From: Leisingera sp. ANG-M7
Lineage (GTDB): Bacteria > Pseudomonadota > Alphaproteobacteria > Rhodobacterales > Rhodobacteraceae
Direction: 5' to 3'
DNA: 64,000 bases
Assembly: GCF_000813965.1 (NCBI RefSeq)
Contig: NZ_JWLI01000008.1
Span: forward strand, 1-64,000
Part shown: positions 1 through 64,000 of the stretch, piece after piece
How positions within the stretch are numbered: the first letter of the stretch is position 1
How the letters are laid out: every line of letters starts with the position of its first letter
Translations under genes and position numbers: made by a program
The notes under the pieces: generated by a model
What the model was told of the DNA's origin: nothing
Seen by the model: the letters and a program-made list of their open reading frames with translations, nothing else
Database searches by the model: none

Positions 1-139
1 CCCCGACCAACCCGGAGCGGGTTCTGGGGTTGGAACTGCAGGCGGGTGCCTGGGATGGCGTACAGGGGCAGGTGAGCCGCTGGCAGGCTTGAAATTGTGC
101 CTTTCGCTGCCGATCTTTAGGAAGGCAGAGGAGACACAT

Positions 140-913
140 GTGGCAGATGTTCTGACAAACGCACGGGCCTATACCCCGCAGGAGATCGACGCAGAGCTGG
201 ACGCGCTGGCGGCGCGGTACCGGGCGGCCGGCGGGTTCGGCGTTGACCTCTTGAACCGGCTGGGCGGCAGCGGCGAGAGCCTGCTGGAACGGCTGCCGGA
301 ACCGGTGCGGGCCGGGCTGACCGGTGCCACGGAGACCGCGCTGCGGGTTGCTATGAAGGGCGCCAGCCAGTCGCGCCGCCTGGTGCCGGACCAGAAGCCC
401 GGCGTTGACCGGATGGTGAGCGCGGCGATGGGCGCCGCGGGCGGCGCTGCGGGGCTGCCGGGCGCGCTGGTGGAGCTGCCGGCCACCACCGCCTTTCTGC
501 TGCGCACCATCCAGAGCGCGGCAGCGGAGGAGGGCTTTGACCCGGACGCTGAAAGCGTGACTTTCGACTGCATTCAGGTCTTTGCCGCGGCTGGGCCGCT
601 GGCAGAGGATGATGGCGCGGATCTGGGCTTTGTCTCGGTCCGGCTGGGGCTGCCCGGGGGCTTGCACAAGCTCATTGCGCAGGTGGCGCCCAAACTGAGC
701 ACGGTGCTGGGGCAGAAACTGGCCGCGCAGGCGGTGCCCATTGCTGGCGCGGTGGCGGGGGCGGCGGTGAACTATGTGTTTTCCGGATATTACCGCGAGA
801 TGGCGCATGTGCATTTCGGCCTGAGACGGCTGGCGGTTGAGGCGGATGTGGCGCCGGAGGAGCTGACGGCACGGCTGCGGCAGCGGTTGCAAGGCCCTGA
901 TGCAGCACGCTAG
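140..913 (+). CDS. EcsC family protein
   Basis: The protein (about 257 aa) resembles the EcsC family, whose biochemical role is not established. The recognisable part is the Gly/Ala-rich hydrophobic stretch near residues 96-125 (GLPGALVELPATTAFLLR), followed by an acidic-rich region and a second hydrophobic Ala/Gly segment near 200-225, so membrane association is plausible. I chose the GTG at 140 because AGAGGAG lies 6 nt upstream. An in-frame ATG at 89 would add 17 residues without a comparable ribosome binding site. The gene stands alone, followed by DUF1178. The family call is from pattern recognition; the function is unknown. Confidence 0.75.
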   Translation: MADVLTNARAYTPQEIDAELDALAARYRAAGGFGVDLLNRLGGSGESLLERLPEPVRAGLTGATETALRVAMKGASQSRRLVPDQKPGVDRMVSAAMGAAGGAAGLPGALVELPATTAFLLRTIQSAAAEEGFDPDAESVTFDCIQVFAAAGPLAEDDGADLGFVSVRLGLPGGLHKLIAQVAPKLSTVLGQKLAAQAVPIAGAVAGAAVNYVFSGYYREMAHVHFGLRRLAVEADVAPEELTARLRQRLQGPDAAR

Positions 914-949
914 CTGCAAGGTTGACACAGAGACCTCTTGCGCTTGCCG

Positions 950-974
950 GAAAGGCAGATTTAATCAGCCTTTC
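950..974 (+). terminator. Inverted repeat after the EcsC gene, possible weak terminator
   Basis: GAAAGGC (950-956) and GCCTTTC (968-974) form a 7-bp stem with an 11-nt AT-rich loop. No clear T-run follows, so it could equally be a leader hairpin of the DUF1178 gene that starts at 992. Confidence 0.3.
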
Positions 975-991
975 CTGCTAAGAGAGTAAGC

Positions 992-1507
992 ATGATTCAA
1001 TACAGCCTCAAATGTGCGGACGGGCATGCGTTCGACAGCTGGTTTCAGTCGGTGGCGGCCTTTGACAAGCTGGCGGCAGCCGGGATGGTGTCCTGCGCGG
1101 TCTGCGGCGGCACGCAGGTGACAAAGGCCATCATGGCGCCGCGGGTGCGCCCGGGCCGCAAGGCCGTGTCCGGTGTCGGCGAGCCGGAACCGCAGGCAGC
1201 GCCGGCAGCTGCGCCATCCCCTGCGCCTGCGGTCCCCGCACCTGTGCCCTCTGCGTCAGGGCCCGGCATGCTGAGCCGCCCCTCTGGCGAGGTGGAAAAG
1301 GCGCTGGCCGAGCTGCGCAAGAAGGTTGAGGAGAACTCCGATTACGTGGGCGGCAATTTCGTGCGGGAGGCCCGGGCCATGCATCTGGGCGAGGCGCCGG
1401 AGCGGGCGATCCATGGCGAGGCCAGGCTGGAAGACGCGCGGGAGCTGATTGAGGAAGGGGTGCCGGTGATGCCGCTGCCCTTCCGTCCCGGACGCAAATC
1501 AAATTGA
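992..1507 (+). CDS. DUF1178 family protein
   Basis: This 171-aa protein has the DUF1178 layout. A short N-terminal domain carries C8, H12, C35 and C38 (a CAVC pair), which suggests a zinc-ribbon-like site. A Pro/Ala linker spans about residues 60-88, and the C-terminal region holds the conserved GNFVREAR and EEGVPVMPLP stretches. The family is widespread in alphaproteobacteria but has no assigned role; metal binding is my inference from the cysteines. It may be cotranscribed with the SDR gene 28 nt downstream. Confidence 0.85.
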   Translation: MIQYSLKCADGHAFDSWFQSVAAFDKLAAAGMVSCAVCGGTQVTKAIMAPRVRPGRKAVSGVGEPEPQAAPAAAPSPAPAVPAPVPSASGPGMLSRPSGEVEKALAELRKKVEENSDYVGGNFVREARAMHLGEAPERAIHGEARLEDARELIEEGVPVMPLPFRPGRKSN

Positions 1508-1535
1508 GGGACAGAAAACTGAAGGACAGGGCAGA

Positions 1536-2177
1536 ATGCATGCAGTTGTAACGGGAACCAGCCGCGGGATCGGCAAGGAGCTGGTAAAGCAGCTGCGGGA
1601 TGCGGGCCATGAGGTGACGGGTACCTCGCGGGACCATTCCTCGGGCGTCAAGCTGGATGTCTCCGACCCGGGCCAGCAGGCGCGCTTTGCCGCCCAGATC
1701 AAGGGCCGCGCAGTGGATCTGCTGGTCTGCAATGCCGGCGTCTATATCGACAAGGCAATGGGGCTGGAGGATTATTCCGCCGAGGTCTGGACCAAGACGA
1801 TGGCCGCCAATGTGACCGGCGTGTTCCTGACCGTGCAGGCGATGCTGCCGAACCTGCGGCTGGCTGAAAACCCCAAGATCGCCATCCTGTCGTCGCAGAT
1901 GGCCAGCCACACCAGAGCGCCGGGCGGCAGCTATGCCTACCGCGCGTCAAAGGCGGCGGCGCTGAATATCGGGCGCAACCTGGCAGCCGACCTGAAGCCG
2001 GAAGGGATTGCCGTCGGCATCTATCATCCCGGCTGGGTGCAGACCGATATGGGCGGTTATGACGGCGATATCACGGTGCAGGAGTCGGTCTCCGGGCTGA
2101 TCAACGAATTTGACGTCCTGACCCTGGACACCACCGGCTGCTTTCACACCTGGGACGGCCGTATCCACCCGTACTGA
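1536..2177 (+). CDS. SDR family NAD(P)-dependent oxidoreductase
   Basis: A short-chain dehydrogenase of 213 aa. It shows the cofactor-binding motif TGTSRGIG (residues 6-13), the NAG motif (66-68), a catalytic serine at about 119-120, and the Tyr-x-x-x-Lys pair Y135/K139. An Arg after the glycine-rich motif hints at NADP preference, but this is only a hint. It is shorter than the 240-250 aa typical of classical SDRs, because the substrate-lid region is reduced. The substrate cannot be read from the sequence. It follows DUF1178 on the same strand at 28 nt. Confidence 0.88.
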   Translation: MHAVVTGTSRGIGKELVKQLRDAGHEVTGTSRDHSSGVKLDVSDPGQQARFAAQIKGRAVDLLVCNAGVYIDKAMGLEDYSAEVWTKTMAANVTGVFLTVQAMLPNLRLAENPKIAILSSQMASHTRAPGGSYAYRASKAAALNIGRNLAADLKPEGIAVGIYHPGWVQTDMGGYDGDITVQESVSGLINEFDVLTLDTTGCFHTWDGRIHPY

Positions 2178-2317
2178 GCGGAAACGGTCAGAACGGAGGC
2201 CGCGGCGCGGCACCGTGCGCAGGCACGGTGCCCTGCCCAACGGGCTGAGGGCCCGGCAGGGTCCGGTGCCAGGCGGGAGCGCGCCGCTGCGCGGGAGACT
2301 GCGGATGCTGAAAAGAG

Positions 2318-2350
2318 AAAAGCCGGCGCGCTGGGCGCACCGGCTTTCTT
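2318..2350 (-). terminator. Rho-independent terminator (mainly for the minus-strand gene)
   Basis: AAAGCCGG (2318-2325) pairs with CCGGCTTT (2340-2347). On the minus strand the stem is followed by a T-rich tract, which fits termination of the gene ending at 2386. It may work in both directions, because the SDR gene converges here. Confidence 0.7.
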
Positions 2351-2385
2351 GTTTGCGTGCCGCGCCCCGCAAGCGGGGCGGGGGG

Positions 2386-4152
2386 TTATTCCCAGCAGCT
2401 GACCAGGACGGTCATGCCGGAGGCCAGACGGGTCATTGCCGCGTTTGGCAGGCTGCCGCCGGAGGCGGGCTGTGCGGCGGGGCTGAGGCCCGCATCGTTC
2501 AAGGCGCCGCGGATTACCTCGGCGTTCACCGCAAAGCTGACACCTTCGGGCAGCTGTTTGCCGCCGGACTGCTGCGGCAGCAGCATCCCCAGAACCGCGC
2601 CGGTTGCATCCAGCACCGGGCCGCCGGCGTCGCCGGGCTGGGCTGCCAGCTCCAGCCGGGCGACATTGGTGTTGCCGTCCAGGCTCTTCACGTCAGCGAT
2701 CTTGCCCCAGGTGAGGCTGGGAGCGCCGAGCACGCCCTCGTAGGAGAAGCCGGAGACCGCGACCTCGGACTGCAGCCGCGGGGAAGCGGTGCTGAGGCCT
2801 GCCACTGCGGCGGGCGCCAGCGGCTGTGCCGGTTTGAGCACTGCGATGCCGTCGGCGGTGTTATTGGCGGCGATGCTGGCTTCATAGCCGTGGTCCAGGG
2901 TGATCCGGGTGCAGCCGGCCACCACGTCCGAAGTGGTCAGGACGCTGCCATTGCCGTCCACGAAGAAACCGCTGCGCGACAGCTTCGGCTTGCGGATCTC
3001 CAGGCCGGACACGAGGTCGACGCTTTGCACAGCGTCGCCGCCCTCAGCCGGGTCCAGAACCCCGTCGAGGCGGGTAAAGCTGGACTGCATCGCGGCCAGA
3101 ACACGGGCGCGGCGGTCTTCGTCACCGGCGGGCCAGACCAGGGTGAAGCCCTTGATCTCGCCGTTTTTCAGGCTGGCCTGGGTGAAGGAAACGATGTTGC
3201 CGTTGCGGCCTTCGATGGTGAAGCTGTTGGCGCCGCGTTCGCGCGGGCCGTCCAGCGGCACGATTTCCAGCGTTTGCAGGATGTCGTAGAGGCCGAACAG
3301 GGTGCGCTTGTCGCCGGGCTGGCTGATCAGCAGCAGCTGGGCGCCCAGATCGCCTTTGCTGGTGTAATGCGCAAAGGGCGATTCATAGCGGTCAAAGGCA
3401 ACTTCATCCGCCGGGATCTGCAGCGCGATGCCGGCCTTGGCGTCCTCGGCCCGGGCCATGCCGACCGAGATCAGCGGCGCGTTGTACTCATCCATCAGTA
3501 CCTGGCGCTGCGCGGTGGTCAGCACGCCGGTCGGCTCAAATCCGCGGGCTGCCTGCCAGTCGCTCATCGAGGCGCGGGTGCCGCGGCCGAAGGCGCCGTC
3601 GATGCCGGAATTGTAGAAGCCTGCCGCCTTCAGGGCAACCTGCAGCTCCATCCGCTGTTCACGGCTGAGCGCGCTTTCGCTGCGCCGCGCCTGGGCCGGG
3701 GTTTCATCCGGAAGGGTGGTCTGCAGGGCGGTTTGCGGCTGCGGTTCAGGTTCCTGCACCGCGGGTTCCACAGGGGCCGGGGCGGGTTCCGCGGGCTGGG
3801 TGGCATCCGCGGCGACCGGGTAGAACTGGTTGCCCAGGTTGCGTTCAAAGGCGATGAAGCTGTCGCGCGGGATCTGACCCTCGGCGCGGTAGACCTGCAG
3901 CACGCGTTCGGCGTCATCACGGGAATAGGGGCCGAGCACCACACCGTACCAGCCGCCGCCAATCGAATAGCCGGAGACATCGGGCAGGCGGGCGGCATAG
4001 CTGCGGGCCTCGTTTTCAGCCTCGCGCAGGGAGGGGCGGGCGGCGATCTGGATCCAGACGCCATCGCGGCTGCTTTGCGCCGAAACAGGCGCCGTGAACG
4101 CAATGGCCAGCGCAATCAGCGGCAGGGCCAGAGCGGCAAACAGTTTTTTCAT
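2386..4152 (-). CDS. Secreted SPOR/peptidoglycan-binding protein with degenerate trypsin-like domain
   Basis: A 588-aa exported protein. Residues 1-25 form a signal peptide ending in APVSA. Residues 30-105 resemble a SPOR-type repeat (WIQIAARPS...VVLGPYS), a Pro/Glu-rich linker follows, and 165-222 is a PG_binding_1 domain (GIDGAFGRGTRAS). Residues 385-550 have the trypsin/DegP-like fold pattern. The catalytic histidine position reads TTSDVV (D409), the Asp is kept (D434), and the GDSGG motif reads GDAGG (A509). It is therefore probably a non-proteolytic relative that binds peptidoglycan in the periplasm. I chose the ATG at 4152 over the upstream in-frame start at 4266 because it begins the signal peptide. 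Confidence 0.85.
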   Translation of the reverse strand: MKKLFAALALPLIALAIAFTAPVSAQSSRDGVWIQIAARPSLREAENEARSYAARLPDVSGYSIGGGWYGVVLGPYSRDDAERVLQVYRAEGQIPRDSFIAFERNLGNQFYPVAADATQPAEPAPAPVEPAVQEPEPQPQTALQTTLPDETPAQARRSESALSREQRMELQVALKAAGFYNSGIDGAFGRGTRASMSDWQAARGFEPTGVLTTAQRQVLMDEYNAPLISVGMARAEDAKAGIALQIPADEVAFDRYESPFAHYTSKGDLGAQLLLISQPGDKRTLFGLYDILQTLEIVPLDGPRERGANSFTIEGRNGNIVSFTQASLKNGEIKGFTLVWPAGDEDRRARVLAAMQSSFTRLDGVLDPAEGGDAVQSVDLVSGLEIRKPKLSRSGFFVDGNGSVLTTSDVVAGCTRITLDHGYEASIAANNTADGIAVLKPAQPLAPAAVAGLSTASPRLQSEVAVSGFSYEGVLGAPSLTWGKIADVKSLDGNTNVARLELAAQPGDAGGPVLDATGAVLGMLLPQQSGGKQLPEGVSFAVNAEVIRGALNDAGLSPAAQPASGGSLPNAAMTRLASGMTVLVSCWE

Positions 4153-4335
4153 GGTCAGGGCCTCGTATCCCGGAAGTACTCTTATTCTTTGAGGCGGAGA
4201 TAAAGCATTTTGCGGCGGCAAAGGGAACTCCTCATGACAGGGGGAATTCCCGGCCCGTTGCCGCATTCCCGCACTTTTGTTGCCGATGCGATGCGGGCAT
4301 CAGGGCAAGGACGGGGCTTCGGCAGGCAGAGGGCG

Positions 4336-4364
4336 TTGACCCTGCCAAGAGCCTTGCATAGGAA
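4336..4364 (+). promoter_or_regulatory. Candidate sigma-70 promoter of glyQ
   Basis: TTGACC (4336-4341), a 17-nt spacer and TAGGAA (4359-4364) precede the glyQ ATG by about 45 nt. The -35 box is good and the -10 box weak. Confidence 0.4.
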
Positions 4365-4408
4365 GAACACCGCAATTGCTGCCCCAGATGCCCCCAAAGG
4401 GATAAGAG

Positions 4409-5350
4409 ATGACCCAGACCAACGGCGCGCCGCGCTCCTTCCAAGAGATTATCCTGAGGCTCCAGAATTACTGGGCCGCCAAAGGCTGCGCGGTGATGCA
4501 GCCCTATGACATGGAAGTCGGCGCCGGCACCTTCCACCCGGCGACCACGCTGCGCTCGCTGGGATCCAAGGCCTGGGCCGCGGCTTATGTGCAGCCCTCG
4601 CGCCGCCCCACCGACGGGCGCTATGGCGAGAACCCCAACCGGCTGCAGCATTACTACCAGTACCAGGTGCTGATCAAACCGTCGCCGCCGAACCTGCAGG
4701 AGCTGTATCTGGGCAGCCTTGAGGCGATCGGCGTTGACATGGCGACGCATGACATCCGCTTTGTCGAGGATGACTGGGAAAGCCCGACCCTGGGCGCCTG
4801 GGGCCTGGGCTGGGAGGTCTGGTGCGACGGTATGGAAGTTAGCCAGTTCACCTATTTCCAGCAGGTCGGCGGCCATGACTGCCACCCGGTGTCGGGTGAA
4901 CTGACCTATGGTCTGGAGCGTCTGGCGATGTATGTGCTGGGTGTCGATCATGTGATGGACATGCCCTACAACGACCCGGACGCGCTGATCCCGCTGAGCT
5001 ATGGCGACGTGTTCAAGCAGACCGAGGAAGAATACGCCCGCTGGAACTTTGACGTGGCCAACACCGAAGTTCTGCTGCGCCATTTCGAGGAGGCCGAGGC
5101 CGAATGCGCAGCGATCCTGGCACAGGAGCACGAGGACCCCAAGACCGGCAAGCGCATCATCATGGCGCACCCCGCGTATGATCAGTGCATCAAGGCGTCC
5201 CACATCTTCAACCTGCTGGATGCCCGCGGGGTGATTTCGGTCACTGAGCGCCAGGCCTATATCGGCCGCGTCCGCGCGCTGGCCAAGCAATGCGCCGATG
5301 CCTTTGTGCTGACCGAGGCTGGAGGGCATGCGCCCGAGAGCGCGGCCTGA
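4409..5350 (+). CDS. glyQ: Glycine--tRNA ligase subunit alpha
   Basis: Alpha subunit of the bacterial (alpha-beta)2 glycyl-tRNA synthetase, which carries the class II catalytic core that activates glycine. The 313-aa protein shows the family's invariant blocks: [43 protein letters not shown], and [18 protein letters not shown]. The length is normal for the family. It is first in a cluster with a small membrane protein and glyS, all on the same strand. No T-box-like leader was seen, as expected for a proteobacterium. Confidence 0.98.
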
Positions 5351-5367
5351 GCAGGAGACAGCACGTT

Positions 5368-5901
5368 ATGGGGAAACTCCTTGCCCTGATCCTGATCGTC
5401 TCCGGCCTCGCCGCCGGGGGGGCGATGTATTACCTGCAGGTCTATGGCTTCTATGATGAGGTCGCGCTGCAGCCGGGCCGCGATGTGATGCTGGTGCCGC
5501 TGGACGGCGGTGAGGCGCAGCCGATTGCCTATGCAGATTTCGAAGCGATTGACGCCGACAGCTCCCCCATCCGCTACCGCGCTTGCTTCAGCACCAAGAT
5601 GACGCCGGACGCGCTGGCGCAGGTCTTTACCCTGTCGGACAAGACAGAGCCGCGCAACGCACCGGACTGGTTTGAATGCTTTGATGCCGCTGCCATTGGC
5701 GCCAAGCTGGCAGACGGATCGGCCAAATCGTTCCTGTCGGTCAAGAACATCTCCTATGGTGTCGACCGCATTGTCGCCGTCACCGATGAGGGCCGTGGCT
5801 ATGTCTGGCATGAGCTGAATGACTGCGGTCAGAAAGCCTATGACGGCACTGTGGTGGGCGAGGAATGCCCAGCCCGGCCTGAGCCGGTTGGAAGCGAATG
5901 A
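5368..5901 (+). CDS. Small membrane-anchored protein between glyQ and glyS (DUF6446-like)
   Basis: A 177-aa protein with one N-terminal hydrophobic segment (residues 3-22, LLALILIVSGLAAGGAMYYL) and a soluble remainder with paired cysteines (RACFS, FECFD, NDCGQ, EECPA). It is therefore probably anchored in the inner membrane with a disulfide-containing periplasmic domain. I recall such a gene, DUF6446, sitting between glyQ and glyS in other Rhodobacterales, but I could not check this. The ATG at 5368 begins the hydrophobic segment; the longer in-frame ORF back to 5290 only overlaps glyQ. No function is known. Confidence 0.75.
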   Translation: MGKLLALILIVSGLAAGGAMYYLQVYGFYDEVALQPGRDVMLVPLDGGEAQPIAYADFEAIDADSSPIRYRACFSTKMTPDALAQVFTLSDKTEPRNAPDWFECFDAAAIGAKLADGSAKSFLSVKNISYGVDRIVAVTDEGRGYVWHELNDCGQKAYDGTVVGEECPARPEPVGSE

Positions 5902-6077
5902 TGCTTGCCTTTCTGAATAGTACCGCCCGGCTGCAAGCCGGGCTGCGCCGTCCCGCCCCCCTGGGGCGGCGCAACAGCGCCACCCCGCGGGACGGCGCAG
6001 CCCTTCGTTCAGAAGCGGCTCCGTTCCGTCAACACGTATTTTCCGCGCCCCGCGCGGCCACGCCCGAGGATATCTGA
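5901..6077 (+). CDS. Possible 58-aa small protein between the membrane protein and glyS
   Basis: An ORF of 58 codons starts at ATG 5901, overlapping the upstream TGA by one base, and ends at TGA 6075-6077, overlapping the glyS ATG by one base. GGAAG lies 6 nt upstream of its start. The predicted product is Arg/Ala/Pro-rich with no domain I recognise. The perfect fit on both sides suggests translational coupling. However, the ORF lies over a strong inverted repeat, so it could be an accidental reading frame through a structured spacer. This is a tentative call. Confidence 0.35.
   Translation: MLAFLNSTARLQAGLRRPAPLGRRNSATPRDGAALRSEAAPFRQHVFSAPRAATPEDI
5925..6003 (+). repeat. Overlapping inverted repeats in the glyQ-glyS spacer
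   Basis: Two stems compete. GCCCGGCT (5925-5932) pairs with AGCCGGGC (5936-5943). GGGCTGCGCCGTCCCG (5940-5955) pairs perfectly with CGGGACGGCGCAGCCC (5988-6003). They share bases 5940-5943, so both cannot form fully. The 32-nt loop of the long stem can fold further (GGCGC/GCGCC). Confidence 0.7.
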
Positions 6078-8302
6078 TGCCCGATCTGCTGATTGAACTG
6101 TTTTCCGAGGAGATCCCGGCCCGCATGCAGGCGCGTGCCGCCGAGGACTTGAAAAAGCGCGTGACCGATGGTCTGGTCGAGGCGGGTCTGACCTATGCCG
6201 GGGCCGCCGCGCTGTCGACGCCGCGCCGCCTGACGCTGGCAGTGGACGGCCTGCTGGCGGAAAGCCCGACCATCCGCGAAGAGCGCAAAGGGCCGAAAGT
6301 GGGCGCGCCGGACAAGGCCATCGAGGGCTTTCTGCGCGGTGCGGGCCTGAGCCGCGAGCAGCTGGAAGAGCGTGAAACGCCGAAAGGCGCGGTCTATTTC
6401 GCGATGATCGAAAAGCCGGGCCGCCCGGCAGCCGAAATCATTGCCGAGGTGCTGGAAGACACCATCCGCAACTTCCCCTGGCCGAAATCCATGCGCTGGG
6501 GCGCGGGGTCCCTGCGCTGGGTGCGGCCCTTGCATTCGATCCTCTGCATCCTGTCGGATGAGGCAGGCGCAGCCGTGGTCGATCTGGACATCGACGGTAT
6601 CAAGTCCGGCAACACCACCCGCGGCCACCGCTTCATGGCGCCGGACGAGATCACCGTCACCGGTTTTGACGACTATGCCGCCAAGCTGAAGCGCGCCCAT
6701 GTGGTGCTGGATGCCCGCGAGCGGGGTGAGGCGATCTGGCAGGAAGCGACCAATCAGGCCTTTGCCAATGGGCTGGACGTGGTTGAGGACAAGGGGCTCT
6801 TGGCCGAGGTTGCCGGGCTGGTCGAGTGGCCGGTGGTGCTGATGGGCGCGATTGACGAAGAATTCCTGGCGCTGCCGCCGGAGGTCTTGCAGACCTCGAT
6901 GAAGGAACACCAGAAGTTTTTCTCGGTGAAGAACCCCAAGACCGGGCGGATCGAGAAATTCATCACCGTGGCCAACCGCGAGACCGCGGACAATGGCGCC
7001 ACCATTCTGGCGGGCAACCAGAAGGTCCTGTCGGCGCGTCTGGCGGATGCCAAGTTCTTCTGGGAGAACGACCTGCGCACCGCGAAATCCGAGGCGGGCA
7101 TGAGCGCCTGGGTGGAGAACCTGGGCAACGTGACCTTCCACAACAAGCTGGGCACGCAAGCCGCGCGGATTGACCGTATCGCCGCGCTGGCACGCGAGAT
7201 CGCGCCGGTGGTGGGCGCTGATGCCGGTCTGGCAGAGCAGGCGGCGCGGGTGGCGAAGGCCGACCTCAGCTCGGAAATGGTCTATGAGTTTCCGGAACTG
7301 CAGGGGCTGATGGGGCGCTATTACGCCGAGGCTGCGGGCCTGCCGCAGGAAGTGGCAAACGCCTGCGAGCAGCATTATTCGCCGCTGGGGCCGGGCGATG
7401 ATGTGCCGTCGGAGCCGGTTTCTGTTGCGGTGGCGCTGGCCGACAAGCTGGACACGCTGACTGGTTTCTGGGCCATCGACGAAAAGCCCACCGGCTCCAA
7501 AGACCCCTTCGCCCTGCGCCGCGCCGCGCTGGGGGTGATCCGGCTGGTGCTGGAGAATGATGTGCGGATGCCACTGGACCGGTTCTTCGACAGCCAGCTT
7601 CTGCGGGCCGAAAGCGCCGCCAATGGTGCGCTGCCGGAGGAGACCGTGAATAGCCTGCTGCAGGAGATTGCGGAACACGGCGTATTCGGGTCCGCTTTTG
7701 AGGCCGTGAAAGAGAGCCTTGGCGGGTCCCCTGCGGAAGCTTTCCTGAACCTCGAAAAGAAGGTTCCGGACACTTCGGACGACCTCCTCTCCTTCTTCCA
7801 CGACCGCCTCAAGGTCTTCCTGCGCGATCAGGGCATCCGCCACGATGTGATCGACGCCTGCATCGCGATGGAGGGCAACGACGACCTGACGCTGCTGGTC
7901 AAGCGCGCGCGGGCACTGGAGGATTTCCTGAAAACCGAGGATGGCACCAACCTCTTGCAAGGCTTCAAACGCGCCAACAACATTCTGTCCCAGGCGGAGG
8001 AAAAGGACGGGGTGGAATACTCCTATGGCGCCGACCGCAAGTTTGCCGAGGACGACGCGGAAACCGCGCTGTTCGATGCGCTGGAGGCGGGCGGGGCGGC
8101 GATCTCTCCGGCCATCGAGGCCGAAGATTTCGCGGCAGCCATGCGGGGCATGGCCGCCCTGCGTGCCCCCATCGATGCGTTCTTTGAGGCGGTGCAGGTC
8201 AATGCGGACAGCGACATCGTCCGCCGCAACCGGCTGAACCTCCTCAGCCAGATCCGCCAGGTCTGCGGCCAGGTTGCCGACCTCACCAAGGTCGAGGGCT
8301 GA
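6077..8302 (+). CDS. glyS: Glycine--tRNA ligase subunit beta
   Basis: Beta subunit of glycyl-tRNA synthetase, needed for tRNA binding. The 741-aa protein begins with the typical LLIELFSEEIPARMQ and contains LSTPRRLTL, RWVRPLHSI and the MKEHQKFFSV block. An HD-like region follows (LADKLDTLTGFW...GSKDPFALRRAALGVIRL), and the C-terminal part resembles the anticodon-binding helices of class I synthetases. It is somewhat longer than the E. coli protein (about 690 aa). The start has GAGGA 5 nt upstream and overlaps the stop of the preceding small ORF by one base. Confidence 0.97.
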   Translation: MPDLLIELFSEEIPARMQARAAEDLKKRVTDGLVEAGLTYAGAAALSTPRRLTLAVDGLLAESPTIREERKGPKVGAPDKAIEGFLRGAGLSREQLEERETPKGAVYFAMIEKPGRPAAEIIAEVLEDTIRNFPWPKSMRWGAGSLRWVRPLHSILCILSDEAGAAVVDLDIDGIKSGNTTRGHRFMAPDEITVTGFDDYAAKLKRAHVVLDARERGEAIWQEATNQAFANGLDVVEDKGLLAEVAGLVEWPVVLMGAIDEEFLALPPEVLQTSMKEHQKFFSVKNPKTGRIEKFITVANRETADNGATILAGNQKVLSARLADAKFFWENDLRTAKSEAGMSAWVENLGNVTFHNKLGTQAARIDRIAALAREIAPVVGADAGLAEQAARVAKADLSSEMVYEFPELQGLMGRYYAEAAGLPQEVANACEQHYSPLGPGDDVPSEPVSVAVALADKLDTLTGFWAIDEKPTGSKDPFALRRAALGVIRLVLENDVRMPLDRFFDSQLLRAESAANGALPEETVNSLLQEIAEHGVFGSAFEAVKESLGGSPAEAFLNLEKKVPDTSDDLLSFFHDRLKVFLRDQGIRHDVIDACIAMEGNDDLTLLVKRARALEDFLKTEDGTNLLQGFKRANNILSQAEEKDGVEYSYGADRKFAEDDAETALFDALEAGGAAISPAIEAEDFAAAMRGMAALRAPIDAFFEAVQVNADSDIVRRNRLNLLSQIRQVCGQVADLTKVEG

Positions 8303-8350
8303 GAGAGCCGACGGCTCTTTCATCTTTATGAAAATACTCGCCCCGCAGGG

Positions 8351-8382
8351 ACCGGCCTTACCGCAAGGGAAGGCCGGTTTTT
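8351..8382 (+). terminator. Rho-independent terminator after glyS
   Basis: ACCGGCCTT (8351-8359) pairs with AAGGCCGGT (8370-8378), followed by a run of five T (8378-8382). Confidence 0.85.
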
Positions 8383-8479
8383 CGTATCTGCGCCCGCCTG
8401 ATCCGTTACTGCCCCGGTACAAGACCCTTGCGCCGTCGCGACTTGGCCTTATGGTGACTTTCAAAGGAGACGTGCTGCA

Positions 8480-11056
8480 GTGCAGAAAGATTTCGAACAG
8501 ACCCCGCAGGCCTCGCTGATAACTTCGACAGCTCCCATTGCCACCGCCACCCACGGCGGCCGGGCGAAATGCCTGCAGCGGCTGGTGCGTCTGGACCTGC
8601 CGGTGCCGCGCACTGTGGCGCTGTCGTTTGACGCTGTGCACTCCATCGCCGAAGGGCAGATGCCGGATCTGAATGCGGTGCTGGCCGAATTCGACCCGGA
8701 GGCACTGTTGTGCGTGCGCCCGTCCTCGGAGGATCCGGATTGGGGCGGGCCGGGGGCGATCCTGAACATCGGCATGAACGATGCGCGTTATGTCGACCTG
8801 TGCGACAGTCTGGGGCGGGAGGCCGCGGCGGCGCTCTATCTGCGGTTCGTGCAGTCCTATGCGGTGCATGTGGCGCGGCTGGACCCGGATGTGTTCGACG
8901 ATGTCGAGGACGGCGGCCCGGATGCGCTGAGCGAGATCCTGCATGCCTATGAGGCGGAGACCGACGAGCACTTCCCGCAGGACCCGGGCGAGCAGCTGGC
9001 GGCGGTGCTGCGCTCGATGGCGCGGGCCTGGGAGGGCACCTCGGCGCGGCTGCTGCGCCAGGCCAAGGGGGCGCCGGCCGATGCGGGCCTGGGCCTGGTG
9101 GTGCAGGAGATGATCCCCGGCGTGGGCCAGGGCGAATGCGGATCGGGCGTTTTGCAGCTGGTGAATTCCACCACCGGCATGCCGCAGCTGACCGGGCGCT
9201 ACCTGAGCCAGAGCCAGGGGCGCGATGCGCTGGGGGCTGGGGTTCAGGCGATGTACCTTGCCAAAGATGCGCGCGGGCTGTCACTGGAGGAGCTGGCACC
9301 GGAGGCTTTTGCGGACTTGAAGGCCCACGCGGCGCTGATGCGCAGGAAGCTGCGCGAGGAAATGCAGCTGGAGTTCGTCATTGAGAACGGCCGGGTGCAT
9401 ATCCTGGACGGGGTGCGGGTGGTGCGTTCGGCACAGGCAGCGGTGCGGATTGCCATTGCGCTGGCCGAGGACGGGGTGATCCCCAAGGAAGACGCGCTGA
9501 TGCGCGTGGACGCGCATATCCTGAACGAGCTGCTGCACCGCCAGGTGGCGCCGGACGCCGAGCGGGATGTGATCGGGCGCGGCATTGCCGCAAGCCCCGG
9601 AGCGGCCACGGGCAAGCTGGTTTTTACTGCTGCCGGGGCACAGGCCAGTGCGGCGCGCGGCGAGCCGTGCATTCTGGTGCGCCGGGAGACCTCTCCCGAA
9701 GACGTGCGCGGGATGCATGCGGCGGCCGGCGTGCTGACGGAAAAGGGCGGCATGACCAGCCATGCGGCTGTGATTGGCCGCGGTCTGGGTCTGCCGTGCA
9801 TCGTCGGCGCCTCCAACATGAAGTTCCACAGCAAGCGCAAGATGCTGGAGTCCGCCGATGGCCGGGTATTCAACGCGGGCGACATCATCACCATCGACGG
9901 CAGCAGCGGCCAGGTGCTGGCAGGCCAGCCGCAGATGCTGGAAGCCGCTGAGGACGGGGCGCTGCAGACGCTGCTGGCCTGGGCTGATGAGGCCCGCGAT
10001 ATCGGTATCCGTGCCAATGCGGATACCCCGGAAGATGCTGAAATGGCGCGGAAATTCAACGCCCAGGGTATCGGACTGTGCCGCACGGAGCATATGTTCT
10101 TTGAACCCGGCCGGCTGACGGTGATGCGGGAGATGATCTTTGCCGAGACGCCCTCGGGCCGCGAGGCGGTGCTGGAACGGCTCCTGCCGATGCAGCGCGA
10201 CGACTTCCGCGAGCTGTTCCGGATCATGGAGGGGATGCCGGTCTGCATCCGCCTGTTCGACCCGCCGCTGCACGAGTTCCTGCCTGCCACCAAAACCGGC
10301 CAGCGCGAGCTGTCGGAGGCTTTGGGCATTCCGGTCAGTGATGTGACCCGGCGGGTGGAGGAGATGGACGAGTACAACCCGATGCTGGGCCTGCGCGGGG
10401 TGCGGCTGGGCGTGACGGTGCCGGAAATCTACGACATGCAGGCGCGGGCCATCTTCGAGGCCACGCTGGAAGCCTCGAAATGGGGCGAGCCGGTGGTGCC
10501 GGAGATCATGATCCCGCTGGTCTCGGCCAAACGCGAGGTGGAACTGGTCAAGGCCCGCATCGACGCGGTGGCTGCGGCGGTGAAATCAGAGCGCGGTGAG
10601 GATTTCACTTACAGGCTGGGGGTGATGGTGGAAACGCCGCGCGCGGCGCTGCGGGCGGGGGAGATTTCGCCGCATACGGCCTTCCTCAGCTTCGGCACCA
10701 ACGATCTCACGCAGATGACCTATGGCCTGTCGCGGGATGACGCCGGGCGGTTCATGTCGGAGTATGTGAACCAGGGGGTGTTCCCGGAGGATCCGTTCCA
10801 TGTGCTGGACACCGACGGGGTCGGCGAGCTGTTAAAACTGGGGGTCCAGCGCGGCCGGTCGGAGAACGGCGAGATCACGCTGTCGATCTGCGGCGAGCAT
10901 GGCGGCAACCCCGAATCGATTGCATTTTGCCGTGACGCGGGATTTGATTACGTTTCGTGCTCGCCGTTCCGGGTTCCGGTTGCGCGGTTAGCCGCCGCCC
11001 AGCTGGCGATTGGCAGCAGAACCGGGCAGGTTGCGCCAACTTACCAAAAATATTAG
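8480..11056 (+). CDS. ppdK: Pyruvate, phosphate dikinase (divergent nucleotide-binding domain)
   Basis: PPDK interconverts pyruvate and phosphoenolpyruvate using ATP/Pi and AMP/PPi. This 858-aa protein keeps the phosphohistidine loop (KGGMTSHAA, H428), the PEP-binding barrel motifs (GIGLCRTEHMFFE, EIMIPLV) and the catalytic cysteine (VSCSPFRVP, C827). The N-terminal ATP-grasp part is unusual. The normal GGKGANL loop reads GGRAKCL (residues 26-32), and the usual VRSGA...MPGM block reads VRPSSEDPDWGGPG. The GTG at 8480 has AAGGAG upstream at about 9 nt. A role in gluconeogenesis is likely, but the altered nucleotide site leaves the phosphate donor uncertain. Confidence 0.88.
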   Translation: MQKDFEQTPQASLITSTAPIATATHGGRAKCLQRLVRLDLPVPRTVALSFDAVHSIAEGQMPDLNAVLAEFDPEALLCVRPSSEDPDWGGPGAILNIGMNDARYVDLCDSLGREAAAALYLRFVQSYAVHVARLDPDVFDDVEDGGPDALSEILHAYEAETDEHFPQDPGEQLAAVLRSMARAWEGTSARLLRQAKGAPADAGLGLVVQEMIPGVGQGECGSGVLQLVNSTTGMPQLTGRYLSQSQGRDALGAGVQAMYLAKDARGLSLEELAPEAFADLKAHAALMRRKLREEMQLEFVIENGRVHILDGVRVVRSAQAAVRIAIALAEDGVIPKEDALMRVDAHILNELLHRQVAPDAERDVIGRGIAASPGAATGKLVFTAAGAQASAARGEPCILVRRETSPEDVRGMHAAAGVLTEKGGMTSHAAVIGRGLGLPCIVGASNMKFHSKRKMLESADGRVFNAGDIITIDGSSGQVLAGQPQMLEAAEDGALQTLLAWADEARDIGIRANADTPEDAEMARKFNAQGIGLCRTEHMFFEPGRLTVMREMIFAETPSGREAVLERLLPMQRDDFRELFRIMEGMPVCIRLFDPPLHEFLPATKTGQRELSEALGIPVSDVTRRVEEMDEYNPMLGLRGVRLGVTVPEIYDMQARAIFEATLEASKWGEPVVPEIMIPLVSAKREVELVKARIDAVAAAVKSERGEDFTYRLGVMVETPRAALRAGEISPHTAFLSFGTNDLTQMTYGLSRDDAGRFMSEYVNQGVFPEDPFHVLDTDGVGELLKLGVQRGRSENGEITLSICGEHGGNPESIAFCRDAGFDYVSCSPFRVPVARLAAAQLAIGSRTGQVAPTYQKY

Positions 11057-11107
11057 GAAAATTCAGGGCTTCCAGCTGCCGGAAGCGGTTCTGGCTCTGC
11101 ATACGCG

Positions 11108-11115
11108 TTAACCAT
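11108..11115 (+). promoter_or_regulatory. TTAACCAT, candidate CtrA half-site
   Basis: TTAACCAT matches the CtrA half-site described for alphaproteobacteria. It lies about 115 nt upstream of the cell-wall hydrolase start. An 8-bp match alone is weak evidence. Confidence 0.3.
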
Positions 11116-11228
11116 GCTGTCGCACCCCCGGGCGGCAAGCTGGACGTTCGGGGTCATTTCCTTTAAAGGCTGCGACCGCATGTGGCCGGGGCAACCGGTT
11201 GCAAGCTGCTAGGACGGGGGAACCCTGA

Positions 11229-11885
11229 ATGAAATTGTTGACTATGATTGCCGTGATGGCTGCCACCATCACGATGGGTAAGAGTGTTGCTGCCGAAACC
11301 GGCCTGGATGCGCTGATCGAGCGTGAGCAGGCCAGTCTCAACGCGGTACCTGCGCGGAAGTTCAGCGGATTTTTCGGATTCCGCTCCAATCCGTTCAAGA
11401 ACCGCAAGACCAGCACGCAACAGGTGGAGTACTCAAAAGCCTGGCTGGATTCCCAGCCCAAAGCGACCGGTGGCGAACAATTCGCCTGCCTGGCCGAGGC
11501 GTTGTACTTCGAGGCACGCGGCGAGACCGTGAAAGGCCAGTTTGCGGTGGCCGAGGTGATCCTGAACCGGGTCCAGAGCGAACAGTTCCCGAACACGCCT
11601 TGCGGGGTGATCAATCAGGGGACCGGGCGCAAGTACCAGTGCCAGTTCACCTACACCTGCGACGGCTACGAGGAAGTGATCCGCGAGAAGAAGGCGTATC
11701 AGCGGGTGGCCAAGGTGGCGCGTGCGGCACTGGACGGGCTGAAATCGGAACTGACTGCAGGTGCGACCTACTATCATACCACCGCGGTGCGCCCGCGCTG
11801 GAGCCGCACCTTCACAAATACCACGCGCATTGGTGTGCACCTGTTCTACCGCGACGACCGCTACCAGACCGCGATGAGCAACTGA
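11229..11885 (+). CDS. Cell wall hydrolase, SleB/Hydrolase_2 type
   Basis: A 218-aa exported protein. The first 22 residues form a signal peptide (ends SVAAE). Residues 85-210 match the SleB-type hydrolase domain, with CLAEALYFEARGE (candidate catalytic E95), VILNRV, the Cys-containing PCGVINQ and CQFTYTCDG segments, and GATYYHT near the C-terminus. It probably cleaves peptidoglycan in the periplasm, as in germination or division hydrolases of this family. The gene stands alone after ppdK, and a possible CtrA half-site precedes it. Confidence 0.9.
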   Translation: MKLLTMIAVMAATITMGKSVAAETGLDALIEREQASLNAVPARKFSGFFGFRSNPFKNRKTSTQQVEYSKAWLDSQPKATGGEQFACLAEALYFEARGETVKGQFAVAEVILNRVQSEQFPNTPCGVINQGTGRKYQCQFTYTCDGYEEVIREKKAYQRVAKVARAALDGLKSELTAGATYYHTTAVRPRWSRTFTNTTRIGVHLFYRDDRYQTAMSN

Positions 11886-12014
11886 TGGCTTGAAGGCGGC
11901 ATGAATGTGCCGCTTTCTGCTACTGGCATGGCGTATGCGGGACTGTTAAGAAGCCGCTGAAAGTCTATTGTTGGGACCCACACCTGACACAGCCAGCCAA
12001 AGGCCCGTTCTCCA

Positions 12015-12935
12015 ATGCCCTCTGAAATCCGTCTCGCCTTTGCGCATCCGTCCGAGCGTTCGATGGCCACTGCCGCGCCGGGCCTGCTGGACCGTATTTC
12101 ACTGCGCGATCATACAGTCGAGGTGGAGATCGGCGCGTTCCAGGCGGAGCGCGGCACCACCCAGCGGATCAGCTTCAACGTGGTGGTCGAAATCGCGCCG
12201 CTGCCCAAGGACCTGGACGACGATGTCGACCGGATCCTGTCCTATGACAAGCTGACCGAAGCCATCGCCCATGAATTGGCGGCGGAACGGCTGAACCTTC
12301 TGGAGACCCTGGCAGAGCGCGTGGCCGAGCGGATCCTGCTGGAGCATCAGGCGGTGCGCGCCTTCGTTCGGATCGAGAAGCTGGACCGCGGTCCCGGCGC
12401 GCTGGGCGTCGAAGTGGTGCGCTCCAAGGATCAGATCACCCATCTGGCAGAGGAACAGGACCGCCCGCATCCGCGGCTGATGTATCTGTCCAATGCTGCC
12501 ATCGAGAGTGGCAATCTGACCACCTGGATTGACCAGATGGAATGCCGCAAGCGGCCGCTGATCCTGTGCGTCGGGACGCACCCGCTGGCGGTGCCCGAGA
12601 CGGGGCACAAATGGACCCAGCGGCGGATCGACCTTTTGGCGATTGAACAGAATGCCTGGCGCCTTGCGGCCAAGGATGACCGCTGCGTCGTGGTGTCGAC
12701 CCGGACCGAGCTGGACTGGGCGATGAAGAACGGCCAGATCTGCGTCTGGGCGCCGTCCAAGATCGTGCTGGATGCGGTGGACGGCCCTTCGGCGCCGCCC
12801 TCGAATTCTGTGGCGCTGGCCGCCTGGTTTGCGGCGACGTTTGAAGCTGGCGAGATGATTGTGCTTGGCGGGGATTTGCCTGATAATCCCGGTGTCCCCT
12901 TGCGGGCCGTCAGCGTGGAGCAAGCACAACTGTGA
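12015..12935 (+). CDS. folB: Dihydroneopterin aldolase with extra C-terminal kinase-like domain
   Basis: Residues 25-135 are a FolB domain (ISLRDHTVEVEIGAFQAERG, LSYDKLTEAIAHEL, LLETLAERVAERIL, catalytic-type K122), which converts dihydroneopterin to 6-hydroxymethyl-dihydropterin in folate synthesis. At 306 aa the protein is more than twice the usual FolB length. Residues 165-290 (RPLILCVGTHPL, GQICVWAPSKIVL, SVALAAWFAATFEAGEMIVL) resemble the amino-acid-kinase fold rather than a second FolB copy; this is my inference. The end overlaps folP by 4 nt, so the two are translationally coupled. Confidence 0.85.
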   Translation: MPSEIRLAFAHPSERSMATAAPGLLDRISLRDHTVEVEIGAFQAERGTTQRISFNVVVEIAPLPKDLDDDVDRILSYDKLTEAIAHELAAERLNLLETLAERVAERILLEHQAVRAFVRIEKLDRGPGALGVEVVRSKDQITHLAEEQDRPHPRLMYLSNAAIESGNLTTWIDQMECRKRPLILCVGTHPLAVPETGHKWTQRRIDLLAIEQNAWRLAAKDDRCVVVSTRTELDWAMKNGQICVWAPSKIVLDAVDGPSAPPSNSVALAAWFAATFEAGEMIVLGGDLPDNPGVPLRAVSVEQAQL

Positions 12936-13927
12936 CATATTACCGGCCGTTGGTTCAGCACGGCGACGCGCGTCCCGAAGGCGCGGTTCCGCTGGCAGGC
13001 AGTTCCTTGTGGTTCACCGAGGTTGAGATCCTCAGCCGCGATGCGCCGCCGCGGATTGTGCCTGCCGGTCTGGTGCCTGAGATGGAGCGCCGCCGCCTGA
13101 GCGCGCGGCGCGCGTCGATTGCCGGGCTGGATATGACCCAGCCGCAGATCATGGGCATTCTGAATGTGACGCCGGACAGTTTCTCGGACGGCGGCAAACA
13201 TGCCGGTATCGAGGCTGGAAAGGCCGCAGCGCTGCAGATGGTGGCTGATGGCGCCACGATCATTGACGTGGGCGGCGAATCCACCCGTCCGGGGGCTGAT
13301 GAGGTTCCCGAGGCCGAGGAAATCGAGCGCACGGCGCCGGTGATCGCGGCCATTCGCGCCGAATGCCCGGTGCCGGTCTCCATTGATACCCGCAAGGCCA
13401 CGGTCGGCATGGAGGCGCTGGAGGCGGGGGCGAACCTGCTGAATGATGTCTCGGGCTTCACGTTTGATCCGGCGCTGGCGCCGCTGGCGGCGCAGGCCAG
13501 CGTGCCGGTCTGCGTCATGCATGCCCAGGGCGACCCGGCCACCATGCAGGACGATCCGCAATACGGAAATGTGCTGCTGGATGTTTATGACTTCCTGAGC
13601 GATCAGATCGACCGGCTGGAAGCCATCGGCGTGGTGCGCGAGCAGATCGTGGTTGATCCGGGCATCGGGTTCGGCAAGACGCAGGAACACAATTTGACGC
13701 TGCTGCGCAATCTCAGCCTGTTTCACGGGCTTGGCTGCCCGGTGCTGCTGGGGGTGTCGCGCAAGAAATTCATCGGCACCATCGGCGATGCGCCGCGCGC
13801 AGATGCAAGGGCGCCGGGGTCGATTGCGGTAGGGCTTGCAGCGCTGGCGCAAGGCGTGCAATTCCTGCGGGTGCATGACGTGGCTGAGACGGTTCAGGCC
13901 CTGCGGCTTTGGCAGGCGGTCCGGTAA
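12932..13927 (+). CDS. folP: Dihydropteroate synthase
   Basis: Condenses hydroxymethyl-dihydropterin pyrophosphate with p-aminobenzoate and is the target of sulfonamides. The 331-aa protein has an N-terminal extension of about 65 residues before the TIM barrel. The barrel shows [49 protein letters not shown] and [11 protein letters not shown]. The GTG at 12932 overlaps the folB stop (GTGA). It is followed 23 nt later by glmM, so folB-folP-glmM form an operon. Confidence 0.97.
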
Positions 13928-13950
13928 GGCCTTATTGGCAGGAAAGCATA

Positions 13951-15297
13951 ATGCGGAAACTCTTTGGAACCGATGGCGTGCGCGGCACCGCCAATATCCA
14001 TCCCATGACCGCGGAGATGGCGCTGCGCATTGGCGCGGCGGTGGGGCGATATTTCCGTCGCGATGGCACTGGTGTGCACCGGGTGGTGATCGGCAAGGAC
14101 ACCCGGCTGTCCGGCTATATGTTTGAAAACGCGCTGACGGCAGGGCTGACCTCGACCGGCATGAACGTGCTGCTGCTGGGCCCGGTGCCGACGCCGGCCG
14201 TGGGGCTGATGACGCGCTCGATGCGGGCGGACCTTGGCGTGATGATCTCAGCCAGCCATAACCCGTCCGAGGACAATGGCATCAAATTCTTCGGCCCTGA
14301 CGGTTTCAAACTGTCGGACAGCGCCGAGATGGAGATCGAGGCGCTGGTGGAAACAGGGGTTGAACCGGCGAAGGCTGTTAACATCGGACGCGCCAAGCGG
14401 ATTGACGATGCCCGGTTCCGCTATGGCGAGCGGGTCAAAAGCTCCTTGCCGCGCAATCTGGGCCTCAACGGGCTGAAGGTGGTGATCGACTGCGCCAATG
14501 GCGCGGCGCACCGGACCGCGCCCGAGGTCCTGTGGGAACTGGGTGCCGAGGTGATCCCGGTGGGTGTTGCGCCTGATGGCCTGAATATCAACCGCGGTTG
14601 CGGCTCGACCCATCCGCAGGCCGCGGCTGAGGCGGTGGTGGCGCATGGGGCGCATGTCGGGATCTGCCTGGATGGCGATGCCGACCGGGTGATCCTGATT
14701 GACGAGACCGGCACGGTGGCGGATGGCGACCAGCTGATGGCGCTGCTGGCCAGCCGCTGGGCCGACGAAGGTCTTTTGACCGGCGGGGCGCTGGTTGCAA
14801 CCGTGATGTCGAACCTTGGTCTGGAACGGTTCCTGGAGGGCAAGGGCCTGGGGCTGGAGCGCACATCCGTCGGTGACCGTTATGTGGTCGAGCGGATGCG
14901 CGAGGGCGGGTTCAACCTGGGCGGTGAGCAATCCGGCCATATCGTGATGAGCGATTATGCCACCACCGGCGACGGGCTGATGGCGGGGCTGCATTTCCTG
15001 GCGGCGATGGTGCAGACCGGCCGGAAGGCGTCAGAGCTGGCGCATCAGTTTGAAACCGTGCCGCAGCGGCTGCGCAACGTGCGGTTCCAGGCGGGCCAGG
15101 TACCGCTGGAGGATGCGCGCGTGCAGGAGGCGATTGCCGCGGCCGAAAAGATGCTGGATGGCCAGGGGCGGCTTTTGATCCGCAAATCCGGCACCGAGCC
15201 TTTGGTGCGGGTGATGGCGGAATGCGAGGATGCCGGGCTGATGACGCTTGCGGTCGACAGCGTGGTGGCCGCAGTTGAGGCTGCCGTCGCGGAGTAA
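13951..15297 (+). CDS. glmM: Phosphoglucosamine mutase
   Basis: Converts glucosamine-6-phosphate to glucosamine-1-phosphate for UDP-GlcNAc, peptidoglycan and LPS synthesis. The 448-aa protein starts with [11 protein letters not shown]. It carries the active-site phosphoserine loop ISASHNP (S102), the magnesium loop LDGDADR and the phosphate-binding [11 protein letters not shown] near the C-terminus. The length is normal. The ATG at 13951 is preferred over the upstream in-frame start at 13909, which lies inside folP. It is third in the folB-folP-glmM operon. Confidence 0.98.
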
Positions 15298-15308
15298 AAC
15301 CCGGAGGG

Positions 15309-16214
15309 TCAGCCGCCTTTGCCAAACAGGCGCCTCAGCTTGCCGAGCTGGCTGAGGCCCAGGCCGCCCAGGATCATCACCATCGCAAGCAGCATCGAAG
15401 GCGGCAGCTCCTCGCCAAGGAACACCGCGCCCAGCACCACCGCCCAGACCGGCACCTGGTAATTGGTGAGGGTCATGAAGGTGGGGCCGGCTTCGCGCAC
15501 CACGATCACCCGCAGCAGGTTGGCGGCGGCGGTGGGGATCAGGCCGAGGATGGCGGCAATCAGCAGCGTTCTTGTGTCCGGCATCACCGGCGGGCCTTCG
15601 GCCGCCCAGGCAGCCGGGAAGATTATGAAACTGCCGATCACCAGCAGAACAGCGGCCAGCCCCACGGGGTCCACCGGCGGCAGGCGGCGGGTCAGGATGG
15701 AGCTTACCGAATAACAGGCGGCGGCTGACAGGCAGGCGGCGCGGCCATAGGCCTCCAGTTCGGCGCCGCTGGTCTCAAACGCCTTGCCGCCAATCAGCAG
15801 CGCAACACCGGCAAAGCCGATGCAGAAACCGATGAGGCGGCGCAGGGTCATTTGCTCGCCGGGGACAAAGACATGCGCCAGCGGCAGCACCATCAGCGGG
15901 ATAGCCGCCATGCTGACGCCGGTAAAACCGGAGGAGACATGCTGCTGGCCCCAGGAGATCAGCATGAAGGGCAGGGCGGTGCTGAGGATCCCGATCAGGA
16001 TCAGCGACGGCCAGTTGGCCTCGCCCCGAAACAGTTTGAACCCGCGCCAGCCCCAGACCGCACAGAGCAAGAGCGCGGCAAAGCCGATCCGGCTGGCCGC
16101 CAGCCAGAACGGGGTGATGCCGTCCAGCGCCAGCTTGATCAGTAGAAACGTCCCGCCCCAGACAAAGCCGAGGGTGGCGATCATCAGCCAGTAGCGCGGT
16201 GCGATATCGGGCAT
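15309..16214 (-). CDS. EamA/DMT family transporter
   Basis: A 301-aa inner-membrane protein with about ten hydrophobic segments in two EamA-type repeats (first LGFVWGGTFLL, second about 150-285), typical of drug/metabolite exporters. The substrate is unknown. The ATG at 16214 has a GAGGG motif upstream and is preferred over an in-frame GTG at 16235. It converges on glmM and is a tandem relative of the next gene, with the shared motif (N)YQVPVWAVVLGAVFLGE near the C-terminus. Confidence 0.9.
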   Translation of the reverse strand: MPDIAPRYWLMIATLGFVWGGTFLLIKLALDGITPFWLAASRIGFAALLLCAVWGWRGFKLFRGEANWPSLILIGILSTALPFMLISWGQQHVSSGFTGVSMAAIPLMVLPLAHVFVPGEQMTLRRLIGFCIGFAGVALLIGGKAFETSGAELEAYGRAACLSAAACYSVSSILTRRLPPVDPVGLAAVLLVIGSFIIFPAAWAAEGPPVMPDTRTLLIAAILGLIPTAAANLLRVIVVREAGPTFMTLTNYQVPVWAVVLGAVFLGEELPPSMLLAMVMILGGLGLSQLGKLRRLFGKGG

Positions 16215-16307
16215 GGGTCCCTCGTGCCGGTTCACCGCGCGACATGACCCCGCCGGGCGGGCGGGGTCAATGGCAATTGCTTTGTTATCGATCGAACAGT
16301 TCGCGCT

Positions 16308-17216
16308 TCATGCCACGCGCGGGCGGCGGCTGCGGCTGAGCAGGAGGCCGCCGAGGATCAGCGCCAGCGCGGCAAACAGCTGCGGCGGCAGGGTTTCGCC
16401 CAAGAGGGCCGCGCCGAAGATCACCGACCAGACCGGCACTTGGTAGTTCACGGTGGAAAGGAACGCGGGGCCTGCGCTGCGGGCAACCTGCACCAGAAGT
16501 ACCTGAGCGAGCGCGGTTGGTAAAAGGCCAAGGTAGATCACGGCGCCAAGCGGCAGGGCGGCGGGCAGCTCAGGCACGCCCTCAGCCCAGAGCGCGGCGG
16601 GGGTCATCATGGCGGCGCCGCACAGGAGGGCTGCGGCGGAAAGCGACAGCATGTTCACCTGCGGGCAGAGCCGGGTGATGATCGAGCCGATGGCATAGCA
16701 GAGCGAAGCGCCGAGGCAGGCAAGGCGGGCCAGCGATTCAAAATCGGTGCCGGCGGAGCGGAAGGCGTCGAGCCCGATCAGCACCACCACGCCGGCAAAA
16801 CCGATCACGAAGCTGATGGTGCGGCGCAGGGTCATATGCTCGCCCGGCACCAGCAGATGCGCCAGCGGCAGCACAAACAGCGGCACCACGGCCATGCAGA
16901 CCCCGGCAAAGCCGCTGGCCACGTAAGTTTGCCCCCAGCTGAGCAGGGTGAAGGGCAGCGCGTTGGTGAAGAAGCCCATGCCGATAGCGCAGGCCCAGAT
17001 GATACGGCCTTCGCGCGTTCGCGGCGAAGGCAGACCGATGCCCATGGCATAGACCACGCTCAGGAGGCACAGCGCGCCGATGGAGATCCTGAGCGCGGCG
17101 ATGGTCATTGGCGGGAAGCCCCGCAGCGCCAGCGACACCGCCATGAAAGAGGCGCCCCAGATCACGCCGAGGAAGAGGAGCTTGGCCCAATTGGCGGCGC
17201 CGGGAGTGTCTGGCAT
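16308..17216 (-). CDS. EamA/DMT family transporter (paralogue of neighbour)
   Basis: A 302-aa membrane protein with ten predicted hydrophobic helices in two EamA repeats (LGVIWGASFMAVSLAL at the start, NYQVPVWSVIFGAALLGE near the end). It is clearly related to the gene at 15309-16214, suggesting a local duplication. It lies 93 nt upstream of that gene on the same strand. The substrate cannot be predicted. The Rho-independent terminator of ilvC lies immediately upstream, so it probably has its own promoter. Confidence 0.9.
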   Translation of the reverse strand: MPDTPGAANWAKLLFLGVIWGASFMAVSLALRGFPPMTIAALRISIGALCLLSVVYAMGIGLPSPRTREGRIIWACAIGMGFFTNALPFTLLSWGQTYVASGFAGVCMAVVPLFVLPLAHLLVPGEHMTLRRTISFVIGFAGVVVLIGLDAFRSAGTDFESLARLACLGASLCYAIGSIITRLCPQVNMLSLSAAALLCGAAMMTPAALWAEGVPELPAALPLGAVIYLGLLPTALAQVLLVQVARSAGPAFLSTVNYQVPVWSVIFGAALLGETLPPQLFAALALILGGLLLSRSRRPRVA

Positions 17217-17240
17217 CGGATAACCTCAATGAAATAAATG

Positions 17241-17269
17241 AAAAAGGGCGCCCCAAGTTGGAGCGCCCT
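17241..17269 (-). terminator. Rho-independent terminator of ilvC
   Basis: On the minus strand AGGGCGC (17269-17263) pairs with GCGCCCT (17251-17245) and is followed directly by TTTTT. The stem lies 37 nt downstream of the ilvC stop codon. Confidence 0.85.
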
Positions 17270-17305
17270 GCAGAGGTAAGGTCAGCGGATGGTTCCGCGG
17301 GCGCC

Positions 17306-18361
<1,056 letters not shown>

Positions 18362-18425
18362 TCATAGGCATGTGGGCGGGGAAGGCGATTGCTGGTGCGC
18401 ATAAATTCCACAGTTTCTTTGCGGT

Positions 18426-18445
18426 AGTCATTCGTCATTTTGACT
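18426..18445. promoter_or_regulatory. Candidate Lrp operator between ilvC and the lrp pair
   Basis: AGTCA (18426-18430) and TGACT (18441-18445) form an inverted repeat with a 10-nt spacer, just ahead of the first Lrp-type gene and in the region divergent to ilvC. This is a positional inference only. Confidence 0.3.
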
Positions 18446-18460
18446 GATAGTGAAGAAATC

Positions 18461-18916
18461 ATGCTTGATGATCTGGACCGGCGCATTCTGCGCTATATGC
18501 AAGGCGACCCGGAGCAATCGATTCCGGATCTGGCCGAACGGCTGGGGCTTACGGCCTCGCGCCTGTCGCGGCGGCTGGAGAAGCTGCGCGAGGCGCGCGT
18601 GATCCTTGGGCAGCGGGCGGTGATCGACTGGCGGGCTTTGGGCTATGAGGTCGAGGTGTCGCTGCGGGTGACGCTGGACAAGACCAATCCGCGCGCCTTT
18701 GACGAGTTCATCGAGGCGGCCCGCGGCATTGCCGAGGTGATCGAGATCCAGACCTTTCTGGGCCAGGTGGATGTGCGGCTTTCGGTAATTGCGCGGGACA
18801 TGCCGCATTACCAGCAGATCTACCGTGCCGCCATTTTGAACCTGCCGCATATCACCGACATTGAGGCGCTGATGCATGTGGCGCGGATCAAGTCGGACGA
18901 GGTGCTGCCTGTATGA
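18461..18916 (+). CDS. Lrp/AsnC family transcriptional regulator (first of pair)
   Basis: A 151-aa regulator. The N-terminal winged helix-turn-helix covers about residues 5-55 (DRRILRYMQGDPEQSIPDLAERLGL), and the C-terminal RAM effector domain covers 65-145. The ATG at 18461 is the natural start, since the in-frame TTG at 18440 is less likely. It is divergent from ilvC and overlaps the next Lrp gene by 4 nt (ATGA). The location suggests control of branched-chain amino acid genes or of itself. Confidence 0.93.
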   Translation: MLDDLDRRILRYMQGDPEQSIPDLAERLGLTASRLSRRLEKLREARVILGQRAVIDWRALGYEVEVSLRVTLDKTNPRAFDEFIEAARGIAEVIEIQTFLGQVDVRLSVIARDMPHYQQIYRAAILNLPHITDIEALMHVARIKSDEVLPV

Positions 18917-19371
18917 GCGCGCTGGATGATCTGGACTTTGCCATTCTGCGGGCGCTGTCAGAGGATGCGACCTTGTCGGCAGGTGCCTTGGGGCGGCAGC
19001 TGGGCCTCAGCCAGCCGGCCACCTGGCGGCGGATCAAGAGGCTGCAGGAGACGGGCATCATCGCGGGCCGCAGGCTGGAGCTGGACAAGGAGAAGCTGGG
19101 GTTCGGCGTCACTGTCTTTCTGGGGGTGAAGCTGGCCACCAAGGGGCGGGTCAGTTTGGAAGATTTCGAACGCGCGGTCGCTGCCATCCCCGAGGTGCAG
19201 ACGGTGGAGCATGTGCTGGGCATGTATGACTACCGCCTGCGGGTGACGGCGCGGGATATTTCCGACTTTGAGCGCGTGCTGCGCCGCCGGGTGATGACAT
19301 TGCCGGGGGTGGGGAATGTCGAGGCCAATGTGCTCTTGAGCGAGGAGCGGCGGCCGGGGCCGCTGGGCTGA
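18913..19371 (+). CDS. Lrp/AsnC family transcriptional regulator (second of pair)
   Basis: A 152-aa regulator with the same two-domain plan: HTH at about 5-55 (DFAILRALSEDATLSAGALGRQLGLSQPATWRRI) and RAM domain to the C-terminus. Its start overlaps the stop of the first Lrp gene (ATGA), and its stop overlaps the next gene (TGATG), so three genes are translationally coupled. Coupled production of two Lrp paralogues would allow hetero-oligomers, which is an inference. Confidence 0.93.
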   Translation: MSALDDLDFAILRALSEDATLSAGALGRQLGLSQPATWRRIKRLQETGIIAGRRLELDKEKLGFGVTVFLGVKLATKGRVSLEDFERAVAAIPEVQTVEHVLGMYDYRLRVTARDISDFERVLRRRVMTLPGVGNVEANVLLSEERRPGPLG

Positions 19372-20147
19372 TGGGGAGGCGGGATCTGAAGAGTAAAAGC
19401 GGCAAACAGGTGAAGGCGAAACTGTCGGCGGATCATGAATTCGCGGAGCTGATTGCAGAAGCCTACAGGGTTTTTGCGGCACCCAAGCCCGCGGAGACCG
19501 GCGTCTGCAAGGGGTGCTGCATGGATCCTGCCATCGAGGCGGATTTTCTGGTGCCGGATATCGCAGCCCTGCCGCTGCACTACCTGCAGGACTGGTATTT
19601 TGCCGCCGTTTCCGATGCCTTCGGTCAGCCCATCTGGCGCTACCTGCTGCCGCGGGTTCTGGAGGTTCTCGCCAGCGGAGAGGAGCTGGCCTATGTCGGG
19701 CTCGAGGTCAGCCTGAACCGGTTTCCAACCGGAGACGCTGCGCGTTGGAAGTCGGAGGAATGGGGAGTGCTCGACAGGTTCCGGCACATGTATCTGGACC
19801 GGGCTGTCCGGCATGGCGAGGACTGCCTGGATGATGTGCTGTGCATGTTCGGTATTGCCGGATGGCCGCTGGCGGATTTGTTCGCGCAGGTGCTGGACGG
19901 TCCGGCAGATGCGCTTGCGGAGAGGCTGTGGCGGGACTGGTGCATCGGGCGCCCGTCGATCTGGATCTCGGCGTTCTGGGACAATGGTGGCAATTCTGAT
20001 GTCTTTGCCTTTTACACCTCGCCGGAGCTTTACCGGCGGATGGCGGATCTGGCCTTGGATGAGCAAACGCCGCCAGAGCTGGCGGAAAAGGCGCTGGCGG
20101 TGGCCGGGGTGATCGAGCAGGCGGTGGCCTGGGACGCCGGCGGCTGA
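19371..20147 (+). CDS. Uncharacterised protein with CKGCC motif
   Basis: A 258-aa soluble protein with no domain I can name. Visible features are a basic N-terminus (KSKSGKQVKAK), a cysteine cluster GVCKGCCMDP at about residues 44-53, and a region rich in aromatic residues with further Cys (CLDDVLCMF, DWCIG). These suggest metal binding, but no catalytic motif is evident. Its start overlaps the stop of the second Lrp gene by one base, so it is probably expressed with the regulators. Confidence 0.75.
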   Translation: MGRRDLKSKSGKQVKAKLSADHEFAELIAEAYRVFAAPKPAETGVCKGCCMDPAIEADFLVPDIAALPLHYLQDWYFAAVSDAFGQPIWRYLLPRVLEVLASGEELAYVGLEVSLNRFPTGDAARWKSEEWGVLDRFRHMYLDRAVRHGEDCLDDVLCMFGIAGWPLADLFAQVLDGPADALAERLWRDWCIGRPSIWISAFWDNGGNSDVFAFYTSPELYRRMADLALDEQTPPELAEKALAVAGVIEQAVAWDAGG

Positions 20148-20202
20148 GGCGCGATTGCGCCAGATGGGCGGGCCGCAGCAGAGTGTTTGTTGCCGATCAG
20201 AA

Positions 20203-20230
20203 ACCCGCTTGGCGCAAATGCGGGTGTTTT
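20203..20230 (+). terminator. Possible terminator after the lrp-lrp-CKGCC operon
   Basis: ACCCGC (20203-20208) pairs with GCGGGT (20220-20225), followed by GTTTTC. The stem is short. Confidence 0.45.
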
Positions 20231-20374
20231 CTGTCGTGCTTGGGCTGTCTTTTCCTTTCCGTTTCGCCAGTATTCCCCTTCGGAGAACGGCGGCGGCGCT
20301 GTATGCCATTGTAGGCTTTGCCAAAGCCTGCGGCACCGGCTAGCCGTTAGTAAAGGAAGACAAGGGAGGCCCAG

Positions 20375-21499
20375 ATGGCACTGCTCGATACCGTGGACCC
20401 GCAGGGTCTGGATGAATTTTCGGTGGTTTTCACCGACCGCTCGCTCAACCACATGTCCAAGACCTTTCAGACCGTGATGCTGGACATCAATGCGATGCTG
20501 AAAGAGGTCTATAACGCCGAAGCGGTGGCGCTGGTGCCGGGCGGCGGGACTTATGCGATGGAGGCGGTGGCGCGCCAGTTTGCCCGCGGGACAAGTGCGC
20601 TGGTCGTGCGCAATGGCTGGTTCTCCTACCGCTGGAGCCAGATCTTTGAGGCCGGCGGGTTCACCGCGTCCTCCACCGTGATGAAGGCGCGCCGCACCGG
20701 CAATGAGAGCGCATCGCCGTTTGAGCCCGCGCCGATTGCGGATGTGGTTGCTGCGATTCATGAGCAGAAGCCGGACATCGTCTTTGCCCCGCATGTGGAA
20801 ACCGCTGCCGGTGTGATCCTGCCGGACGATTATGTGACCGCGATGGCCGCAGCCGCGCATGAGGTGGGCGCGCTGATGGTGCTGGACTGCATCGCGTCGG
20901 GCTGTGCCTGGGTTGACATGAAGGCGACCGGTGTGGACGTGCTGATCTCTGCCCCGCAGAAGGGCTGGAGCGCGTCTCCTTCCGCCGGTCTGGTGATGTT
21001 CTCGGACCGTGCGCTGGCGCGGCTGGAGGAGACCACTTCGGACAGCTTTGCCATCAACCTGAAGCAGTGGCGCACCATCATGAAGGCCTATGAGGACGGC
21101 GGCCACGCCTATCATGCCACCATGCCGACGGACGCGCTGAAGGATTTCCGCGACACCATGCTGGAGACCAAGGAATACGGGTTCGGTAAACTGCGCGATG
21201 CGCAGTGGGCGCTGGGCAACGGCGTGCGGGCCATGCTGAAGGAAAAGGGCATCACCTCCGTGGCGGCGGACGGTTTTGGCGCGCCGGGCGTGGTGGTGAG
21301 CTATACCAGCGATCCGGATGTGCAGAACGGCAAGAAGTTCCTGGCGCTGGGCACCCAGATCGCGGCCGGCGTTCCGCTGCAATGCGATGAGCCTGCGGAT
21401 TTCCGCACCTTCCGGCTGGGGCTGTTCGGCCTGGACAAGCTTTATGACGTGGATGCCACCATCGCGCGTCTGAAAGCGGTCGTGGATCAGGTGCTTTAA
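20375..21499 (+). CDS. Class V aminotransferase (alanine--glyoxylate aminotransferase family)
   Basis: A 374-aa PLP enzyme of fold type I. It shows the family blocks VPGGGTYAMEAVARQF (residues 54-69), D171 in LMVLDCIASG (pyridine-nitrogen contact) and the PLP lysine K196 in ISAPQKGWSASPSAGLVM. It is related to alanine/serine-glyoxylate aminotransferases; which amino donor it uses cannot be told. Start: ATG 20375, with AGGGAGG upstream. It stands alone, and the 227-nt upstream gap holds a possible terminator and no other gene. Confidence 0.88.
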   Translation: MALLDTVDPQGLDEFSVVFTDRSLNHMSKTFQTVMLDINAMLKEVYNAEAVALVPGGGTYAMEAVARQFARGTSALVVRNGWFSYRWSQIFEAGGFTASSTVMKARRTGNESASPFEPAPIADVVAAIHEQKPDIVFAPHVETAAGVILPDDYVTAMAAAAHEVGALMVLDCIASGCAWVDMKATGVDVLISAPQKGWSASPSAGLVMFSDRALARLEETTSDSFAINLKQWRTIMKAYEDGGHAYHATMPTDALKDFRDTMLETKEYGFGKLRDAQWALGNGVRAMLKEKGITSVAADGFGAPGVVVSYTSDPDVQNGKKFLALGTQIAAGVPLQCDEPADFRTFRLGLFGLDKLYDVDATIARLKAVVDQVL

Positions 21500-22200
21500 C
21501 GCAATATCCGGACTGGGCTGCGCAAGGGAATATTGCTTGTGCGGCCCAGCCCGTGGCGCAGGGTGAGCCAGATCACCCCAAGGCTGATCGCCAGCCAAAC
21601 TCCGCCCCACAGCATGGTTGAGCCGCCGAACTCCTCGGCCATCATCCGCGCGTCGGAGCGCAGGTAAGAACGCGCAATGGTGTCGTCCCAGAGATCAAGC
21701 GGCGCGTAGATCATGCTGCTGACCCCGATCACACGCAGGATCATGTCGTTGATGTTGAGGCTGAGGTAGCGCGACGCGGCGAGCATCAGCGCGCCGGTGG
21801 CAAGGGTGAAACCAAGCGCAAAGAGATCCCTTACATAGAAGGCAGCAACAGCCAGGGTAATCGCGCCGAAGACGGCAAGCACCTTGCGGTCCCAATCGGT
21901 GCGCAGGGCAATCACGAACAGGGCAGAACCGATCAGCAGCGACCCAGTGTAGCCTGCCGTGAGCGTCAGGAAGCGGCTGCCGCCGCGCGAGATCACCCTG
22001 CCGCCTTCATAGGGGTCGATGGTCAGGCTGACCACATCGCCGCCGGTGAGCAGGGTTGCTGCCGCGTGCGACAGTTCGTGCAGGAATACGGTCAGGATAC
22101 GCAGGGGCAGCAACGCTGGTGTTTGCCAAAGGGCGGCAATGGCCAGGGTCAGGCAGAGGAGCTGCCAGTGGCCTTTCATAAAGCGTCCGGCAGCCCGCAT
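21496..22200 (-). CDS. M50-type membrane protein with HELSH motif
   Basis: A 234-aa protein with about six hydrophobic segments. The first includes TVFLHELSHAAATLLTGG, which gives the zinc-metalloprotease motif H41-E-L-S-H45 as in Peptidase_M50B-like proteins. It is possibly an intramembrane protease, but a second metal ligand is not obvious. It begins one base after the stop of the UbiH-type gene, so both are one operon. Its stop overlaps the convergent aminotransferase stop region (21496-21499). Confidence 0.8.
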   Translation of the reverse strand: MRAAGRFMKGHWQLLCLTLAIAALWQTPALLPLRILTVFLHELSHAAATLLTGGDVVSLTIDPYEGGRVISRGGSRFLTLTAGYTGSLLIGSALFVIALRTDWDRKVLAVFGAITLAVAAFYVRDLFALGFTLATGALMLAASRYLSLNINDMILRVIGVSSMIYAPLDLWDDTIARSYLRSDARMMAEEFGGSTMLWGGVWLAISLGVIWLTLRHGLGRTSNIPLRSPVRILR

Positions 22201-22201
22201 G

Positions 22202-23398
22202 TTATTTCACACCAAGGCCCATTTGCATCAGCGTTTTGCGCACCGGGGCCAGCGAATACAGCGCGTTGAGGCCGAAGGCGCGCAGGTCGCGCAGCGGGCG
22301 CGGCGCCAGCATCGAGGTGCGGTTCAGGAGGTCGATGCCCTTCACGCGCAGCAGGATCTCGTTGTGGCGGGCCTTGTGGTAGGCGGCCAGCATCTGGGCA
22401 TCACCCAGGCCTTCGGGGCGGGCCTCGGCCAGTTCCAGCAAGCTGCGCAGGTCGCCCAGGGACATGTTCAAACCTTGCGCGCCGATCGGCGGCACCACAT
22501 GGGCGGCTTCGGCCATCAGCGCCAGCCGTTCGCCGTTCAGCCGCTCCGCCGACTGGCTGATGATCGGCCAGATGGTGCGGCGCGACGCCAGTTTCAAACC
22601 GCCGAACAGCCCGCAGCTGCGTTCGGTCATCGCGGCCTCAAAGGCTGCGGGTTCGAGATTCAGCAGTTCCTGCGCCCTGGGTCCGCGCTCCATCCAGACA
22701 ATGGCTGAGGAGGACTGGCCCTGGTATTCGGGCAAAGGCACCAGTGTAAAAGGCCCGCCGGAGCGGTGGATCTCGGTGGAGACGTTGTCATGCGGCACAG
22801 GGTGGGTGACGGCAAAGGCCAGCGCCTTTTGCCCGTAACGGGTGGTTTTCACCGGAATGCCAGCGGCCTCGCGCATCGGGGAATTGCGGCCGTCGCAGGC
22901 GACAACCAGCTTGGCCGTCACTTGGCTGCCGTCGCTGAGGCTGACGCGCGCCTCATCGGTGCGGGTGAACAGGGCGGTGGTGCCGGTGCCAAAACGCAGG
23001 TCGGCGTTCGGCACTTCTGCCAGCCGCGCAATCATCTCGCGCCGCAGCAGCCAATTGGGCAGGTTCCATCCGAACGGCTGGTCGGAGATGTCTGCGGCGT
23101 TGAAGTCCTTGACCACCCGCGGTTCGGGCCGGGCGCCGCCGGCATCGACGATGCGCATGATTTGCAAGGGGGCGGCGTGGTCCGCCAGCCGCGCCCAGAT
23201 CCCGCAGCGCTCCAGCAGGGCCTGAGCGGGCTGCAGAAAGGCGGTGGTGCGCAGGTCGGAGCCTTCGGCGTCGCGTTCTGTGACCGGCGGAGCCGGGTCG
23301 GCACAAATGACGCTGAAGCCCTTGGAGGCAAACGCGGCGGCTGCGGTCAGTCCCGCAATGCCGCCGCCGGAAATCAGGATGTCGCAGGTCTCGGCCAT
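22202..23398 (-). CDS. UbiH/UbiF/COQ6-family FAD monooxygenase
   Basis: A 398-aa flavoprotein hydroxylase of the ubiquinone pathway. The N-terminal dinucleotide fold is ISGGGIAGLTAAAAF (about residues 9-23), the DG motif is VVACDGRNSPMR (about 165-176), and the second FAD block is LMAEAAHVVPPIGAQGLNMSLGD (about 295-317). It probably hydroxylates a ubiquinone precursor ring in the inner membrane, but the exact position (C4, C5, C6) cannot be assigned. It is followed by the M50-like gene with 1-nt spacing. Confidence 0.92.
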   Translation of the reverse strand: MAETCDILISGGGIAGLTAAAAFASKGFSVICADPAPPVTERDAEGSDLRTTAFLQPAQALLERCGIWARLADHAAPLQIMRIVDAGGARPEPRVVKDFNAADISDQPFGWNLPNWLLRREMIARLAEVPNADLRFGTGTTALFTRTDEARVSLSDGSQVTAKLVVACDGRNSPMREAAGIPVKTTRYGQKALAFAVTHPVPHDNVSTEIHRSGGPFTLVPLPEYQGQSSSAIVWMERGPRAQELLNLEPAAFEAAMTERSCGLFGGLKLASRRTIWPIISQSAERLNGERLALMAEAAHVVPPIGAQGLNMSLGDLRSLLELAEARPEGLGDAQMLAAYHKARHNEILLRVKGIDLLNRTSMLAPRPLRDLRAFGLNALYSLAPVRKTLMQMGLGVK

Positions 23399-23476
23399 GG
23401 TCTCAGCCCTCCGTTGTTGCCCTGAAATAGGCCCTGACGGAGGGGGAAGACAAGCCGCAACCTGCCGCGCGGGGAA

Positions 23477-23725
23477 TTAGCCGCGGGTGATGGAGAGCAG
23501 AACCAGGAACATCACCGGCACCATGCACAGCGCGGGAATGTAGAGGCCCGGAATGCCGAACAGCAGGATCGAGCAGCCCCAGAGGCTGACAAAGGTTGCC
23601 AGAGCGTAGCCGATGTTCTCTTCGGGGCCATAGGCGACCTCCTTGAAGATCCGTCCCAGCAGCGGCACGGCAAACAGGATGCGCTGCCACAGGGTCAGGC
23701 GGGCGGGGAGGGTGTATGCGCTCAT
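23477..23725 (-). CDS. Small membrane protein (82 aa)
   Basis: A short protein with two adjacent hydrophobic segments in its second half (about residues 36-56 and 58-80) after an amphipathic N-terminus containing RLTLWQRILFAVPLLGRIFKEV. AGGAGAC precedes the ATG at 23725. It is probably an inner-membrane protein; no family name can be given with certainty. It is encoded upstream of the UbiH-type gene on the same strand, with an 80-nt gap. Confidence 0.75.
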   Translation of the reverse strand: MSAYTLPARLTLWQRILFAVPLLGRIFKEVAYGPEENIGYALATFVSLWGCSILLFGIPGLYIPALCMVPVMFLVLLSITRG

Positions 23726-23889
23726 CAGGTGGTCTCCTGTATTTGTCTTCGCGGCGCATATAGGGAGGAAAACATGCAGCAAACAGGTATATTTTGACGC
23801 AGTTGCGAAGTTTCGCCGGAATGCAATTGCACACCTTCCGCGATGCGGCAAACCACTGCGCAAAAGCGTCCCGGCGCTGGTTCCGGGGC

Positions 23890-24534
23890 TCAGGTCAGGG
23901 CGGCGAGGAATCCGGCCAGATCGTCCGAGTGATGGTGGATATGGTCCGCCTGGACCGGCTCTGGCGCCACATGCACGGTGCGCATGCCCATCTGATGCGG
24001 GGCGGCCAGGTTGCGCGGATCGTCCTCGAACATGGCGGCCTGCTGCGGGGCGATCCCGGCGCGGTCAAACACCCGGTCAAAGGCGCGGCGTTCGGGCTTC
24101 GGGTGGTAGTCCGCATGCTCGACGCCGTAAACGTCATCGAACAGCCCGGACAGCCCGCGGGCGGCCAGTACCCGTTCCGCATAGGGCGCAGAGCCGTTGG
24201 TGTAGACGATTTTCTTGCCCGGCAGGTTGCGGATCGCGGCCGCCAGCGGCGCGTCCTCCTCCAGATGGTCCATAGAGATGTCGTGCACCGCGACCAGATA
24301 GGGGTCCGGGTCCAGATCATGTTCGCGCATCAGCCCGGCCAATGTTGTGCCATGCTCGCGCCAGTAGTAGCTGCGCAGGCGGTCGGCCTCGGTCCTGTCC
24401 ACCTTGAGCGCGTCCATCACATAGGCGGTCATCTTGACCTCGATCTGGTCGAACAGCCGTGCGGACGGGTGATAGAGGGTGTTGTCGAGATCGAACACCC
24501 ATTCGCAAACGTGGGAAAAGGAATGTTTGGGCAT
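23890..24534 (-). CDS. HAD-family pyrimidine 5'-nucleotidase
   Basis: A 214-aa HAD phosphatase of the SDT1/YjjG-like pyrimidine nucleotidase type. Motif I is VFDLDNTLY (nucleophile D15, acid/base D17), motif II is IVYTNGSAPYAERVL, the lysine is in DYHPKPERRAF, and motif III/IV is MFEDDPRNL. It probably dephosphorylates UMP/CMP or similar nucleotides in the cytoplasm. The ATG at 24534 is chosen because upstream in-frame codons have no family similarity. It is divergent from the GntR gene. Confidence 0.9.
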   Translation of the reverse strand: MPKHSFSHVCEWVFDLDNTLYHPSARLFDQIEVKMTAYVMDALKVDRTEADRLRSYYWREHGTTLAGLMREHDLDPDPYLVAVHDISMDHLEEDAPLAAAIRNLPGKKIVYTNGSAPYAERVLAARGLSGLFDDVYGVEHADYHPKPERRAFDRVFDRAGIAPQQAAMFEDDPRNLAAPHQMGMRTVHVAPEPVQADHIHHHSDDLAGFLAALT

Positions 24535-24676
24535 GGTGCTGAAGTAGGGGCCCCAAGCGGTATTTGCAATCAAAAGCGCATTTTGCCTGCGGGTTTTCAG
24601 CGCGTTGGCGCCATCAGGGTTGATTGCTGGGGGATGCGCTGTAGAGATTGTCGGATCAAAACAGACAGGGACGACC

Positions 24677-25321
24677 ATGAGCCAGAGCCGCAGCAACCAG
24701 AAAGATGCCTATGCGCTGATCCTTGAGGCCATCGACTCCGGGATCTACAAGCCGGGCGACCGGCTGGTGGAAAGCGATCTGGCGGAACGCTTTGGGGTGT
24801 CGCGCACGCCGATCCGAGAGGCGCTGCAGCGGCTGGAGACGCAATCGCTGCTGGAGCGTGACGGGCGGTCGCTGATCGTCGCTTCGCTGGACCACAACCA
24901 GATGGCCGAGCTGTATGTGGTGCGGCGCGAGCTGGAGGGGCTGGCGGCGCAGCTGGCGGCGCGCCATGCCACCGAGGAAGAGATCAAAGTGCTGAAGGAG
25001 ATGGTCGAGTCCGACGACAAGCTGATCGGCGACCCGGCGGCGCTGTCCAAGGCCAACCGGCGGTTCCATGAGCAGATTCACCTGGCCTCGCACAACCGCT
25101 ATCTGGTACAGCAGCTGGATCTGGTGCACCGGACCATGGCGCTGATGGCCACCACCTCGCTGGCGGCCGAGGGCCGCAGCGAGATTGCCCAGTCGGAGCA
25201 CAAGGGCATTGTCGACGCGATCAGCCGCCGCGACGAGGCGGCTGCGGGCGAGGCTCTGAAGGAGCACATCTCGATTGCCTTCATGACCCGGCTGAAGCAG
25301 GACGCCAGCGGGCGCGGATAA
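24677..25321 (+). CDS. GntR family transcriptional regulator (FCD type)
   Basis: A 214-aa regulator. The winged HTH spans residues 10-70 (GIYKPGDRLVESDLAERFGVSRTPIREALQRLE), followed by an all-helical FCD ligand-binding domain (about 80-205) with candidate metal-site residues in NRRFHEQIH and SEHKGIVDAI. The ligand is unknown. The ATG at 24677 starts the natural domain. Its 3' end overlaps the convergent glycosyltransferase gene by 41 nt. Confidence 0.92.
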   Translation: MSQSRSNQKDAYALILEAIDSGIYKPGDRLVESDLAERFGVSRTPIREALQRLETQSLLERDGRSLIVASLDHNQMAELYVVRRELEGLAAQLAARHATEEEIKVLKEMVESDDKLIGDPAALSKANRRFHEQIHLASHNRYLVQQLDLVHRTMALMATTSLAAEGRSEIAQSEHKGIVDAISRRDEAAAGEALKEHISIAFMTRLKQDASGRG

Positions 25322-27206
25322 CCCGCCACAGACGGCGACGGGCAGCGGGTTTGATGCCGTGGGCTGTCTTGTCCCAGAAATAGGGGCGGGCCAGCAGCTC
25401 ATGCGCCGCCTTGGCAACGGCAATGGCCCCCATCGGGAAGTAGAGGATCATCGCCGGCGCCCAGGCGGCCAGCCAGGGCCGCCCCATGGCAAAGGCCGCA
25501 GTGATGCTGATTACCAGTCCCAGCCCTTCAAAGAGAACGAGCGTGGCCGCCGCCAGCGTCAGCAGCTGCGGCGGCAGGCTCTCTGCGCCCGGGTGCGGCA
25601 GACCCAGGGTGAACAGCCAGAACGACCAGAGCACGGGGGCAAACAGAAACTGCCCGATGGTGCCCAGAAAGAAGGCCTGAAAGCCAAGAAAACGCTTCCA
25701 GCCCAGATCGGCCAGCAGCCGCAGCGGCTGACGCATGTGCACCAGGTAGGTCACCATGAATCCCTTGAGCCAGCGGGAGCGCTGCCTGATCCAGGGCCAG
25801 GGGCGCCAGTTGGCCTCCTCATAGGTGGTGCTGGGCAGCATTTCGGTGCGGTAGCCCGCCCGGTACAGGCGGACGCCCAGATCGGCGTCCTCGGTGACGT
25901 TGTGGGCATCCCAGCCGCCCAGTTCTTCCAGCACCTCGCGGCGCACGAACATCGTGGTGCCGCCCAGGGGCACCACCAGGCCAAGCCGGGCCATGCCGTC
26001 CAGGACGATGCGGAACCAGCTGGCATATTCCAGTGTGAAGCAGCGCGAGATCCAGTTCGTGCCGGGGTTGTAATAGTCCAGCACCCCCTGAAAGCAGGCA
26101 GTGCGCTTCCCGGCGGAAGCAAAAGCCTGCGCCACCTGGTTCAGCTGGTCTGTCTGAGGTGCATCCTCGGCATCCCAGACCCCGATAATGTCGCCCCGGC
26201 AGAAGTTCAGTGCATAGTTCATCGCCCGCGGTTTGGTTGTCAGCCCGCCGAAGGCCGGGACCTCCACAACCCGGATCCAGGGCGGCAGGCGGGTGTTCTC
26301 CAGCGCGGCCCGGGTGACACTGTCGTGCTCTTCCAGCACCAGGATCACGTCTGTCTGCGCCCGCGGATAGCTGAGTTTCCGGATCCGGCTGAGCAGAGCG
26401 TGGCTGATCTCCGCCTCCTGGAAAAGCGGCACCAGGACCGAAATCATCGGGTATGTGGTGCAGACGGGCGGGGCTACCGCAGGCGCAGCGGATGTCCTGT
26501 CCGCACGTGCCTGCCAAAAAGAGGCGAGCCCGAAGAGTTTGAGTGCGGTGAACAGGAAAACAGTCAGCAAGGCAACTGCGCTGAGGGCGGCGGGAAGTGC
26601 TGAAGGTGCCTGCCAGGCCAGATATAGCGCCGGAGCGGCCAAGGCGGCCAGCAGAGCGCGGCTTCGGGGCGGCCTCAGAGTTCGGCAGCTTTGGCGCGGA
26701 GGCACGCTGCAGCTCGCCTGCCGCACCAGCGCCGGGCTGAAGTGGGCTGTCAGCAAAGCCGTGATTTGCGCTTCACTGGCCAGAACAGGCGTGATGTGTT
26801 CGAATTTGTCCTGCAACTCCTGCTGCAGGGTTTCAAACCGGTCGGGGTGGGCCACGGCCAGGGTGACGGTCCGGCCAAGCTGCATCCAGGGAGCAGCGCA
26901 GTGGCGCAGCCAGAACGCTGCGGGTTTGCAGGCCAGCAGCCGGGTATTGGCCACCTGGCCGGACAGGTCCGCACGTGGCATCCGGTATTGGGAGGAAAGG
27001 GTATCCTGAACCTGATCTTCGCTGGCCAGGCCTTCGGCGACCAGCACCCGGCCAAGCGCCGCCCCTTGATGCTGGCGCAACACCAGCGCCTTCATCATGC
27101 TGCTGCTGTCCACCGGCGGCAGAGCATCCGCTGGCCCGCGCTGCCGCGGGGGCTTTTGGTGCTGCGGCGGCCGGAGCTGCCGCAGCGGCTGTGACACAAT
27201 ACCCAT
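25281..27206 (-). CDS. Glycosyltransferase family 2 with N-terminal GspE/MshE-N domain
   Basis: A 641-aa membrane glycosyltransferase. Residues 40-160 resemble the type II secretion ATPase N-terminal domain (GRVLVAEGLASEDQVQDTLSSQYRMP), which in related proteins binds cyclic di-GMP. Hydrophobic segments at about 185-230 precede the GT2 core: ISVLVPLFQE, DAEDAP (D345/D348), NVTEDADLG and QRSRWLKG (the QxxRW-type motif). About four C-terminal helices follow (500-620). It probably makes or exports an extracellular polysaccharide at the inner membrane. It overlaps the convergent gntR 3' end; the start at 27206 is the best in-frame one. Confidence 0.88.
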   Translation of the reverse strand: MGIVSQPLRQLRPPQHQKPPRQRGPADALPPVDSSSMMKALVLRQHQGAALGRVLVAEGLASEDQVQDTLSSQYRMPRADLSGQVANTRLLACKPAAFWLRHCAAPWMQLGRTVTLAVAHPDRFETLQQELQDKFEHITPVLASEAQITALLTAHFSPALVRQASCSVPPRQSCRTLRPPRSRALLAALAAPALYLAWQAPSALPAALSAVALLTVFLFTALKLFGLASFWQARADRTSAAPAVAPPVCTTYPMISVLVPLFQEAEISHALLSRIRKLSYPRAQTDVILVLEEHDSVTRAALENTRLPPWIRVVEVPAFGGLTTKPRAMNYALNFCRGDIIGVWDAEDAPQTDQLNQVAQAFASAGKRTACFQGVLDYYNPGTNWISRCFTLEYASWFRIVLDGMARLGLVVPLGGTTMFVRREVLEELGGWDAHNVTEDADLGVRLYRAGYRTEMLPSTTYEEANWRPWPWIRQRSRWLKGFMVTYLVHMRQPLRLLADLGWKRFLGFQAFFLGTIGQFLFAPVLWSFWLFTLGLPHPGAESLPPQLLTLAAATLVLFEGLGLVISITAAFAMGRPWLAAWAPAMILYFPMGAIAVAKAAHELLARPYFWDKTAHGIKPAARRRLWRVIRARWRPASAGS

Positions 27207-27278
27207 CGCCTGCCCGCAACACTGAAACCAGAGGCGTTCAGGCTGGCGGCAGGGGGTTAAGAGTTGGTAAATGCGGCG

Positions 27279-27286
27279 TTAACCAT
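27279..27286 (+). promoter_or_regulatory. TTAACCAT, candidate CtrA half-site upstream of the GT2 gene
   Basis: TTAACCAT lies 73 nt upstream of the glycosyltransferase start. A nearby TTAA-N7-TAAA (27257-27271) is close to the full CtrA consensus TTAA-N7-TTAA. Confidence 0.35.
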
Positions 27287-27316
27287 GCCTCCGGAGCGGC
27301 ATGGCCAGCCGGTTTT

Positions 27317-28477
27317 TTACGCAGATTTGCGTTCTGCCATCGCGTCGGCAAAGCGCTCGAACAGGTAGAAGCTGTCCTGCGGGCCGGGGCTGGCTTCGGG
27401 GTGATGCTGCACCGAGAAGACCGGCTTGCCGGCAATGCGGATGCCGCAGTTGGAGCCGTCGAACAGCGAGACATGCGATTCTTCGACGCCCTCCGGCAGG
27501 GTCTGCGCATCGACTGCAAAGCCGTGGTTCATAGAGGTGATCTCCACCTTGCCGGTGGCATGCTCCTTGACCGGATGGTTGGCGCCGTGGTGGCCGTGGT
27601 TCATCTTGACGGTCTTGGCGCCCAGGGCCAGTGCCAGCATCTGGTGGCCGAGGCAGATGCCGAAGACCGGCAGGTCCGCTTTCAGCACGTCCTGGATCAT
27701 CGGCACCGCATATTCGCCGGTGGCAGCCGGGTCGCCCGGGCCGTTGGACAGGAACACACCATCGGGGTTGTGCGCCAGCACTTCCTCTGCTGTTGCAGTG
27801 GCGGGCAGCACCGTCACGTCGCAGCCAGCAGATGCCAGGCAGCGCAGGATGTTGCGCTTGGCGCCATAGTCGACCGCGACAACTTTGTGCTTGGGGGTTT
27901 CCTGGCGGGCATAGCCATCGGGCCAGGCCCAGCGCATTTCATCCCAGCGGTAGCTTTGCGCGCAGGTCACGTCTTTTGCCAGGTCCAGGCCGACGAGGCC
28001 GGACCAGCCGCGTGCCTTGGCGACCAGCGCCTCGACGTCAAAGTTGCCCTCGGGGTCGTGGGCCAGTGCCACATGCGGTGCCCCCTGCTGGCGGATCGCG
28101 CGGGTCAGGCGGCGGGTGTCGATGCCGCCGATGGCGATGCGGCCGGTGCGGGTGAGCCAGTCCTTAAGCTCTTCGGTTGCGCGCCAGTTGGAGGCCAGCG
28201 TCGGATCCCATTTCACCACCATGCCTGCCGCAACCGGATCGCCGGTTTCGTCATCTTCCGGGGTGACGCCGGTGTTGCCGATGTGGGGGAAGGTGAAGGT
28301 GACGATCTGGCCGGCGTAGGAAGGATCAGTCATGATCTCCTGGTAGCCGGTCATCGCGGTGTTGAAGCAGAGCTCGGCCACGGTGTCGCCGGTCGCGCCG
28401 AAACCGGTGCCGTAAAAGACGGTGCCATCAGCGAGCGCCAGGCATGCGGTGGGCTTGGTCGGGGCGGAAGCGGCCAT
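27317..28477 (-). CDS. carA: Carbamoyl-phosphate synthase small subunit
   Basis: Glutaminase subunit that supplies ammonia for carbamoyl phosphate, used in pyrimidine and arginine synthesis. The 386-aa length from ATG 28477 is standard. The N-terminal CPSase_sm domain (LADGTVFYGTGFGATG, FNTAMTGYQEI) is followed by the class I glutaminase with the nucleophile in FGICLGHQ and the His-Glu pair in QHHPEASPGP. Upstream in-frame ATGs at 28492 and 28507 lack a ribosome binding site; GGAG lies 8 nt before 28477. It is divergent from yqeY. Confidence 0.97.
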   Translation of the reverse strand: MAASAPTKPTACLALADGTVFYGTGFGATGDTVAELCFNTAMTGYQEIMTDPSYAGQIVTFTFPHIGNTGVTPEDDETGDPVAAGMVVKWDPTLASNWRATEELKDWLTRTGRIAIGGIDTRRLTRAIRQQGAPHVALAHDPEGNFDVEALVAKARGWSGLVGLDLAKDVTCAQSYRWDEMRWAWPDGYARQETPKHKVVAVDYGAKRNILRCLASAGCDVTVLPATATAEEVLAHNPDGVFLSNGPGDPAATGEYAVPMIQDVLKADLPVFGICLGHQMLALALGAKTVKMNHGHHGANHPVKEHATGKVEITSMNHGFAVDAQTLPEGVEESHVSLFDGSNCGIRIAGKPVFSVQHHPEASPGPQDSFYLFERFADAMAERKSA

Positions 28478-28659
28478 TGCGCGAGTCTCCATGCGGGTAA
28501 AATTCATGGGCTTGTAAGGGGAGCGCCCATGCGGGTCAAGCCTGCAAGAGGCGGGCAGGCTGACGCGGGGTCCGGAATTGAAAGTTTACTGAAAACTTGC
28601 GCAGAAGCGCCGGAATGGATAACCATCGGTGTCCGGCAACCATGGGGATGCTTTTGAAT

Positions 28660-29133
28660 ATGGATACGCGCACTCGGGTCAACCAGGCCCTGAAGCAGGC
28701 GATGAAAGACAAGGCCGCCGCCCGGCTGGCCACGCTGCGGCTGATCAATGCCGCCATCAAGGACCGCGAGATCGCGGCCCGTGCCGATGGCGAGGAAACC
28801 AGCATCGGCGACGGCGAAATCCTTGCCATTCTCGGCAAGATGACCAAGCAGCGCAAGGAAAGCGCCCGCGCCTATGAGGAAGGCGGACGGCTGGACCTGG
28901 CAGAGCGGGAACTGGGCGAGATCAGTGTGATCGAAGAGTTTCTGCCGCAGCAGCTGAGCGACGAGGAAGCTGCCGAGGCAGTGAAGGCCGCGGTGGCTGA
29001 CACCGGCGCCGAATCGATTCGCGACATGGGCAAGGTGATGGCCGCGCTGAAGGCGAAATACACCGGCCAGATGGACTTCGGCAAAGCCGGCCCGATGGTC
29101 AAGGACCAGCTCTGCAGCAAGGGCGATTGCTGA
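28660..29133 (+). CDS. GatB/YqeY domain protein
   Basis: A 157-aa YqeY-type protein related to the C-terminal tRNA-binding domain of GatB. It has the typical RVNQALKQAMKDKAAARLATLRLINAAIKDREI start, the lysine/arginine-rich middle (KMTKQRKESARAYEEGGR), EEFLPQQLSDEE, and the C-terminal MGKVMAALKAKYTGQMD. A role linked to aminoacyl-tRNA handling is suspected but unproven. Several in-frame starts exist (28642, 28648, 28660), and 28660 fits the family start best. Confidence 0.9.
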   Translation: MDTRTRVNQALKQAMKDKAAARLATLRLINAAIKDREIAARADGEETSIGDGEILAILGKMTKQRKESARAYEEGGRLDLAERELGEISVIEEFLPQQLSDEEAAEAVKAAVADTGAESIRDMGKVMAALKAKYTGQMDFGKAGPMVKDQLCSKGDC

Positions 29134-29206
29134 TCCGCTGCTGCCGGCCCAAGACCGCACTGCCGCGCGGTGCCTGCGGCGCGAGTATTTGAAGAATGAT
29201 GAAGAG

Positions 29207-29229
29207 AGGCCCGCAGCGCGGGCCTTTTT
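29207..29229 (+). terminator. Rho-independent terminator after yqeY
   Basis: GGCCCGC (29208-29214), loop AGC, GCGGGCC (29218-29224), followed by TTTTT. It overlaps the stop of the convergent DUF2244 gene. Confidence 0.88.
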
Positions 29230-29720
29230 CATGCCTGCTTCACGGACAGGGCGTCTTTCAGGTCGCCGTAGAGCGCCACCCGTTCCTCCTCTGACAGGAA
29301 GGCGCCGATCTCGACCTCGCGGCCACCGCCCTGCAGGGTGACGTAATGGGGCACCGGGCCGTCATGGTCGTGCATCTCCACACGGGTCCAGTAGCGGTTG
29401 CAGTGCCAGCTTTGGCGGGCCCCGTCCGGGTTGATCCGTTCCAGCCGGGCTTCCTCAGCGGTGAGGGTCAGCACTTCGAGGATCTGGTGGTCGCGGCGGC
29501 TGCGGTCCAGCGCCCATTTCATGCCGAACAGCGCCAGCAGCAGGAAGGGCAGCAGCCCCCACAGCAGGAAGGACCCCAGGAGCGGCACCAGCGGCACGCA
29601 GATCAGAGCGGCAGTGAGGCCAATGAAGCGCACGTAGCCTTTGGGCGGCAGCGACTGGTGCGGCCAGAGGTGGAGTTCGCGCTCGGCGCCGGCCTGCGGG
29701 CGGGTCCAGTTATAGGGCAT
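29229..29720 (-). CDS. DUF2244 family membrane protein
   Basis: A 163-aa protein matching DUF2244: two close hydrophobic segments at about residues 30-50 and 52-70 (FIGLTAALICVPLVPLLGSFLLWGLLPFLLLALFGMKW), then a soluble beta-rich domain with HCNRYWTRVEMH and GREVEIGAFLSEEER. In Rhodobacterales it commonly lies near cytochrome oxidase genes, as here next to ctaD. Function unknown. The ATG at 29720 begins the conserved MPYNW segment; the longer ORF to 29786 is unsupported. Confidence 0.88.
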   Translation of the reverse strand: MPYNWTRPQAGAERELHLWPHQSLPPKGYVRFIGLTAALICVPLVPLLGSFLLWGLLPFLLLALFGMKWALDRSRRDHQILEVLTLTAEEARLERINPDGARQSWHCNRYWTRVEMHDHDGPVPHYVTLQGGGREVEIGAFLSEEERVALYGDLKDALSVKQA

Positions 29721-29816
29721 CGGTTCGGGCCTGCTGGGAAGAAAGGCTCTTTCAAGAATGATGTGCCGGAAAGACGGGATGTCCACTGCGGCTGTTCAGC
29801 CCGTCACGAGGGCATG

Positions 29817-29850
29817 AAAAAGGCCCCGGAGCGTCAGCGCCGGGGCCTTT
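29817..29850 (-). terminator. Rho-independent terminator of ctaD
   Basis: AAAGGCCCCGG (29819-29829) pairs with CCGGGGCCTTT (29840-29850). On the minus strand a T5 tract follows. It sits 25 nt after the ctaD stop. Confidence 0.88.
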
Positions 29851-29874
29851 CTCTATTTCAGGATCCGGACCCGC

Positions 29875-31548
29875 TTAGTGCGAATGCGAGCGGTCCCAGT
29901 CTTCCTGCTTGGGCAGGATTTCGAAGGTGTGTTCCGGCGGCGGAGACGGCAGGGTCCACTCCAGTGTGTCCGCGTATTCGTTCCAGTAGTTATTCTGGGT
30001 GACGCGGGCGCCGCGCAGCAGCGAATAGATCACCACGCCGAAGAACAGCAGGAACGATGCAAAGGACAGGAACGCGCCGTAAGACGAGATCTTGTTCCAG
30101 TAGGCGAACCCTTCCGGATAGTCGATGTAGCGGCGTGGCATGCCCTGACGGCCCAGGAAGTGCTGGGGGAAGAAGGTCAGGTTGGCGCCGATGAAGAACA
30201 TCCAGAAGTGGATCTGGGCGCCCAGCTCGTTGTACTGGCGGCCGGTCATCTTGCCGAAGTAGAAGTAGATGCCCGAGAAGATCGCAAACACCGCACCAAG
30301 CGACATCACATAGTGGAAGTGAGCCACAACGTAGTAGGTGTCGTGGTAGGCGCGGTCGACAGCCGCCTGGCTCAGCACCACGCCGGTCACACCGCCAACG
30401 GTGAACAGGAACAGGAAGCCGAAGGCAAACATCATCGGAGCTTTGAACTCGATCGAACCGCCCCACATGGTGGCGATCCAGGAGAACACTTTCACGCCGG
30501 TCGGAACCGCAATCACCATGGTGGCCAGCATGAAGTAGGCCTGCTGGTTCAGCGACATGCCGACGGTGTACATGTGGTGCGCCCAGACGACAAAGCCCAG
30601 CACGCCGATGGCGATGATCGCCCAAACCATCGGCAGGTAGCCGAACACCGGCTTGCGCGCGAAGGTGGCGATGACGTGGGAGATGATGCCGAAGCCGGGC
30701 AGGATCACGATGTACACTTCCGGGTGGCCGAAGAACCACAGGATGTGCTGGTACAGGATCGGGTCGCCGCCGCCGGCTGCGTCAAAGAAGGTGAAGCCGA
30801 AGTTGCGGTCCATCAGCAGCATGGTGATGGCGCCTGCCAGAACCGGCAGCGACAGCAGGATCAGCCAGGAGGTGACGAAGATCGACCAGGAGAACAGCGG
30901 CACCTTGAAAAGGGTCATGCCCGGTGCGCGCATGTTCAGGAAGGTGGTGATCATGTTGATCGCACCCAGGATCGAGGAGGCGCCCGAGACGTGCACGGCG
31001 AAGATAGCCAGGTCCATCGAGTAGCCGCCCTCGTTCACGGACAGCGGCGGGTACAGAACCCAGCCGACGCCGGAACCCAGCTGGTCATTGCCGCCCGGGG
31101 AGACAACCGAGAGAACCGCCAGCGAGGTGCCTGCGACATACATCCAGAACGACAGGTTGTTCATCCGCGGGAACGCCATGTCCGGCGCGCCGATCTGCAG
31201 CGGCATGAAATAGTTGCCGAAACCGCCGAACAGGGCCGGAATCACCACGAAGAACATCATCAGGATGCCGTGGGCGGTGATCATCACGTTCCAGAGGTGG
31301 CCGTTCGGGGTACATTCCGCAGAGGCGTCTGCGAACATGCGCGCACCCTCCAGGCACATGTACTGAACGCCCGGGTCCATCAGTTCCAGCCGCATGTATA
31401 CGGTGAAGATGACAGAGATGAGACCTGCAATCGCCGAAACGATCAGGTAAAGAATGCCGATATCCTTATGGTTCGTGCTCATGAACCAGCGGGTGAAAAA
31501 GCTCCGCTCGTCCTCGTGGCCGTGACCATGAATGGCTGCATCTGCCAT
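29875..31548 (-). CDS. ctaD: Cytochrome c oxidase subunit I (aa3-type)
   Basis: Catalytic subunit of the terminal oxidase, holding heme a, heme a3 and CuB in the inner membrane. The 557-aa protein has 12 transmembrane segments and the ligand motifs [11 protein letters not shown] (heme a), [11 protein letters not shown] (CuB His and crosslinked Tyr), AHHMYTVG (CuB histidines) and AHFHYVM (both heme ligands). A Cys-containing loop and the C-terminal HSH are seen as in Rhodobacter CoxI. It is monocistronic, with a strong terminator and an FNR-type palindrome upstream. Confidence 0.98.
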
Positions 31549-31617
31549 TTAGGTGCCTCCTGCTGCATAACGAAAGGCCACCGGAGACGGACTCCGGGCG
31601 GCCTGGATTCCTTGCGA

Positions 31618-31646
31618 GTTTTAGTGTGGCCTGACGGGGCCTTCAA
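31618..31646 (-). promoter_or_regulatory. Candidate ctaD promoter
   Basis: On the minus strand TTGAAG (31646-31641), a 17-nt spacer and TAAAAC (31623-31618) lie about 70 nt upstream of the ctaD start codon. Confidence 0.45.
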
Positions 31647-31655
31647 TGGCGGAGT

Positions 31656-31669
31656 TTGATCTGGATCAA
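31656..31669. promoter_or_regulatory. FNR/FnrL-type binding box upstream of ctaD
   Basis: TTGAT-CTGG-ATCAA is a perfect match to the FNR consensus TTGAT-N4-ATCAA. It sits between ctaD (minus) and the HIT gene (plus). Its centre is about 50 nt upstream of the inferred ctaD transcription start, pointing to oxygen-dependent control. Confidence 0.75.
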
Positions 31670-31782
31670 GATTTATTGCCGCAGGGGCTTGAATGCCCTG
31701 GGAATTGCCCGGTTCAGAGCGCTTGACCTGGGGGCGGGGGGCGCGCACAACCGGGGTGAGCCAGAACAAGGAGCCCGGACGC

Positions 31783-32202
31783 ATGCCTGCTTATGATCCC
31801 GACAACATTTTTGCCAAGCTCCTGCGCGGGGAGATCCCGTCCACCCGCGTCTATGAGGATGACGAGACCCTGGCCTTTATGGATATCATGCCGCGGGCTG
31901 ACGGGCATCTGCTGGTTATTCCTAAGACGCCTTGCCGCAATATCCTGGATGCGAGCCCGGCACAGTTGGCGGCGGTGATGCAGACGGTGCAGAAACTGTC
32001 GCAGGCTGTGATCACCGCGTTCGGCGCGGACGGGGTCACCGTGCAGCAGTTCAACGAGGCGGCCGGCGGGCAGGAGGTGTTCCACCTGCACATGCATGTT
32101 CTGCCGCGGCACGAGGGCGACCGGCTGCGTCCGCCGGGGACCATGGGTGACATGGAACTGATCCAGGCGCAGGCCGAAAAAATCCGTGCGGCGCTGGCTT
32201 AG
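31783..32202 (+). CDS. HIT family hydrolase
   Basis: A 139-aa histidine triad protein with the motif FHLHMHVLPR (H101, H103, H105), typical of Hint-type nucleotide phosphoramidases that act on AMP-linked substrates. The N-terminus DNIFAKLLRGEIPSTRVYEDDETLAFMDIMPRADGHLLVIPK is characteristic. The ATG at 31783 is preferred over the longer in-frame ORF from 31693. It is divergent from ctaD, with the FNR-type box in the shared upstream region, so shared oxygen control is possible. Confidence 0.95.
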   Translation: MPAYDPDNIFAKLLRGEIPSTRVYEDDETLAFMDIMPRADGHLLVIPKTPCRNILDASPAQLAAVMQTVQKLSQAVITAFGADGVTVQQFNEAAGGQEVFHLHMHVLPRHEGDRLRPPGTMGDMELIQAQAEKIRAALA

Positions 32203-32577
32203 GGCTGATCCTTCCTGCTCGTCAGTATCTTTTGAGCTGTGAATACGCCGCGGCTTTAAGCTGCGGTGTTTCGGCATGCAAATTTATGCATCTGAAATAA
32301 ATGTTGAATTTTAGTTGAATTTGATCATAGCTGTTTCGCAAATTGGTTGTAGGTCAGAGAGGGCGCCCGCGCCCAAGAGTTTGGGACCCCAAGAATTGGG
32401 GTAATTCGGCACTGTATGCCAGCCTGGTTCCAGGCGGCATCAGCCGGGTATTTTCTGTTTGCAGGCAGGCTGCCTGAAACATGCAGGCCAGAAGGCCTGC
32501 ACCATCCCCTGTGCGAGCCGCGTGCTTACCAGGTGCGGTGCTTCTTTGACTTCATTAACTGTATTGGAGGGGCAGGG
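32203..32577 (+). other. Intergenic region (375 nt), AT-rich leader of the hydrolase-like gene
   Basis: A hairpin at 32248-32266 (CCGCGGCT/AGCTGCGG, then TGTTT) may terminate the HIT transcript. Bases 32275-32345 are AT-rich and could hold the promoter of the next gene; no clean -35/-10 pair was seen. An in-frame start at 32416 would extend that gene into this region, but its extra 54 codons show no domain pattern. Confidence 0.6.
32248..32271 (+). terminator. Possible terminator after the HIT gene
   Basis: CCGCGGCT (32248-32255), loop TTA, AGCTGCGG (32259-32266, one G-T pair), then TGTTT. The T-tract is weak. Confidence 0.5.
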
Positions 32578-34248
32578 GTGACTCTCTTGTGCCATGGGCA
32601 GGCCTTGTCGCAAGACCAGGTCGTGGCCGCCATTTATGAAACGATGATCCGGCCGGAGCAATTCGACCGTTTCATGTCCGGTGCGCAGGACGGCCCTGGC
32701 ACACCTGCGGCGGGCAGAATGCCGCAAGGTCGTCGGCCTGTTCTGCAGGCGCATTTTGCCCGGGCGGCTGAGATCCAGGAGCAGCAGTGGCAGCGGGCAG
32801 GGCGGCCGCACCCGGGAGCCTATTCCGGCAGCTGCAGCCGGTTCTGGCTGCTGGCGGAGGCGCGCCCGGATGGCGGTCTTCTGAACGCCTCGCAGCGGGC
32901 GGCACGCCTATTGACCGGCAATGGCCCGCTGCCTTTTGCGCTGGGATTGACGCAGGCGGCGGCTGAGCTGTGGCAAAGCTACCTCGAAGACGTGCGCTGC
33001 GGAGCCTTTTCCTGGCGGGACGTGCTGCTGCTGGCGTCCCGCACCTCCGGCGAGCAGTTCCTGTGCCGTCCAGTGCGCCTGAGCGGTCCAGATGCTTCTG
33101 TTGCAGTCATGGCAGAGCGACTGGACGGGGTGCTGACGGCGGAGGCGGCTGTCCCGGTTGCCGCAGCGCTGGGCCTGCAGGAGGCGGATTTCGCGCCTCT
33201 GAAAGACACGGAGCATAGCCCGGGCGGCAAGGTGGACGGCAGGCTGGAACAGGCTGCGGGCCAGGCCGGTGCGCCCGGCCCGGCAGAGCTGATCCGGTTG
33301 GCGGTTTTTCTGATGAATGAGCACAGCCGGGACCTGGCAGTATCGCGGGGCGAGGTGCTGCCGCCCTCTGGCACCTATGAGGACAGTGCCGGTCAGCGCT
33401 CCCAGTACTTCCGGCTTGGGGCGGAGACCGGCCAGCCGGTGATTTTCGTGCATGGCATGCTGGACGGGATTGCGCCGCTGCAGCGCTTGCAGCCGCAGTT
33501 GCGGAAACTGGGTTTCAGGGTCTATGCGCCGATGCGCCGCGGCTATGGCGGCTCGGTGCCGCTGAAACGCGGAGAGGACCCCGCGGAAGCTTTTGTGCAG
33601 CAGCTGATTGCCCTGATGGCGCATGAAAACCTGCAGCGTCCGGTGCTGCTGTGCCATCGCGGCGGGGCGCTTTACGGTTTTATCGCAGCCAGCCGCCTGG
33701 ACAGCCGGATTGCCGGTTTGGTGGCCGCCGCCTCAAATTGCGCCATCAGTTCGCCGCGGCAGTTTTCAGGCCTCAGCGGCTATGCATGGCTGGTTGCGCT
33801 GGCCGCCACGCGCGCCAACTGGATGCTGCCTGTGCTGATGAAGGGCTGGGCGGCAGCACTGCGCTGGTATGGGCACAAGACGCTGTTGCATATACAGACC
33901 CGCAGCGGCAGCAAGGAGCGGGCGCGGCTGTCGCAGCTGGACTTGTTGCAGCTGCTTCAGCAAAGCCAGGTTCTGTTCCAGAAGCAGGGCGGCGCGGGGT
34001 TCATGGCCGATGTGCAGATGCTGAGGCAGGGGATCCGGACCGGCATGCCGGCCCGGGTGCCGCGTTCCGTGTTCGTGCACGGTGGAGAAGACCACGTGGC
34101 GCCGCTCTCTGCAGTCCGCGAGATGCTGCACGGGTGGCCGGATGCCCGGCTGTGCATCAGCCAGGAAGCGGGGGCGCTGCTGTTTTATAACTTCCCTGAA
34201 CTGGTGCTGACGGCGCTGCAGGATCTCACTTCTGCCTCTGACGGCTAA
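32578..34248 (+). CDS. Alpha/beta-hydrolase-fold protein lacking the catalytic Ser and His
   Basis: A 556-aa protein. Residues 10-35 (QVVAAIYETMIRPEQFDRFM) resemble the start of LuxR-associated sensory regions. Residues 285-545 form an alpha/beta hydrolase domain with the oxyanion-side VIFVHGMLDG. The nucleophile elbow, normally GHSxG, reads CHRGG (R361). The acid is kept (GGEDH, D505), and the usual GH before the last helix reads GA (A533). It is therefore probably non-catalytic. The GTG at 32578 has GGAGG 7 nt upstream; an alternative start is at 32416. Confidence 0.75.
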   Translation: MTLLCHGQALSQDQVVAAIYETMIRPEQFDRFMSGAQDGPGTPAAGRMPQGRRPVLQAHFARAAEIQEQQWQRAGRPHPGAYSGSCSRFWLLAEARPDGGLLNASQRAARLLTGNGPLPFALGLTQAAAELWQSYLEDVRCGAFSWRDVLLLASRTSGEQFLCRPVRLSGPDASVAVMAERLDGVLTAEAAVPVAAALGLQEADFAPLKDTEHSPGGKVDGRLEQAAGQAGAPGPAELIRLAVFLMNEHSRDLAVSRGEVLPPSGTYEDSAGQRSQYFRLGAETGQPVIFVHGMLDGIAPLQRLQPQLRKLGFRVYAPMRRGYGGSVPLKRGEDPAEAFVQQLIALMAHENLQRPVLLCHRGGALYGFIAASRLDSRIAGLVAAASNCAISSPRQFSGLSGYAWLVALAATRANWMLPVLMKGWAAALRWYGHKTLLHIQTRSGSKERARLSQLDLLQLLQQSQVLFQKQGGAGFMADVQMLRQGIRTGMPARVPRSVFVHGGEDHVAPLSAVREMLHGWPDARLCISQEAGALLFYNFPELVLTALQDLTSASDG

Positions 34249-34250
34249 GG

Positions 34251-34901
34251 TCAGCTGCCGAAGACCTGTTTGAAACTGCGCTTCAGGGCGACATCCACGT
34301 CGGCCATGGTCACCGGCAGGCCCAGGTCCACGAGACTGGTCACCCCGTATTCGGTGATCCCGCAGGGCACGATGCCGGTGAAATGCTCCAGGTCCGGCTC
34401 GACGTTGATCGAGATGCCATGGAAGCTGACCCATTTGCGCAGCCGGATGCCAATGGCGGCGATTTTGTCTTCGGCGGTGCCGCCTGAGAGGGTAAGGGGT
34501 TTTTCCGGGCGTTCGACCCAAACGCCAACCCGGCCATCGCGGATATGGCCTTTGATGTTGAATTCATCCAGGGCGGCAATCACCCAGGTTTCCAGCTGCT
34601 GCACAAACCGGCGCACGTCATGCCCGCGCGCGCCGACATTCAGCATCACATAGACGACCCGCTGGCCCGGCCCGTGATAGGTATACTGGCCGCCGCGCTT
34701 GCTCTCGTAGACAGGGAAACGTTCGGGATCTGTCAGGTCTTCATGCTTGGCCGAGGTGCCGGCCGTGTAAAGCGGGGGGTGTTCAACCAGCCAGATGCAT
34801 TCCTCCGCCGATCCGGCAGCAATTGCCGCGGCGCGCTCTTCCATGAAGGCAACCGCTTGATCATAATCGACTAAACCGTCTGAAGTGATCCACTCAACCA
34901 T
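34251..34901 (-). CDS. lipB: Octanoyl-[acyl-carrier-protein]--protein N-octanoyltransferase
   Basis: Transfers octanoate from ACP to lipoyl domains, the first step of protein lipoylation. The 216-aa protein has the [12 protein letters not shown] motif (residues 69-80), the conserved Lys in [19 protein letters not shown], and the catalytic Cys in [10 protein letters not shown]. The length and motif order are standard. It converges on the hydrolase-like gene with a 2-nt gap and is divergent from the peptidoglycan-binding protein gene. Confidence 0.97.
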
Positions 34902-34983
34902 GCTTGCTGCAGTCCTTTTACATCCCGCCAGGGGCTTACCGGCGGAATTGGCGGGAAAACCCTAGGTGCTAACGCTGCCTGTG

Positions 34984-35027
34984 GAGTATCCTGATTCCGT
35001 AGCGAGTATCCATAGGGGGCGAGTATC
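34984..35027 (+). repeat. Three direct copies of GAGTATC upstream of a CDS
   Basis: GAGTATC occurs at 34984-34990, 35004-35010 and 35021-35027; the last abuts the ATG at 35028. Spacings are 20 and 17 nt. It could be a regulator or translation-control site, or a local repeat. Confidence 0.6.
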
Positions 35028-36641
35028 ATGTTTTCCAAGCCGCTCAAACCGGCCCTGACAGCCGCATTCCTGGCGACATCCGTAACCGGACCCGCAGCCG
35101 CGGACGAACTGGGGGCCGCCATAGCCGGCGCCGTCATTGGCGGTGTTATTGTCAACGAAGTTCACAAGAATAAGCAGCGCCGCCGCGCTGCCACAACCTA
35201 CAGGCGCGCGCCAACCTATTCCGCAGCGCGTGCCGAAAACCGCGAGACCCAGGTTGCGCTCAATTATTTCGGTTTCAACGCCGGCACACCGGACGGGGTG
35301 CTGGGGCGGAGGTCGCGCGCAGCGATCACCCAGTACCAGGTGCATATGAGCTACCCGGCCACTGGTCATCTGACCCCCTACGAGCGCAATTTCCTGGTCA
35401 GTTCCTATAACCGTGCCCAGGTAGGCGGCCCGCAGGTCATCAAGGCGATGCAGGGCCCGCAAGGGGTGCGCGGCGTACTGCACACTTGGCGGGATGAGGC
35501 CGCTGGCATCCGCGCTCCTGGCAGCACCTATGCCAGCGGCGGCTACGGCGGGCTGCCGCCGGAAGTCAGCCACGCAGTGGATGAGATCGCCGCCAGCTCC
35601 GAGCCGACCGGGGAGCAGCTGCTGCAGCGCACCGGGTTCATGCAGCTTGCCGACCTGAACGGGGACGGGCGCAACGACTATGTGCTGGACACCTCTGTTT
35701 CCGGCAGCTCGTTCTGGTGCGGTGCTTCCAACTGTTCGGTGATGGTCTTTGCCTCGACGCCGCAGGGGTATCAGCGCAATGACTTCCTGGCCCGCGGTGT
35801 GACCCCGGCCAGTTTCGCCTGCCATCAGGGCACGTGCCGGATGACAGATACGGGAGCAGAAGAACCGGTGCAGGCGGCTCAGCAGAACCGGAGCACCGTT
35901 ATGGCCTTTGCCGGGCAGGAAAGCGCAGCCCTGGGCGGCATCACCCTGTTTGATCAGCAGGAGCAGAGCGCCTCGCTCACCAGCTATTGCAGCAAGGTGA
36001 GCCTTCTGACCAGTTCGAACGGCGGGTTCATGACGGCAGACAGCATGAACGACCCGGAGCTGGCGCTGGGCGAGCAGTTCTGCCTGGCCCGCACCTATGC
36101 AATCAATGCCGGCGAAGCCCGGGCTGGCAAGGTCGCAGGCGCGTCGCAGTCGCAGATCGACAGCCAGTGCGATGCTTTTGGTCCCGCCTTGAAACCCTAT
36201 CTGGCCAAGCTGGGCACTGCGGGCAGCGGCGAAGTGATGGGGGACGTGCAGAAGTTCGTTCTGCAATCGGGCATGTCGCTGGATCAGCTGTCCAATACGG
36301 CCGGGATCTGCCTGTTCTCCGGCTACCGGCGTGATGACATGGATGTGGCTCTGGGGTCAGCCTTGATTTTGGCGGGAACCGGCCAGCGCCCCTATGCCGA
36401 ACTGATCGGCCATCACCTGGCGTTGGGCTTTGGCGCGCCGAATGCGGTGAAGAAGGCGCAGGAATGGTACAGCATGGCGGTGATTGCGCTTGAGAGCGGC
36501 GCCGAACCTGTGTTCGCGCCCGGCCAGCCGGGCCGCGCGGAACTGATCAGGGCAGCCTCGACTGAGCTGGCCGGCGGCCGGGTGCAGCCGGTTCAGGCCT
36601 CTGGCGGGGCATCTGCTTTGCCTTCTTTCAACAGTGAGTGA
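35028..36641 (+). CDS. Exported peptidoglycan-binding domain protein
   Basis: A 537-aa protein with a signal peptide (residues 1-25, ends PAAAD), a hydrophobic glycine-rich helix at about 28-44 (AAIAGAVIGGVIVNEV), and a PG_binding_1-like region at about 72-118 (VALNYFGFNAGTPDGVLGRRSRAAITQYQ). The large C-terminal part has paired Cys (FWCGASNCS, FACHQGTCR) and no known domain. It is probably periplasmic or outer-membrane associated and binds cell wall; no catalytic motif is visible. Three GAGTATC repeats precede it, and a terminator follows at 36673. Confidence 0.8.
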   Translation: MFSKPLKPALTAAFLATSVTGPAAADELGAAIAGAVIGGVIVNEVHKNKQRRRAATTYRRAPTYSAARAENRETQVALNYFGFNAGTPDGVLGRRSRAAITQYQVHMSYPATGHLTPYERNFLVSSYNRAQVGGPQVIKAMQGPQGVRGVLHTWRDEAAGIRAPGSTYASGGYGGLPPEVSHAVDEIAASSEPTGEQLLQRTGFMQLADLNGDGRNDYVLDTSVSGSSFWCGASNCSVMVFASTPQGYQRNDFLARGVTPASFACHQGTCRMTDTGAEEPVQAAQQNRSTVMAFAGQESAALGGITLFDQQEQSASLTSYCSKVSLLTSSNGGFMTADSMNDPELALGEQFCLARTYAINAGEARAGKVAGASQSQIDSQCDAFGPALKPYLAKLGTAGSGEVMGDVQKFVLQSGMSLDQLSNTAGICLFSGYRRDDMDVALGSALILAGTGQRPYAELIGHHLALGFGAPNAVKKAQEWYSMAVIALESGAEPVFAPGQPGRAELIRAASTELAGGRVQPVQASGGASALPSFNSE

Positions 36642-36672
36642 GCGACTGATCCCAACTTCGTGAAGAAATGGG

Positions 36673-36700
36673 AAGGCCGGCATTTCTGTCGGCCTTTTCT
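36673..36700 (+). terminator. Rho-independent terminator after the peptidoglycan-binding gene
   Basis: AAGGCCG (36673-36679) pairs with CGGCCTT (36690-36696), followed by a short T-rich tract (TTTTCT). Confidence 0.78.
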
Positions 36701-36749
36701 GTGCCGCCTCACCGGCCCCCGAAATTTTCAAATGTTTGTTTGGTGCAGT

Positions 36750-36859
36750 GCGGTTTTAGACGCTACCCGCTTGCTGCGGATATTTCTCAAAGCATGAGTT
36801 GATGTGCTCCCCATGCAGTTTATGGATGTGTTTCATTAGGGGTACGCGTCTAAAACCGC
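36750..36859. repeat. 110-bp element bounded by near-perfect 19-bp inverted repeats
   Basis: GCGGTTTTAGACGCTACCC (36750-36768) and, in inverse orientation, GGGTACGCGTCTAAAACCGC (36840-36859) match except for one inserted base. No target-site duplication was seen at the ends. It may be a miniature inverted-repeat element, or a long hairpin. Confidence 0.55.
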
Positions 36860-37044
36860 TTTGCCTGCGCCCGGCTGCCTTGGCTGAGCGAGCCGGGCTG
36901 ACCCTGTATCAGCTGGCCAAGCAGGCAAGCCGGGATGTGCAGGATCTGGCGGCATATGTGGATCACGATCAGCTCCCCGCCTGTTATGACCAAATGTCAG
37001 GCGAGATTGTGCTGTGCCGCCAGATGGCTTCCCGGGGCAACTGA
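36802..37044 (+). CDS. Possible small or remnant protein
   Basis: An 80-codon ORF with codon usage like real genes here (high GC at third positions) from about 36858 onward: LAERAGLTLYQLAKQASRDVQDLAAYV. The first part overlaps the inverted-repeat element, so the true start is unclear; an ATG at 36826 is also in frame. No family is recognised. It could be a genuine small gene or the remains of a longer one cut by the element. Confidence 0.35.
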   Translation: MCSPCSLWMCFIRGTRLKPLCLRPAALAERAGLTLYQLAKQASRDVQDLAAYVDHDQLPACYDQMSGEIVLCRQMASRGN

Positions 37045-37214
37045 GTGCGCCCTTTGATCTTCTGCAAGCTGGAGGGCAACCCGAAAAACCGGCTGTTCTC
37101 CGCCAGTTGGCAACCCAAAACCGCAGCTGCGATATTCTGCGCAAAAAACACGATTTTCGGCTTCACATCGCATCCGGGCTGGTCTATACGCCGCTACACC
37201 AAGCCTAAGACAGT

Positions 37215-37301
37215 GCGGTCGTGGCGGAATTGGTAGACGCGCAGCGTTGAGGTCGCTGTTCCTTAACCGGAGTGGAAGTTCGAGTCTTCTCGACCGCACC
37301 A
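37215..37301 (+). tRNA. tRNA-Leu (anticodon GAG)
   Basis: The acceptor GCGGTCG pairs with CGACCGC. The anticodon stem CAGCG/CGCTG holds the loop TTGAGGT (anticodon GAG). A long variable arm typical of leucine tRNAs is present, with T-loop GTTCGAG, and CCA is encoded at 37299-37301. Confidence 0.97.
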
Positions 37302-37501
37302 TCATCTTCCTGAAAAGTTTTGCTGTATATCGGCGCCCTGTGTTCTGCGGGGGTATGCCTGTTGCGCTTATATCAGCCATGCGGTCTCTTGCAGTCCGCC
37401 TGAGGCGTTTGACGGTTCCGGCACCCGGGTTCGCAGAGTATAAGGAAACCGCCCCTTCATCTGTAGGCGGGGCCAAGAATTTCGCGATGTGAAGCAGCAG
37501 T

Positions 37502-39769
37502 ATGTCCAGTCCAGTTCCCGGGAAGTGCAGCGGTCAAGTTCTTGAACGTGAATTCAGCGCGCTGTCAGTGGCTGGAGAGGATCTGCTGGATGCTGTGCAA
37601 ATGGCTGGTCCGGCAGCAAGCGCGGCCCGGCTGTTTTTCCGGTCCGGAACACCGCGGGAAATCGTTGCAACCTTGTCCTCGCGCACCGAAGCGGTGCTGC
37701 ATAATTTCGGCGGCGCTCCGGTTCTGGATGTTCCGGCCGGCAGTGCGTTAAGTCTCGCTGCTGACGGGGGGGAGCTTCCGATACCGCTCCATCCGGACGA
37801 GACCGGCCTGTTTGCCGGGCAGAATGTCCTTGCCGCGGTCCGCAACGGGGAAAATGCTGAAACGGCCGCGGATTGGCTGCGCTTTCATGTCTCTCAGCAC
37901 GGCATGCAGGGGGCCGTTATCCTTGACCGGGCGCGGCCGCAGGACAGCCGCCGTTTCATCCGGGATCTGAGCGAGCACGCTGGCAGTATCCCGGGGCTTG
38001 GCAAGGTTGTTGTCATCCATTCGAAGCTGCCCTTGGGCAAAGCGGGGCTGCCGCCTGAGGCGCATCCCTTCAACGTGCCGGGCGCGCCGGGCAAGGACCG
38101 GATGGAAATCCCGCCCGCGGATCCCTGGCAGGCGCCGCTGGGGGAATTCCTGATCTACGAGATCCTGCGGGCGCGGTTCCTGGCGCGGGCGCGTGCGGTG
38201 GCAAACATCGATCTCTTCGACCTGCTGGCTGCGTCTGACGGGCCGAATGTGTTTGACCGCGCCGTAGCAGCCCCTTCAGGCTGCCTGCGCCTGGGCGGGG
38301 TGCAGGCCTATCCCTGGCGAGTGCGTAATGGCGAGGAGCCCGCTTTTGCCGATCATATCTGCACCCAGTTCGATGCTGCGGGCCTGCGGCCGCGCTGGTG
38401 TTTGGCGCCTGCCAAGGCAGGGGCAAATTGCATCTGGCGCCTGATCCGTGTGGTTGGCGCGGAGCCGGATCCCGAACACGTCGCCCGGTTCTACCGCTGC
38501 ATGGCGCTGCGCCACCCGGCGGATACGGTTTCCAGGATCGTGCCGAAAACAAGCCTGGTGGAGACCCCGGAACTGCTGGAGCTGGCAACAGGGTATTTCA
38601 ACGCCAAACCCGTCCGCATTCCCGAAGAGCAGGCGGTTCAGCGCCCTGGCGGCAAGGCGAGAACCGCGATTGTCACCACGATGAAGAACGAAGGGCCCTT
38701 CATACTGGAGTGGCTGGCCTATCACCGGGCAATCGGGGTGGATGACTTCCTCATTTACACCAACGATTGCACCGATGGCACCGACACGATGCTGCAGATG
38801 CTGCAGGAGAAGGGCATCGTGCAGCACCGCGAAAACCCGTTCCGGGGCACGGATCTGAAGCCGCAGCACGCAGCGCTGCAGGCGGCGGAGGAAGAACCGT
38901 TGATCCGCAATGCCGATTGGCTGGTCTGCATGGATGTAGACGAGTTTATCAACATCAAATGCGGCGAGGGGCGGCTGGCGGATCTGTTCGAGGCGGTCGG
39001 TGAAGCCAACATGATCTCGATGACCTGGCGGCTGTTCGGCAACAATGATGTGCGCGACTTTACCGGCGATCTGATCACCCGGGAGTTTACCCGCTGCGCG
39101 CATGAGGTCACCCGCAAGCCGCATCAGGCCTGGGGCTTCAAGACGCTGTTCCGCAACACCGGCATCTTCAAGAAGCTGGGGGTGCACCGGCCCAAGGGCC
39201 TGAAGCCGCAACTGTGGGAGGATATCCGCTGGGTCAACGGGTCCGGCCAGGACATGCCGCGGGAAATGTTCCGCAATGGCTGGCGTTCCTCGATGAGCAC
39301 CTACGGTTACGACCTGGTGCAGCTCAATCACTACGCCGTGCGCAGCGCCGAAAGCTTCCTGGTCAAGCGCGACCGCGGCCGGGTCAATCACGTCGACCGC
39401 GACCAGGGGCTGTCCTACTGGTTCCGGATGAACAACAACGCCGAGGAGGAGCGCTCGATCCAGCGCATGATCCCGGCGCTGGAGGCAGAGATGGCGCGGC
39501 TGCTGGCGGATCCGGAGATTGCCGCGGCGCATGAGTATTCCAGCCGCAAGCACCGCGAGAAGATCGAAGAGCTGAAACCCCGCGATGACATGCTGGAGTT
39601 GTTCCGAGAACTGACCAGCGAAAAGCTGTGCAAACTGTCCCGGATGCATGCGCATTTTGGCGCCAATGTCTTTCTCAGCGGTCCGGGCGTGATTCCGGAC
39701 GAAGTTGCGGAAAAGGAACCGGACAGCGATTTCTGGTTCACAGTAGCGCGCGGCGAGACCACACACTAG
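37502..39769 (+). CDS. Duplicated GT2/GT92-like glycosyltransferase
   Basis: A 755-aa protein with two glycosyltransferase-like halves. The C-terminal copy (about 387-650) has TAIVTTMKNEGPFILEWLAYH, the metal-binding DVDEF motif (D478/D480) and a conserved basic region. The N-terminal copy (about 108-270) shows the same layout (NVLAAVRNGENAETAADWLRFH), but its DxD position reads ANIDLFD, so it is probably inactive. It is first of four codirectional genes after tRNA-Leu, likely for cell-surface glycan synthesis. Cytoplasmic or membrane-peripheral, with no signal peptide. Confidence 0.8.
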   Translation: MSSPVPGKCSGQVLEREFSALSVAGEDLLDAVQMAGPAASAARLFFRSGTPREIVATLSSRTEAVLHNFGGAPVLDVPAGSALSLAADGGELPIPLHPDETGLFAGQNVLAAVRNGENAETAADWLRFHVSQHGMQGAVILDRARPQDSRRFIRDLSEHAGSIPGLGKVVVIHSKLPLGKAGLPPEAHPFNVPGAPGKDRMEIPPADPWQAPLGEFLIYEILRARFLARARAVANIDLFDLLAASDGPNVFDRAVAAPSGCLRLGGVQAYPWRVRNGEEPAFADHICTQFDAAGLRPRWCLAPAKAGANCIWRLIRVVGAEPDPEHVARFYRCMALRHPADTVSRIVPKTSLVETPELLELATGYFNAKPVRIPEEQAVQRPGGKARTAIVTTMKNEGPFILEWLAYHRAIGVDDFLIYTNDCTDGTDTMLQMLQEKGIVQHRENPFRGTDLKPQHAALQAAEEEPLIRNADWLVCMDVDEFINIKCGEGRLADLFEAVGEANMISMTWRLFGNNDVRDFTGDLITREFTRCAHEVTRKPHQAWGFKTLFRNTGIFKKLGVHRPKGLKPQLWEDIRWVNGSGQDMPREMFRNGWRSSMSTYGYDLVQLNHYAVRSAESFLVKRDRGRVNHVDRDQGLSYWFRMNNNAEEERSIQRMIPALEAEMARLLADPEIAAAHEYSSRKHREKIEELKPRDDMLELFRELTSEKLCKLSRMHAHFGANVFLSGPGVIPDEVAEKEPDSDFWFTVARGETTH

Positions 39770-39789
39770 GGCCTCCGGCCCTGGGCAAT

Positions 39790-39819
39790 TTGACAGGTTT
39801 TTGAGTCGAAGGCTAATTT
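39790..39819 (+). promoter_or_regulatory. Candidate sigma-70 promoter of the GT-methyltransferase gene
   Basis: TTGACA (39790-39795), an 18-nt spacer and TAATTT (39814-39819), about 60 nt upstream of the ATG at 39881. Confidence 0.55.
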
Positions 39820-39880
39820 GCGCCAACAAAATAACGCATTCAGGCGGTAGACGTAACGAGGATAACAAAGGGCAGGTATC

Positions 39881-41449
39881 ATGGCACTTCCGGTCATCGC
39901 ATCACTTTGGGTGGGCGCTGAGCTCAGCTGGCTGGAACAGCTTTGCCTGAAGTCCTTTGCCGATAACGGCCACGAGGTGGTTCTGTTCACTTACGATGAG
40001 GTCAAGGGCGTGCCGGAAGGTGTGCGGGTTGCGGATGCCAATGATATCCTGCCTGCGGATCGCATCATCCGCCATGCCAAGACCGGCAGCCCGGCCTACC
40101 ATGCGGATGTCTTCCGCCTGCACATGCTGCGCCAGACGGATTATGTCTGGGCCGATACGGATGCCTATTGCTGCCAGCCATGGGACATCAAGGGCAAGCA
40201 TTTCCATGGCTGGATCTCGGACAAGAAGCCGATGGTCAACAATGGCGTGCTGCGGTTGCCAAAGACCTCCAAGACACTGCAGGCGATGCTGAAATTCACC
40301 AGTGACGAATATCCCATCCCGCCCTGGTACAGCGCGGAAAAACAGGCCGAGCTGCAGGCCCTGAAGGATGCGGGGCAGGGCGTGCATGTGTCGCTGCTGC
40401 CCTGGGGTGTCTGGGGACCGGATGCGCTGACCTGGTTCCTTCAGGAAACCGGCGAGATTTCAAACTCGAAGCCCGGCCATGTGATCTATCCTGTGCCGTT
40501 CAAACAGGCTGGGGTGGTGCTGAACCCGAACCGCCGCAATCAGGCCGCCAAGCATATCCGCAGCGACACCCTGTCGATCCATTTCTGGGGACGGCGGTTC
40601 CGCAATATCGCCGCCAAGTACGGTGGCGTGCCGCCGGAGGGCTGCTATGTGCATGAGCTGCTGGCGAAACACGGGATCAATGCGGAAGAAACCCGCCATC
40701 TGCTGCAGCCCGCACCGGAAACTGAGGTATCCATGACACACGAAATCGATCCAGCGACGCTGGATTTCTCCATGTTCAGCGACCAGGATGTGGCCAACAT
40801 CCTGTTGCAGCGAAGCGAGCTTGCCAGTTCGGGGCAGACCATCCGGGACTGGCTGGCGGGCGATGAACAGCTGCTGCTGGAAGAAGCCAGAACGCAGAGG
40901 GAGCATATCCTGCACGAGTCGATCCGCATCGCGGAACGGGAGTGCCAGTTCTTTCTGAAATCAGCCGATGCGATAGCGCCGAAGCGCTCGGCAGACATCG
41001 GCTGCGGATACGCCTTTGCCAGCCTTGTGCTGCACCGGCGTTACGGCTGCGACGTTGTCCTGATTGATATCGAAGAGGGCAACAGCCGCCATTTCGGGTT
41101 TGAGGGAGAAGGCGCGGGATACACCAGCCTGGAAACCGCGCGGGCCTTCCTGGAAGGCAACGGCGTGCCGGCGGAACAGATCACTTGCATCAACCCCAAG
41201 TCGCAAGATACGGCGGCGCTGGGCGGTTTCGATCTTGTGATCAGCCTTGCCTCCTGCGGGTTCCACTATCCGGTTGGCACCTATGACAGCCTGTTCCGCA
41301 GCCAGATCAATGACGGCGGCGGCATTGTTCTGGATATCCGCAAGGGATCGGGCGGCATTGGCGCGATGAAAACCTACGGTGCGGTCGAAGTGCTTGCAAA
41401 ACATGGCAAATACTCCACGGTCCTGACCCGGGCCGGGCAGGGCGCGTGA
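39881..41449 (+). CDS. Glycosyltransferase-methyltransferase fusion protein
   Basis: A 522-aa protein. Residues 1-270 resemble GT32/DXD sugar-transferase proteins (DVFRLHMLRQTDYVWADTDAYC, with D92-T-D94). Residues 290-520 carry a Rossmann SAM-methyltransferase pattern: motif I ADIGCGYAFASL (D372-x-G-x-G) and motif II VVLIDIE. An internal ATG at residue 286 (base 40736) has GAGG just upstream and starts the second domain, so the gene may be a fusion of two ancestral genes or may make a shorter second product. It has its own candidate promoter and is second in the glycan-like cluster. Confidence 0.75.
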   Translation: MALPVIASLWVGAELSWLEQLCLKSFADNGHEVVLFTYDEVKGVPEGVRVADANDILPADRIIRHAKTGSPAYHADVFRLHMLRQTDYVWADTDAYCCQPWDIKGKHFHGWISDKKPMVNNGVLRLPKTSKTLQAMLKFTSDEYPIPPWYSAEKQAELQALKDAGQGVHVSLLPWGVWGPDALTWFLQETGEISNSKPGHVIYPVPFKQAGVVLNPNRRNQAAKHIRSDTLSIHFWGRRFRNIAAKYGGVPPEGCYVHELLAKHGINAEETRHLLQPAPETEVSMTHEIDPATLDFSMFSDQDVANILLQRSELASSGQTIRDWLAGDEQLLLEEARTQREHILHESIRIAERECQFFLKSADAIAPKRSADIGCGYAFASLVLHRRYGCDVVLIDIEEGNSRHFGFEGEGAGYTSLETARAFLEGNGVPAEQITCINPKSQDTAALGGFDLVISLASCGFHYPVGTYDSLFRSQINDGGGIVLDIRKGSGGIGAMKTYGAVEVLAKHGKYSTVLTRAGQGA

Positions 41450-41587
41450 AAGGTACGGGAGCGTTAACCTTTTGCTGTTATGTGACGGCAATGGTTTGCG
41501 CTCTTGCGGCGCTTCGCTTCGGTTCCGGCGGGCAGCAGGCTGGAGCGCGAAGCTGTCTGGAGAACACAGGAAGGCGGATGAAGACAT

Positions 41588-42961
41588 ATGCTGACCGGTG
41601 AATTCGACTTCAGAACAGTGCTGCCGGAGCTTGATGCTGACGACGTCGGCAGTGTTGCAGATATCAACGGGCAGGCGCCGGAACTGTGTGTCCTGCTGCA
41701 TCACAGGTTCGGCTGCCGCATCGATCTGGTCTGCCTTGACCGCAAGGGCAGGTCCAGAACACCCGAAGCATCGGAGCTGCAAACCTGGCTTTCCCGGCTC
41801 GAACAGGGCGGGGTTGACCGGGAGGCCATCGAAATCGCTGAGGGCGGGGATGAAAACCGCCAGTACGACGTGATCCTCGCGCTGAACAGCTTTGGCGTCC
41901 GGCACAAGATCCAGAACATCAAACCGCTGCTGGATGGCGCGTTGCACCCGCTGAGCCGGGTCGTGATCGAAATCCGTAAGGGGTCTGGCAGCTACCCGTT
42001 TCTGAAGGCCTATGGCGGCTGCAATACGCTGCTGGCGCCCGGGGCAGACAGCAACGGGCTGGCAGTCCTGTCCGCCGAACCTCAGGAGGTGCTCCCCCCC
42101 TCCGGTGAGTGGTCCAAGGTCGCCCGCGGGCTGGCCGGGGAAGAAGGTTTCTTTGACGAGCTTGAGGAGCATTCCTTTCTGTTCATGCCGCGCGGGGAAA
42201 CGCTGGTGGTCACCTTCGACAATCTCGATATTGCGATGACCAAGCGGGACAACCGGCGGCCTTGGGGCTTCAGCTTCATCGAAGCGCAGGGCTGGTCGAT
42301 GCTCGGTGTGATGGCCAACGGCTGGACCTGGTTCCGCCACCAGGAAGTCACCCGCAAGTTCGAGGAGTTGCGCGACAGCGGGTTCTTTCAGCAGTTTTCC
42401 CGCGTTGTGTTTTATGGCGCCTCGATGGGCGGCTATGCGGCAGCGGCCTTTGCCGCGGCCGCGCCGGGCTCCACTGTGTTTGCCATCAGTCCGCAATCCA
42501 CCCTCGACAAGTCCCTCGTGCCCTGGGAAATGCGCTACAAAAAGGTTTGGGACCGGGACTTCTCCGGCCCCTTCGGCGACGCGGTGCAAGCCAGCCAGCA
42601 GGCAGGGGACGTGCATATCATGTTCGACCCTTACGTGGCGGCGGATGCGGCGCATGCGGCCCGGTTCACCGGCTCCAATGTGACGTTCTGGCGGTGCCCG
42701 CTTTTGGGACACCGGCTGGGGTCCTCGTTGCAGCAAATGGGCGTGCTGCAGGAGGTTGCCCGCGGCGCCATCGCCGGGGACCTGACGCCGCATCGCTTCC
42801 ACCGTTTGCTGCGCAAGCGGCACGGCTTTCCCCGGTTCCAGCGAGAGCTTGCCAATCTGGCACTGGATCGCGGCCATCCGGGTCTTGCGAAACAGGTTTG
42901 CGCCTATATCTTGCGGCAGAGGGACGACCGGTTTTTCCGCCGGATGAAGGAACGGCTATGA
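41588..42961 (+). CDS. Methyltransferase-like domain fused to alpha/beta hydrolase
   Basis: A 457-aa protein. Residues 15-150 resemble the methyltransferase half of the preceding protein (VVIEIRKGSGSYPFLKAYGG against IVLDIRKGSGGIGAMKTYGA), but the SAM-binding glycine motif is absent (VADINGQA), so this half is probably inactive. Residues 200-430 are an alpha/beta-hydrolase with an intact triad candidate: GASMGG nucleophile S279, D347 and H375. Similar proteins in Rhodobacterales carry a doubtful PAPS-reductase label; nothing here supports it. It is third in the cluster. Confidence 0.7.
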   Translation: MLTGEFDFRTVLPELDADDVGSVADINGQAPELCVLLHHRFGCRIDLVCLDRKGRSRTPEASELQTWLSRLEQGGVDREAIEIAEGGDENRQYDVILALNSFGVRHKIQNIKPLLDGALHPLSRVVIEIRKGSGSYPFLKAYGGCNTLLAPGADSNGLAVLSAEPQEVLPPSGEWSKVARGLAGEEGFFDELEEHSFLFMPRGETLVVTFDNLDIAMTKRDNRRPWGFSFIEAQGWSMLGVMANGWTWFRHQEVTRKFEELRDSGFFQQFSRVVFYGASMGGYAAAAFAAAAPGSTVFAISPQSTLDKSLVPWEMRYKKVWDRDFSGPFGDAVQASQQAGDVHIMFDPYVAADAAHAARFTGSNVTFWRCPLLGHRLGSSLQQMGVLQEVARGAIAGDLTPHRFHRLLRKRHGFPRFQRELANLALDRGHPGLAKQVCAYILRQRDDRFFRRMKERL

Positions 42962-43034
42962 GATGCGCAGAAGCCCATACGGCTGGCTGCAACCGCGCCG
43001 CTAAGAACAACCCGGGCAGAGGCCGGACAGGATA

Positions 43035-43937
43035 ATGAGCCAGTCGAACACGGACATCCGGGATATTTCCCTGGCCTTCCACATAGGGGCGCCCAATACC
43101 GACAACGGCCAGCTGATCTGGTCGCTGCGAAAGGATGCGCAGCCGCTGCTGGACCGTGGTGTCATGATCCGCCGGCCCGGCACTTATATGACGGCGCTGA
43201 ACCAGCTGATCCGCAAACAGAACAAGGAATTTGTGACTGATCAAGAGCGGGAGGCGCTGCTGGCGGGGCTGGTTAAGGATCAGGCGGTCTCGCGGATCAT
43301 CCTGACCAATTCCGGCTTTCTGGGGATGCCGGGCTGGATGCTGCAGGGCGGGCGGCTGTACCGCAACGCAGGAAGCAATACTGCAGCCCTGCGCGGTCTG
43401 TTTCCCGGCAATCCTTGCGAGTTCTTCCTTGGCCTGCGCAACCCTGCCACCCTGATCGGTCCGGTGTTCAAGTCGCAGTCCGGCAGAACCTGGCGCGAGT
43501 TTGCGGGAGAAACCGACTTTTTGAACCTGCACTGGTCGGAAGTGGTTGAGGATATCCAGGAACGCAATCCAGGCTGCCGCATCACCGTCTGGTGCAACGA
43601 GGAAACACCGGTGATCTGGCCCAGCATCCTGGGCCATGTATCCGGCCTGGGGGACAGTTTCCGTTTCAGTGGCGAGCTGGACATTACACGCGGCATCATT
43701 TCCGAGGCAGGGTATGAGCGGCTGGAGACCTATCTGGCAAGCCGTCCCGGGCTCTCTGAGGACCAACGGGAGCGGGTGCGTGCGCTGTTCCTGAGTTATT
43801 TCCACGATGAGGAGGAGATCGAGGAGGAAATCGATCTTCCCGGCTGGTCGCAAGCGCTTGTGGACGACATGAGCGAGAGCTATGCGGCCGATGCTGAGCT
43901 GATCCGGCACATGCCGGGGGTCACTTTCCTGTCTTGA
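43035..43937 (+). CDS. Sulfotransferase-like protein with altered cofactor loop
   Basis: A 300-aa protein whose N-terminus FHIGAPNTDNGQL parallels the sulfotransferase cofactor loop HIGxPKTGTT, but the key Lys is Asn and the threonines are replaced. The region FFLGLRNPATLIGPVF resembles the second PAPS-site strand. The family link is therefore plausible, but activity as a PAPS sulfotransferase is doubtful. No signal peptide is present. It is last in the four-gene cluster and overlaps the convergent BASS-like gene by 17 nt. Confidence 0.55.
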   Translation: MSQSNTDIRDISLAFHIGAPNTDNGQLIWSLRKDAQPLLDRGVMIRRPGTYMTALNQLIRKQNKEFVTDQEREALLAGLVKDQAVSRIILTNSGFLGMPGWMLQGGRLYRNAGSNTAALRGLFPGNPCEFFLGLRNPATLIGPVFKSQSGRTWREFAGETDFLNLHWSEVVEDIQERNPGCRITVWCNEETPVIWPSILGHVSGLGDSFRFSGELDITRGIISEAGYERLETYLASRPGLSEDQRERVRALFLSYFHDEEEIEEEIDLPGWSQALVDDMSESYAADAELIRHMPGVTFLS

Positions 43938-44859
43938 AGGCTGCGCGGCTGTATAGCGGCTTCATCAGGATCGCCGTCAGATACATCGGGATCTGGTAGC
44001 AGCCGAGGAAGATCAGCAGCGGATCGGTTGTGGCTGCGGGCAGGGCGATCAGGAAGAGCGCGAAGTTCCGGTTGCCGGCGACTACGGAGACTGGCACCGC
44101 GCCGCTGCCCGCACGGCGGCGCAAGACTGCAAACACCAGAACCTGGAGGCCAAGATTGGCCGCCAAAGCAAAGCACAGCCATTGCAGAACCTGCACTGGG
44201 TTTGCTCGCAGCGCAGGCCCCAGTGCTGCCATAAGCCCCACCACAATCACGGCAAGTGCAATCATGGTCAGCCCGTCGATGGCCCTGGCCTGATCCTCCC
44301 GAAGCTGCGGCAGGGTCAGGCGGCGCAGCAGGAAGGCTGCCGCCACGGTAAGGCCAATCGCTCCGATCAGCCGCCCCGCGGCGCGCAGCACCTCTCCCAG
44401 ATCTCCCAGGCTGGGCGCCAGCAGGAACACCGGGATCACCGTCAGCGGCATCAGCGCGGTGCCGGTGATCAGCAGGCGGAGGGCCGGTTCCGGCGCGTGC
44501 CCCATAAGGGCGGTGATATTGGGGCTGCCGGTCACCGAGGGCGCGCTCAGCATCAGGATCAGCGCAACGGCGGCGGGGGTCTGGGCAACGCCGAACAACG
44601 CGGCGACCCCCAACGCCAGCAGCGGCAGGGCGACTTGCAGCATGGCAATGGCCTTCAGCGTGCCGATGCCGTCGGCCAACCCGCCTGCAGCCTTGCGCAG
44701 GCCGATCCGGTAGGCGTTCAGAAACAAAAGCCCAGCCACCATTTCCGGCAGCCAGGGCTGAAGGGCGGAGGCAACGCCGGGCAGCAAAAGCCCGGCCAGA
44801 AGCCCCAGGACCAGTGCGGCCCGCCCGTGCCGGGCGGCAAAGGCGAGCGCACGGAGCAT
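43921..44859 (-). CDS. BASS/SBF-like membrane transporter
   Basis: A 312-aa membrane protein with about nine to ten hydrophobic helices, resembling bile-acid:sodium symporter type carriers (SAPSVTGSPNITALMGHAPEPALRLLITGTALMPLTVIPVF, GNRNFALFLIALP). The substrate is unknown. It is 4 nt downstream of the TRAP large-subunit gene, so it is the last gene of the seven-gene operon that starts at 50960. Its 3' end overlaps the convergent sulfotransferase-like gene. Confidence 0.8.
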   Translation of the reverse strand: MLRALAFAARHGRAALVLGLLAGLLLPGVASALQPWLPEMVAGLLFLNAYRIGLRKAAGGLADGIGTLKAIAMLQVALPLLALGVAALFGVAQTPAAVALILMLSAPSVTGSPNITALMGHAPEPALRLLITGTALMPLTVIPVFLLAPSLGDLGEVLRAAGRLIGAIGLTVAAAFLLRRLTLPQLREDQARAIDGLTMIALAVIVVGLMAALGPALRANPVQVLQWLCFALAANLGLQVLVFAVLRRRAGSGAVPVSVVAGNRNFALFLIALPAATTDPLLIFLGCYQIPMYLTAILMKPLYSRAAFKTGK

Positions 44860-44863
44860 GAGG

Positions 44864-46174
44864 CTAGACCGGTCCCGGCCTGAGGTTGTTCGGCAGGTAA
44901 GTCGCCAACTCCGGAAAGGCGATCAGCACAAACACCATCAGCACCATGATCAGGAACATCGGGATCGCAGCACGGGCGATATAGCTCATCTCGTGGTGGG
45001 TCATACCCTGCATCACAAACAGGTTGAAACCGATCGGCGGGGTAATCTGGGCCATTTCAACCACCACCACGATGAAGATGCCGAACCAGATCAGGTCAAT
45101 GCCCGCCTGGCGGATCATCGGCTCTACCACCGCCATGGTCAGCACCACCGAGGAGATGCCGTCGAGGAAGCAGCCCAGCACAATGTAGAACACCAGCAGG
45201 ACCATCAACAGCTCCAGGCGCGACAGCTCCCAGCCGGCAATGAGGTCGGCGAGGCCCCGTGGCAGGCCGGTAAAGCCCATCGACAAGGACAGGAAGGCGG
45301 CGCCTGCCAGGATCAGGGCAATCATCGCGCTGGTGCGGGTGGCGCCCATCAGGCTCTCGGTGAAGGTCTTCCAGTTCAGAGAGCCTTGGCCAAGCGCCAG
45401 CAGCAGCGAGCCGATGACCCCGAAGGCGGCCGCCTCGGTTGCGGTGGCAAAGCCCAGGTACATCGAGCCGATCACCACGATGATCAGCGCAATCACCGGC
45501 GCCAGGAAGCGGGAATTCTTGACCTTCTGCGCGAAAGTCAGCTTGTCTTCCTGGTCAGGGTTCCAGTCCTTGCCGACTTTGGAGTAGATCGCCACGTACC
45601 CCATGAACATCGCCGCCAGCACCAGGCCCGGCAGGATGCCTGCAAAGAACAGCTTGGTGATCGATTCATTGATGGTGACCCCATAGACGATCAGCGTCAG
45701 CGAGGGCGGGATCATCAGGCCCAGGGTGGCCGCGCCGGTCAGGGTGCCGATCACCATCTTCTCAGGGTAATTACGCTTGCGCAGTTCCGGAATCGACATC
45801 TTGCCCACCGTGGTCAGCGTCGCGGCAGAGGAACCGGAGACCGCGGCAAACACCGTGCAGCCGACGATATTGGTGTGCACCAGCCCGCCGGGCAGGGGCG
45901 CCATCCAGGGGGAGAGGCCCTTGAACATGTCCTCCGATAATCGCGTTCGGTACAGGATTTCCCCCATCCAGATGAACATCGGCAGTGCCGTCAGAGTCCA
46001 GCTGGAGGAGGCCGACCAGATGGTGGTCAGCATCACATCGCCCACAGGCCGTGTGGTGAACAGTTCCATGCCGACCCAGGCCACGCCCATCAGCGCCAGG
46101 CCGACCCAGACGCCGGTGCCCAGAAGCGTGAACAATACGAAGAGAAAAAGGATGATGACTGAGATGTTTTCCAT
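44864..46174 (-). CDS. TRAP transporter large permease subunit (DctM type)
   Basis: A 436-aa permease with about 12 hydrophobic helices and DctM motifs: FIWMGEILYRTRLSEDMF, VGCTVFAAVSGSSAATLTTVGKMSIPEL, GLMIPPSLTLIVYG, and a C-terminal QITPPIGFNLFVMQGMT. It forms the sodium-driven channel with the small subunit. It sits 6 nt downstream of the DctQ-type gene. The substrate is set by the binding protein encoded upstream. Confidence 0.95.
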   Translation of the reverse strand: MENISVIILFLFVLFTLLGTGVWVGLALMGVAWVGMELFTTRPVGDVMLTTIWSASSSWTLTALPMFIWMGEILYRTRLSEDMFKGLSPWMAPLPGGLVHTNIVGCTVFAAVSGSSAATLTTVGKMSIPELRKRNYPEKMVIGTLTGAATLGLMIPPSLTLIVYGVTINESITKLFFAGILPGLVLAAMFMGYVAIYSKVGKDWNPDQEDKLTFAQKVKNSRFLAPVIALIIVVIGSMYLGFATATEAAAFGVIGSLLLALGQGSLNWKTFTESLMGATRTSAMIALILAGAAFLSLSMGFTGLPRGLADLIAGWELSRLELLMVLLVFYIVLGCFLDGISSVVLTMAVVEPMIRQAGIDLIWFGIFIVVVVEMAQITPPIGFNLFVMQGMTHHEMSYIARAAIPMFLIMVLMVFVLIAFPELATYLPNNLRPGPV

Positions 46175-46180
46175 GTGCCC

Positions 46181-46705
46181 TTACTCCGCGTGGCTCTGAT
46201 CTTCGAGATCCCGGGTGATGCGGTGGTCGCCGCGGAAAATCACGTGGACCAGGTGGTCGGTGAGGGCGATGGCCAGGATGACCGCACCGATCAGCATGGC
46301 GCTTTGCGGCATCCACAGCGGCGTGCGGTCCTGGCCCTGGCTGACGTCGTTGAACTTCCAGCTCCAGTAGACAAAGCGGTAGGCGTAATAGCAGAAGTAC
46401 CACATCACCGCGGTGCCGATGCCAAAGCACCAAATCTCCAGCACCCGGCGAAAGCGCTCAGGCACCGCATTCAGCAGGATCGACACCCGGATATGGCTGC
46501 CGCGGTTCAGCGCATTGGCAAAGGCCAGGAATGACGCCGCCGCCATCGCATAACCTGCGTAATCCGGCGCGCCGGGGAAGACCTCACCGGTCCAGCGGGC
46601 CAGCATCTGGACAACGATCAGCCCCAGAATGGCAATCAGGCAGAGGGCGGCCAGCACCCCCGCAGTGAGATAAAGCCCGTCCAGGGCGCGTCTTAGCATC
46701 AGCAT
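46181..46705 (-). CDS. TRAP transporter small permease subunit (DctQ type)
   Basis: A 174-aa protein with four hydrophobic segments and the DctQ pattern (GLIVVQMLARWTGEVFPGAPDYAGYAMAAASFLAFANALNRGSHIRVSILL). It pairs with the large subunit encoded directly downstream. Its start overlaps the preceding methyltransferase stop by 7 nt, so these genes are translationally coupled, and the methyltransferase is embedded inside the transporter operon. Confidence 0.92.
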   Translation of the reverse strand: MLMLRRALDGLYLTAGVLAALCLIAILGLIVVQMLARWTGEVFPGAPDYAGYAMAAASFLAFANALNRGSHIRVSILLNAVPERFRRVLEIWCFGIGTAVMWYFCYYAYRFVYWSWKFNDVSQGQDRTPLWMPQSAMLIGAVILAIALTDHLVHVIFRGDHRITRDLEDQSHAE

Positions 46706-47508
46706 GGTTTTTGTCCCGTGTATAGCAGGCTGGGCATTGGCACCTCATAGCCTTGGGGGGTCTGGTAGGGCTGCACGGCGGCGTTGATCTCACGGCGCAG
46801 CTGATCCTGCACATCCGGGTCCTGCGCTTGCACGATCAGCGGCACCCGGACGCCAAAGTTCAGGAAGAATTCAAAGAAGTCGGGGCCATTTGCCAGCAGC
46901 ACAGTATCCAGCCGCCGGGTCTCAACAGCGTCAAACCCCGCATTCCGCAACATGCCCTGCGCCGCTGCCGGGTCCGATAGCGCATAGGCATCCGGGGCCG
47001 GATCCGCACGGGTCATGTCGGCCACTCTGGGGATGATCGAAAACAGCATCCGGTAGAGGTCCGACTCTTCGGGGGCCGCCCACTGGCTGAAGGAAAACCG
47101 CCCGCCCGGCACAAGCACGCGGCGGGCTTCAGACAGCGCAAGGGCAGTGTCGCTGACGTGAAACAGGCCCATGTTGTTACTGACGGCATCAAAGCTTGCT
47201 TCGTCAAAGTCCAGCGCTTCGGCATCGCCTTCCTGAAAAACGGTGCCGGGAAACCGGGCCTTGGCCTGCGCTATCATCGCAGGGGCAAAGTCTATGCCGC
47301 AGGCTTCGCAGCCAAGCGCCGAAGCCGCCGCCGCGACGTTTCCGGTGCCGCAGGCAACATCCAGCAGCCGCATCCCGGGGCGCAGGCGCAAGGCGTCCAG
47401 CATTGCCGGGGCGATCTGCAGCGTCGCCAATGCGGTGTGGCTTTCATACACAGCGGCACGTTCGTTCCAGCCGCTGCGTTCTGCGTCTTTGAAGGAAGAG
47501 TAATCCAT
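46699..47508 (-). CDS. Class I SAM-dependent methyltransferase
   Basis: A 269-aa methyltransferase of the Methyltransf_11/UbiE-like class. Motif I is LLDVACGTGNVAAAA, motif II is ACGIDFAPAM, followed by EGDAEALDFDEASFDAVSNNMGLFHV and LVPGGRFSFSQW. The substrate is unknown. The ATG at 47508 has GAGG upstream, and the longer in-frame ORF to 47619 is unsupported. It lies between the binding protein and small-permease genes of a TRAP operon, which suggests action on the transported compound or a derivative. That is an inference. Confidence 0.85.
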   Translation of the reverse strand: MDYSSFKDAERSGWNERAAVYESHTALATLQIAPAMLDALRLRPGMRLLDVACGTGNVAAAASALGCEACGIDFAPAMIAQAKARFPGTVFQEGDAEALDFDEASFDAVSNNMGLFHVSDTALALSEARRVLVPGGRFSFSQWAAPEESDLYRMLFSIIPRVADMTRADPAPDAYALSDPAAAQGMLRNAGFDAVETRRLDTVLLANGPDFFEFFLNFGVRVPLIVQAQDPDVQDQLRREINAAVQPYQTPQGYEVPMPSLLYTGQKPC

Positions 47509-47521
47509 GGTGCCTCGCGGA

Positions 47522-47545
47522 GGCGGCGCCGGTGCCAGCGCCGCC
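47522..47545 (-). promoter_or_regulatory. Intercistronic hairpin after the TRAP binding-protein gene
   Basis: GGCGGCG (47522-47528) and CGCCGCC (47539-47545) form a 7-bp stem with a 10-nt loop, in the 50-nt gap between the binding protein and the methyltransferase. No T-run follows. Such stems often protect the upstream mRNA and raise binding-protein output. Confidence 0.55.
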
Positions 47546-47558
47546 ATTGGACCGCCTG

Positions 47559-48536
47559 TTACTCGGCGCGGAAGGCGTCGACGATGGCCTTGCCCTCGTC
47601 CCCGGCCGCTTCCAGCCATTCATTGGTCATGGTGACGCCGATTTCCTTCAGCTCGCCCACCATCTGGTCAGAGGCCGGACCCACGGTCATGCCGCCATCG
47701 CGCAGGCCTTGCAGGGTGAAACCGGTGTATTCCTTGGCGCGCCAGTTGCCTGCGTACTCGGCCAGCTTGGCGCAGCCTTTGATCACGTTCTGGTTGGCCT
47801 CGGAGGTGCCGTTCCAGATATCGGAGTTCACGAACACATAGTTGCGCGGCAGCCAGGCATCCACTTCGTAGAAATAGTTCAAGCTTTCCCAGACCTTGCG
47901 GTCATATCCGGTGGAGCCCGACGACACCATCGAGTCTGCCACGCCGGTGGCAAAGGCCTGGCTGATCTCAGCCGCCTCTATGGTCACCGGCAGCATGCCT
48001 GTCAGCTCTGCCAGGCGCGAGGTGGCGTTGTTGTAGGAGCGGAACTTGATGCCTTTCATCTCTGCGACCGAGTTCACCTCGTTCTTGAAGTAGAGGCCCT
48101 GCGGCGGCCACGGCACGGCATAAAGCAAGGTCAAATTCTGCTCTGCCAGCAGCTTTTCGATTGCAGGCTTGGCCGCTTTCCACAGCTTGTCGCTGTCATC
48201 AAAGGAGGTCGCCAGGAACGGGATCGAGTCAAAGCCAAAGAGCGCGTTTTCGTTCTGGTGGCCGGACAGCAGCCGCTCGCCAATGGGGGCCTGGCCGGTC
48301 TGCACCGCACGCTTGATGTCGGCGCCCTTGAACAGCGATCCCGACGGGTGGGTCTTGATCTCAACTTCGCCGCCAGTGCCGGTGGTCACACACTCGGCAA
48401 ACTCCGCACCCGTGGCAGAGTGGAAGTTGGACGCCGAATAGGCCATCGGCATGTCCCATGTCTCTGCCGCGGCGGGCAGGGCGGCAGCTGCGGTCAGCGC
48501 GGTGGCGGCCAGCAGTTTGGTCAGTTTTTTCATCAT
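47559..48536 (-). CDS. TRAP transporter substrate-binding protein (DctP type)
   Basis: A 325-aa periplasmic binding protein. The signal peptide is residues 1-23 (MMKKLTKLLAATALTAAAALPAAAE). The DctP-fold features include RAVQTGQAPIGERLLSG, FDSIPFLATSFDD, GIKFRSYNNATSRLAELTGMLPVTIEAAEISQAFATGVADSM, and GWESLN-like ligand-contact segments. The central arginine in KFRSYNN probably contacts a carboxylate of the ligand, as in other TRAP binding proteins. The ATG at 48536 has GGGAG upstream. It is third in the operon after the enolase and DadA genes. Confidence 0.92.
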   Translation of the reverse strand: MMKKLTKLLAATALTAAAALPAAAETWDMPMAYSASNFHSATGAEFAECVTTGTGGEVEIKTHPSGSLFKGADIKRAVQTGQAPIGERLLSGHQNENALFGFDSIPFLATSFDDSDKLWKAAKPAIEKLLAEQNLTLLYAVPWPPQGLYFKNEVNSVAEMKGIKFRSYNNATSRLAELTGMLPVTIEAAEISQAFATGVADSMVSSGSTGYDRKVWESLNYFYEVDAWLPRNYVFVNSDIWNGTSEANQNVIKGCAKLAEYAGNWRAKEYTGFTLQGLRDGGMTVGPASDQMVGELKEIGVTMTNEWLEAAGDEGKAIVDAFRAE

Positions 48537-48582
48537 GTTCTCCCTGTTGTGGTTGCGGCCCCTTATGGGGCACTGGTTGGTA

Positions 48583-49836
48583 TCAGATCGCGTATCGCGC
48601 TGGGGCATAGGCGCTCATATCCATGTTCGGGGTGCGGCCCGAAATCATCTGCGCCAGCAGGCGCCCGGTTTTGGGCCCGCCAGTGAGGCCGATGTGATGG
48701 TGGCCAAAACCCACATAGGCGCCGGACAGGCCGGGGACTTCGCCGATCAACGGGATCGAGTCCGCCGGTGCCGGGCGGGCGCCCTGCCATTCCACTTCCC
48801 GTTTCCAGGTGACACCCGGCAAGATGCGGCGCGCGTTCCTGTGCAACAGCTCAAGCGGGCCTTTCGACGGCCCGGCCTCCAGCCCCCCGAATTCCACAAT
48901 ACCTGCAATCCGGATCCGTCCCTCCATCGGGGTCACCACGCATTTCGCTGCTGCCACCATCACGGGCGCCTTGGGCATCGCCGAAGGCTCCCACAATTCA
49001 AGATGATAGCCGCGTTCTGCTTCCAGTGGTACGGAAATTCCCAGTTTCTCAGCCAGCGGTTTGGACCACACGCCAGTGGCCACCACAACCGCGTCGCATG
49101 GGAAGGTCTCGCCGCCTGCGCGCACGCCGGTCACCTTGCGGTTCTCGCGGGCCACATCGGTTACAAAGGCCTGGATCAGCCGGCCGCCATTTGTGGTGAC
49201 ATGCGCCGCCAGATCCTTCACGTATTGGCCGGGGTCGGTGATGATCCCGTGATCCTTCAGCCGGGCTGCAAAGGTGATGTCCTCGGAATAGATACTGTCA
49301 TAGGCACGGAAGTCCGCACCCTCCAGCTCACCCCAGCGGAAACCGTGTTTCCGGCGCAGCCCCCAGCCAAAGGCATCCTCGCCGAAATGCGCGCGGTCAT
49401 TGTAGAGGAACAGGTAGTCCGAGGGCCTCAGGTGCCGCTCCGCCCCGGTGCCCGCCGCCAGTGCCTGATGATCCGCAAGCGAATCCCCCACGATGGGCGC
49501 CAGCGCGGCGGCAATGCGGGCGGTGTCCGCTGCATTGGCATGGCTCATGTATTTCATCAGCCAGGGTGCCAGCTTGGGCAGGTAGCCCCAGCGCATGAAC
49601 AAGGGCTGGTTCGCATCCAGCAGCATCTTCGGCGCCTTCTTCCACAGCCCCGGACCCGTCACCGGCACGATGGAGCAGGAGGCTAGAATGCCGCCGTTGC
49701 CGTGGCTGGTGCCTTCGCCCGGTCCCTTGCCGTCAATCAGGATCACCTGATGCCCGTCGCGCTGCAGTTCAATCGCTGCCGAGACGCCGACAATGCCGGC
49801 GCCGATGATGGCAACGGTTTTCTTTGTTTCGCTCAT
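48583..49836 (-). CDS. DadA-like FAD-dependent oxidoreductase
   Basis: A 417-aa D-amino-acid dehydrogenase/hydroxyproline-oxidase type flavoprotein. The FAD motif is [17 protein letters not shown] (about residues 8-24) with DG-containing [18 protein letters not shown], and the C-terminal block is [27 protein letters not shown]. It probably oxidises a D-amino acid or cyclic amino acid at the membrane. It overlaps the enolase-family gene by 4 nt, so the two enzymes are coupled. The specific substrate cannot be read. Confidence 0.9.
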
Positions 49837-50960
49837 GCCGCGACCTTCTTGGAGACCGCGTAACGGTTCAGCTTCTCAACATCCGGCTTGATGCCTAAAC
49901 CAGGCCCGTCCGGCACCACCACCTGGCCATCTTTGACCTGGAAGGGCGCCTCCAGAATGTCCTCCTTCAGGAAGTAGCTCGCCTGGTAGAACTCGCAGCC
50001 CAGCCGGATCTCGGGCGTCGCGGCAATCATGTGGGTGCCTGCAAGATGCGCCACCCCCGCCTCGAACATGTCGCCGCCATAGGCCGACAGCCCGTTTGCC
50101 GCCGCAATCCGGGCCACGGTCTGACCGCGGCTGAGGCCGCCGGATTTCATGATCTTGACCGAAACGCCGTCGCAGATGCCCTCGCGCGCGGCCCGCACCA
50201 TGTCCTCCGGGCCAAAGACGCTTTCGTCTGCCAGCAGCGGCACATCGATCATCTGCCGCAGCTTGGCCATCATGGCAAAGTGGTGGTACCGCACCGGCTG
50301 CTCGATGAAATCCGGCTTGAACTCCGCCACATCGCGGACCTGCGCTGGCGCGTCCTCGATGCTGAGGCCCTGATTGTAATCCACCCGCACCCGGAATTCG
50401 GGGAAGTCCCTGGCAATCCGCTCCAGCCGCAAGATGTCAAAGGCATGATCCTTGAACCCGGTCTTCAGCTTGATCAGCCCCACCTTGTCCGTCCGCAGCC
50501 GTTGAAGAAGATCAATGTCCTTCCCGAAATCCGGATCGGCAATCGAGCAGCTGAGCGGGATGGTGTCGCGGCACTTGCCGCCGATCAGCGCCCAGACCGG
50601 CACCCCGGTGATCCGCCCGGTCAGATCCAGCAGGGCGGTTTCCAGCGCCGCCTTGGCTTCGGTGCAATGGGCCACCGCCTTGGCCGCATCTTCTATGATC
50701 GCGGCACGGTCGGCGACCCGGCGGCCCTCCACCAGCGGCCGGATGTAGCGGTCGAGCGCTGCCAGGCTTGCCTCCGGCGTGCCGGTGAACACGGACCAGG
50801 TTGACGCCTCGCCAAACCCTTCGGCGTCGCCCTCGCTGCGCAGGCGCAAGATGATGACCTCACAGGAGCCTTCCACAGACCCGATCCCGTGGTCGCGGCG
50901 CGACGTTACGGGTAGCGCAAGATGCCACAGGTCCATCCCGGCAATCTTTTGTTCCAGCAC
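49833..50960 (-). CDS. Mandelate racemase/muconate-lactonizing enzyme family protein
   Basis: A 375-aa enolase-superfamily enzyme of the MLE subgroup. It has the KxK base (K164-L-K166), metal ligands D194 (RVDYNQ), E220 (FIEQPV) and D245 (LADES), and the opposite base K269 (SVKIMKSGG). Both bases are present, as in racemases and epimerases. With the coupled DadA-like enzyme and TRAP uptake, a role on (hydroxy)proline or its betaine is possible but unproven. The GTG at 50960 is chosen because GGAGG lies 8 nt upstream, not the upstream in-frame ATG. Confidence 0.88.
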
Positions 50961-51013
50961 TTTGATCGTCCTCCCAGGTGCGGGGAAAGCGTGCCTTGAC
51001 TGAAACATCATTA

Positions 51014-51052
51014 CCAATACAAAGAATTGGACAAGATATCATTTTAAATGAT
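51014..51052. promoter_or_regulatory. Two palindromic sites between the enolase operon and lysR
   Basis: CCAAT-N7-ATTGG (51014-51030) is a 17-bp inverted repeat of the LysR T-N11-A kind. ATCATTT-T-AAATGAT (51038-51052) is a perfect 15-bp palindrome just before the lysR start. Both lie in the divergent gap. Confidence 0.6.
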
Positions 51053-51060
51053 GGGGCGAT

Positions 51061-51963
51061 ATGTCTCTCCGTTTCCGCCAGCTGCAGGCCTTTCACGCCA
51101 TTGTTGAAACCGGCACCGTCACCGGTGCGGCGGAGCAGCTGGGAATTTCCCAGCCTGGCATTTCAAACCTGCTTTACCAGCTGGAACGACAGACCCGCCT
51201 GAAACTGTTTGAGCGCAGCAAGGGCCGTCTGATCCCAACACCTGAGGCAGGCGTGCTGTTTCAGGAAGTCGACACCGTTGTGCGCGGGCTGGACCACGTG
51301 GCGCAGGCGGTCACCGACCTGCAGAACAAACAGGCAGGCCAGCTGCAGGTGGCGTCGCAGCATTCCCTGTCCTTCGGCTTCATGCCTGCGCTGATCGCCC
51401 GCTTTGCCCGCTCGCGTCCGGATATGTCGATTTCCTTTCAGGCGCAGTATTCGCTGAAGATCCAGGAGTGGGTCATCGCCGGCCTGTTTGAGATCGGCGT
51501 CTGCGAGATGCCGCTGGTGCACGACGGGTTGGAAGTGCATCCGGTCAGCGTCGAAACCCGGCTGGCAATACCCGCTGGCAGCCCGCTGGCAGAACATGAG
51601 GTTCTGACGCCCGAATTGCTGGAGGGCGTACCGTTTATCGTCATGGGCCCTGATCACATGACCCACCGCCGCACCCGCGAAGTGTTCCAGCAGGCAGGCA
51701 TTCCACTGAAAACCAGGGTGCATTCGCATCTGTTCAAGAACCTCCTCAGCTTCGTGCAGGAGGGGATGGGCGTCTCAATCCTGGATCCCTTCGTGCTGGA
51801 TTTCGAGACCGGCGGTGGTTTTGTGTCCCGCCCGTTCCAGCCGAGGATCATGATGGATATGGCCGTGATTACCTCCAAGTCGCGTCCGCTGTCAGCGGTG
51901 GGGCAGGAGTTCCTGGCGCTGCTGAAACAGGAGCTGGCGCCCTATTCAGCAACCGCCTCCTGA
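51061..51963 (+). CDS. LysR family transcriptional regulator
   Basis: A 300-aa LysR-type regulator. The N-terminal HTH covers residues 1-60 (LRFRQLQAFHAIVETGTVTGAAEQLGISQPGISNLLYQLE), and the C-terminal periplasmic-binding-like effector domain covers about 90-290. It is divergent from the enolase/DadA/TRAP operon with palindromic candidate sites in the gap, so it most likely activates that operon when its ligand is present. The ligand is unknown. Confidence 0.95.
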   Translation: MSLRFRQLQAFHAIVETGTVTGAAEQLGISQPGISNLLYQLERQTRLKLFERSKGRLIPTPEAGVLFQEVDTVVRGLDHVAQAVTDLQNKQAGQLQVASQHSLSFGFMPALIARFARSRPDMSISFQAQYSLKIQEWVIAGLFEIGVCEMPLVHDGLEVHPVSVETRLAIPAGSPLAEHEVLTPELLEGVPFIVMGPDHMTHRRTREVFQQAGIPLKTRVHSHLFKNLLSFVQEGMGVSILDPFVLDFETGGGFVSRPFQPRIMMDMAVITSKSRPLSAVGQEFLALLKQELAPYSATAS

Positions 51964-51969
51964 ACCCGT

Positions 51970-52003
51970 TTCAATATTGTATGCAGCTTCGAATTCAATA
52001 TTG
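51970..52003. promoter_or_regulatory. Direct repeats TTCAATATTG upstream of gntR
   Basis: TTCAATATTG occurs at 51970-51979 and 51994-52003 (24-nt period); each contains the palindrome CAATATTG. Located just upstream of the GntR gene, they are candidate autoregulatory sites. Confidence 0.5.
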
Positions 52004-52058
52004 CCAGGCAGAGGGCGCTGCTCTAACTTGCACGGCGGAGTGAACACACGGCGGTAAC

Positions 52059-52751
52059 ATGGCCAAACGCGAAAGCAATGTGGATAGGGTCTATGAGGCG
52101 CTGCGCCGGATGGCGGCGGATTTTGCCTTCAAGCCTGATCAGCGGATCAATGAAAGCGCTTTGTCTGAGGTACTGGGCGCCAGCCGCACGCCGCTGCGCG
52201 AAGCGCTGAACCGGCTGGTGGCCGAGGGCTTCCTGACCTTTCAGAACAACCGAGGTTTCTTTTGCCGCCCCCTGACCCCCAGCTACATCATGGACCTCTA
52301 CGAGGCACGGGTGGCAGTGGAGTGTGAAGCCACCCGGCTGGCCTGCACCCGGGCGTCCGACGAGGACATCGCAGCGCTGGCGGACTACCTGAACCGGATG
52401 GAGCCGGAGTACGAAAGCGCCACCGATCCGGAAGAACTGCTTTCGATGGACGAAAGCTTCCATGCCCGGCTGGCGCAGCTGTCGGGCAACAGCGAGCTGC
52501 AGCGCATCCTGAACAACCTCAACGGCCGCATCCGCTATATCCGCCTCATTGACCTCAAGCGGCTGCGCGACCGGGCCGGGGGCAAGGCGCCGGGCGACAT
52601 CTCGGCCCACCGCCAGATCGTCGAGGGCATCGCCACCCGCAATACGGAGGCTGCCGTATCAGCCATGCGCAGCCATATCGAGAAACGCCGGGAGGAGGCG
52701 ACGGAAGCCGTCCGCATCGCCTTTTCCCAGCTTTATGTCCCGGACGAGTAG
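52059..52751 (+). CDS. GntR family transcriptional regulator (FCD type)
   Basis: A 230-aa regulator with the HTH at residues 10-70 (FKPDQRINESALSEVLGASRTPLREALNRLVAEGFL) and an FCD domain to the C-terminus (DLYEARVAVECEATRLA, DESFHARLAQLSGN, ISAHRQIVEGI), whose His/Asp residues can bind metal. It is followed 9 nt later by the racemase-family gene, so they are probably cotranscribed, and it likely senses a substrate of that gene or of the neighbouring operon. Confidence 0.93.
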   Translation: MAKRESNVDRVYEALRRMAADFAFKPDQRINESALSEVLGASRTPLREALNRLVAEGFLTFQNNRGFFCRPLTPSYIMDLYEARVAVECEATRLACTRASDEDIAALADYLNRMEPEYESATDPEELLSMDESFHARLAQLSGNSELQRILNNLNGRIRYIRLIDLKRLRDRAGGKAPGDISAHRQIVEGIATRNTEAAVSAMRSHIEKRREEATEAVRIAFSQLYVPDE

Positions 52752-52760
52752 GGGATTCAC

Positions 52761-53495
52761 ATGGAACACGGCGGCAAGACGGTTTTTGGCGCGGCGGTTG
52801 GCATCCTGATGCTGGAAACCCGCTTTCCCCGCATCCATGGCGACATGGGCAACGCAATGACCTGGGACTTCCCCGTCCACTACAAGGTCGTGCGCGGCGC
52901 CAATCCTGAGAACGTCGTGCGCGGCAACCCCAAGGAGCTTATCGACCTGTTTGTCGAAGCGGGGCGTGACTTGGTGGCCATGGGGGCCGATGGCATCACC
53001 ACCAACTGCGGTTTCCTGGCGCTGATCCAGGATGAGGTGAAGCAGGCGCTGGGCGTGCCGGTGGCGACATCCTCGCTGATGCAGGTGCCGATGGTGCAAA
53101 ACCTGCTGCCCGCGGGCAAGCGCTGCGGTATTCTGACGATCTCCAAGGCGACGCTGACGCCCGCCCACCTTGTTGCCGCAGGTGTTGCGCCGGATACGCC
53201 CATTGCCGGCACAGACGGCCTGCGCGCCTTTACCCGCGACATCCTGGGCGATGCGCCCGCAATCGACTTCGAGGCTTGCCGCCTCGACATGATCGACGCT
53301 GCCCGCGCGATGGTGGCGGACATACCGGATCTGGGCGCCATCGTGCTGGAATGCACAAATATGGTGCCCTACGCCCGCGACGTGAGGAAAGCGACCGGCC
53401 TGCCGGTGTTCTCGATCCATTCCTTCATCAACTGGTTTCAGGCCGGTCTGCTGCCCAAAGGATTCCCGCTGGAACTGGATGATCCCCGGTTTTGA
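52761..53495 (+). CDS. Aspartate/glutamate racemase family protein
   Basis: A 244-aa protein of the Asp/Glu/hydantoin racemase superfamily. The two candidate catalytic cysteines are C83 (TTNCGFLAL) and C198 (LECTNM), both kept. N-terminal GILMLETRFPRIHGDMG and the GITTNCG segment are typical. It may racemise an amino acid or hydantoin, or act as a related isomerase. The substrate is unknown, but the DadA-like oxidoreductase nearby would consume a D-isomer. Confidence 0.85.
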   Translation: MEHGGKTVFGAAVGILMLETRFPRIHGDMGNAMTWDFPVHYKVVRGANPENVVRGNPKELIDLFVEAGRDLVAMGADGITTNCGFLALIQDEVKQALGVPVATSSLMQVPMVQNLLPAGKRCGILTISKATLTPAHLVAAGVAPDTPIAGTDGLRAFTRDILGDAPAIDFEACRLDMIDAARAMVADIPDLGAIVLECTNMVPYARDVRKATGLPVFSIHSFINWFQAGLLPKGFPLELDDPRF

Positions 53496-53561
53496 AGGCG
53501 GTAACCATTAGTTGAATATTTCCTAACGAAATCTGAAGGATAAGGTCAGTCTTGTTGCCCG

Positions 53562-53583
53562 AATGTTTCGCGCGCGAAACATT
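53562..53583. promoter_or_regulatory. Perfect 22-bp palindrome in a convergent gap
   Basis: The palindrome reads AATGTTTCGCG followed by CGCGAAACATT, reverse-complementary to itself over all 22 bases. It lies between the convergent racemase and AEC genes. Half-sites TGTTTC/GAAACA equal those of parS (TGTTTCACGTGAAACA), but the core is 6 bp instead of 4. Confidence 0.7.
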
Positions 53584-53608
53584 TAGACAGAACTGCTGAC
53601 CTTTTATT

Positions 53609-54541
53609 TCAACTCAATACCAGCAGCCAGAACCACACGGTCAGAATGCTGGCCCCGGTGGCAATCAGCACCGAGGACGCCGCCACCCGTTTGGCCCGCC
53701 CGTACATATTGGCGAAGATATAGCCGTTGAACCCGGTTGCCATTGCCGCGTTCAGCACACCCGACCGGAACAGGTCCTGCGGCAGCGCCAAGGCCGAACC
53801 CAGCGTCCAGACAATCGCCGGATGGATCATCAGCGAGGTGAAGCAGACAAACAGGATTGCCCGCATATCGCCTTCGGGGCGGTACTTCACCAGCACGCCG
53901 CCAAGCGCAAACAGCGCGCAGGGCAGGGCGGCGCGGATGATCAGCGACAGCGCCTCATCCACCACCAGCGGAATCGAAAACCCGGAAAGGTTCACCGCAA
54001 ACCCGGCGGCTATGCCCAGAATCAGAACATTCCGGAACATTGCGTTCAGCACCGAGGTCAGGGTTTTGATCCCGCCCGCGCTGCGGTTGCGCACAAATTC
54101 CATCGCGGTGATGCCGACGCCATAGCAGAACGGTGAGTGGAAGGCGATGATCGCATAGTTGCCGGTCAGGTTCTCCGGCCCGAACGCGCGTTCGGTAATC
54201 GGCAGCCCAAGCAGAACCGAGTTGGAGAACAAGCAGCAGAAGCCGATGGCAATGCAGTCCTCCCACTCCCGCTTGAACAGGATGCGGGCGCCGAACACAC
54301 CGATCAGAAAGCAGGTAAAGGCGCCGGTATAGAAACTGCCCAGCAGCCGGGGATCGAAACTGGCCGACAGGTCCAGTTCCGCCATGGCCTTGAACAGCAG
54401 GCAGGGGATCGCAAAGCCTTGCGCAAACTTCATTACGCCTTCGATGTGATCCTGGTTCAGCACACCCCGCGCCGTCGCGGCATAGCCTGCGCCGACAACC
54501 AGGAACACCGGCAGGATGACATCAATCAAGCTTTGAAACAC
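53609..54541 (-). CDS. AEC family transporter
   Basis: A 310-aa membrane protein with ten predicted hydrophobic helices, of the auxin-efflux-carrier/malonate-transporter class (start VILPVFLVVGAGYAATARGVLNQDHIEGVMKFAQGFAIPCLLF; central IAFHSPFCYGVGI). The substrate is unknown. It converges on the racemase gene, next to the catabolic locus, and may export or import an organic acid. No ribosomal or regulatory features stand out. Confidence 0.88.
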   Translation of the reverse strand: MFQSLIDVILPVFLVVGAGYAATARGVLNQDHIEGVMKFAQGFAIPCLLFKAMAELDLSASFDPRLLGSFYTGAFTCFLIGVFGARILFKREWEDCIAIGFCCLFSNSVLLGLPITERAFGPENLTGNYAIIAFHSPFCYGVGITAMEFVRNRSAGGIKTLTSVLNAMFRNVLILGIAAGFAVNLSGFSIPLVVDEALSLIIRAALPCALFALGGVLVKYRPEGDMRAILFVCFTSLMIHPAIVWTLGSALALPQDLFRSGVLNAAMATGFNGYIFANMYGRAKRVAASSVLIATGASILTVWFWLLVLS

Positions 54542-54564
54542 TGGGCGGCCTCAAATTTCGCAAA

Positions 54565-54592
54565 TGAAAAAGGGCGCTTTTATGCGCCCCTT
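54565..54592 (-). terminator. Rho-independent terminator of the MBL-tatD-holB operon
   Basis: GGGCGC (54572-54577) pairs with GCGCCC (54584-54589). On the minus strand TTTTT follows. It lies directly after the MBL-fold gene stop. Confidence 0.8.
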
Positions 54593-55389
54593 CAGATCTC
54601 CATCCGGATCACCATGCCGTCATAGGCGGGCGTGATGTGCTCTGGTGTCTCGGCATCGATGGTCGCGTAGTCCATGTCGATGTGCATGTTGGTGATGATG
54701 CCGCGCTTGGGCGCCATCCGTTCAAACCAGTCCAGCGCGTCCTGGTAGCTGAAATGCGTCGGATGCGGGGTCCGGCGCAGCCCGTCCAGGATCCAGACGT
54801 CCAGCCCCTCCAGTTCCGGCAGAGCGGCATCCGGGATTTCCTTCACATCCGGCAGATACACCAGTCCGCCGATGCGGAACCCCAGCGCGTCGATGGAGCC
54901 GTGGTTCACTTCAAACGGGCGGAACGGGATTTCGCCGCCTGGCCCGTCGATGGAGAACGGTCCGCTGATGCTCTTCAGGTCCAGAATGGGCGGGTAGGGG
55001 GAGCCGTCGGGCTGCGCAAAGGCATAGCCGAAGCGGTTCAGCAGGTCGTTCTGGGTCGGCCCGTCTGCATAGACGGGGATGCGCTGGCGCATGTTGAAAT
55101 AGACCATGCGCAGATCGTCGACGCCGTGCAGATGATCGGCGTGGGAATGGGTGTAAACCACCGCATCCAGCCGGCCCACCTCAGCATCCAGCAGCTGGTT
55201 GCGCATGTCCGGCGGGGTGTCGATCAGCACCGAGGTTGTGCCGCCCGCATCAATGCGCTCCACCAGCATCGAGCAGCGGCCGCGGCGGTTCCTGGGGTTC
55301 TTTGGATCGCAATCTCCCCAATGGCCGCCAATCCGCGGCACCCCGCCGGAGGAGCCCGAGCCAAGGATGGTGAAACGCATCTCAGCCAT
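54592..55389 (-). CDS. MBL fold metallohydrolase (PhnP-like)
   Basis: A 265-aa metallo-beta-lactamase-fold enzyme with THSHADHLHG (H81, H83, D85, H86), the GSGSSGG start and a C-terminal ITNMHIDMDY ligand region. It resembles PhnP/cyclic-phosphodiesterase-like hydrolases. The ATG at 55389 overlaps the tatD stop (ATGA); a second in-frame ATG three codons later is an alternative. It is last in the minus-strand housekeeping run, before a strong terminator. Confidence 0.9.
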   Translation of the reverse strand: MAEMRFTILGSGSSGGVPRIGGHWGDCDPKNPRNRRGRCSMLVERIDAGGTTSVLIDTPPDMRNQLLDAEVGRLDAVVYTHSHADHLHGVDDLRMVYFNMRQRIPVYADGPTQNDLLNRFGYAFAQPDGSPYPPILDLKSISGPFSIDGPGGEIPFRPFEVNHGSIDALGFRIGGLVYLPDVKEIPDAALPELEGLDVWILDGLRRTPHPTHFSYQDALDWFERMAPKRGIITNMHIDMDYATIDAETPEHITPAYDGMVIRMEI

Positions 55390-56198
55390 CAGGCGGCGGC
55401 CTCATAAGCTGCTGCCTTCCAGAACAGGCGGTCGAAATTGGCCTGTGTCTGCGCGGCAAAGGCGGCGTAGTCCATGCCGAACACCTCAGCCCCCACCTTG
55501 CCGGTAAAGGCCGTGTATGCGGGTTCGTTGCGCTTGCCGCGGTAAGGCGGCGGCGCCAGATAGGGCGCGTCGGTTTCCAGCAGGATGCGTTCCACCGGGG
55601 TGGCGGCAAAGATATCGCGCAGCTCCTGGCTCTTGGGGAAGGCGGCAATGCCGGACATCGACAGGTAGAACCCCAGATCCAGCGCGGCCTTTGCCAGCTC
55701 AGCTGAAGAGGAGAAGCAGTGCATCACGCAGGAATAGGCGCCGTTCTTCATCTCCTCACCCAGGATGCGCGCCATGTCTTCGTCGGCGGCGCGGGCGTGG
55801 ATGATCAGCGGCAGGCCGGTTTCGCGGGCGGCGGCAATGTGAATGCGCAGGGATTCCTGCTGCACCTTGGCGCTGTCGGCGGTGTAGTGGTAGTCGAGAC
55901 CCGTCTCGCCAATGCCGACAAACTTCGGGTGTTTGGCCAGCGCCACCAGCTCATCCACCGAAACCAGCGGCTCGTCCGCGGCGCTCATCGGGTGGGTGCC
56001 AGCGGCGTAGAACACCGGTGCGTGGGCTTCGGCAATCGCGCGCACGGACGGTTCGTTCTTCATCTTGGTGCAGATCGTCACCATACGGGTGACGCCGACC
56101 TCAGCGGCGCTGGCGATCACCTCATCCAGGCGGCCTTCGAAGTCCGGAAAGTCCAGGTGGCAATGGCTGTCCGTTATCTGTGGGGGCGTCTCGGTCAT
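55389..56198 (-). CDS. TatD family deoxyribonuclease/hydrolase
   Basis: A 269-aa TIM-barrel metal-dependent hydrolase of the TatD group. The metal ligands are visible in ITDSHCHLDF (His-x-His), GETGLDYHYT (Glu), IIHARAADEDM and MHCFSS (His), and ILLETDAPYL (Asp). It probably acts as a Mg-dependent DNase or 3'-phosphatase in the cytoplasm. It overlaps the MBL gene by 3 nt and lies just downstream of holB, as commonly seen in alphaproteobacteria. Confidence 0.95.
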   Translation of the reverse strand: MTETPPQITDSHCHLDFPDFEGRLDEVIASAAEVGVTRMVTICTKMKNEPSVRAIAEAHAPVFYAAGTHPMSAADEPLVSVDELVALAKHPKFVGIGETGLDYHYTADSAKVQQESLRIHIAAARETGLPLIIHARAADEDMARILGEEMKNGAYSCVMHCFSSSAELAKAALDLGFYLSMSGIAAFPKSQELRDIFAATPVERILLETDAPYLAPPPYRGKRNEPAYTAFTGKVGAEVFGMDYAAFAAQTQANFDRLFWKAAAYEAAA

Positions 56199-56233
56199 TT
56201 GTCCTCTGGTGCCGCTTGCACCGCGCCAAAACC

Positions 56234-57352
56234 CTAGCGCGACGCGGTTTCCTGCATCTTGAAAACCGTATCTAGGACAAGGGCGGCGGGGTCAAGGTTC
56301 ACCGCCTGTCCGTGGCGGGCGCGCGCTGTCACTTCCGCGGCAAGGTCGGCCCAGGCGCGTGCCTTGCGGGGATCGGGCGACAAGCGCTGCAGCATCGCCG
56401 CCTCCTGCGGTGCCGCCTCGGGCGCTGGCGGTGCGCCGGTGGCGCCTGTGCGCGCGAGCCGGGCCAGCGCCATCTCTGTCAGCGACAACAGCAATTCAAA
56501 CCGGTCAGCCGCACCGCGCTGGGCAGCAGCCTCGGCCAGGGCCATTGCCCGCTGGCGGTCCAGCCGGGGCATGGAATCGAGGATCTGCACCAGCTCGGCA
56601 TAGATCTTGAGTCCGCCCAGGTTGATCAGCCGCAGCGCCGCGCCGACAGAACCGCCCGCCAGGGCTGCGAGATTGTCCATGTTCTGGGGCAGCTCGACAC
56701 CCGATTGCGCCAGCGCTGCCTCCATGTCCGGTGCAGACAGCGGCCCCAGCCGCAGGGTGCGGCAGCGGGAGCGGATCGTCGGTAAAAGGCGCGAGGGCTG
56801 GTGCGAGATCAAGAGGATCGTTGTGCGCGCAGGCGGCTCTTCCAGCATTTTCAGCAGCGCGTTGGCGGCGCTCACGTTCATGTCGTCGGCGGCGTCCACG
56901 ATCACCACCCGCCGACCGCCGTCGGTGGCCGACAGGCCGAAAAAGCGGTTCAATTTACGTATGTCATCGACCACGATCTGACTGCGCAGTTTGCCCTTGT
57001 CGTCGTAGGAGCGGGTGATCGGTGCCAGTCCGGGTTCGGCCAACGCCTGGATGCGGTGCGAGACCGGGTGCTCAGGGTCAATGTCCAGTGTCTGCGGCGG
57101 CGGCGGGGCGCCGAACAGGCCCTCCTCGGCCGGCGGCGTTGCCAGCAGGAAGCGGGCGATCCGCCAGGCGAGGGTCGCCTTGCCGACACCCTGCGGGCCG
57201 GTCAGCAGCCAGCCGTGGTGCAGGCGGGCGGAGTTGTACGCGGTCAGGAAATCCTGCTCCGCCGCGTCCTGGCCGATGAGGCGCAGGGTCTCGCGCGGAT
57301 GCGGCGCGCCCTCGGCCTGGTCGGCGCGGGGAAGGTCTTCGTCAGCGCTCAT
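56234..57352 (-). CDS. holB: DNA polymerase III subunit delta'
   Basis: Clamp-loader subunit (372 aa). The AAA+-like N-terminus has AYNSARLHHGWLLTGPQGVGKATLAWRIARFLL, with a Walker-A-like GPQGVGKA loop, then VDDIRKLNRFFGLSATDGGRRVVIVDAADDMNVSAANALLKMLEEPP and ISHQPSRLLPTIRSRC (sensor/arginine region). No zinc-finger cysteines are seen in the usual position, as is common for delta'. It overlaps tmk by 4 nt, giving the frequent tmk-holB-tatD order. Confidence 0.93.
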   Translation of the reverse strand: MSADEDLPRADQAEGAPHPRETLRLIGQDAAEQDFLTAYNSARLHHGWLLTGPQGVGKATLAWRIARFLLATPPAEEGLFGAPPPPQTLDIDPEHPVSHRIQALAEPGLAPITRSYDDKGKLRSQIVVDDIRKLNRFFGLSATDGGRRVVIVDAADDMNVSAANALLKMLEEPPARTTILLISHQPSRLLPTIRSRCRTLRLGPLSAPDMEAALAQSGVELPQNMDNLAALAGGSVGAALRLINLGGLKIYAELVQILDSMPRLDRQRAMALAEAAAQRGAADRFELLLSLTEMALARLARTGATGAPPAPEAAPQEAAMLQRLSPDPRKARAWADLAAEVTARARHGQAVNLDPAALVLDTVFKMQETASR

Positions 57353-57999
57353 GCAGCAGGCCCTTCCAGCGCCTCATCCGCCAGTTTGCGGACATCGGCA
57401 GCGACGTCCTCCACCGGGCGGGCGCCATCGACCACGCGGAAGCGGTTGGCAAATTCCTGCGCCAGCGCCAGGAAGCCCGCGCGCATCTTTTCCTGCAATT
57501 CGACGCCGAAATCCTCGAACCGTTCTTCTGTACCCTGCCGCCCCTTGGCGCGCGCCAGACCTTCAGCCGGGTCCATGTCAATCAGCAGGGTCAGATCCGG
57601 CTCGCGTCCAATCATCAGCTTGTGCATCTGGTCGACCGCGGCGCGCAGATCGCCGCGCGACAAGCCCTGATACATCCGAGTGCTGTCGGCAAAGCGGTCG
57701 CAGATCACCACCTTGCCAGCCGCGAGGGCAGGTTCGATGGTGCGTTCCAGATGGTCGCGCCGCGCCGCCATGAACAGCAGCAGCTCAGTCTCCGCCGACC
57801 AGCGGTCGGGATCGCCCTCCAGCACCAGGCGGCGGATCTCCTCAGCTCCGGGGGAGCCGCCGGGTTCGCGTGTCAGCACCACATCGCGGCCCTCCGCCTG
57901 CAGCGCCTCGGCCAGCAGGCGGCACTGGGTGGACTTGCCGGACCCGTCGATGCCTTCAAAGGTGATGAACAGGCCGCCGCGCCCCGTGTCCGCTGTCAC
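57349..57999 (-). CDS. tmk: Thymidylate kinase
   Basis: Phosphorylates dTMP to dTDP. The 216-aa enzyme has the P-loop FEGIDGSGKSTQ (residues 14-25), the DR(Y)-type motif ICDRFADSTRMYQG and the LID-region basic motif (DPAEGLARAKGRQG). The TREPGGSPGAEEIRRLVL segment is typical. It overlaps the carboxypeptidase and holB genes by 4 nt each, consistent with one operon. Confidence 0.96.
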   Translation of the reverse strand: MTADTGRGGLFITFEGIDGSGKSTQCRLLAEALQAEGRDVVLTREPGGSPGAEEIRRLVLEGDPDRWSAETELLLFMAARRDHLERTIEPALAAGKVVICDRFADSTRMYQGLSRGDLRAAVDQMHKLMIGREPDLTLLIDMDPAEGLARAKGRQGTEERFEDFGVELQEKMRAGFLALAQEFANRFRVVDGARPVEDVAADVRKLADEALEGPAA

Positions 58000-59216
58000 A
58001 GCGCCCCCTCGGGACCGGTCAGGAATTGCTTTATCAGCACTTGTGCCGCGGTTTTCACCCGCACCACAAATCCGCCTGCGGGCACATCGCTTTCGGCCAC
58101 CAGCGGCAGCCGCACCTCCGGCAGTTCTTCGGGCTGCAGCACCAGTTCCGCCAGACGCTGGCCTTGTGCTACCGGCGCCTCAATCGGGCCGCTGTAGACA
58201 ACTTCGCCCTCGATTGTGCCACCGGCCAAAGACGGCAGCAGGATCTCCAGATCCTCGGCCGGCACCAGCCCTACCGATCGCTCGGCCCCCCGCCAAATCT
58301 CGGCTTCGGCGATGGGGATGCCCTCTTTGGCAACGGTTTTCTTGGTAAATTGGCGAAACGACCAGTTAACGAGGGCTTCTGCCTCCTCTGCCCGGGCGCG
58401 TTCGCTGTCCAGGCCGGAAACCACAAAGATCACCCGCCGGTCGCCCTGCTTGGCAGAACCGACGAGACCGTAGCCCGCTTCTTCAGTGTGGCCGGTCTTC
58501 AGCCCGTCGGCGCCGATGCCCAGTTTCAGAAGAGGGTTGCGGTTGCGGACATTGGAGGGCGCGCGGCCGTCAAACTCGAACTTGGTTTCGGCAAACAGCG
58601 GATAGTATTCCGGGAAATCCTCGATCAGCCGCTCGGCCAGTATCGCCAGGTCATGCACCGACATCCGGTGCCCGGCGGCGGGCCAGCCGTTGGAATTGGC
58701 AAAGGTCGAGGCGGTCATGCCCAGTTCCTGGCCGCGCTTGGTCATGTAGCGGGCAAAGCCCGCCTCTGTTCCATCCGGGCTCAGCGCCTCGGCGATCACC
58801 ACGCAGGCGTCGTTACCGGACAGCACGATGATTCCGCGCAGCAAATCTTCGACCCGCACCCGGTCCAGCGTATCCAGGAACATGGTGGAGCCCTTGTAGC
58901 TCATCGCGTGCTGGCTGACGGGCAGGGTTTCATTCAGGGTCAGCCGCCCGTCGCGCAGCGCCTCAAAGGCCACATAGAGCGTCATCAGTTTGGACATCGA
59001 GGCCGGCGGCAGCGGCACATCTGCGTTCTTTGACAGCAGCACGGTGTCCGTGCCCGAATCCAGCACATAGGCCGCGCGTGCCTTGGTATCAAAAGCGGCG
59101 GCTGACAGTGCTGAAAGGCTTACGGCCAGACCGGCGGCAAGACCTGTGCGCAGAGATGATTTCAGGAGACGCGCCAGATGCGCGCCGGGGGTGTCAGTTC
59201 GTGACAGCATAGGCAT
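57996..59216 (-). CDS. D-alanyl-D-alanine carboxypeptidase (PBP5/6 type)
   Basis: A 406-aa low-molecular-weight PBP that trims the terminal D-Ala of peptidoglycan stem peptides in the periplasm. It has a signal segment (about residues 20-42, ends in SAAAF), the nucleophile motif SMSK (S73-K76), SGN (S133-N135) and KTG (K240-G242). A PBP5-type beta-sheet C-terminal domain follows at about 280-390. It overlaps the upstream SPOR lipoprotein gene by 23 nt, and tmk follows with a 4-nt overlap. Confidence 0.95.
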   Translation of the reverse strand: MPMLSRTDTPGAHLARLLKSSLRTGLAAGLAVSLSALSAAAFDTKARAAYVLDSGTDTVLLSKNADVPLPPASMSKLMTLYVAFEALRDGRLTLNETLPVSQHAMSYKGSTMFLDTLDRVRVEDLLRGIIVLSGNDACVVIAEALSPDGTEAGFARYMTKRGQELGMTASTFANSNGWPAAGHRMSVHDLAILAERLIEDFPEYYPLFAETKFEFDGRAPSNVRNRNPLLKLGIGADGLKTGHTEEAGYGLVGSAKQGDRRVIFVVSGLDSERARAEEAEALVNWSFRQFTKKTVAKEGIPIAEAEIWRGAERSVGLVPAEDLEILLPSLAGGTIEGEVVYSGPIEAPVAQGQRLAELVLQPEELPEVRLPLVAESDVPAGGFVVRVKTAAQVLIKQFLTGPEGAL

Positions 59217-60117
59217 CAGCGAATCCGGTGTCCTTTACGCTTTTCAGAAGCTGGCTGCGCTCGGCCTTGCTTTGCGCCGGGCCAACCAGCACCCGCCAGA
59301 AAGTCTTTCCGCTGGTGGATTGCTTGCGCACTTCCGGCACCATTCCGGAGCTGCGCATTGCGTTGGCGGCATGTTTAGCATTGGCTTCAACACTGAAGAT
59401 GCCGATCTGGATGTATGGTTTTCTCAGCGACGTCTTCTGCTGTTTGGAGGCCGGCGCCGGGGCCGGCTCAGCCTTGGCAGCTGCTGCAGTTGCATCCGGG
59501 GCGGTGGGCGCCGAGGCCTCAATCGCGGCGGCGGCACCGGCAATCGGATCCAGCGGCGTCTCAGAGATCTCGCTGCTGGCCAGCGCATCGTCGCTCAGCC
59601 CAGCGTCGCCCTCCGGCGCAGGTTCGGCGCCTGACAAGTCTTCGGGTTGCGGCTCCGGGGCGACTTCCTCGCGCCGCAGGGCGGTAACGTTCACTTCAAC
59701 CGGTGCGCCGGCGAGCATCCCCAGAGCGGCAGCGGCATCCGAGGACACCTGCAGCCGCGGTCCCGGAATCTCGCGCTCGCGCCGGAACAGGGCACCGATC
59801 ACGAACTGGCCGTTAGCATTGTTGCGGATGATCACCCGTTCGGGGTCCTTGGTGTCGGGATGCGCCACCCAGACCCCGCCGATCGACGGACGCCCGTCCC
59901 ACAGGCCGGCTTCGGTAACCTGGAACACGTCGGGCGCTTCCACGTCGCGCTCCACCAGTTTGGTGCTGCTGGAGTTGCGGACCTCGCCTTCCGCCTTGGG
60001 TTTCGGTTCCAGGAAGCCCAGTTTCGGCCCGTCCTCGCAAGCCGCCAGGACCAGCAGGCCCAAGGCCGCTGCGGTGATCCGCGGGGCCTTTCTTGCTCTC
60101 GACACCGTGTTTGACAT
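59194..60117 (-). CDS. SPOR-domain lipoprotein with RlpA-like barrel
   Basis: A 307-aa lipoprotein. The lipobox LAAC (C27) follows a hydrophobic signal. Residues 60-155 (GLWDGRPSIGGVWVAHPD, RVIIRNNANGQFVIGALFRRE, SSDAAAALGMLAGAPVEVNVTALRRE) resemble the RlpA double-psi beta-barrel. An Ala/Pro/Glu linker follows, and residues 230-305 form a SPOR repeat (YIQIGIFSVEANAKHAANAM...WRVLVGP). It probably binds denuded peptidoglycan at the septum. The ATG at 60117 starts the lipoprotein signal; the longer ORF is unsupported. Overlaps the carboxypeptidase gene by 23 nt. Confidence 0.88.
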   Translation of the reverse strand: MSNTVSRARKAPRITAAALGLLVLAACEDGPKLGFLEPKPKAEGEVRNSSSTKLVERDVEAPDVFQVTEAGLWDGRPSIGGVWVAHPDTKDPERVIIRNNANGQFVIGALFRREREIPGPRLQVSSDAAAALGMLAGAPVEVNVTALRREEVAPEPQPEDLSGAEPAPEGDAGLSDDALASSEISETPLDPIAGAAAAIEASAPTAPDATAAAAKAEPAPAPASKQQKTSLRKPYIQIGIFSVEANAKHAANAMRSSGMVPEVRKQSTSGKTFWRVLVGPAQSKAERSQLLKSVKDTGFADAYAVTN

Positions 60118-60369
60118 GCTTTCATCCTTGCCTGTGCCCGCGGCGCTTTTGCGCCCCTGCCGGAATGCCCGGTCTTCTTGATTTGCGGCATGATAGCCTG
60201 CGCTTCCGGTCATGAAAACCCTGCCGGATCACGATGCAAGGGAAAGCCGCGCCGGTGGCAGATTTCCGCGTGTCTGGCGGCGGCTGGAAAATTTCTCTTG
60301 CGCAGTTTCCGCTGGCCAAGGATTTCCGCTTGCCTCGCCCGGCGTTGCATCCTAAACCGCTGACGGACC

Positions 60370-60459
60370 GGGGAGGTGGCAGAGTGGTCGAATGCGGCGG
60401 TCTTGAAAACCGTTGAACGTGAGAGCGTTCCCAGGGTTCGAATCCCTGTCTCCCCGCCA
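60370..60459 (+). tRNA. tRNA-Ser (anticodon TGA)
   Basis: The acceptor GGGGAGG pairs with TCTCCCC (one G-T). The anticodon stem GCGGT/ACCGT holds the loop CTTGAAA (anticodon TGA). A long variable arm and T-loop GTTCGAA are present, with CCA encoded at 60457-60459. Confidence 0.97.
60430..60459 (+). other. Candidate phage attachment site within the 3' end of tRNA-Ser
   Basis: A tyrosine integrase gene lies 80 nt downstream of this tRNA, and integration of such elements normally uses the tRNA 3' end. The exact core sequence cannot be read without the other element end. Confidence 0.35.
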
Positions 60460-60539
60460 CAAAATCAAGTATTTAGCTGCCGCCTAGTGAGACCGCCCAA
60501 GAGGGGGGATTTTGAGGTTTCCCAAAAAGTTTCCCACGT

Positions 60540-61538
60540 TCATGATCCGTTTTTGTTCTGTTCCCTGAGGCTCTGGGCCTCCTTCGCCAGGCGCTTCTGA
60601 CTCGCGCCCTTGGAATATTTCTGGACCATGGATAGGCTTTTGTGCCCGGTAATCGAGGCGATCTGCTGATCGGTGCAACCTGCCTCTGCCAGTTCACCGG
60701 CGGCGCTGTAGCGCAGGCCGTGCAGCGAATATTCGGTCAGCCCGGCAGACTTTCGCACAGCCATCACCTTCTTTTGCAGCTGGTCATAGTTCAGGGCCCG
60801 GCCGAATTCGTCGGCCAGGATGAATTTCAGGCTGGTTCGCTTGGTGGCTGCAAGGACAGCTGCAAGGCGGGTGGTGAAGGGTATCCAGAGCCGGGCTTTC
60901 GTTTTGCCTTGGGTGACCCAGATTCCGCCATCCTCGATGTGGTCCCATTCCATTCGGGTAAGGTCCGAGGCGCGCTGGCCGGTGCCTAGTGCAAGCTCGA
61001 AAATCAGCAATGCCAGCCCGTCCGAGTGCTTTCGGTAGATCGCGACAGCAGAGGCGGGCCAAGGCTTATGGCCCTCACCTGTCTTGATCTTCGGAATCCC
61101 CTTGGCCGGATTGTCGCGCTGCCAGTCCAAGTCGATTGCGTGCTCGAACAGAATGGACAGCATATGGGGGATATAGTTTGCGAAGCGGGCCCGGTGGCGG
61201 TTCGCCATTTGAGCTTCGATAATTGTGGATCGGCGCATCTTGGTCGGATCTTTGCCGCCCAGCTTGTCTGAGATGTATTCCAGAACCTTCGAATAGTCGG
61301 CCTTGGTCCGCGGGGCCAGACGGTCCCATTTGGGCGACTGTTTATAGCTCTTGATCAGCTTCTCGAACGTGAATTTCTGAGAGAGCGCACCGCCGCCGCG
61401 CATCAGCCGCCAGTATTCCCTGTCATATTCTTCGCTGCTTGGATCGTCAGGCAGGCGCACGTACCGGCCATCCTTGCGGAAATACTGGTACAGCCGCCCC
61501 TTGACCTTCTTTGTTGTTGTGAATTTCTTCTTCACCAT
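60540..61538 (-). CDS. Tyrosine-type site-specific integrase
   Basis: A 332-aa phage integrase with the complete active site: R189 (GTGQRASDL), K212 (GKTK), H273-x-x-R276 (HGLR), H299 (GHKS) and nucleophile Y308 (KYSKG). A SAM-like core-binding domain lies at about 55-150 (FTFEKLIKSYKQSPKWDRLAPRTKADYSKVLEYI) and an N-terminal basic arm-binding region at 1-30. It integrates the element next to tRNA-Ser. It is transcribed toward the tRNA and overlaps the AlpA-like gene by 7 nt. Confidence 0.95.
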   Translation of the reverse strand: MVKKKFTTTKKVKGRLYQYFRKDGRYVRLPDDPSSEEYDREYWRLMRGGGALSQKFTFEKLIKSYKQSPKWDRLAPRTKADYSKVLEYISDKLGGKDPTKMRRSTIIEAQMANRHRARFANYIPHMLSILFEHAIDLDWQRDNPAKGIPKIKTGEGHKPWPASAVAIYRKHSDGLALLIFELALGTGQRASDLTRMEWDHIEDGGIWVTQGKTKARLWIPFTTRLAAVLAATKRTSLKFILADEFGRALNYDQLQKKVMAVRKSAGLTEYSLHGLRYSAAGELAEAGCTDQQIASITGHKSLSMVQKYSKGASQKRLAKEAQSLREQNKNGS

Positions 61539-61738
61539 TTCACGTCCTCAAAGCCGTCGACGAAGTCGCCGCGCATCACCGCCCGCAGTTCTTCCGCGTC
61601 CCAGCGTTCGTAGGGGCCAACCTTGCGGGGGCGAGGTAACACACCCTGAGCAACTAGCGCGCGGAATTCTGCAGGCTTCATATCAAGAAGCTGCGCCGCG
61701 CCTTTCTCCGCTACTGCAATGGGTGTCATGCGGCCCAT
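61532..61738 (-). CDS. AlpA/excisionase-like DNA-binding protein
   Basis: A 68-aa protein with a helix-turn-helix-like pattern (MKPAEFRALVAQGVLPRPRKVGPYERWDAEELRAVM), typical of MerR-like AlpA/Xis proteins that sit next to tyrosine integrases. GGAG precedes the ATG at 61738. It overlaps the integrase start by 7 nt and is probably the recombination directionality factor, or a regulator of integrase expression. Confidence 0.75.
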   Translation of the reverse strand: MGRMTPIAVAEKGAAQLLDMKPAEFRALVAQGVLPRPRKVGPYERWDAEELRAVMRGDFVDGFEDVKW

Positions 61739-61755
61739 GGGGGTCTCCGGGGTCT

Positions 61756-62415
61756 TTAAGACTGATTGGCTTGGATGGCGGTCATGATGGCTGGGAGGTG
61801 GTTATCCCGGTCTCGCGCCATGGGCATGATCACGCCAAGAGAATTGGGGTCGCCAACATACGTGATGGTCTGTGCGTGCGCTGGCTCAGCCGGGTGGATT
61901 TCAAAGCCGATGGCCCATTCCGTCAGGTGCTGCAATTGCCCCGGTTGAACTGCTGTGTAGCGTTCGTCTGGGACGGCAAGCCGCGGGTCTTTGCGTTTCG
62001 CGGAAATCGCTGATCGCCACTCCGGGAAGCGATCCGCCTTCTCAACGAACTCGGCAATTGCGTGAGTGAAGGGCTCGTTTTCCTTCCACGACACCGGAGC
62101 GGCATGAGTACTGTAGATGTCGCCAGTCGGGATTTTGATCGTGGATGTCCCCCAGTTCCAGGTGGTCGACACGTTGCCGAATTCATCCTCTTCCGGCTCG
62201 AACTCAGCCGGTGTCACCCTGATGATTGCGGGGCGGGGTGCCTTGGCGGATTCATCCTTTTGGATCAGCATGACGGTGCCGTTCGTGGCAACGATCCAGG
62301 CGCCGCCGCCCTCAATCGGCTCCACCAAAGCGCCTGCCAAGTAGTAGCGAGCGCAATCAGTCGTCACCTTCATTGCGCGCATCAGACGCAGCATGGACAG
62401 TTCAAAGTGGCTCAT
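61756..62415 (-). CDS. Phage protein, possibly sliding-clamp-like
   Basis: A 219-aa protein of unknown function. The segment ARYYLAGALVEPIEGGGAWIVATNGTVMLIQKDE resembles the first strand/loop of DnaN-type clamp domains, with a repeated 'gives value, then displays it' pattern, but overall similarity is not strong. GGAGGA precedes the ATG at 62415. It belongs to the small cluster of element genes transcribed toward the integrase. Confidence 0.55.
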   Translation of the reverse strand: MSHFELSMLRLMRAMKVTTDCARYYLAGALVEPIEGGGAWIVATNGTVMLIQKDESAKAPRPAIIRVTPAEFEPEEDEFGNVSTTWNWGTSTIKIPTGDIYSTHAAPVSWKENEPFTHAIAEFVEKADRFPEWRSAISAKRKDPRLAVPDERYTAVQPGQLQHLTEWAIGFEIHPAEPAHAQTITYVGDPNSLGVIMPMARDRDNHLPAIMTAIQANQS

Positions 62416-62439
62416 TGGTTCCTCCGGCGGTTTCAGGAT

Positions 62440-62712
62440 TCAGTTGACGCGGATCGCATAGACCTCGACGGGATCGGGGCCGAAATGCGGGTGCGTGATG
62501 GTGGTTTTGCGATAGCCGAGCCAGGGGCGCGTGATACGGCGGCTGGTGTCGCCCTTTGGCGGGTAGCCCTTGGTCAGCTCAATGTCGAAGTACGAGCGGC
62601 CCTCAAGGCGCTTAGCCCAGTAGGGGTTGGCCTTCCGGTATTCCTCGACTTTCTCGCCGCTCTTGATCTGGTCGAAGTAGATGCTTTTCAGAGGGAGGTG
62701 CAGAGTGCTCAT
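62440..62712 (-). CDS. ASCH-domain-like small phage protein
   Basis: A 90-aa protein with the ASCH-like start LHLPLKSIYFDQIKSGEKVEEYRKANPYWAKRL, suggesting an RNA- or nucleotide-binding fold. The ATG at 62712 has AGGAGG upstream; the longer in-frame ORF to 62784 is unsupported. It lies in the element gene cluster. The role is unknown, but ASCH proteins are frequent in phages. Confidence 0.75.
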   Translation of the reverse strand: MSTLHLPLKSIYFDQIKSGEKVEEYRKANPYWAKRLEGRSYFDIELTKGYPPKGDTSRRITRPWLGYRKTTITHPHFGPDPVEVYAIRVN

Positions 62713-62725
62713 GTAGCCTCCTGGA

Positions 62726-63301
62726 TCAGTTGTCGGCTTGGCCGAGGTGAGCGCGCATTTCTTGAGGGGTGACGATCTGGCCATTGCGGGCCAGCCAACT
62801 CAGCGCGCCTTGCTCCGGCCGGAAAAGCTCTGCCCTGTCGATCAGCGTTCCAGCCGGGTTTGCCAGGTACTCACCAATCAGATCGGGATTGGCGCTGAGG
62901 GTCGAAATGATGTTTCCGGCCAGCTCACTGCCGCCGACACCGGCCAAGATGCCTGTTGTGGCGCTGTTGTTCGCGATGATGGCAACTACCTGCTTGGGCA
63001 TGAGCATGGCGGCATTCTCTGCGACCAGCTCCTGATAGTATTCGAGCCCCTTTTCGGTGATGCCATAGCCAGAGCCAGCTGGTTCGCCGTCGTCATTGAA
63101 CAGGCCGCGGTGAAAGTGGCAGAAGCCCCGGTCGGTCAGATCGCGCAGCAGAGCGCGCGCCAGATCCTTTGACACCCAGTCATTCATGAAGAAAGCCAGG
63201 CCATAAAATGTTTCCGTGGCGCCGAATGCGGCGTTCCCCTTCTCGACGATGCACTCGAGGATATGCCGGTCGAACATGCGGCGGGCGTTTTCGTAGCTCA
63301 T
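62726..63301 (-). CDS. Uncharacterised phage protein (191 aa)
   Basis: A soluble protein with an N-terminal segment that could be a winged-helix (DLARALLRDLTDRGFCHFHRGLFNDDGEPAGSGYGITEKGLEYYQELV), suggesting DNA binding, and a C-terminal Gly/Ala-rich region. No family name can be given. Start ATG 63301 overlaps the stop of the upstream methyltransferase gene (ATGA), so the two are translationally coupled. Confidence 0.7.
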   Translation of the reverse strand: MSYENARRMFDRHILECIVEKGNAAFGATETFYGLAFFMNDWVSKDLARALLRDLTDRGFCHFHRGLFNDDGEPAGSGYGITEKGLEYYQELVAENAAMLMPKQVVAIIANNSATTGILAGVGGSELAGNIISTLSANPDLIGEYLANPAGTLIDRAELFRPEQGALSWLARNGQIVTPQEMRAHLGQADN

Positions 63302-64000
63302 AATGCTGCATTCCTCTTCTGCTCGTGGGAGATTTTGATCCGGTCGAGGATCCAGCCGACGCAAGGCACCGCCATGCTGTTGCCAAGCGCTTTGTATTGG
63401 GGGCCGTCAGCGGCGGGTTTGCCGCGGTAGGTGATGGCGCAGTGATCGTCGGGGAAACCCTGAAGCCGGTGGCACTCTGTGGGCGTCAGACGGCGAACAG
63501 CCCAGGTATCAGCCAACGCCGGAGGATGCGCCCCGGCTGCAAGGGGATGGCATGGATCGCCGGGCTGCGGGTTTGAATAGTTCGCGGCGCTGGTGATCTG
63601 CGTGGTATCGAATGCAACGGCTTGGGCTGTGGTGCGCGCCTCCAGCGTGTAGGCGGCATCATCGGTGCGGAAGCCAGCGCCGTCAGGGCCCGCATCCGGG
63701 TTTTCGCAAACAGCCCGTTCTTGGATGGCAATCACCGCGTGACCGCCGGCGTTCTGGTGACTGCCCAGATGCCCCATCGATCGCAGCGGCGGCATCACGC
63801 CGGAAACATCGTTTTGAACCTCTGTGCCCTTGCAGTCGAAGGCGACAGGGACCAGCGCTCCTTGCTCGTGCGGAACCCGACTTGCGCTCTTGGCCATCCC
63901 TGCTGTCAAGGTGTGGGCAATCAACTGCGAATGGCCATGGTTTGCATCTTGGCCCGAAGCACCCTGAAGGCGCCCGTAGCTCGCATCCAGGGTTGCGCAT
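63298..64000 (-). CDS. DNA (cytosine-5-)-methyltransferase, C-terminal part (partial)
   Basis: The frame stays open to the window edge, so the 5' part lies beyond position 64000. The visible 233 residues include the variable target-recognition region and the conserved C-terminal motifs IX/X: VRRLTPTECHRLQGFPDDH and ALGNSMAVPCVGWILDRI, which pack the SAM-binding fold. It probably methylates element or host DNA to evade restriction, as phage-encoded C5 methyltransferases do. It is coupled with the 191-aa gene downstream (ATGA overlap). Confidence 0.85.
   Translation of the reverse strand, partial: CATLDASYGRLQGASGQDANHGHSQLIAHTLTAGMAKSASRVPHEQGALVPVAFDCKGTEVQNDVSGVMPPLRSMGHLGSHQNAGGHAVIAIQERAVCENPDAGPDGAGFRTDDAAYTLEARTTAQAVAFDTTQITSAANYSNPQPGDPCHPLAAGAHPPALADTWAVRRLTPTECHRLQGFPDDHCAITYRGKPAADGPQYKALGNSMAVPCVGWILDRIKISHEQKRNAAL

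Follow-up and report, generated by a model that had tools for sequence, protein, structure and literature searches.

The locus described here, in Leisingera sp. ANG-M7 (contig NZ_JWLI01000008.1, positions 37502-43937), probably assembles and chemically modifies an envelope glycan. It consists of four open reading frames, A to D, all on the plus strand, as a sequence-only reading of this DNA had proposed. In several of its enzyme-like domains the catalytic residues appear to be missing. The genes, their domains, and the conserved intergenic elements are listed in Table 1.

Table 1 Features of the locus on contig NZ_JWLI01000008.1
Feature	Coordinates	Strand	Description
Gene A	37502..39769	+	755 aa, both halves GT2-like
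A, N-terminal degenerate GT2-like domain	37784..38623	+	Lacks DXD; D-x-x-D instead
A, C-terminal GT2_4/GT92-type domain	38642..39646	+	DXD intact
Gene B	39881..41449	+	522 aa, glycosyltransferase-methyltransferase fusion
B, GT32/SetA-like glycosyltransferase domain	39896..40687	+	DXD intact
B, SAM-methyltransferase domain	40760..41446	+	Motif I intact; Pfam sub-threshold
Gene C	41588..42961	+	457 aa, degenerate methyltransferase and alpha/beta-hydrolase-fold domain
C, degenerate methyltransferase domain	41621..42043	+	Paralogous to that of B
C, alpha/beta-hydrolase-fold domain	42092..42958	+	Triad S279-D347-H375; Foldseek ranks Gap2 and CsaC highest
Gene D	43035..43937	+	300 aa, sulfotransferase fold lacking the PAPS P-loop
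Promoter-like conserved stretch upstream of A	37414..37444	+	GGTTCCGGC ... TATAAG, in 10 genus sequences; putative
TTAAC element between B and C	41460..41480	+	Conserved in 11 genus sequences

Domain composition of the four genes

The genes are separated by gaps of 111 bp (A-B), 138 bp (B-C), and 73 bp (C-D), and a tRNA lies directly upstream of the locus. Median dN/dS across 12 loci was 0.06-0.19 in every domain of A-D, and a simple hydropathy scan of the four proteins detected no transmembrane-like segment. A consensus scan returned two promoter-like sites against 1.9 expected and 11 terminator-like sites against 7.8 expected; the conserved stretch upstream of A is not one of the two promoter-like sites. 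The TTAAC element may represent a second transcription start.

Gene A had been read as a duplicated glycosyltransferase. Its C-terminal half scores 77.5 bits against PF13704 (GT2_4; cut-off 27.5), also exceeds the PF01697 cut-off, and carries DXD in 16/16 aligned sequences. The N-terminal half is degenerate and aligns weakly with the C-terminal half (hhalign P 0.027, probability 1.8%): none of the 22 members of its family matches PF13704 or retains DXD, and 17 of them carry D-x-x-D. Stand-alone relatives of this half were seen seven times; five were scanned, and four of these match PF13704 below the cut-off (E 0.0005-0.03). Compared with GT2_4/GT92 glycosyltransferases, A shares the domain in its C-terminal half and bears a second, degenerate copy of it.

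The description of B as a glycosyltransferase-methyltransferase fusion held. DXD is present in 13/13 members of its glycosyltransferase half, whose profile hit SetA in a PDB search (E 7e-6); a Gb3_synth match was obtained for six of these 13 (best E 6e-4) and not for the window protein, the window being the whole stretch of 64,000 nucleotides analyzed. Motif I of class I SAM methyltransferases reads D-x-G-x-G, and the corresponding DIG[CAS]G is found in all 18 aligned methyltransferase domains, with Pfam matches below cut-off for the window protein. B has DXD and SetA similarity in common with GT32-like enzymes (Gb3 synthase, SetA), and differs from them in its fusion to a methyltransferase.

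As had also been claimed, parts of B and C are paralogous, namely their methyltransferase domains (probability 99.6, E 1e-23). In C, motif I of the window protein has become DINGQ. The D-x-G-x-G motif is lost in 31 of 35 relatives, the window protein included, and kept in the remaining four (L151, L169, L184, and L186), so the methyltransferase domain has not been lost everywhere. The second domain of this proposed methyltransferase-hydrolase fusion carries its triad in 35/35 members, with D347 the putative triad aspartate on the grounds of its invariance; among hydrolase-domain relatives, serine and histidine are lost in 6/24.

The term "hydrolase" itself is less secure. A Foldseek search with the predicted model of C ranked Gap2, the homolog of Asp2, first and CsaC second, so this domain may be a glycan O-acetyltransferase, and the model resembles such enzymes at least as much as it does hydrolases. 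TM-scores of the model on CsaC were modest (0.51-0.58), and many plain esterases scored nearly as well as Gap2 and CsaC. At the family level, the commonest Pfam match was Esterase (21/35) and the commonest NCBIfam match was the capsule protein XcbB/CpsF (15/35, weak, best E 0.042; none for the window protein). Matches of the family to Asp2, CsaC, and XcbB all fell under the curated cut-offs, and PDB sequence searches gave no match of C to CsaC. CsaC O-acetylates the capsule of Neisseria meningitidis serogroup A (PMC7501274). With it C shares the alpha/beta-hydrolase fold, a Ser-Asp-His triad, and a glycan context; the fusion to a degenerate methyltransferase sets C apart.

Gene D had been labeled sulfotransferase-like with an altered cofactor loop. 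The fold part of this label stands: the predicted model of D has a pLDDT of 91, and its best structural matches are sulfotransferases, with modest TM-scores (0.36-0.47; four matches at E <= 0.001). The 5'-PSB P-loop of PAPS sulfotransferases reads K-[ST]-G-T-[ST]. Unlike TPST1/2 and 3RNL, with which it shares the fold, D lacks the P-loop lysine in 20/20 aligned relatives, 18 of which have "TD", and none of these 20 matches a Pfam sulfotransferase family. We therefore reject an active sulfotransferase, and since the sulfate-donor loop is gone the name is unsuitable. Further PDB sequence searches gave nothing convincing for queries A2, A3, A5, and A8, matched GmaR with A6 (E 0.006), and returned some methyltransferases with A4 (E 0.03-0.1).

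Conservation, fusion, and gene neighborhood

Gene order, the conservation of which had been suggested as a check, is maintained throughout the genus: A-B-C-D occur in the same order and strand in 21/21 genomes, one of which (G009/L127) has an internal deletion that removes most of C. Because of this presence and a GC content of 0.60-0.63, close to the window mean of 0.635, we rejected a recent horizontal island for the genus, despite the upstream tRNA.

In a family sample of 150 genomes, with each genus represented once, 33 had a strong match to A, 31 to the B glycosyltransferase (B-GT), and 29 to both (A only, 4; B-GT only, 2; Fisher p 2e-24). The two were adjacent (<=15 kb) in 21 of these 29 genomes and on different contigs in the other eight. 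When all matches at E <= 0.001 were counted instead, A-type genes occurred in 51 genomes, B-GT-type genes in 64, and both in 35 (p 4e-6). Strong matches to the C methyltransferase were found in 12 of the 150 genomes, beside A in every case. Among the genera recovered by the scan were Shimia, Rhodovulum, Defluviimonas, and Paracoccus.

Among 80 loci chosen by B-GT, 62 contained A, 69 the hydrolase domain, and 34 D. The same domains also recur as fusions: a single reading frame joins B-GT to a C-type methyltransferase and the hydrolase at six of the 80 loci (in L166 with a B-GT remnant of just 26 bits); B-GT, GT2, and hydrolase at four (L159, L160, L162, and L173); and B-GT, B-type methyltransferase, and hydrolase at one (L167). 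Given this co-occurrence, adjacency, and fusion, A, B, and C are not scattered separately across the family. D is linked less tightly: its family occurs in 125/150 genomes, of which 94 lack a strong match to A, and A and D are adjacent in 10 of the 31 genomes holding both. The four genes had been proposed to form a functional unit. Family-wide, their domains are indeed found together, side by side, and in fused form, but the exact four-gene set belongs to Leisingera and near relatives; it is their version of a variable family-wide module, and D often lies elsewhere.

It is very unlikely that these are independent enzymes that share a neighborhood without a joint function. Phaeobacter inhibens DSM 17395, where A and D stand alone, on two plasmids, and the wide distribution of D would fit this explanation, and for D alone it still does; the strongly non-random co-occurrence of A with B-GT, their adjacency, and the repeated fusions argue against it.

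The flanks of the module vary between genera. An FkbM-type methyltransferase lies within 120 bp of a module reading frame at eight loci, at seven of them between B-GT and C, and sugar-epimerase relatives lie within 152 bp at six (each family checked in one representative); in G023 a UDP-sugar dehydrogenase is encoded upstream. By eye, from sequence starts, no flippase, polymerase, or glycan exporter was recognized in the 30 commonest neighbor clusters. A second pair of GT2 and hydrolase genes is encoded in the ANG-M7 genome, distant from the A-D locus. PADLOC yielded just a weak methyltransferase match for B (mad2, E 0.0012), and we rejected a defense system.

Proposed function and alternatives

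We lean toward a cytoplasmic module that assembles and decorates a glycan, most likely a part of the envelope such as side groups of LPS, capsule, or exopolysaccharide. The C-terminal half of A and the N-terminal half of B would add sugars to the growing glycan, which the B methyltransferase and, in some genomes, the FkbM-type enzyme encoded between B and C would O-methylate. The alpha/beta-hydrolase-fold domain of C would O-acetylate the glycan, or strip an ester from it, through a Ser-Asp-His acyl-enzyme, and the degenerate glycosyltransferase, methyltransferase, and sulfotransferase-fold domains might be retained as binding or scaffolding partners. This proposal draws on the order in the genus, the family-wide co-occurrence, the fusions, the FkbM-type and sugar-gene neighbors, the Gap2/CsaC folds, the XcbB/CpsF matches, and the lack of transmembrane segments. 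Against it count the absence of a recognized export or polymerase gene (by eye), the variable flanks, the sub-cut-off family matches, modest TM-scores, near-equal esterase scores, and frequent Esterase matches of C, the loss of most of C in G009/L127, the Phaeobacter orphans, the second GT2-hydrolase pair, the relatives without Ser and His, and the four that keep D-x-G-x-G.

Instead of a polysaccharide, the module could make a glycolipid or else attach sugars to a small molecule, which we consider improbable. The small number of genes, the lack of a recognized polymerase or export gene among the neighbors (by eye), and the methylation and acylation chemistry would suit such a product, but the glycosyltransferase types and the weak XcbB/CpsF similarity favor glycans, and no scaffold synthase was recognized by eye among the recurring neighbors. 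Similarly unlikely is protein glycosylation, whereby a secreted protein such as an adhesin or flagellin would receive the glycan in the cytoplasm and C would O-acetylate the protein-linked sugars, as Asp2 does for serine-rich repeat proteins. The top structural match of C, Gap2, belongs to the Gap123 glycosylation complex, and one of the 35 C members, other than the window protein, matches Pfam Asp2 (E 0.38). Against this reading, that match is far under the threshold and no protein emerged as a candidate acceptor. Asp2 itself relies on a Ser-Asp-His triad within a GxSxG motif (PMC7948813). The module further recalls the accessory Sec Asp1-3/Gap1-3 and GtfA/B systems in placing glycosyltransferases alongside an Asp2-type alpha/beta-hydrolase-fold protein, and differs in its Gram-negative host and its other glycosyltransferase families (PMC7948813).

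Returning to the glycan module, the locus supplies a delimited set of genes with which a glycan modification can be tested in a large family of marine and host-associated bacteria, and a proposed function for proteins named "hypothetical" or "phosphoadenosine phosphosulfate reductase", the latter probably wrongly. The RcGTA capsule-receptor genes rcc01081-01086 (PMC10218006) were considered as a comparison. A search of the literature with few terms and partial coverage found no account of the module in titles and abstract openings among the matches listed. More speculatively, and with a low probability as a whole, the enzymes of glycosyl, methyl, and acyl transfer may be paired with non-catalytic domains (the degenerate glycosyltransferase of A, the degenerate methyltransferase of C, and D) that serve either to bind the acceptor or to keep the complex assembled, a pseudoenzyme-organized complex particular to this family that would function like Asp1-3 and have arisen independently. 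The locus offers a bacterial case of several degenerate transferase domains retained within one pathway.

Conservation and co-occurrence of genes A–D

Genes A to D form a real, conserved and variable gene module of the Rhodobacteraceae. We compared 101 genomes (the strain itself, 20 others of Leisingera, 40 of the family and 40 of the class Alphaproteobacteria). The order A-B-C-D on a single strand was kept in 21/21 Leisingera genomes, which answers, within the genus, the gene-order check proposed by the sequence-only reading and upholds its description of four codirectional genes (intergenic gaps of 111, 138 and 73 bp). In one of these genomes (G009), C is mostly deleted in frame (~276 residues), with A, B and D at full length. 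Beyond Leisingera, G023 keeps this gene order, with an FkbM-like gene lying between B and C. Matches were few in the 40 genomes of the class that fall outside the family (two for A, one each for B and C, none for D). A record titled Nocardioides marinus DP1N28-1 (JAHVJD010000004.1, L132) carries a Leisingera A-B-C-D locus; its public name looks wrong.

Features of the locus and its relatives (L, relative loci; G, comparison genomes; C after G, contig)
Feature	Location	Strand	Remark
Genes A–D	window 37502-43937	+	four genes
Gene A	window 37502-39769	+	two GT2-like halves
Gene B	window 39881-41449	+	GT, methyltransferase
Gene C	window 41588-42961	+	methyltransferase-like, alpha/beta-hydrolase-fold
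Gene D	window 43035-43937	+	sulfotransferase fold
TTAACC	window 41464-41469		B-C gap, kept in genus
tRNA-Leu(GAG)	window 37215-37301		200 bp between its end and A
GT with MshEN domain	window 25284-27206	-	641 aa
Second GT2+hydrolase pair	C1:385972-388080		own genome
C with in-frame deletion	L127:11695-12246 (= G009:C85)
Long fused ORF	L160:6758-10984		1409 aa
Long fused ORF	G124:C442		1746 aa
Hydrolase relative lacking Ser and His	L151:4075-4893
Hydrolase relative lacking Ser and His	L159:11596-12420
Homologue of C second domain	L207:9986-10918		public name probably wrong

A sample of 150 genomes, each from a different genus of the family, gave strong matches to A in 33, to the N-terminal GT domain of B (B-GT, GT32/SetA-like) in 31 and to both in 29 (Fisher p 2e-24, which overstates the evidence because the test ignores shared ancestry; the cuts for "strong" were chosen after the scores were seen). 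With E <= 0.001 as the only cut, these figures rose to 51, 64 and 35 (p 4e-6), the extra matches being lone GTs. The two genes lay within 15 kb of each other in 21 of the 29 genomes, and on different contigs in the remaining eight. The methyltransferase of C (strong in 12/150) adjoined A in 12/12. D-family matches were found in 125/150 genomes, 94 of them without a strong A, and A adjoined D in 10 of the 31 genomes with both.

Adjacency and fusion are a stronger argument for a unit than this co-occurrence. A B-GT profile scan gave 373 relatives, the best 80 of which were retained as loci (29 shorter than 20 kb); being chosen by B-GT, they are uninformative on B's own frequency. Among these best 80 of 373, 62 contained A, 69 the hydrolase domain and 34 D, with A and hydrolase together in 59 and all three in 31; where a locus spanned at least 20 kb and came from outside the Leisingera group (41 loci), A was found in 35, hydrolase in 35 and D in 12. 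Single ORFs in the same 80 joined B-GT to a C-type methyltransferase and hydrolase (6/80), to GT2 and hydrolase (4/80; L159, L160, L162 and L173, 1045-1409 aa) or to a B-type methyltransferase and hydrolase (1/80, L167); in the L166 fusion, the B-GT part is only a 26-bit remnant. Two very long fused ORFs carry two or three B-type GT copies (Table).

The claim of a functional unit modifying a glycan or surface molecule is partly supported, as a conserved, variable module with glycan-type partners, and some findings speak against strict linkage of the four genes. In the plasmid records searched for Phaeobacter inhibens DSM 17395, pPGA1_262 carries a lone A homologue (62%) and pPGA1_78 a lone D homologue (57%), and D is the loosest member of the module. 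The strain's own genome also encodes a second GT2+hydrolase pair. As for partners, eight of the best 80 of 373 loci had an FkbM-like gene no more than 120 bp from a module ORF (seven between B-GT and C; a ninth was 1.7 kb away), and epimerase relatives within 152 bp in six (one more at 842 bp), most only 23-25% identical to the one Pfam-checked member. These neighbours fit glycan work but are found in a minority of those loci. The module, which includes several degenerate domains, probably serves to make or decorate a glycan, and its glycan-type partners suggest a surface location for the product.

Glycosyltransferase and methyltransferase domains

The C-terminal half of A scored above the PF13704 and PF01697 cut-offs and carries DXD in 16/16 aligned sequences. 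No relevant Pfam family matched the N-terminal half in 22 members, where DXD is missing in 22/22 and D-x-x-D present in 17/22. Profile comparison of the halves was weak (P 0.027, probability 1.8%) but lined up both a W-x-x-[YF]-H segment and the DXD region; of seven stand-alone relatives of the N-terminal half, five were scanned and four matched PF13704 below cut-off. A is therefore likely a duplicated GT, as first read, with a degenerate first copy.

No Pfam family matched the GT half of the window's B. A profile of its family found SetA in the PDB (E 7e-6), 6/13 members matched Gb3_synth weakly, and DXD was present in 13/13. The B methyltransferase retains D-I-G-x-G in 18/18; at L156 it is encoded by a separate ORF. 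The first domain of C is a clear paralogue of the B methyltransferase (profile-comparison probability 99.6), confirming the claimed paralogy between parts of the second and third proteins. The C motif reads DINGQ in the window; D-x-G-x-G is absent in 31/35 members and retained in four, so its loss is common, not general.

The hydrolase-fold domain of C

The second domain of C has GASMGG, with S279, D347 and H375 in 35/35 members; in 6/24 relatives (alignment A8), both Ser and His of the triad are lost. Its best-ranked fold was the Asp2 homologue Gap2, from the glycosylation-associated complex of streptococci (E 9.6e-7), followed by the meningococcal capsule O-acetyltransferase CsaC (E 2.7e-6), which supplied five chains of the 33 highest-ranked matches (TM 0.51-0.58 on target). 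Asp2 is reported to acetylate serine-rich repeat glycoproteins through a Ser-Asp-His triad (PMC7948813; see also PMC5578698). CsaC is reported to work by double displacement, with S114, D198 and H228 as its triad (PMC7501274). Weak matches to XcbB/CpsF (15/35 members, best E 0.042) and Asp2 (1/35, E 0.38) point the same way. However, numerous ordinary esterases come close to these scores against the C model, so the domain that the sequence-only reading called a hydrolase is about equally likely to be an O-acetyltransferase or a deacylase. PF00756 Esterase was the commonest Pfam match of the family (21/35; window C 18.9 bits, cut-off 22). An O-acetylation step in the module is plausible. Some homologues of this domain are publicly named "phosphoadenosine phosphosulfate reductase", probably wrongly (Table).

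The sulfotransferase fold of D

No relevant Pfam match was found for D in 20 members. Its predicted structure (pLDDT 91) had only four matches at E <= 0.001, tyrosylprotein sulfotransferases and one bacterial sulfotransferase (best E 3.9e-5; TM 0.36-0.47), with P-loop kinases ranking next. D resembles PAPS sulfotransferases in fold but differs at the P-loop Lys position. The 20 aligned members inspected have C, H, N, F, Y, Q or A there, followed by TD in 18/20, in line with the sulfotransferase-like protein with an altered cofactor loop proposed earlier.

Selection, localisation and transcription

Over 12 Leisingera loci, median dN/dS lay at 0.057-0.066 in the A C-terminal half, the B GT domain and the C hydrolase. 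D followed at 0.099 and the B methyltransferase at 0.103, while the two degenerate domains reached 0.165 and 0.193. The ratios are rough, since synonymous change approaches saturation in some domains (median dS 0.55-1.10). Evolving faster yet still constrained, the degenerate domains are probably used.

A simple hydropathy scan found no transmembrane-like stretch in A–D (top 19-residue mean 1.35); the mildly hydrophobic N-terminus of B (10-residue mean 2.08) falls inside its GT domain. From their sequences, the four proteins are most likely cytoplasmic.

A promoter-like stretch 5' of A is common to 10 aligned sequences, and the B-C gap has a TTAAC element in 11 aligned Leisingera sequences (single rows differ by one or two bases); the window's TTAACC may be a CtrA half-site. 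A consensus promoter/terminator scan was uninformative, and transcription as one or two units is possible. Related integrase-like ORFs, named by eye, end within ~400 bp 5' of A in four Leisingera loci (L122, L123, L124 and L145), which makes the side of the tRNA a possible insertion site. Elsewhere in the window, a GT carries an MshEN domain, which binds c-di-GMP, and may thus be a signal-controlled polysaccharide enzyme.
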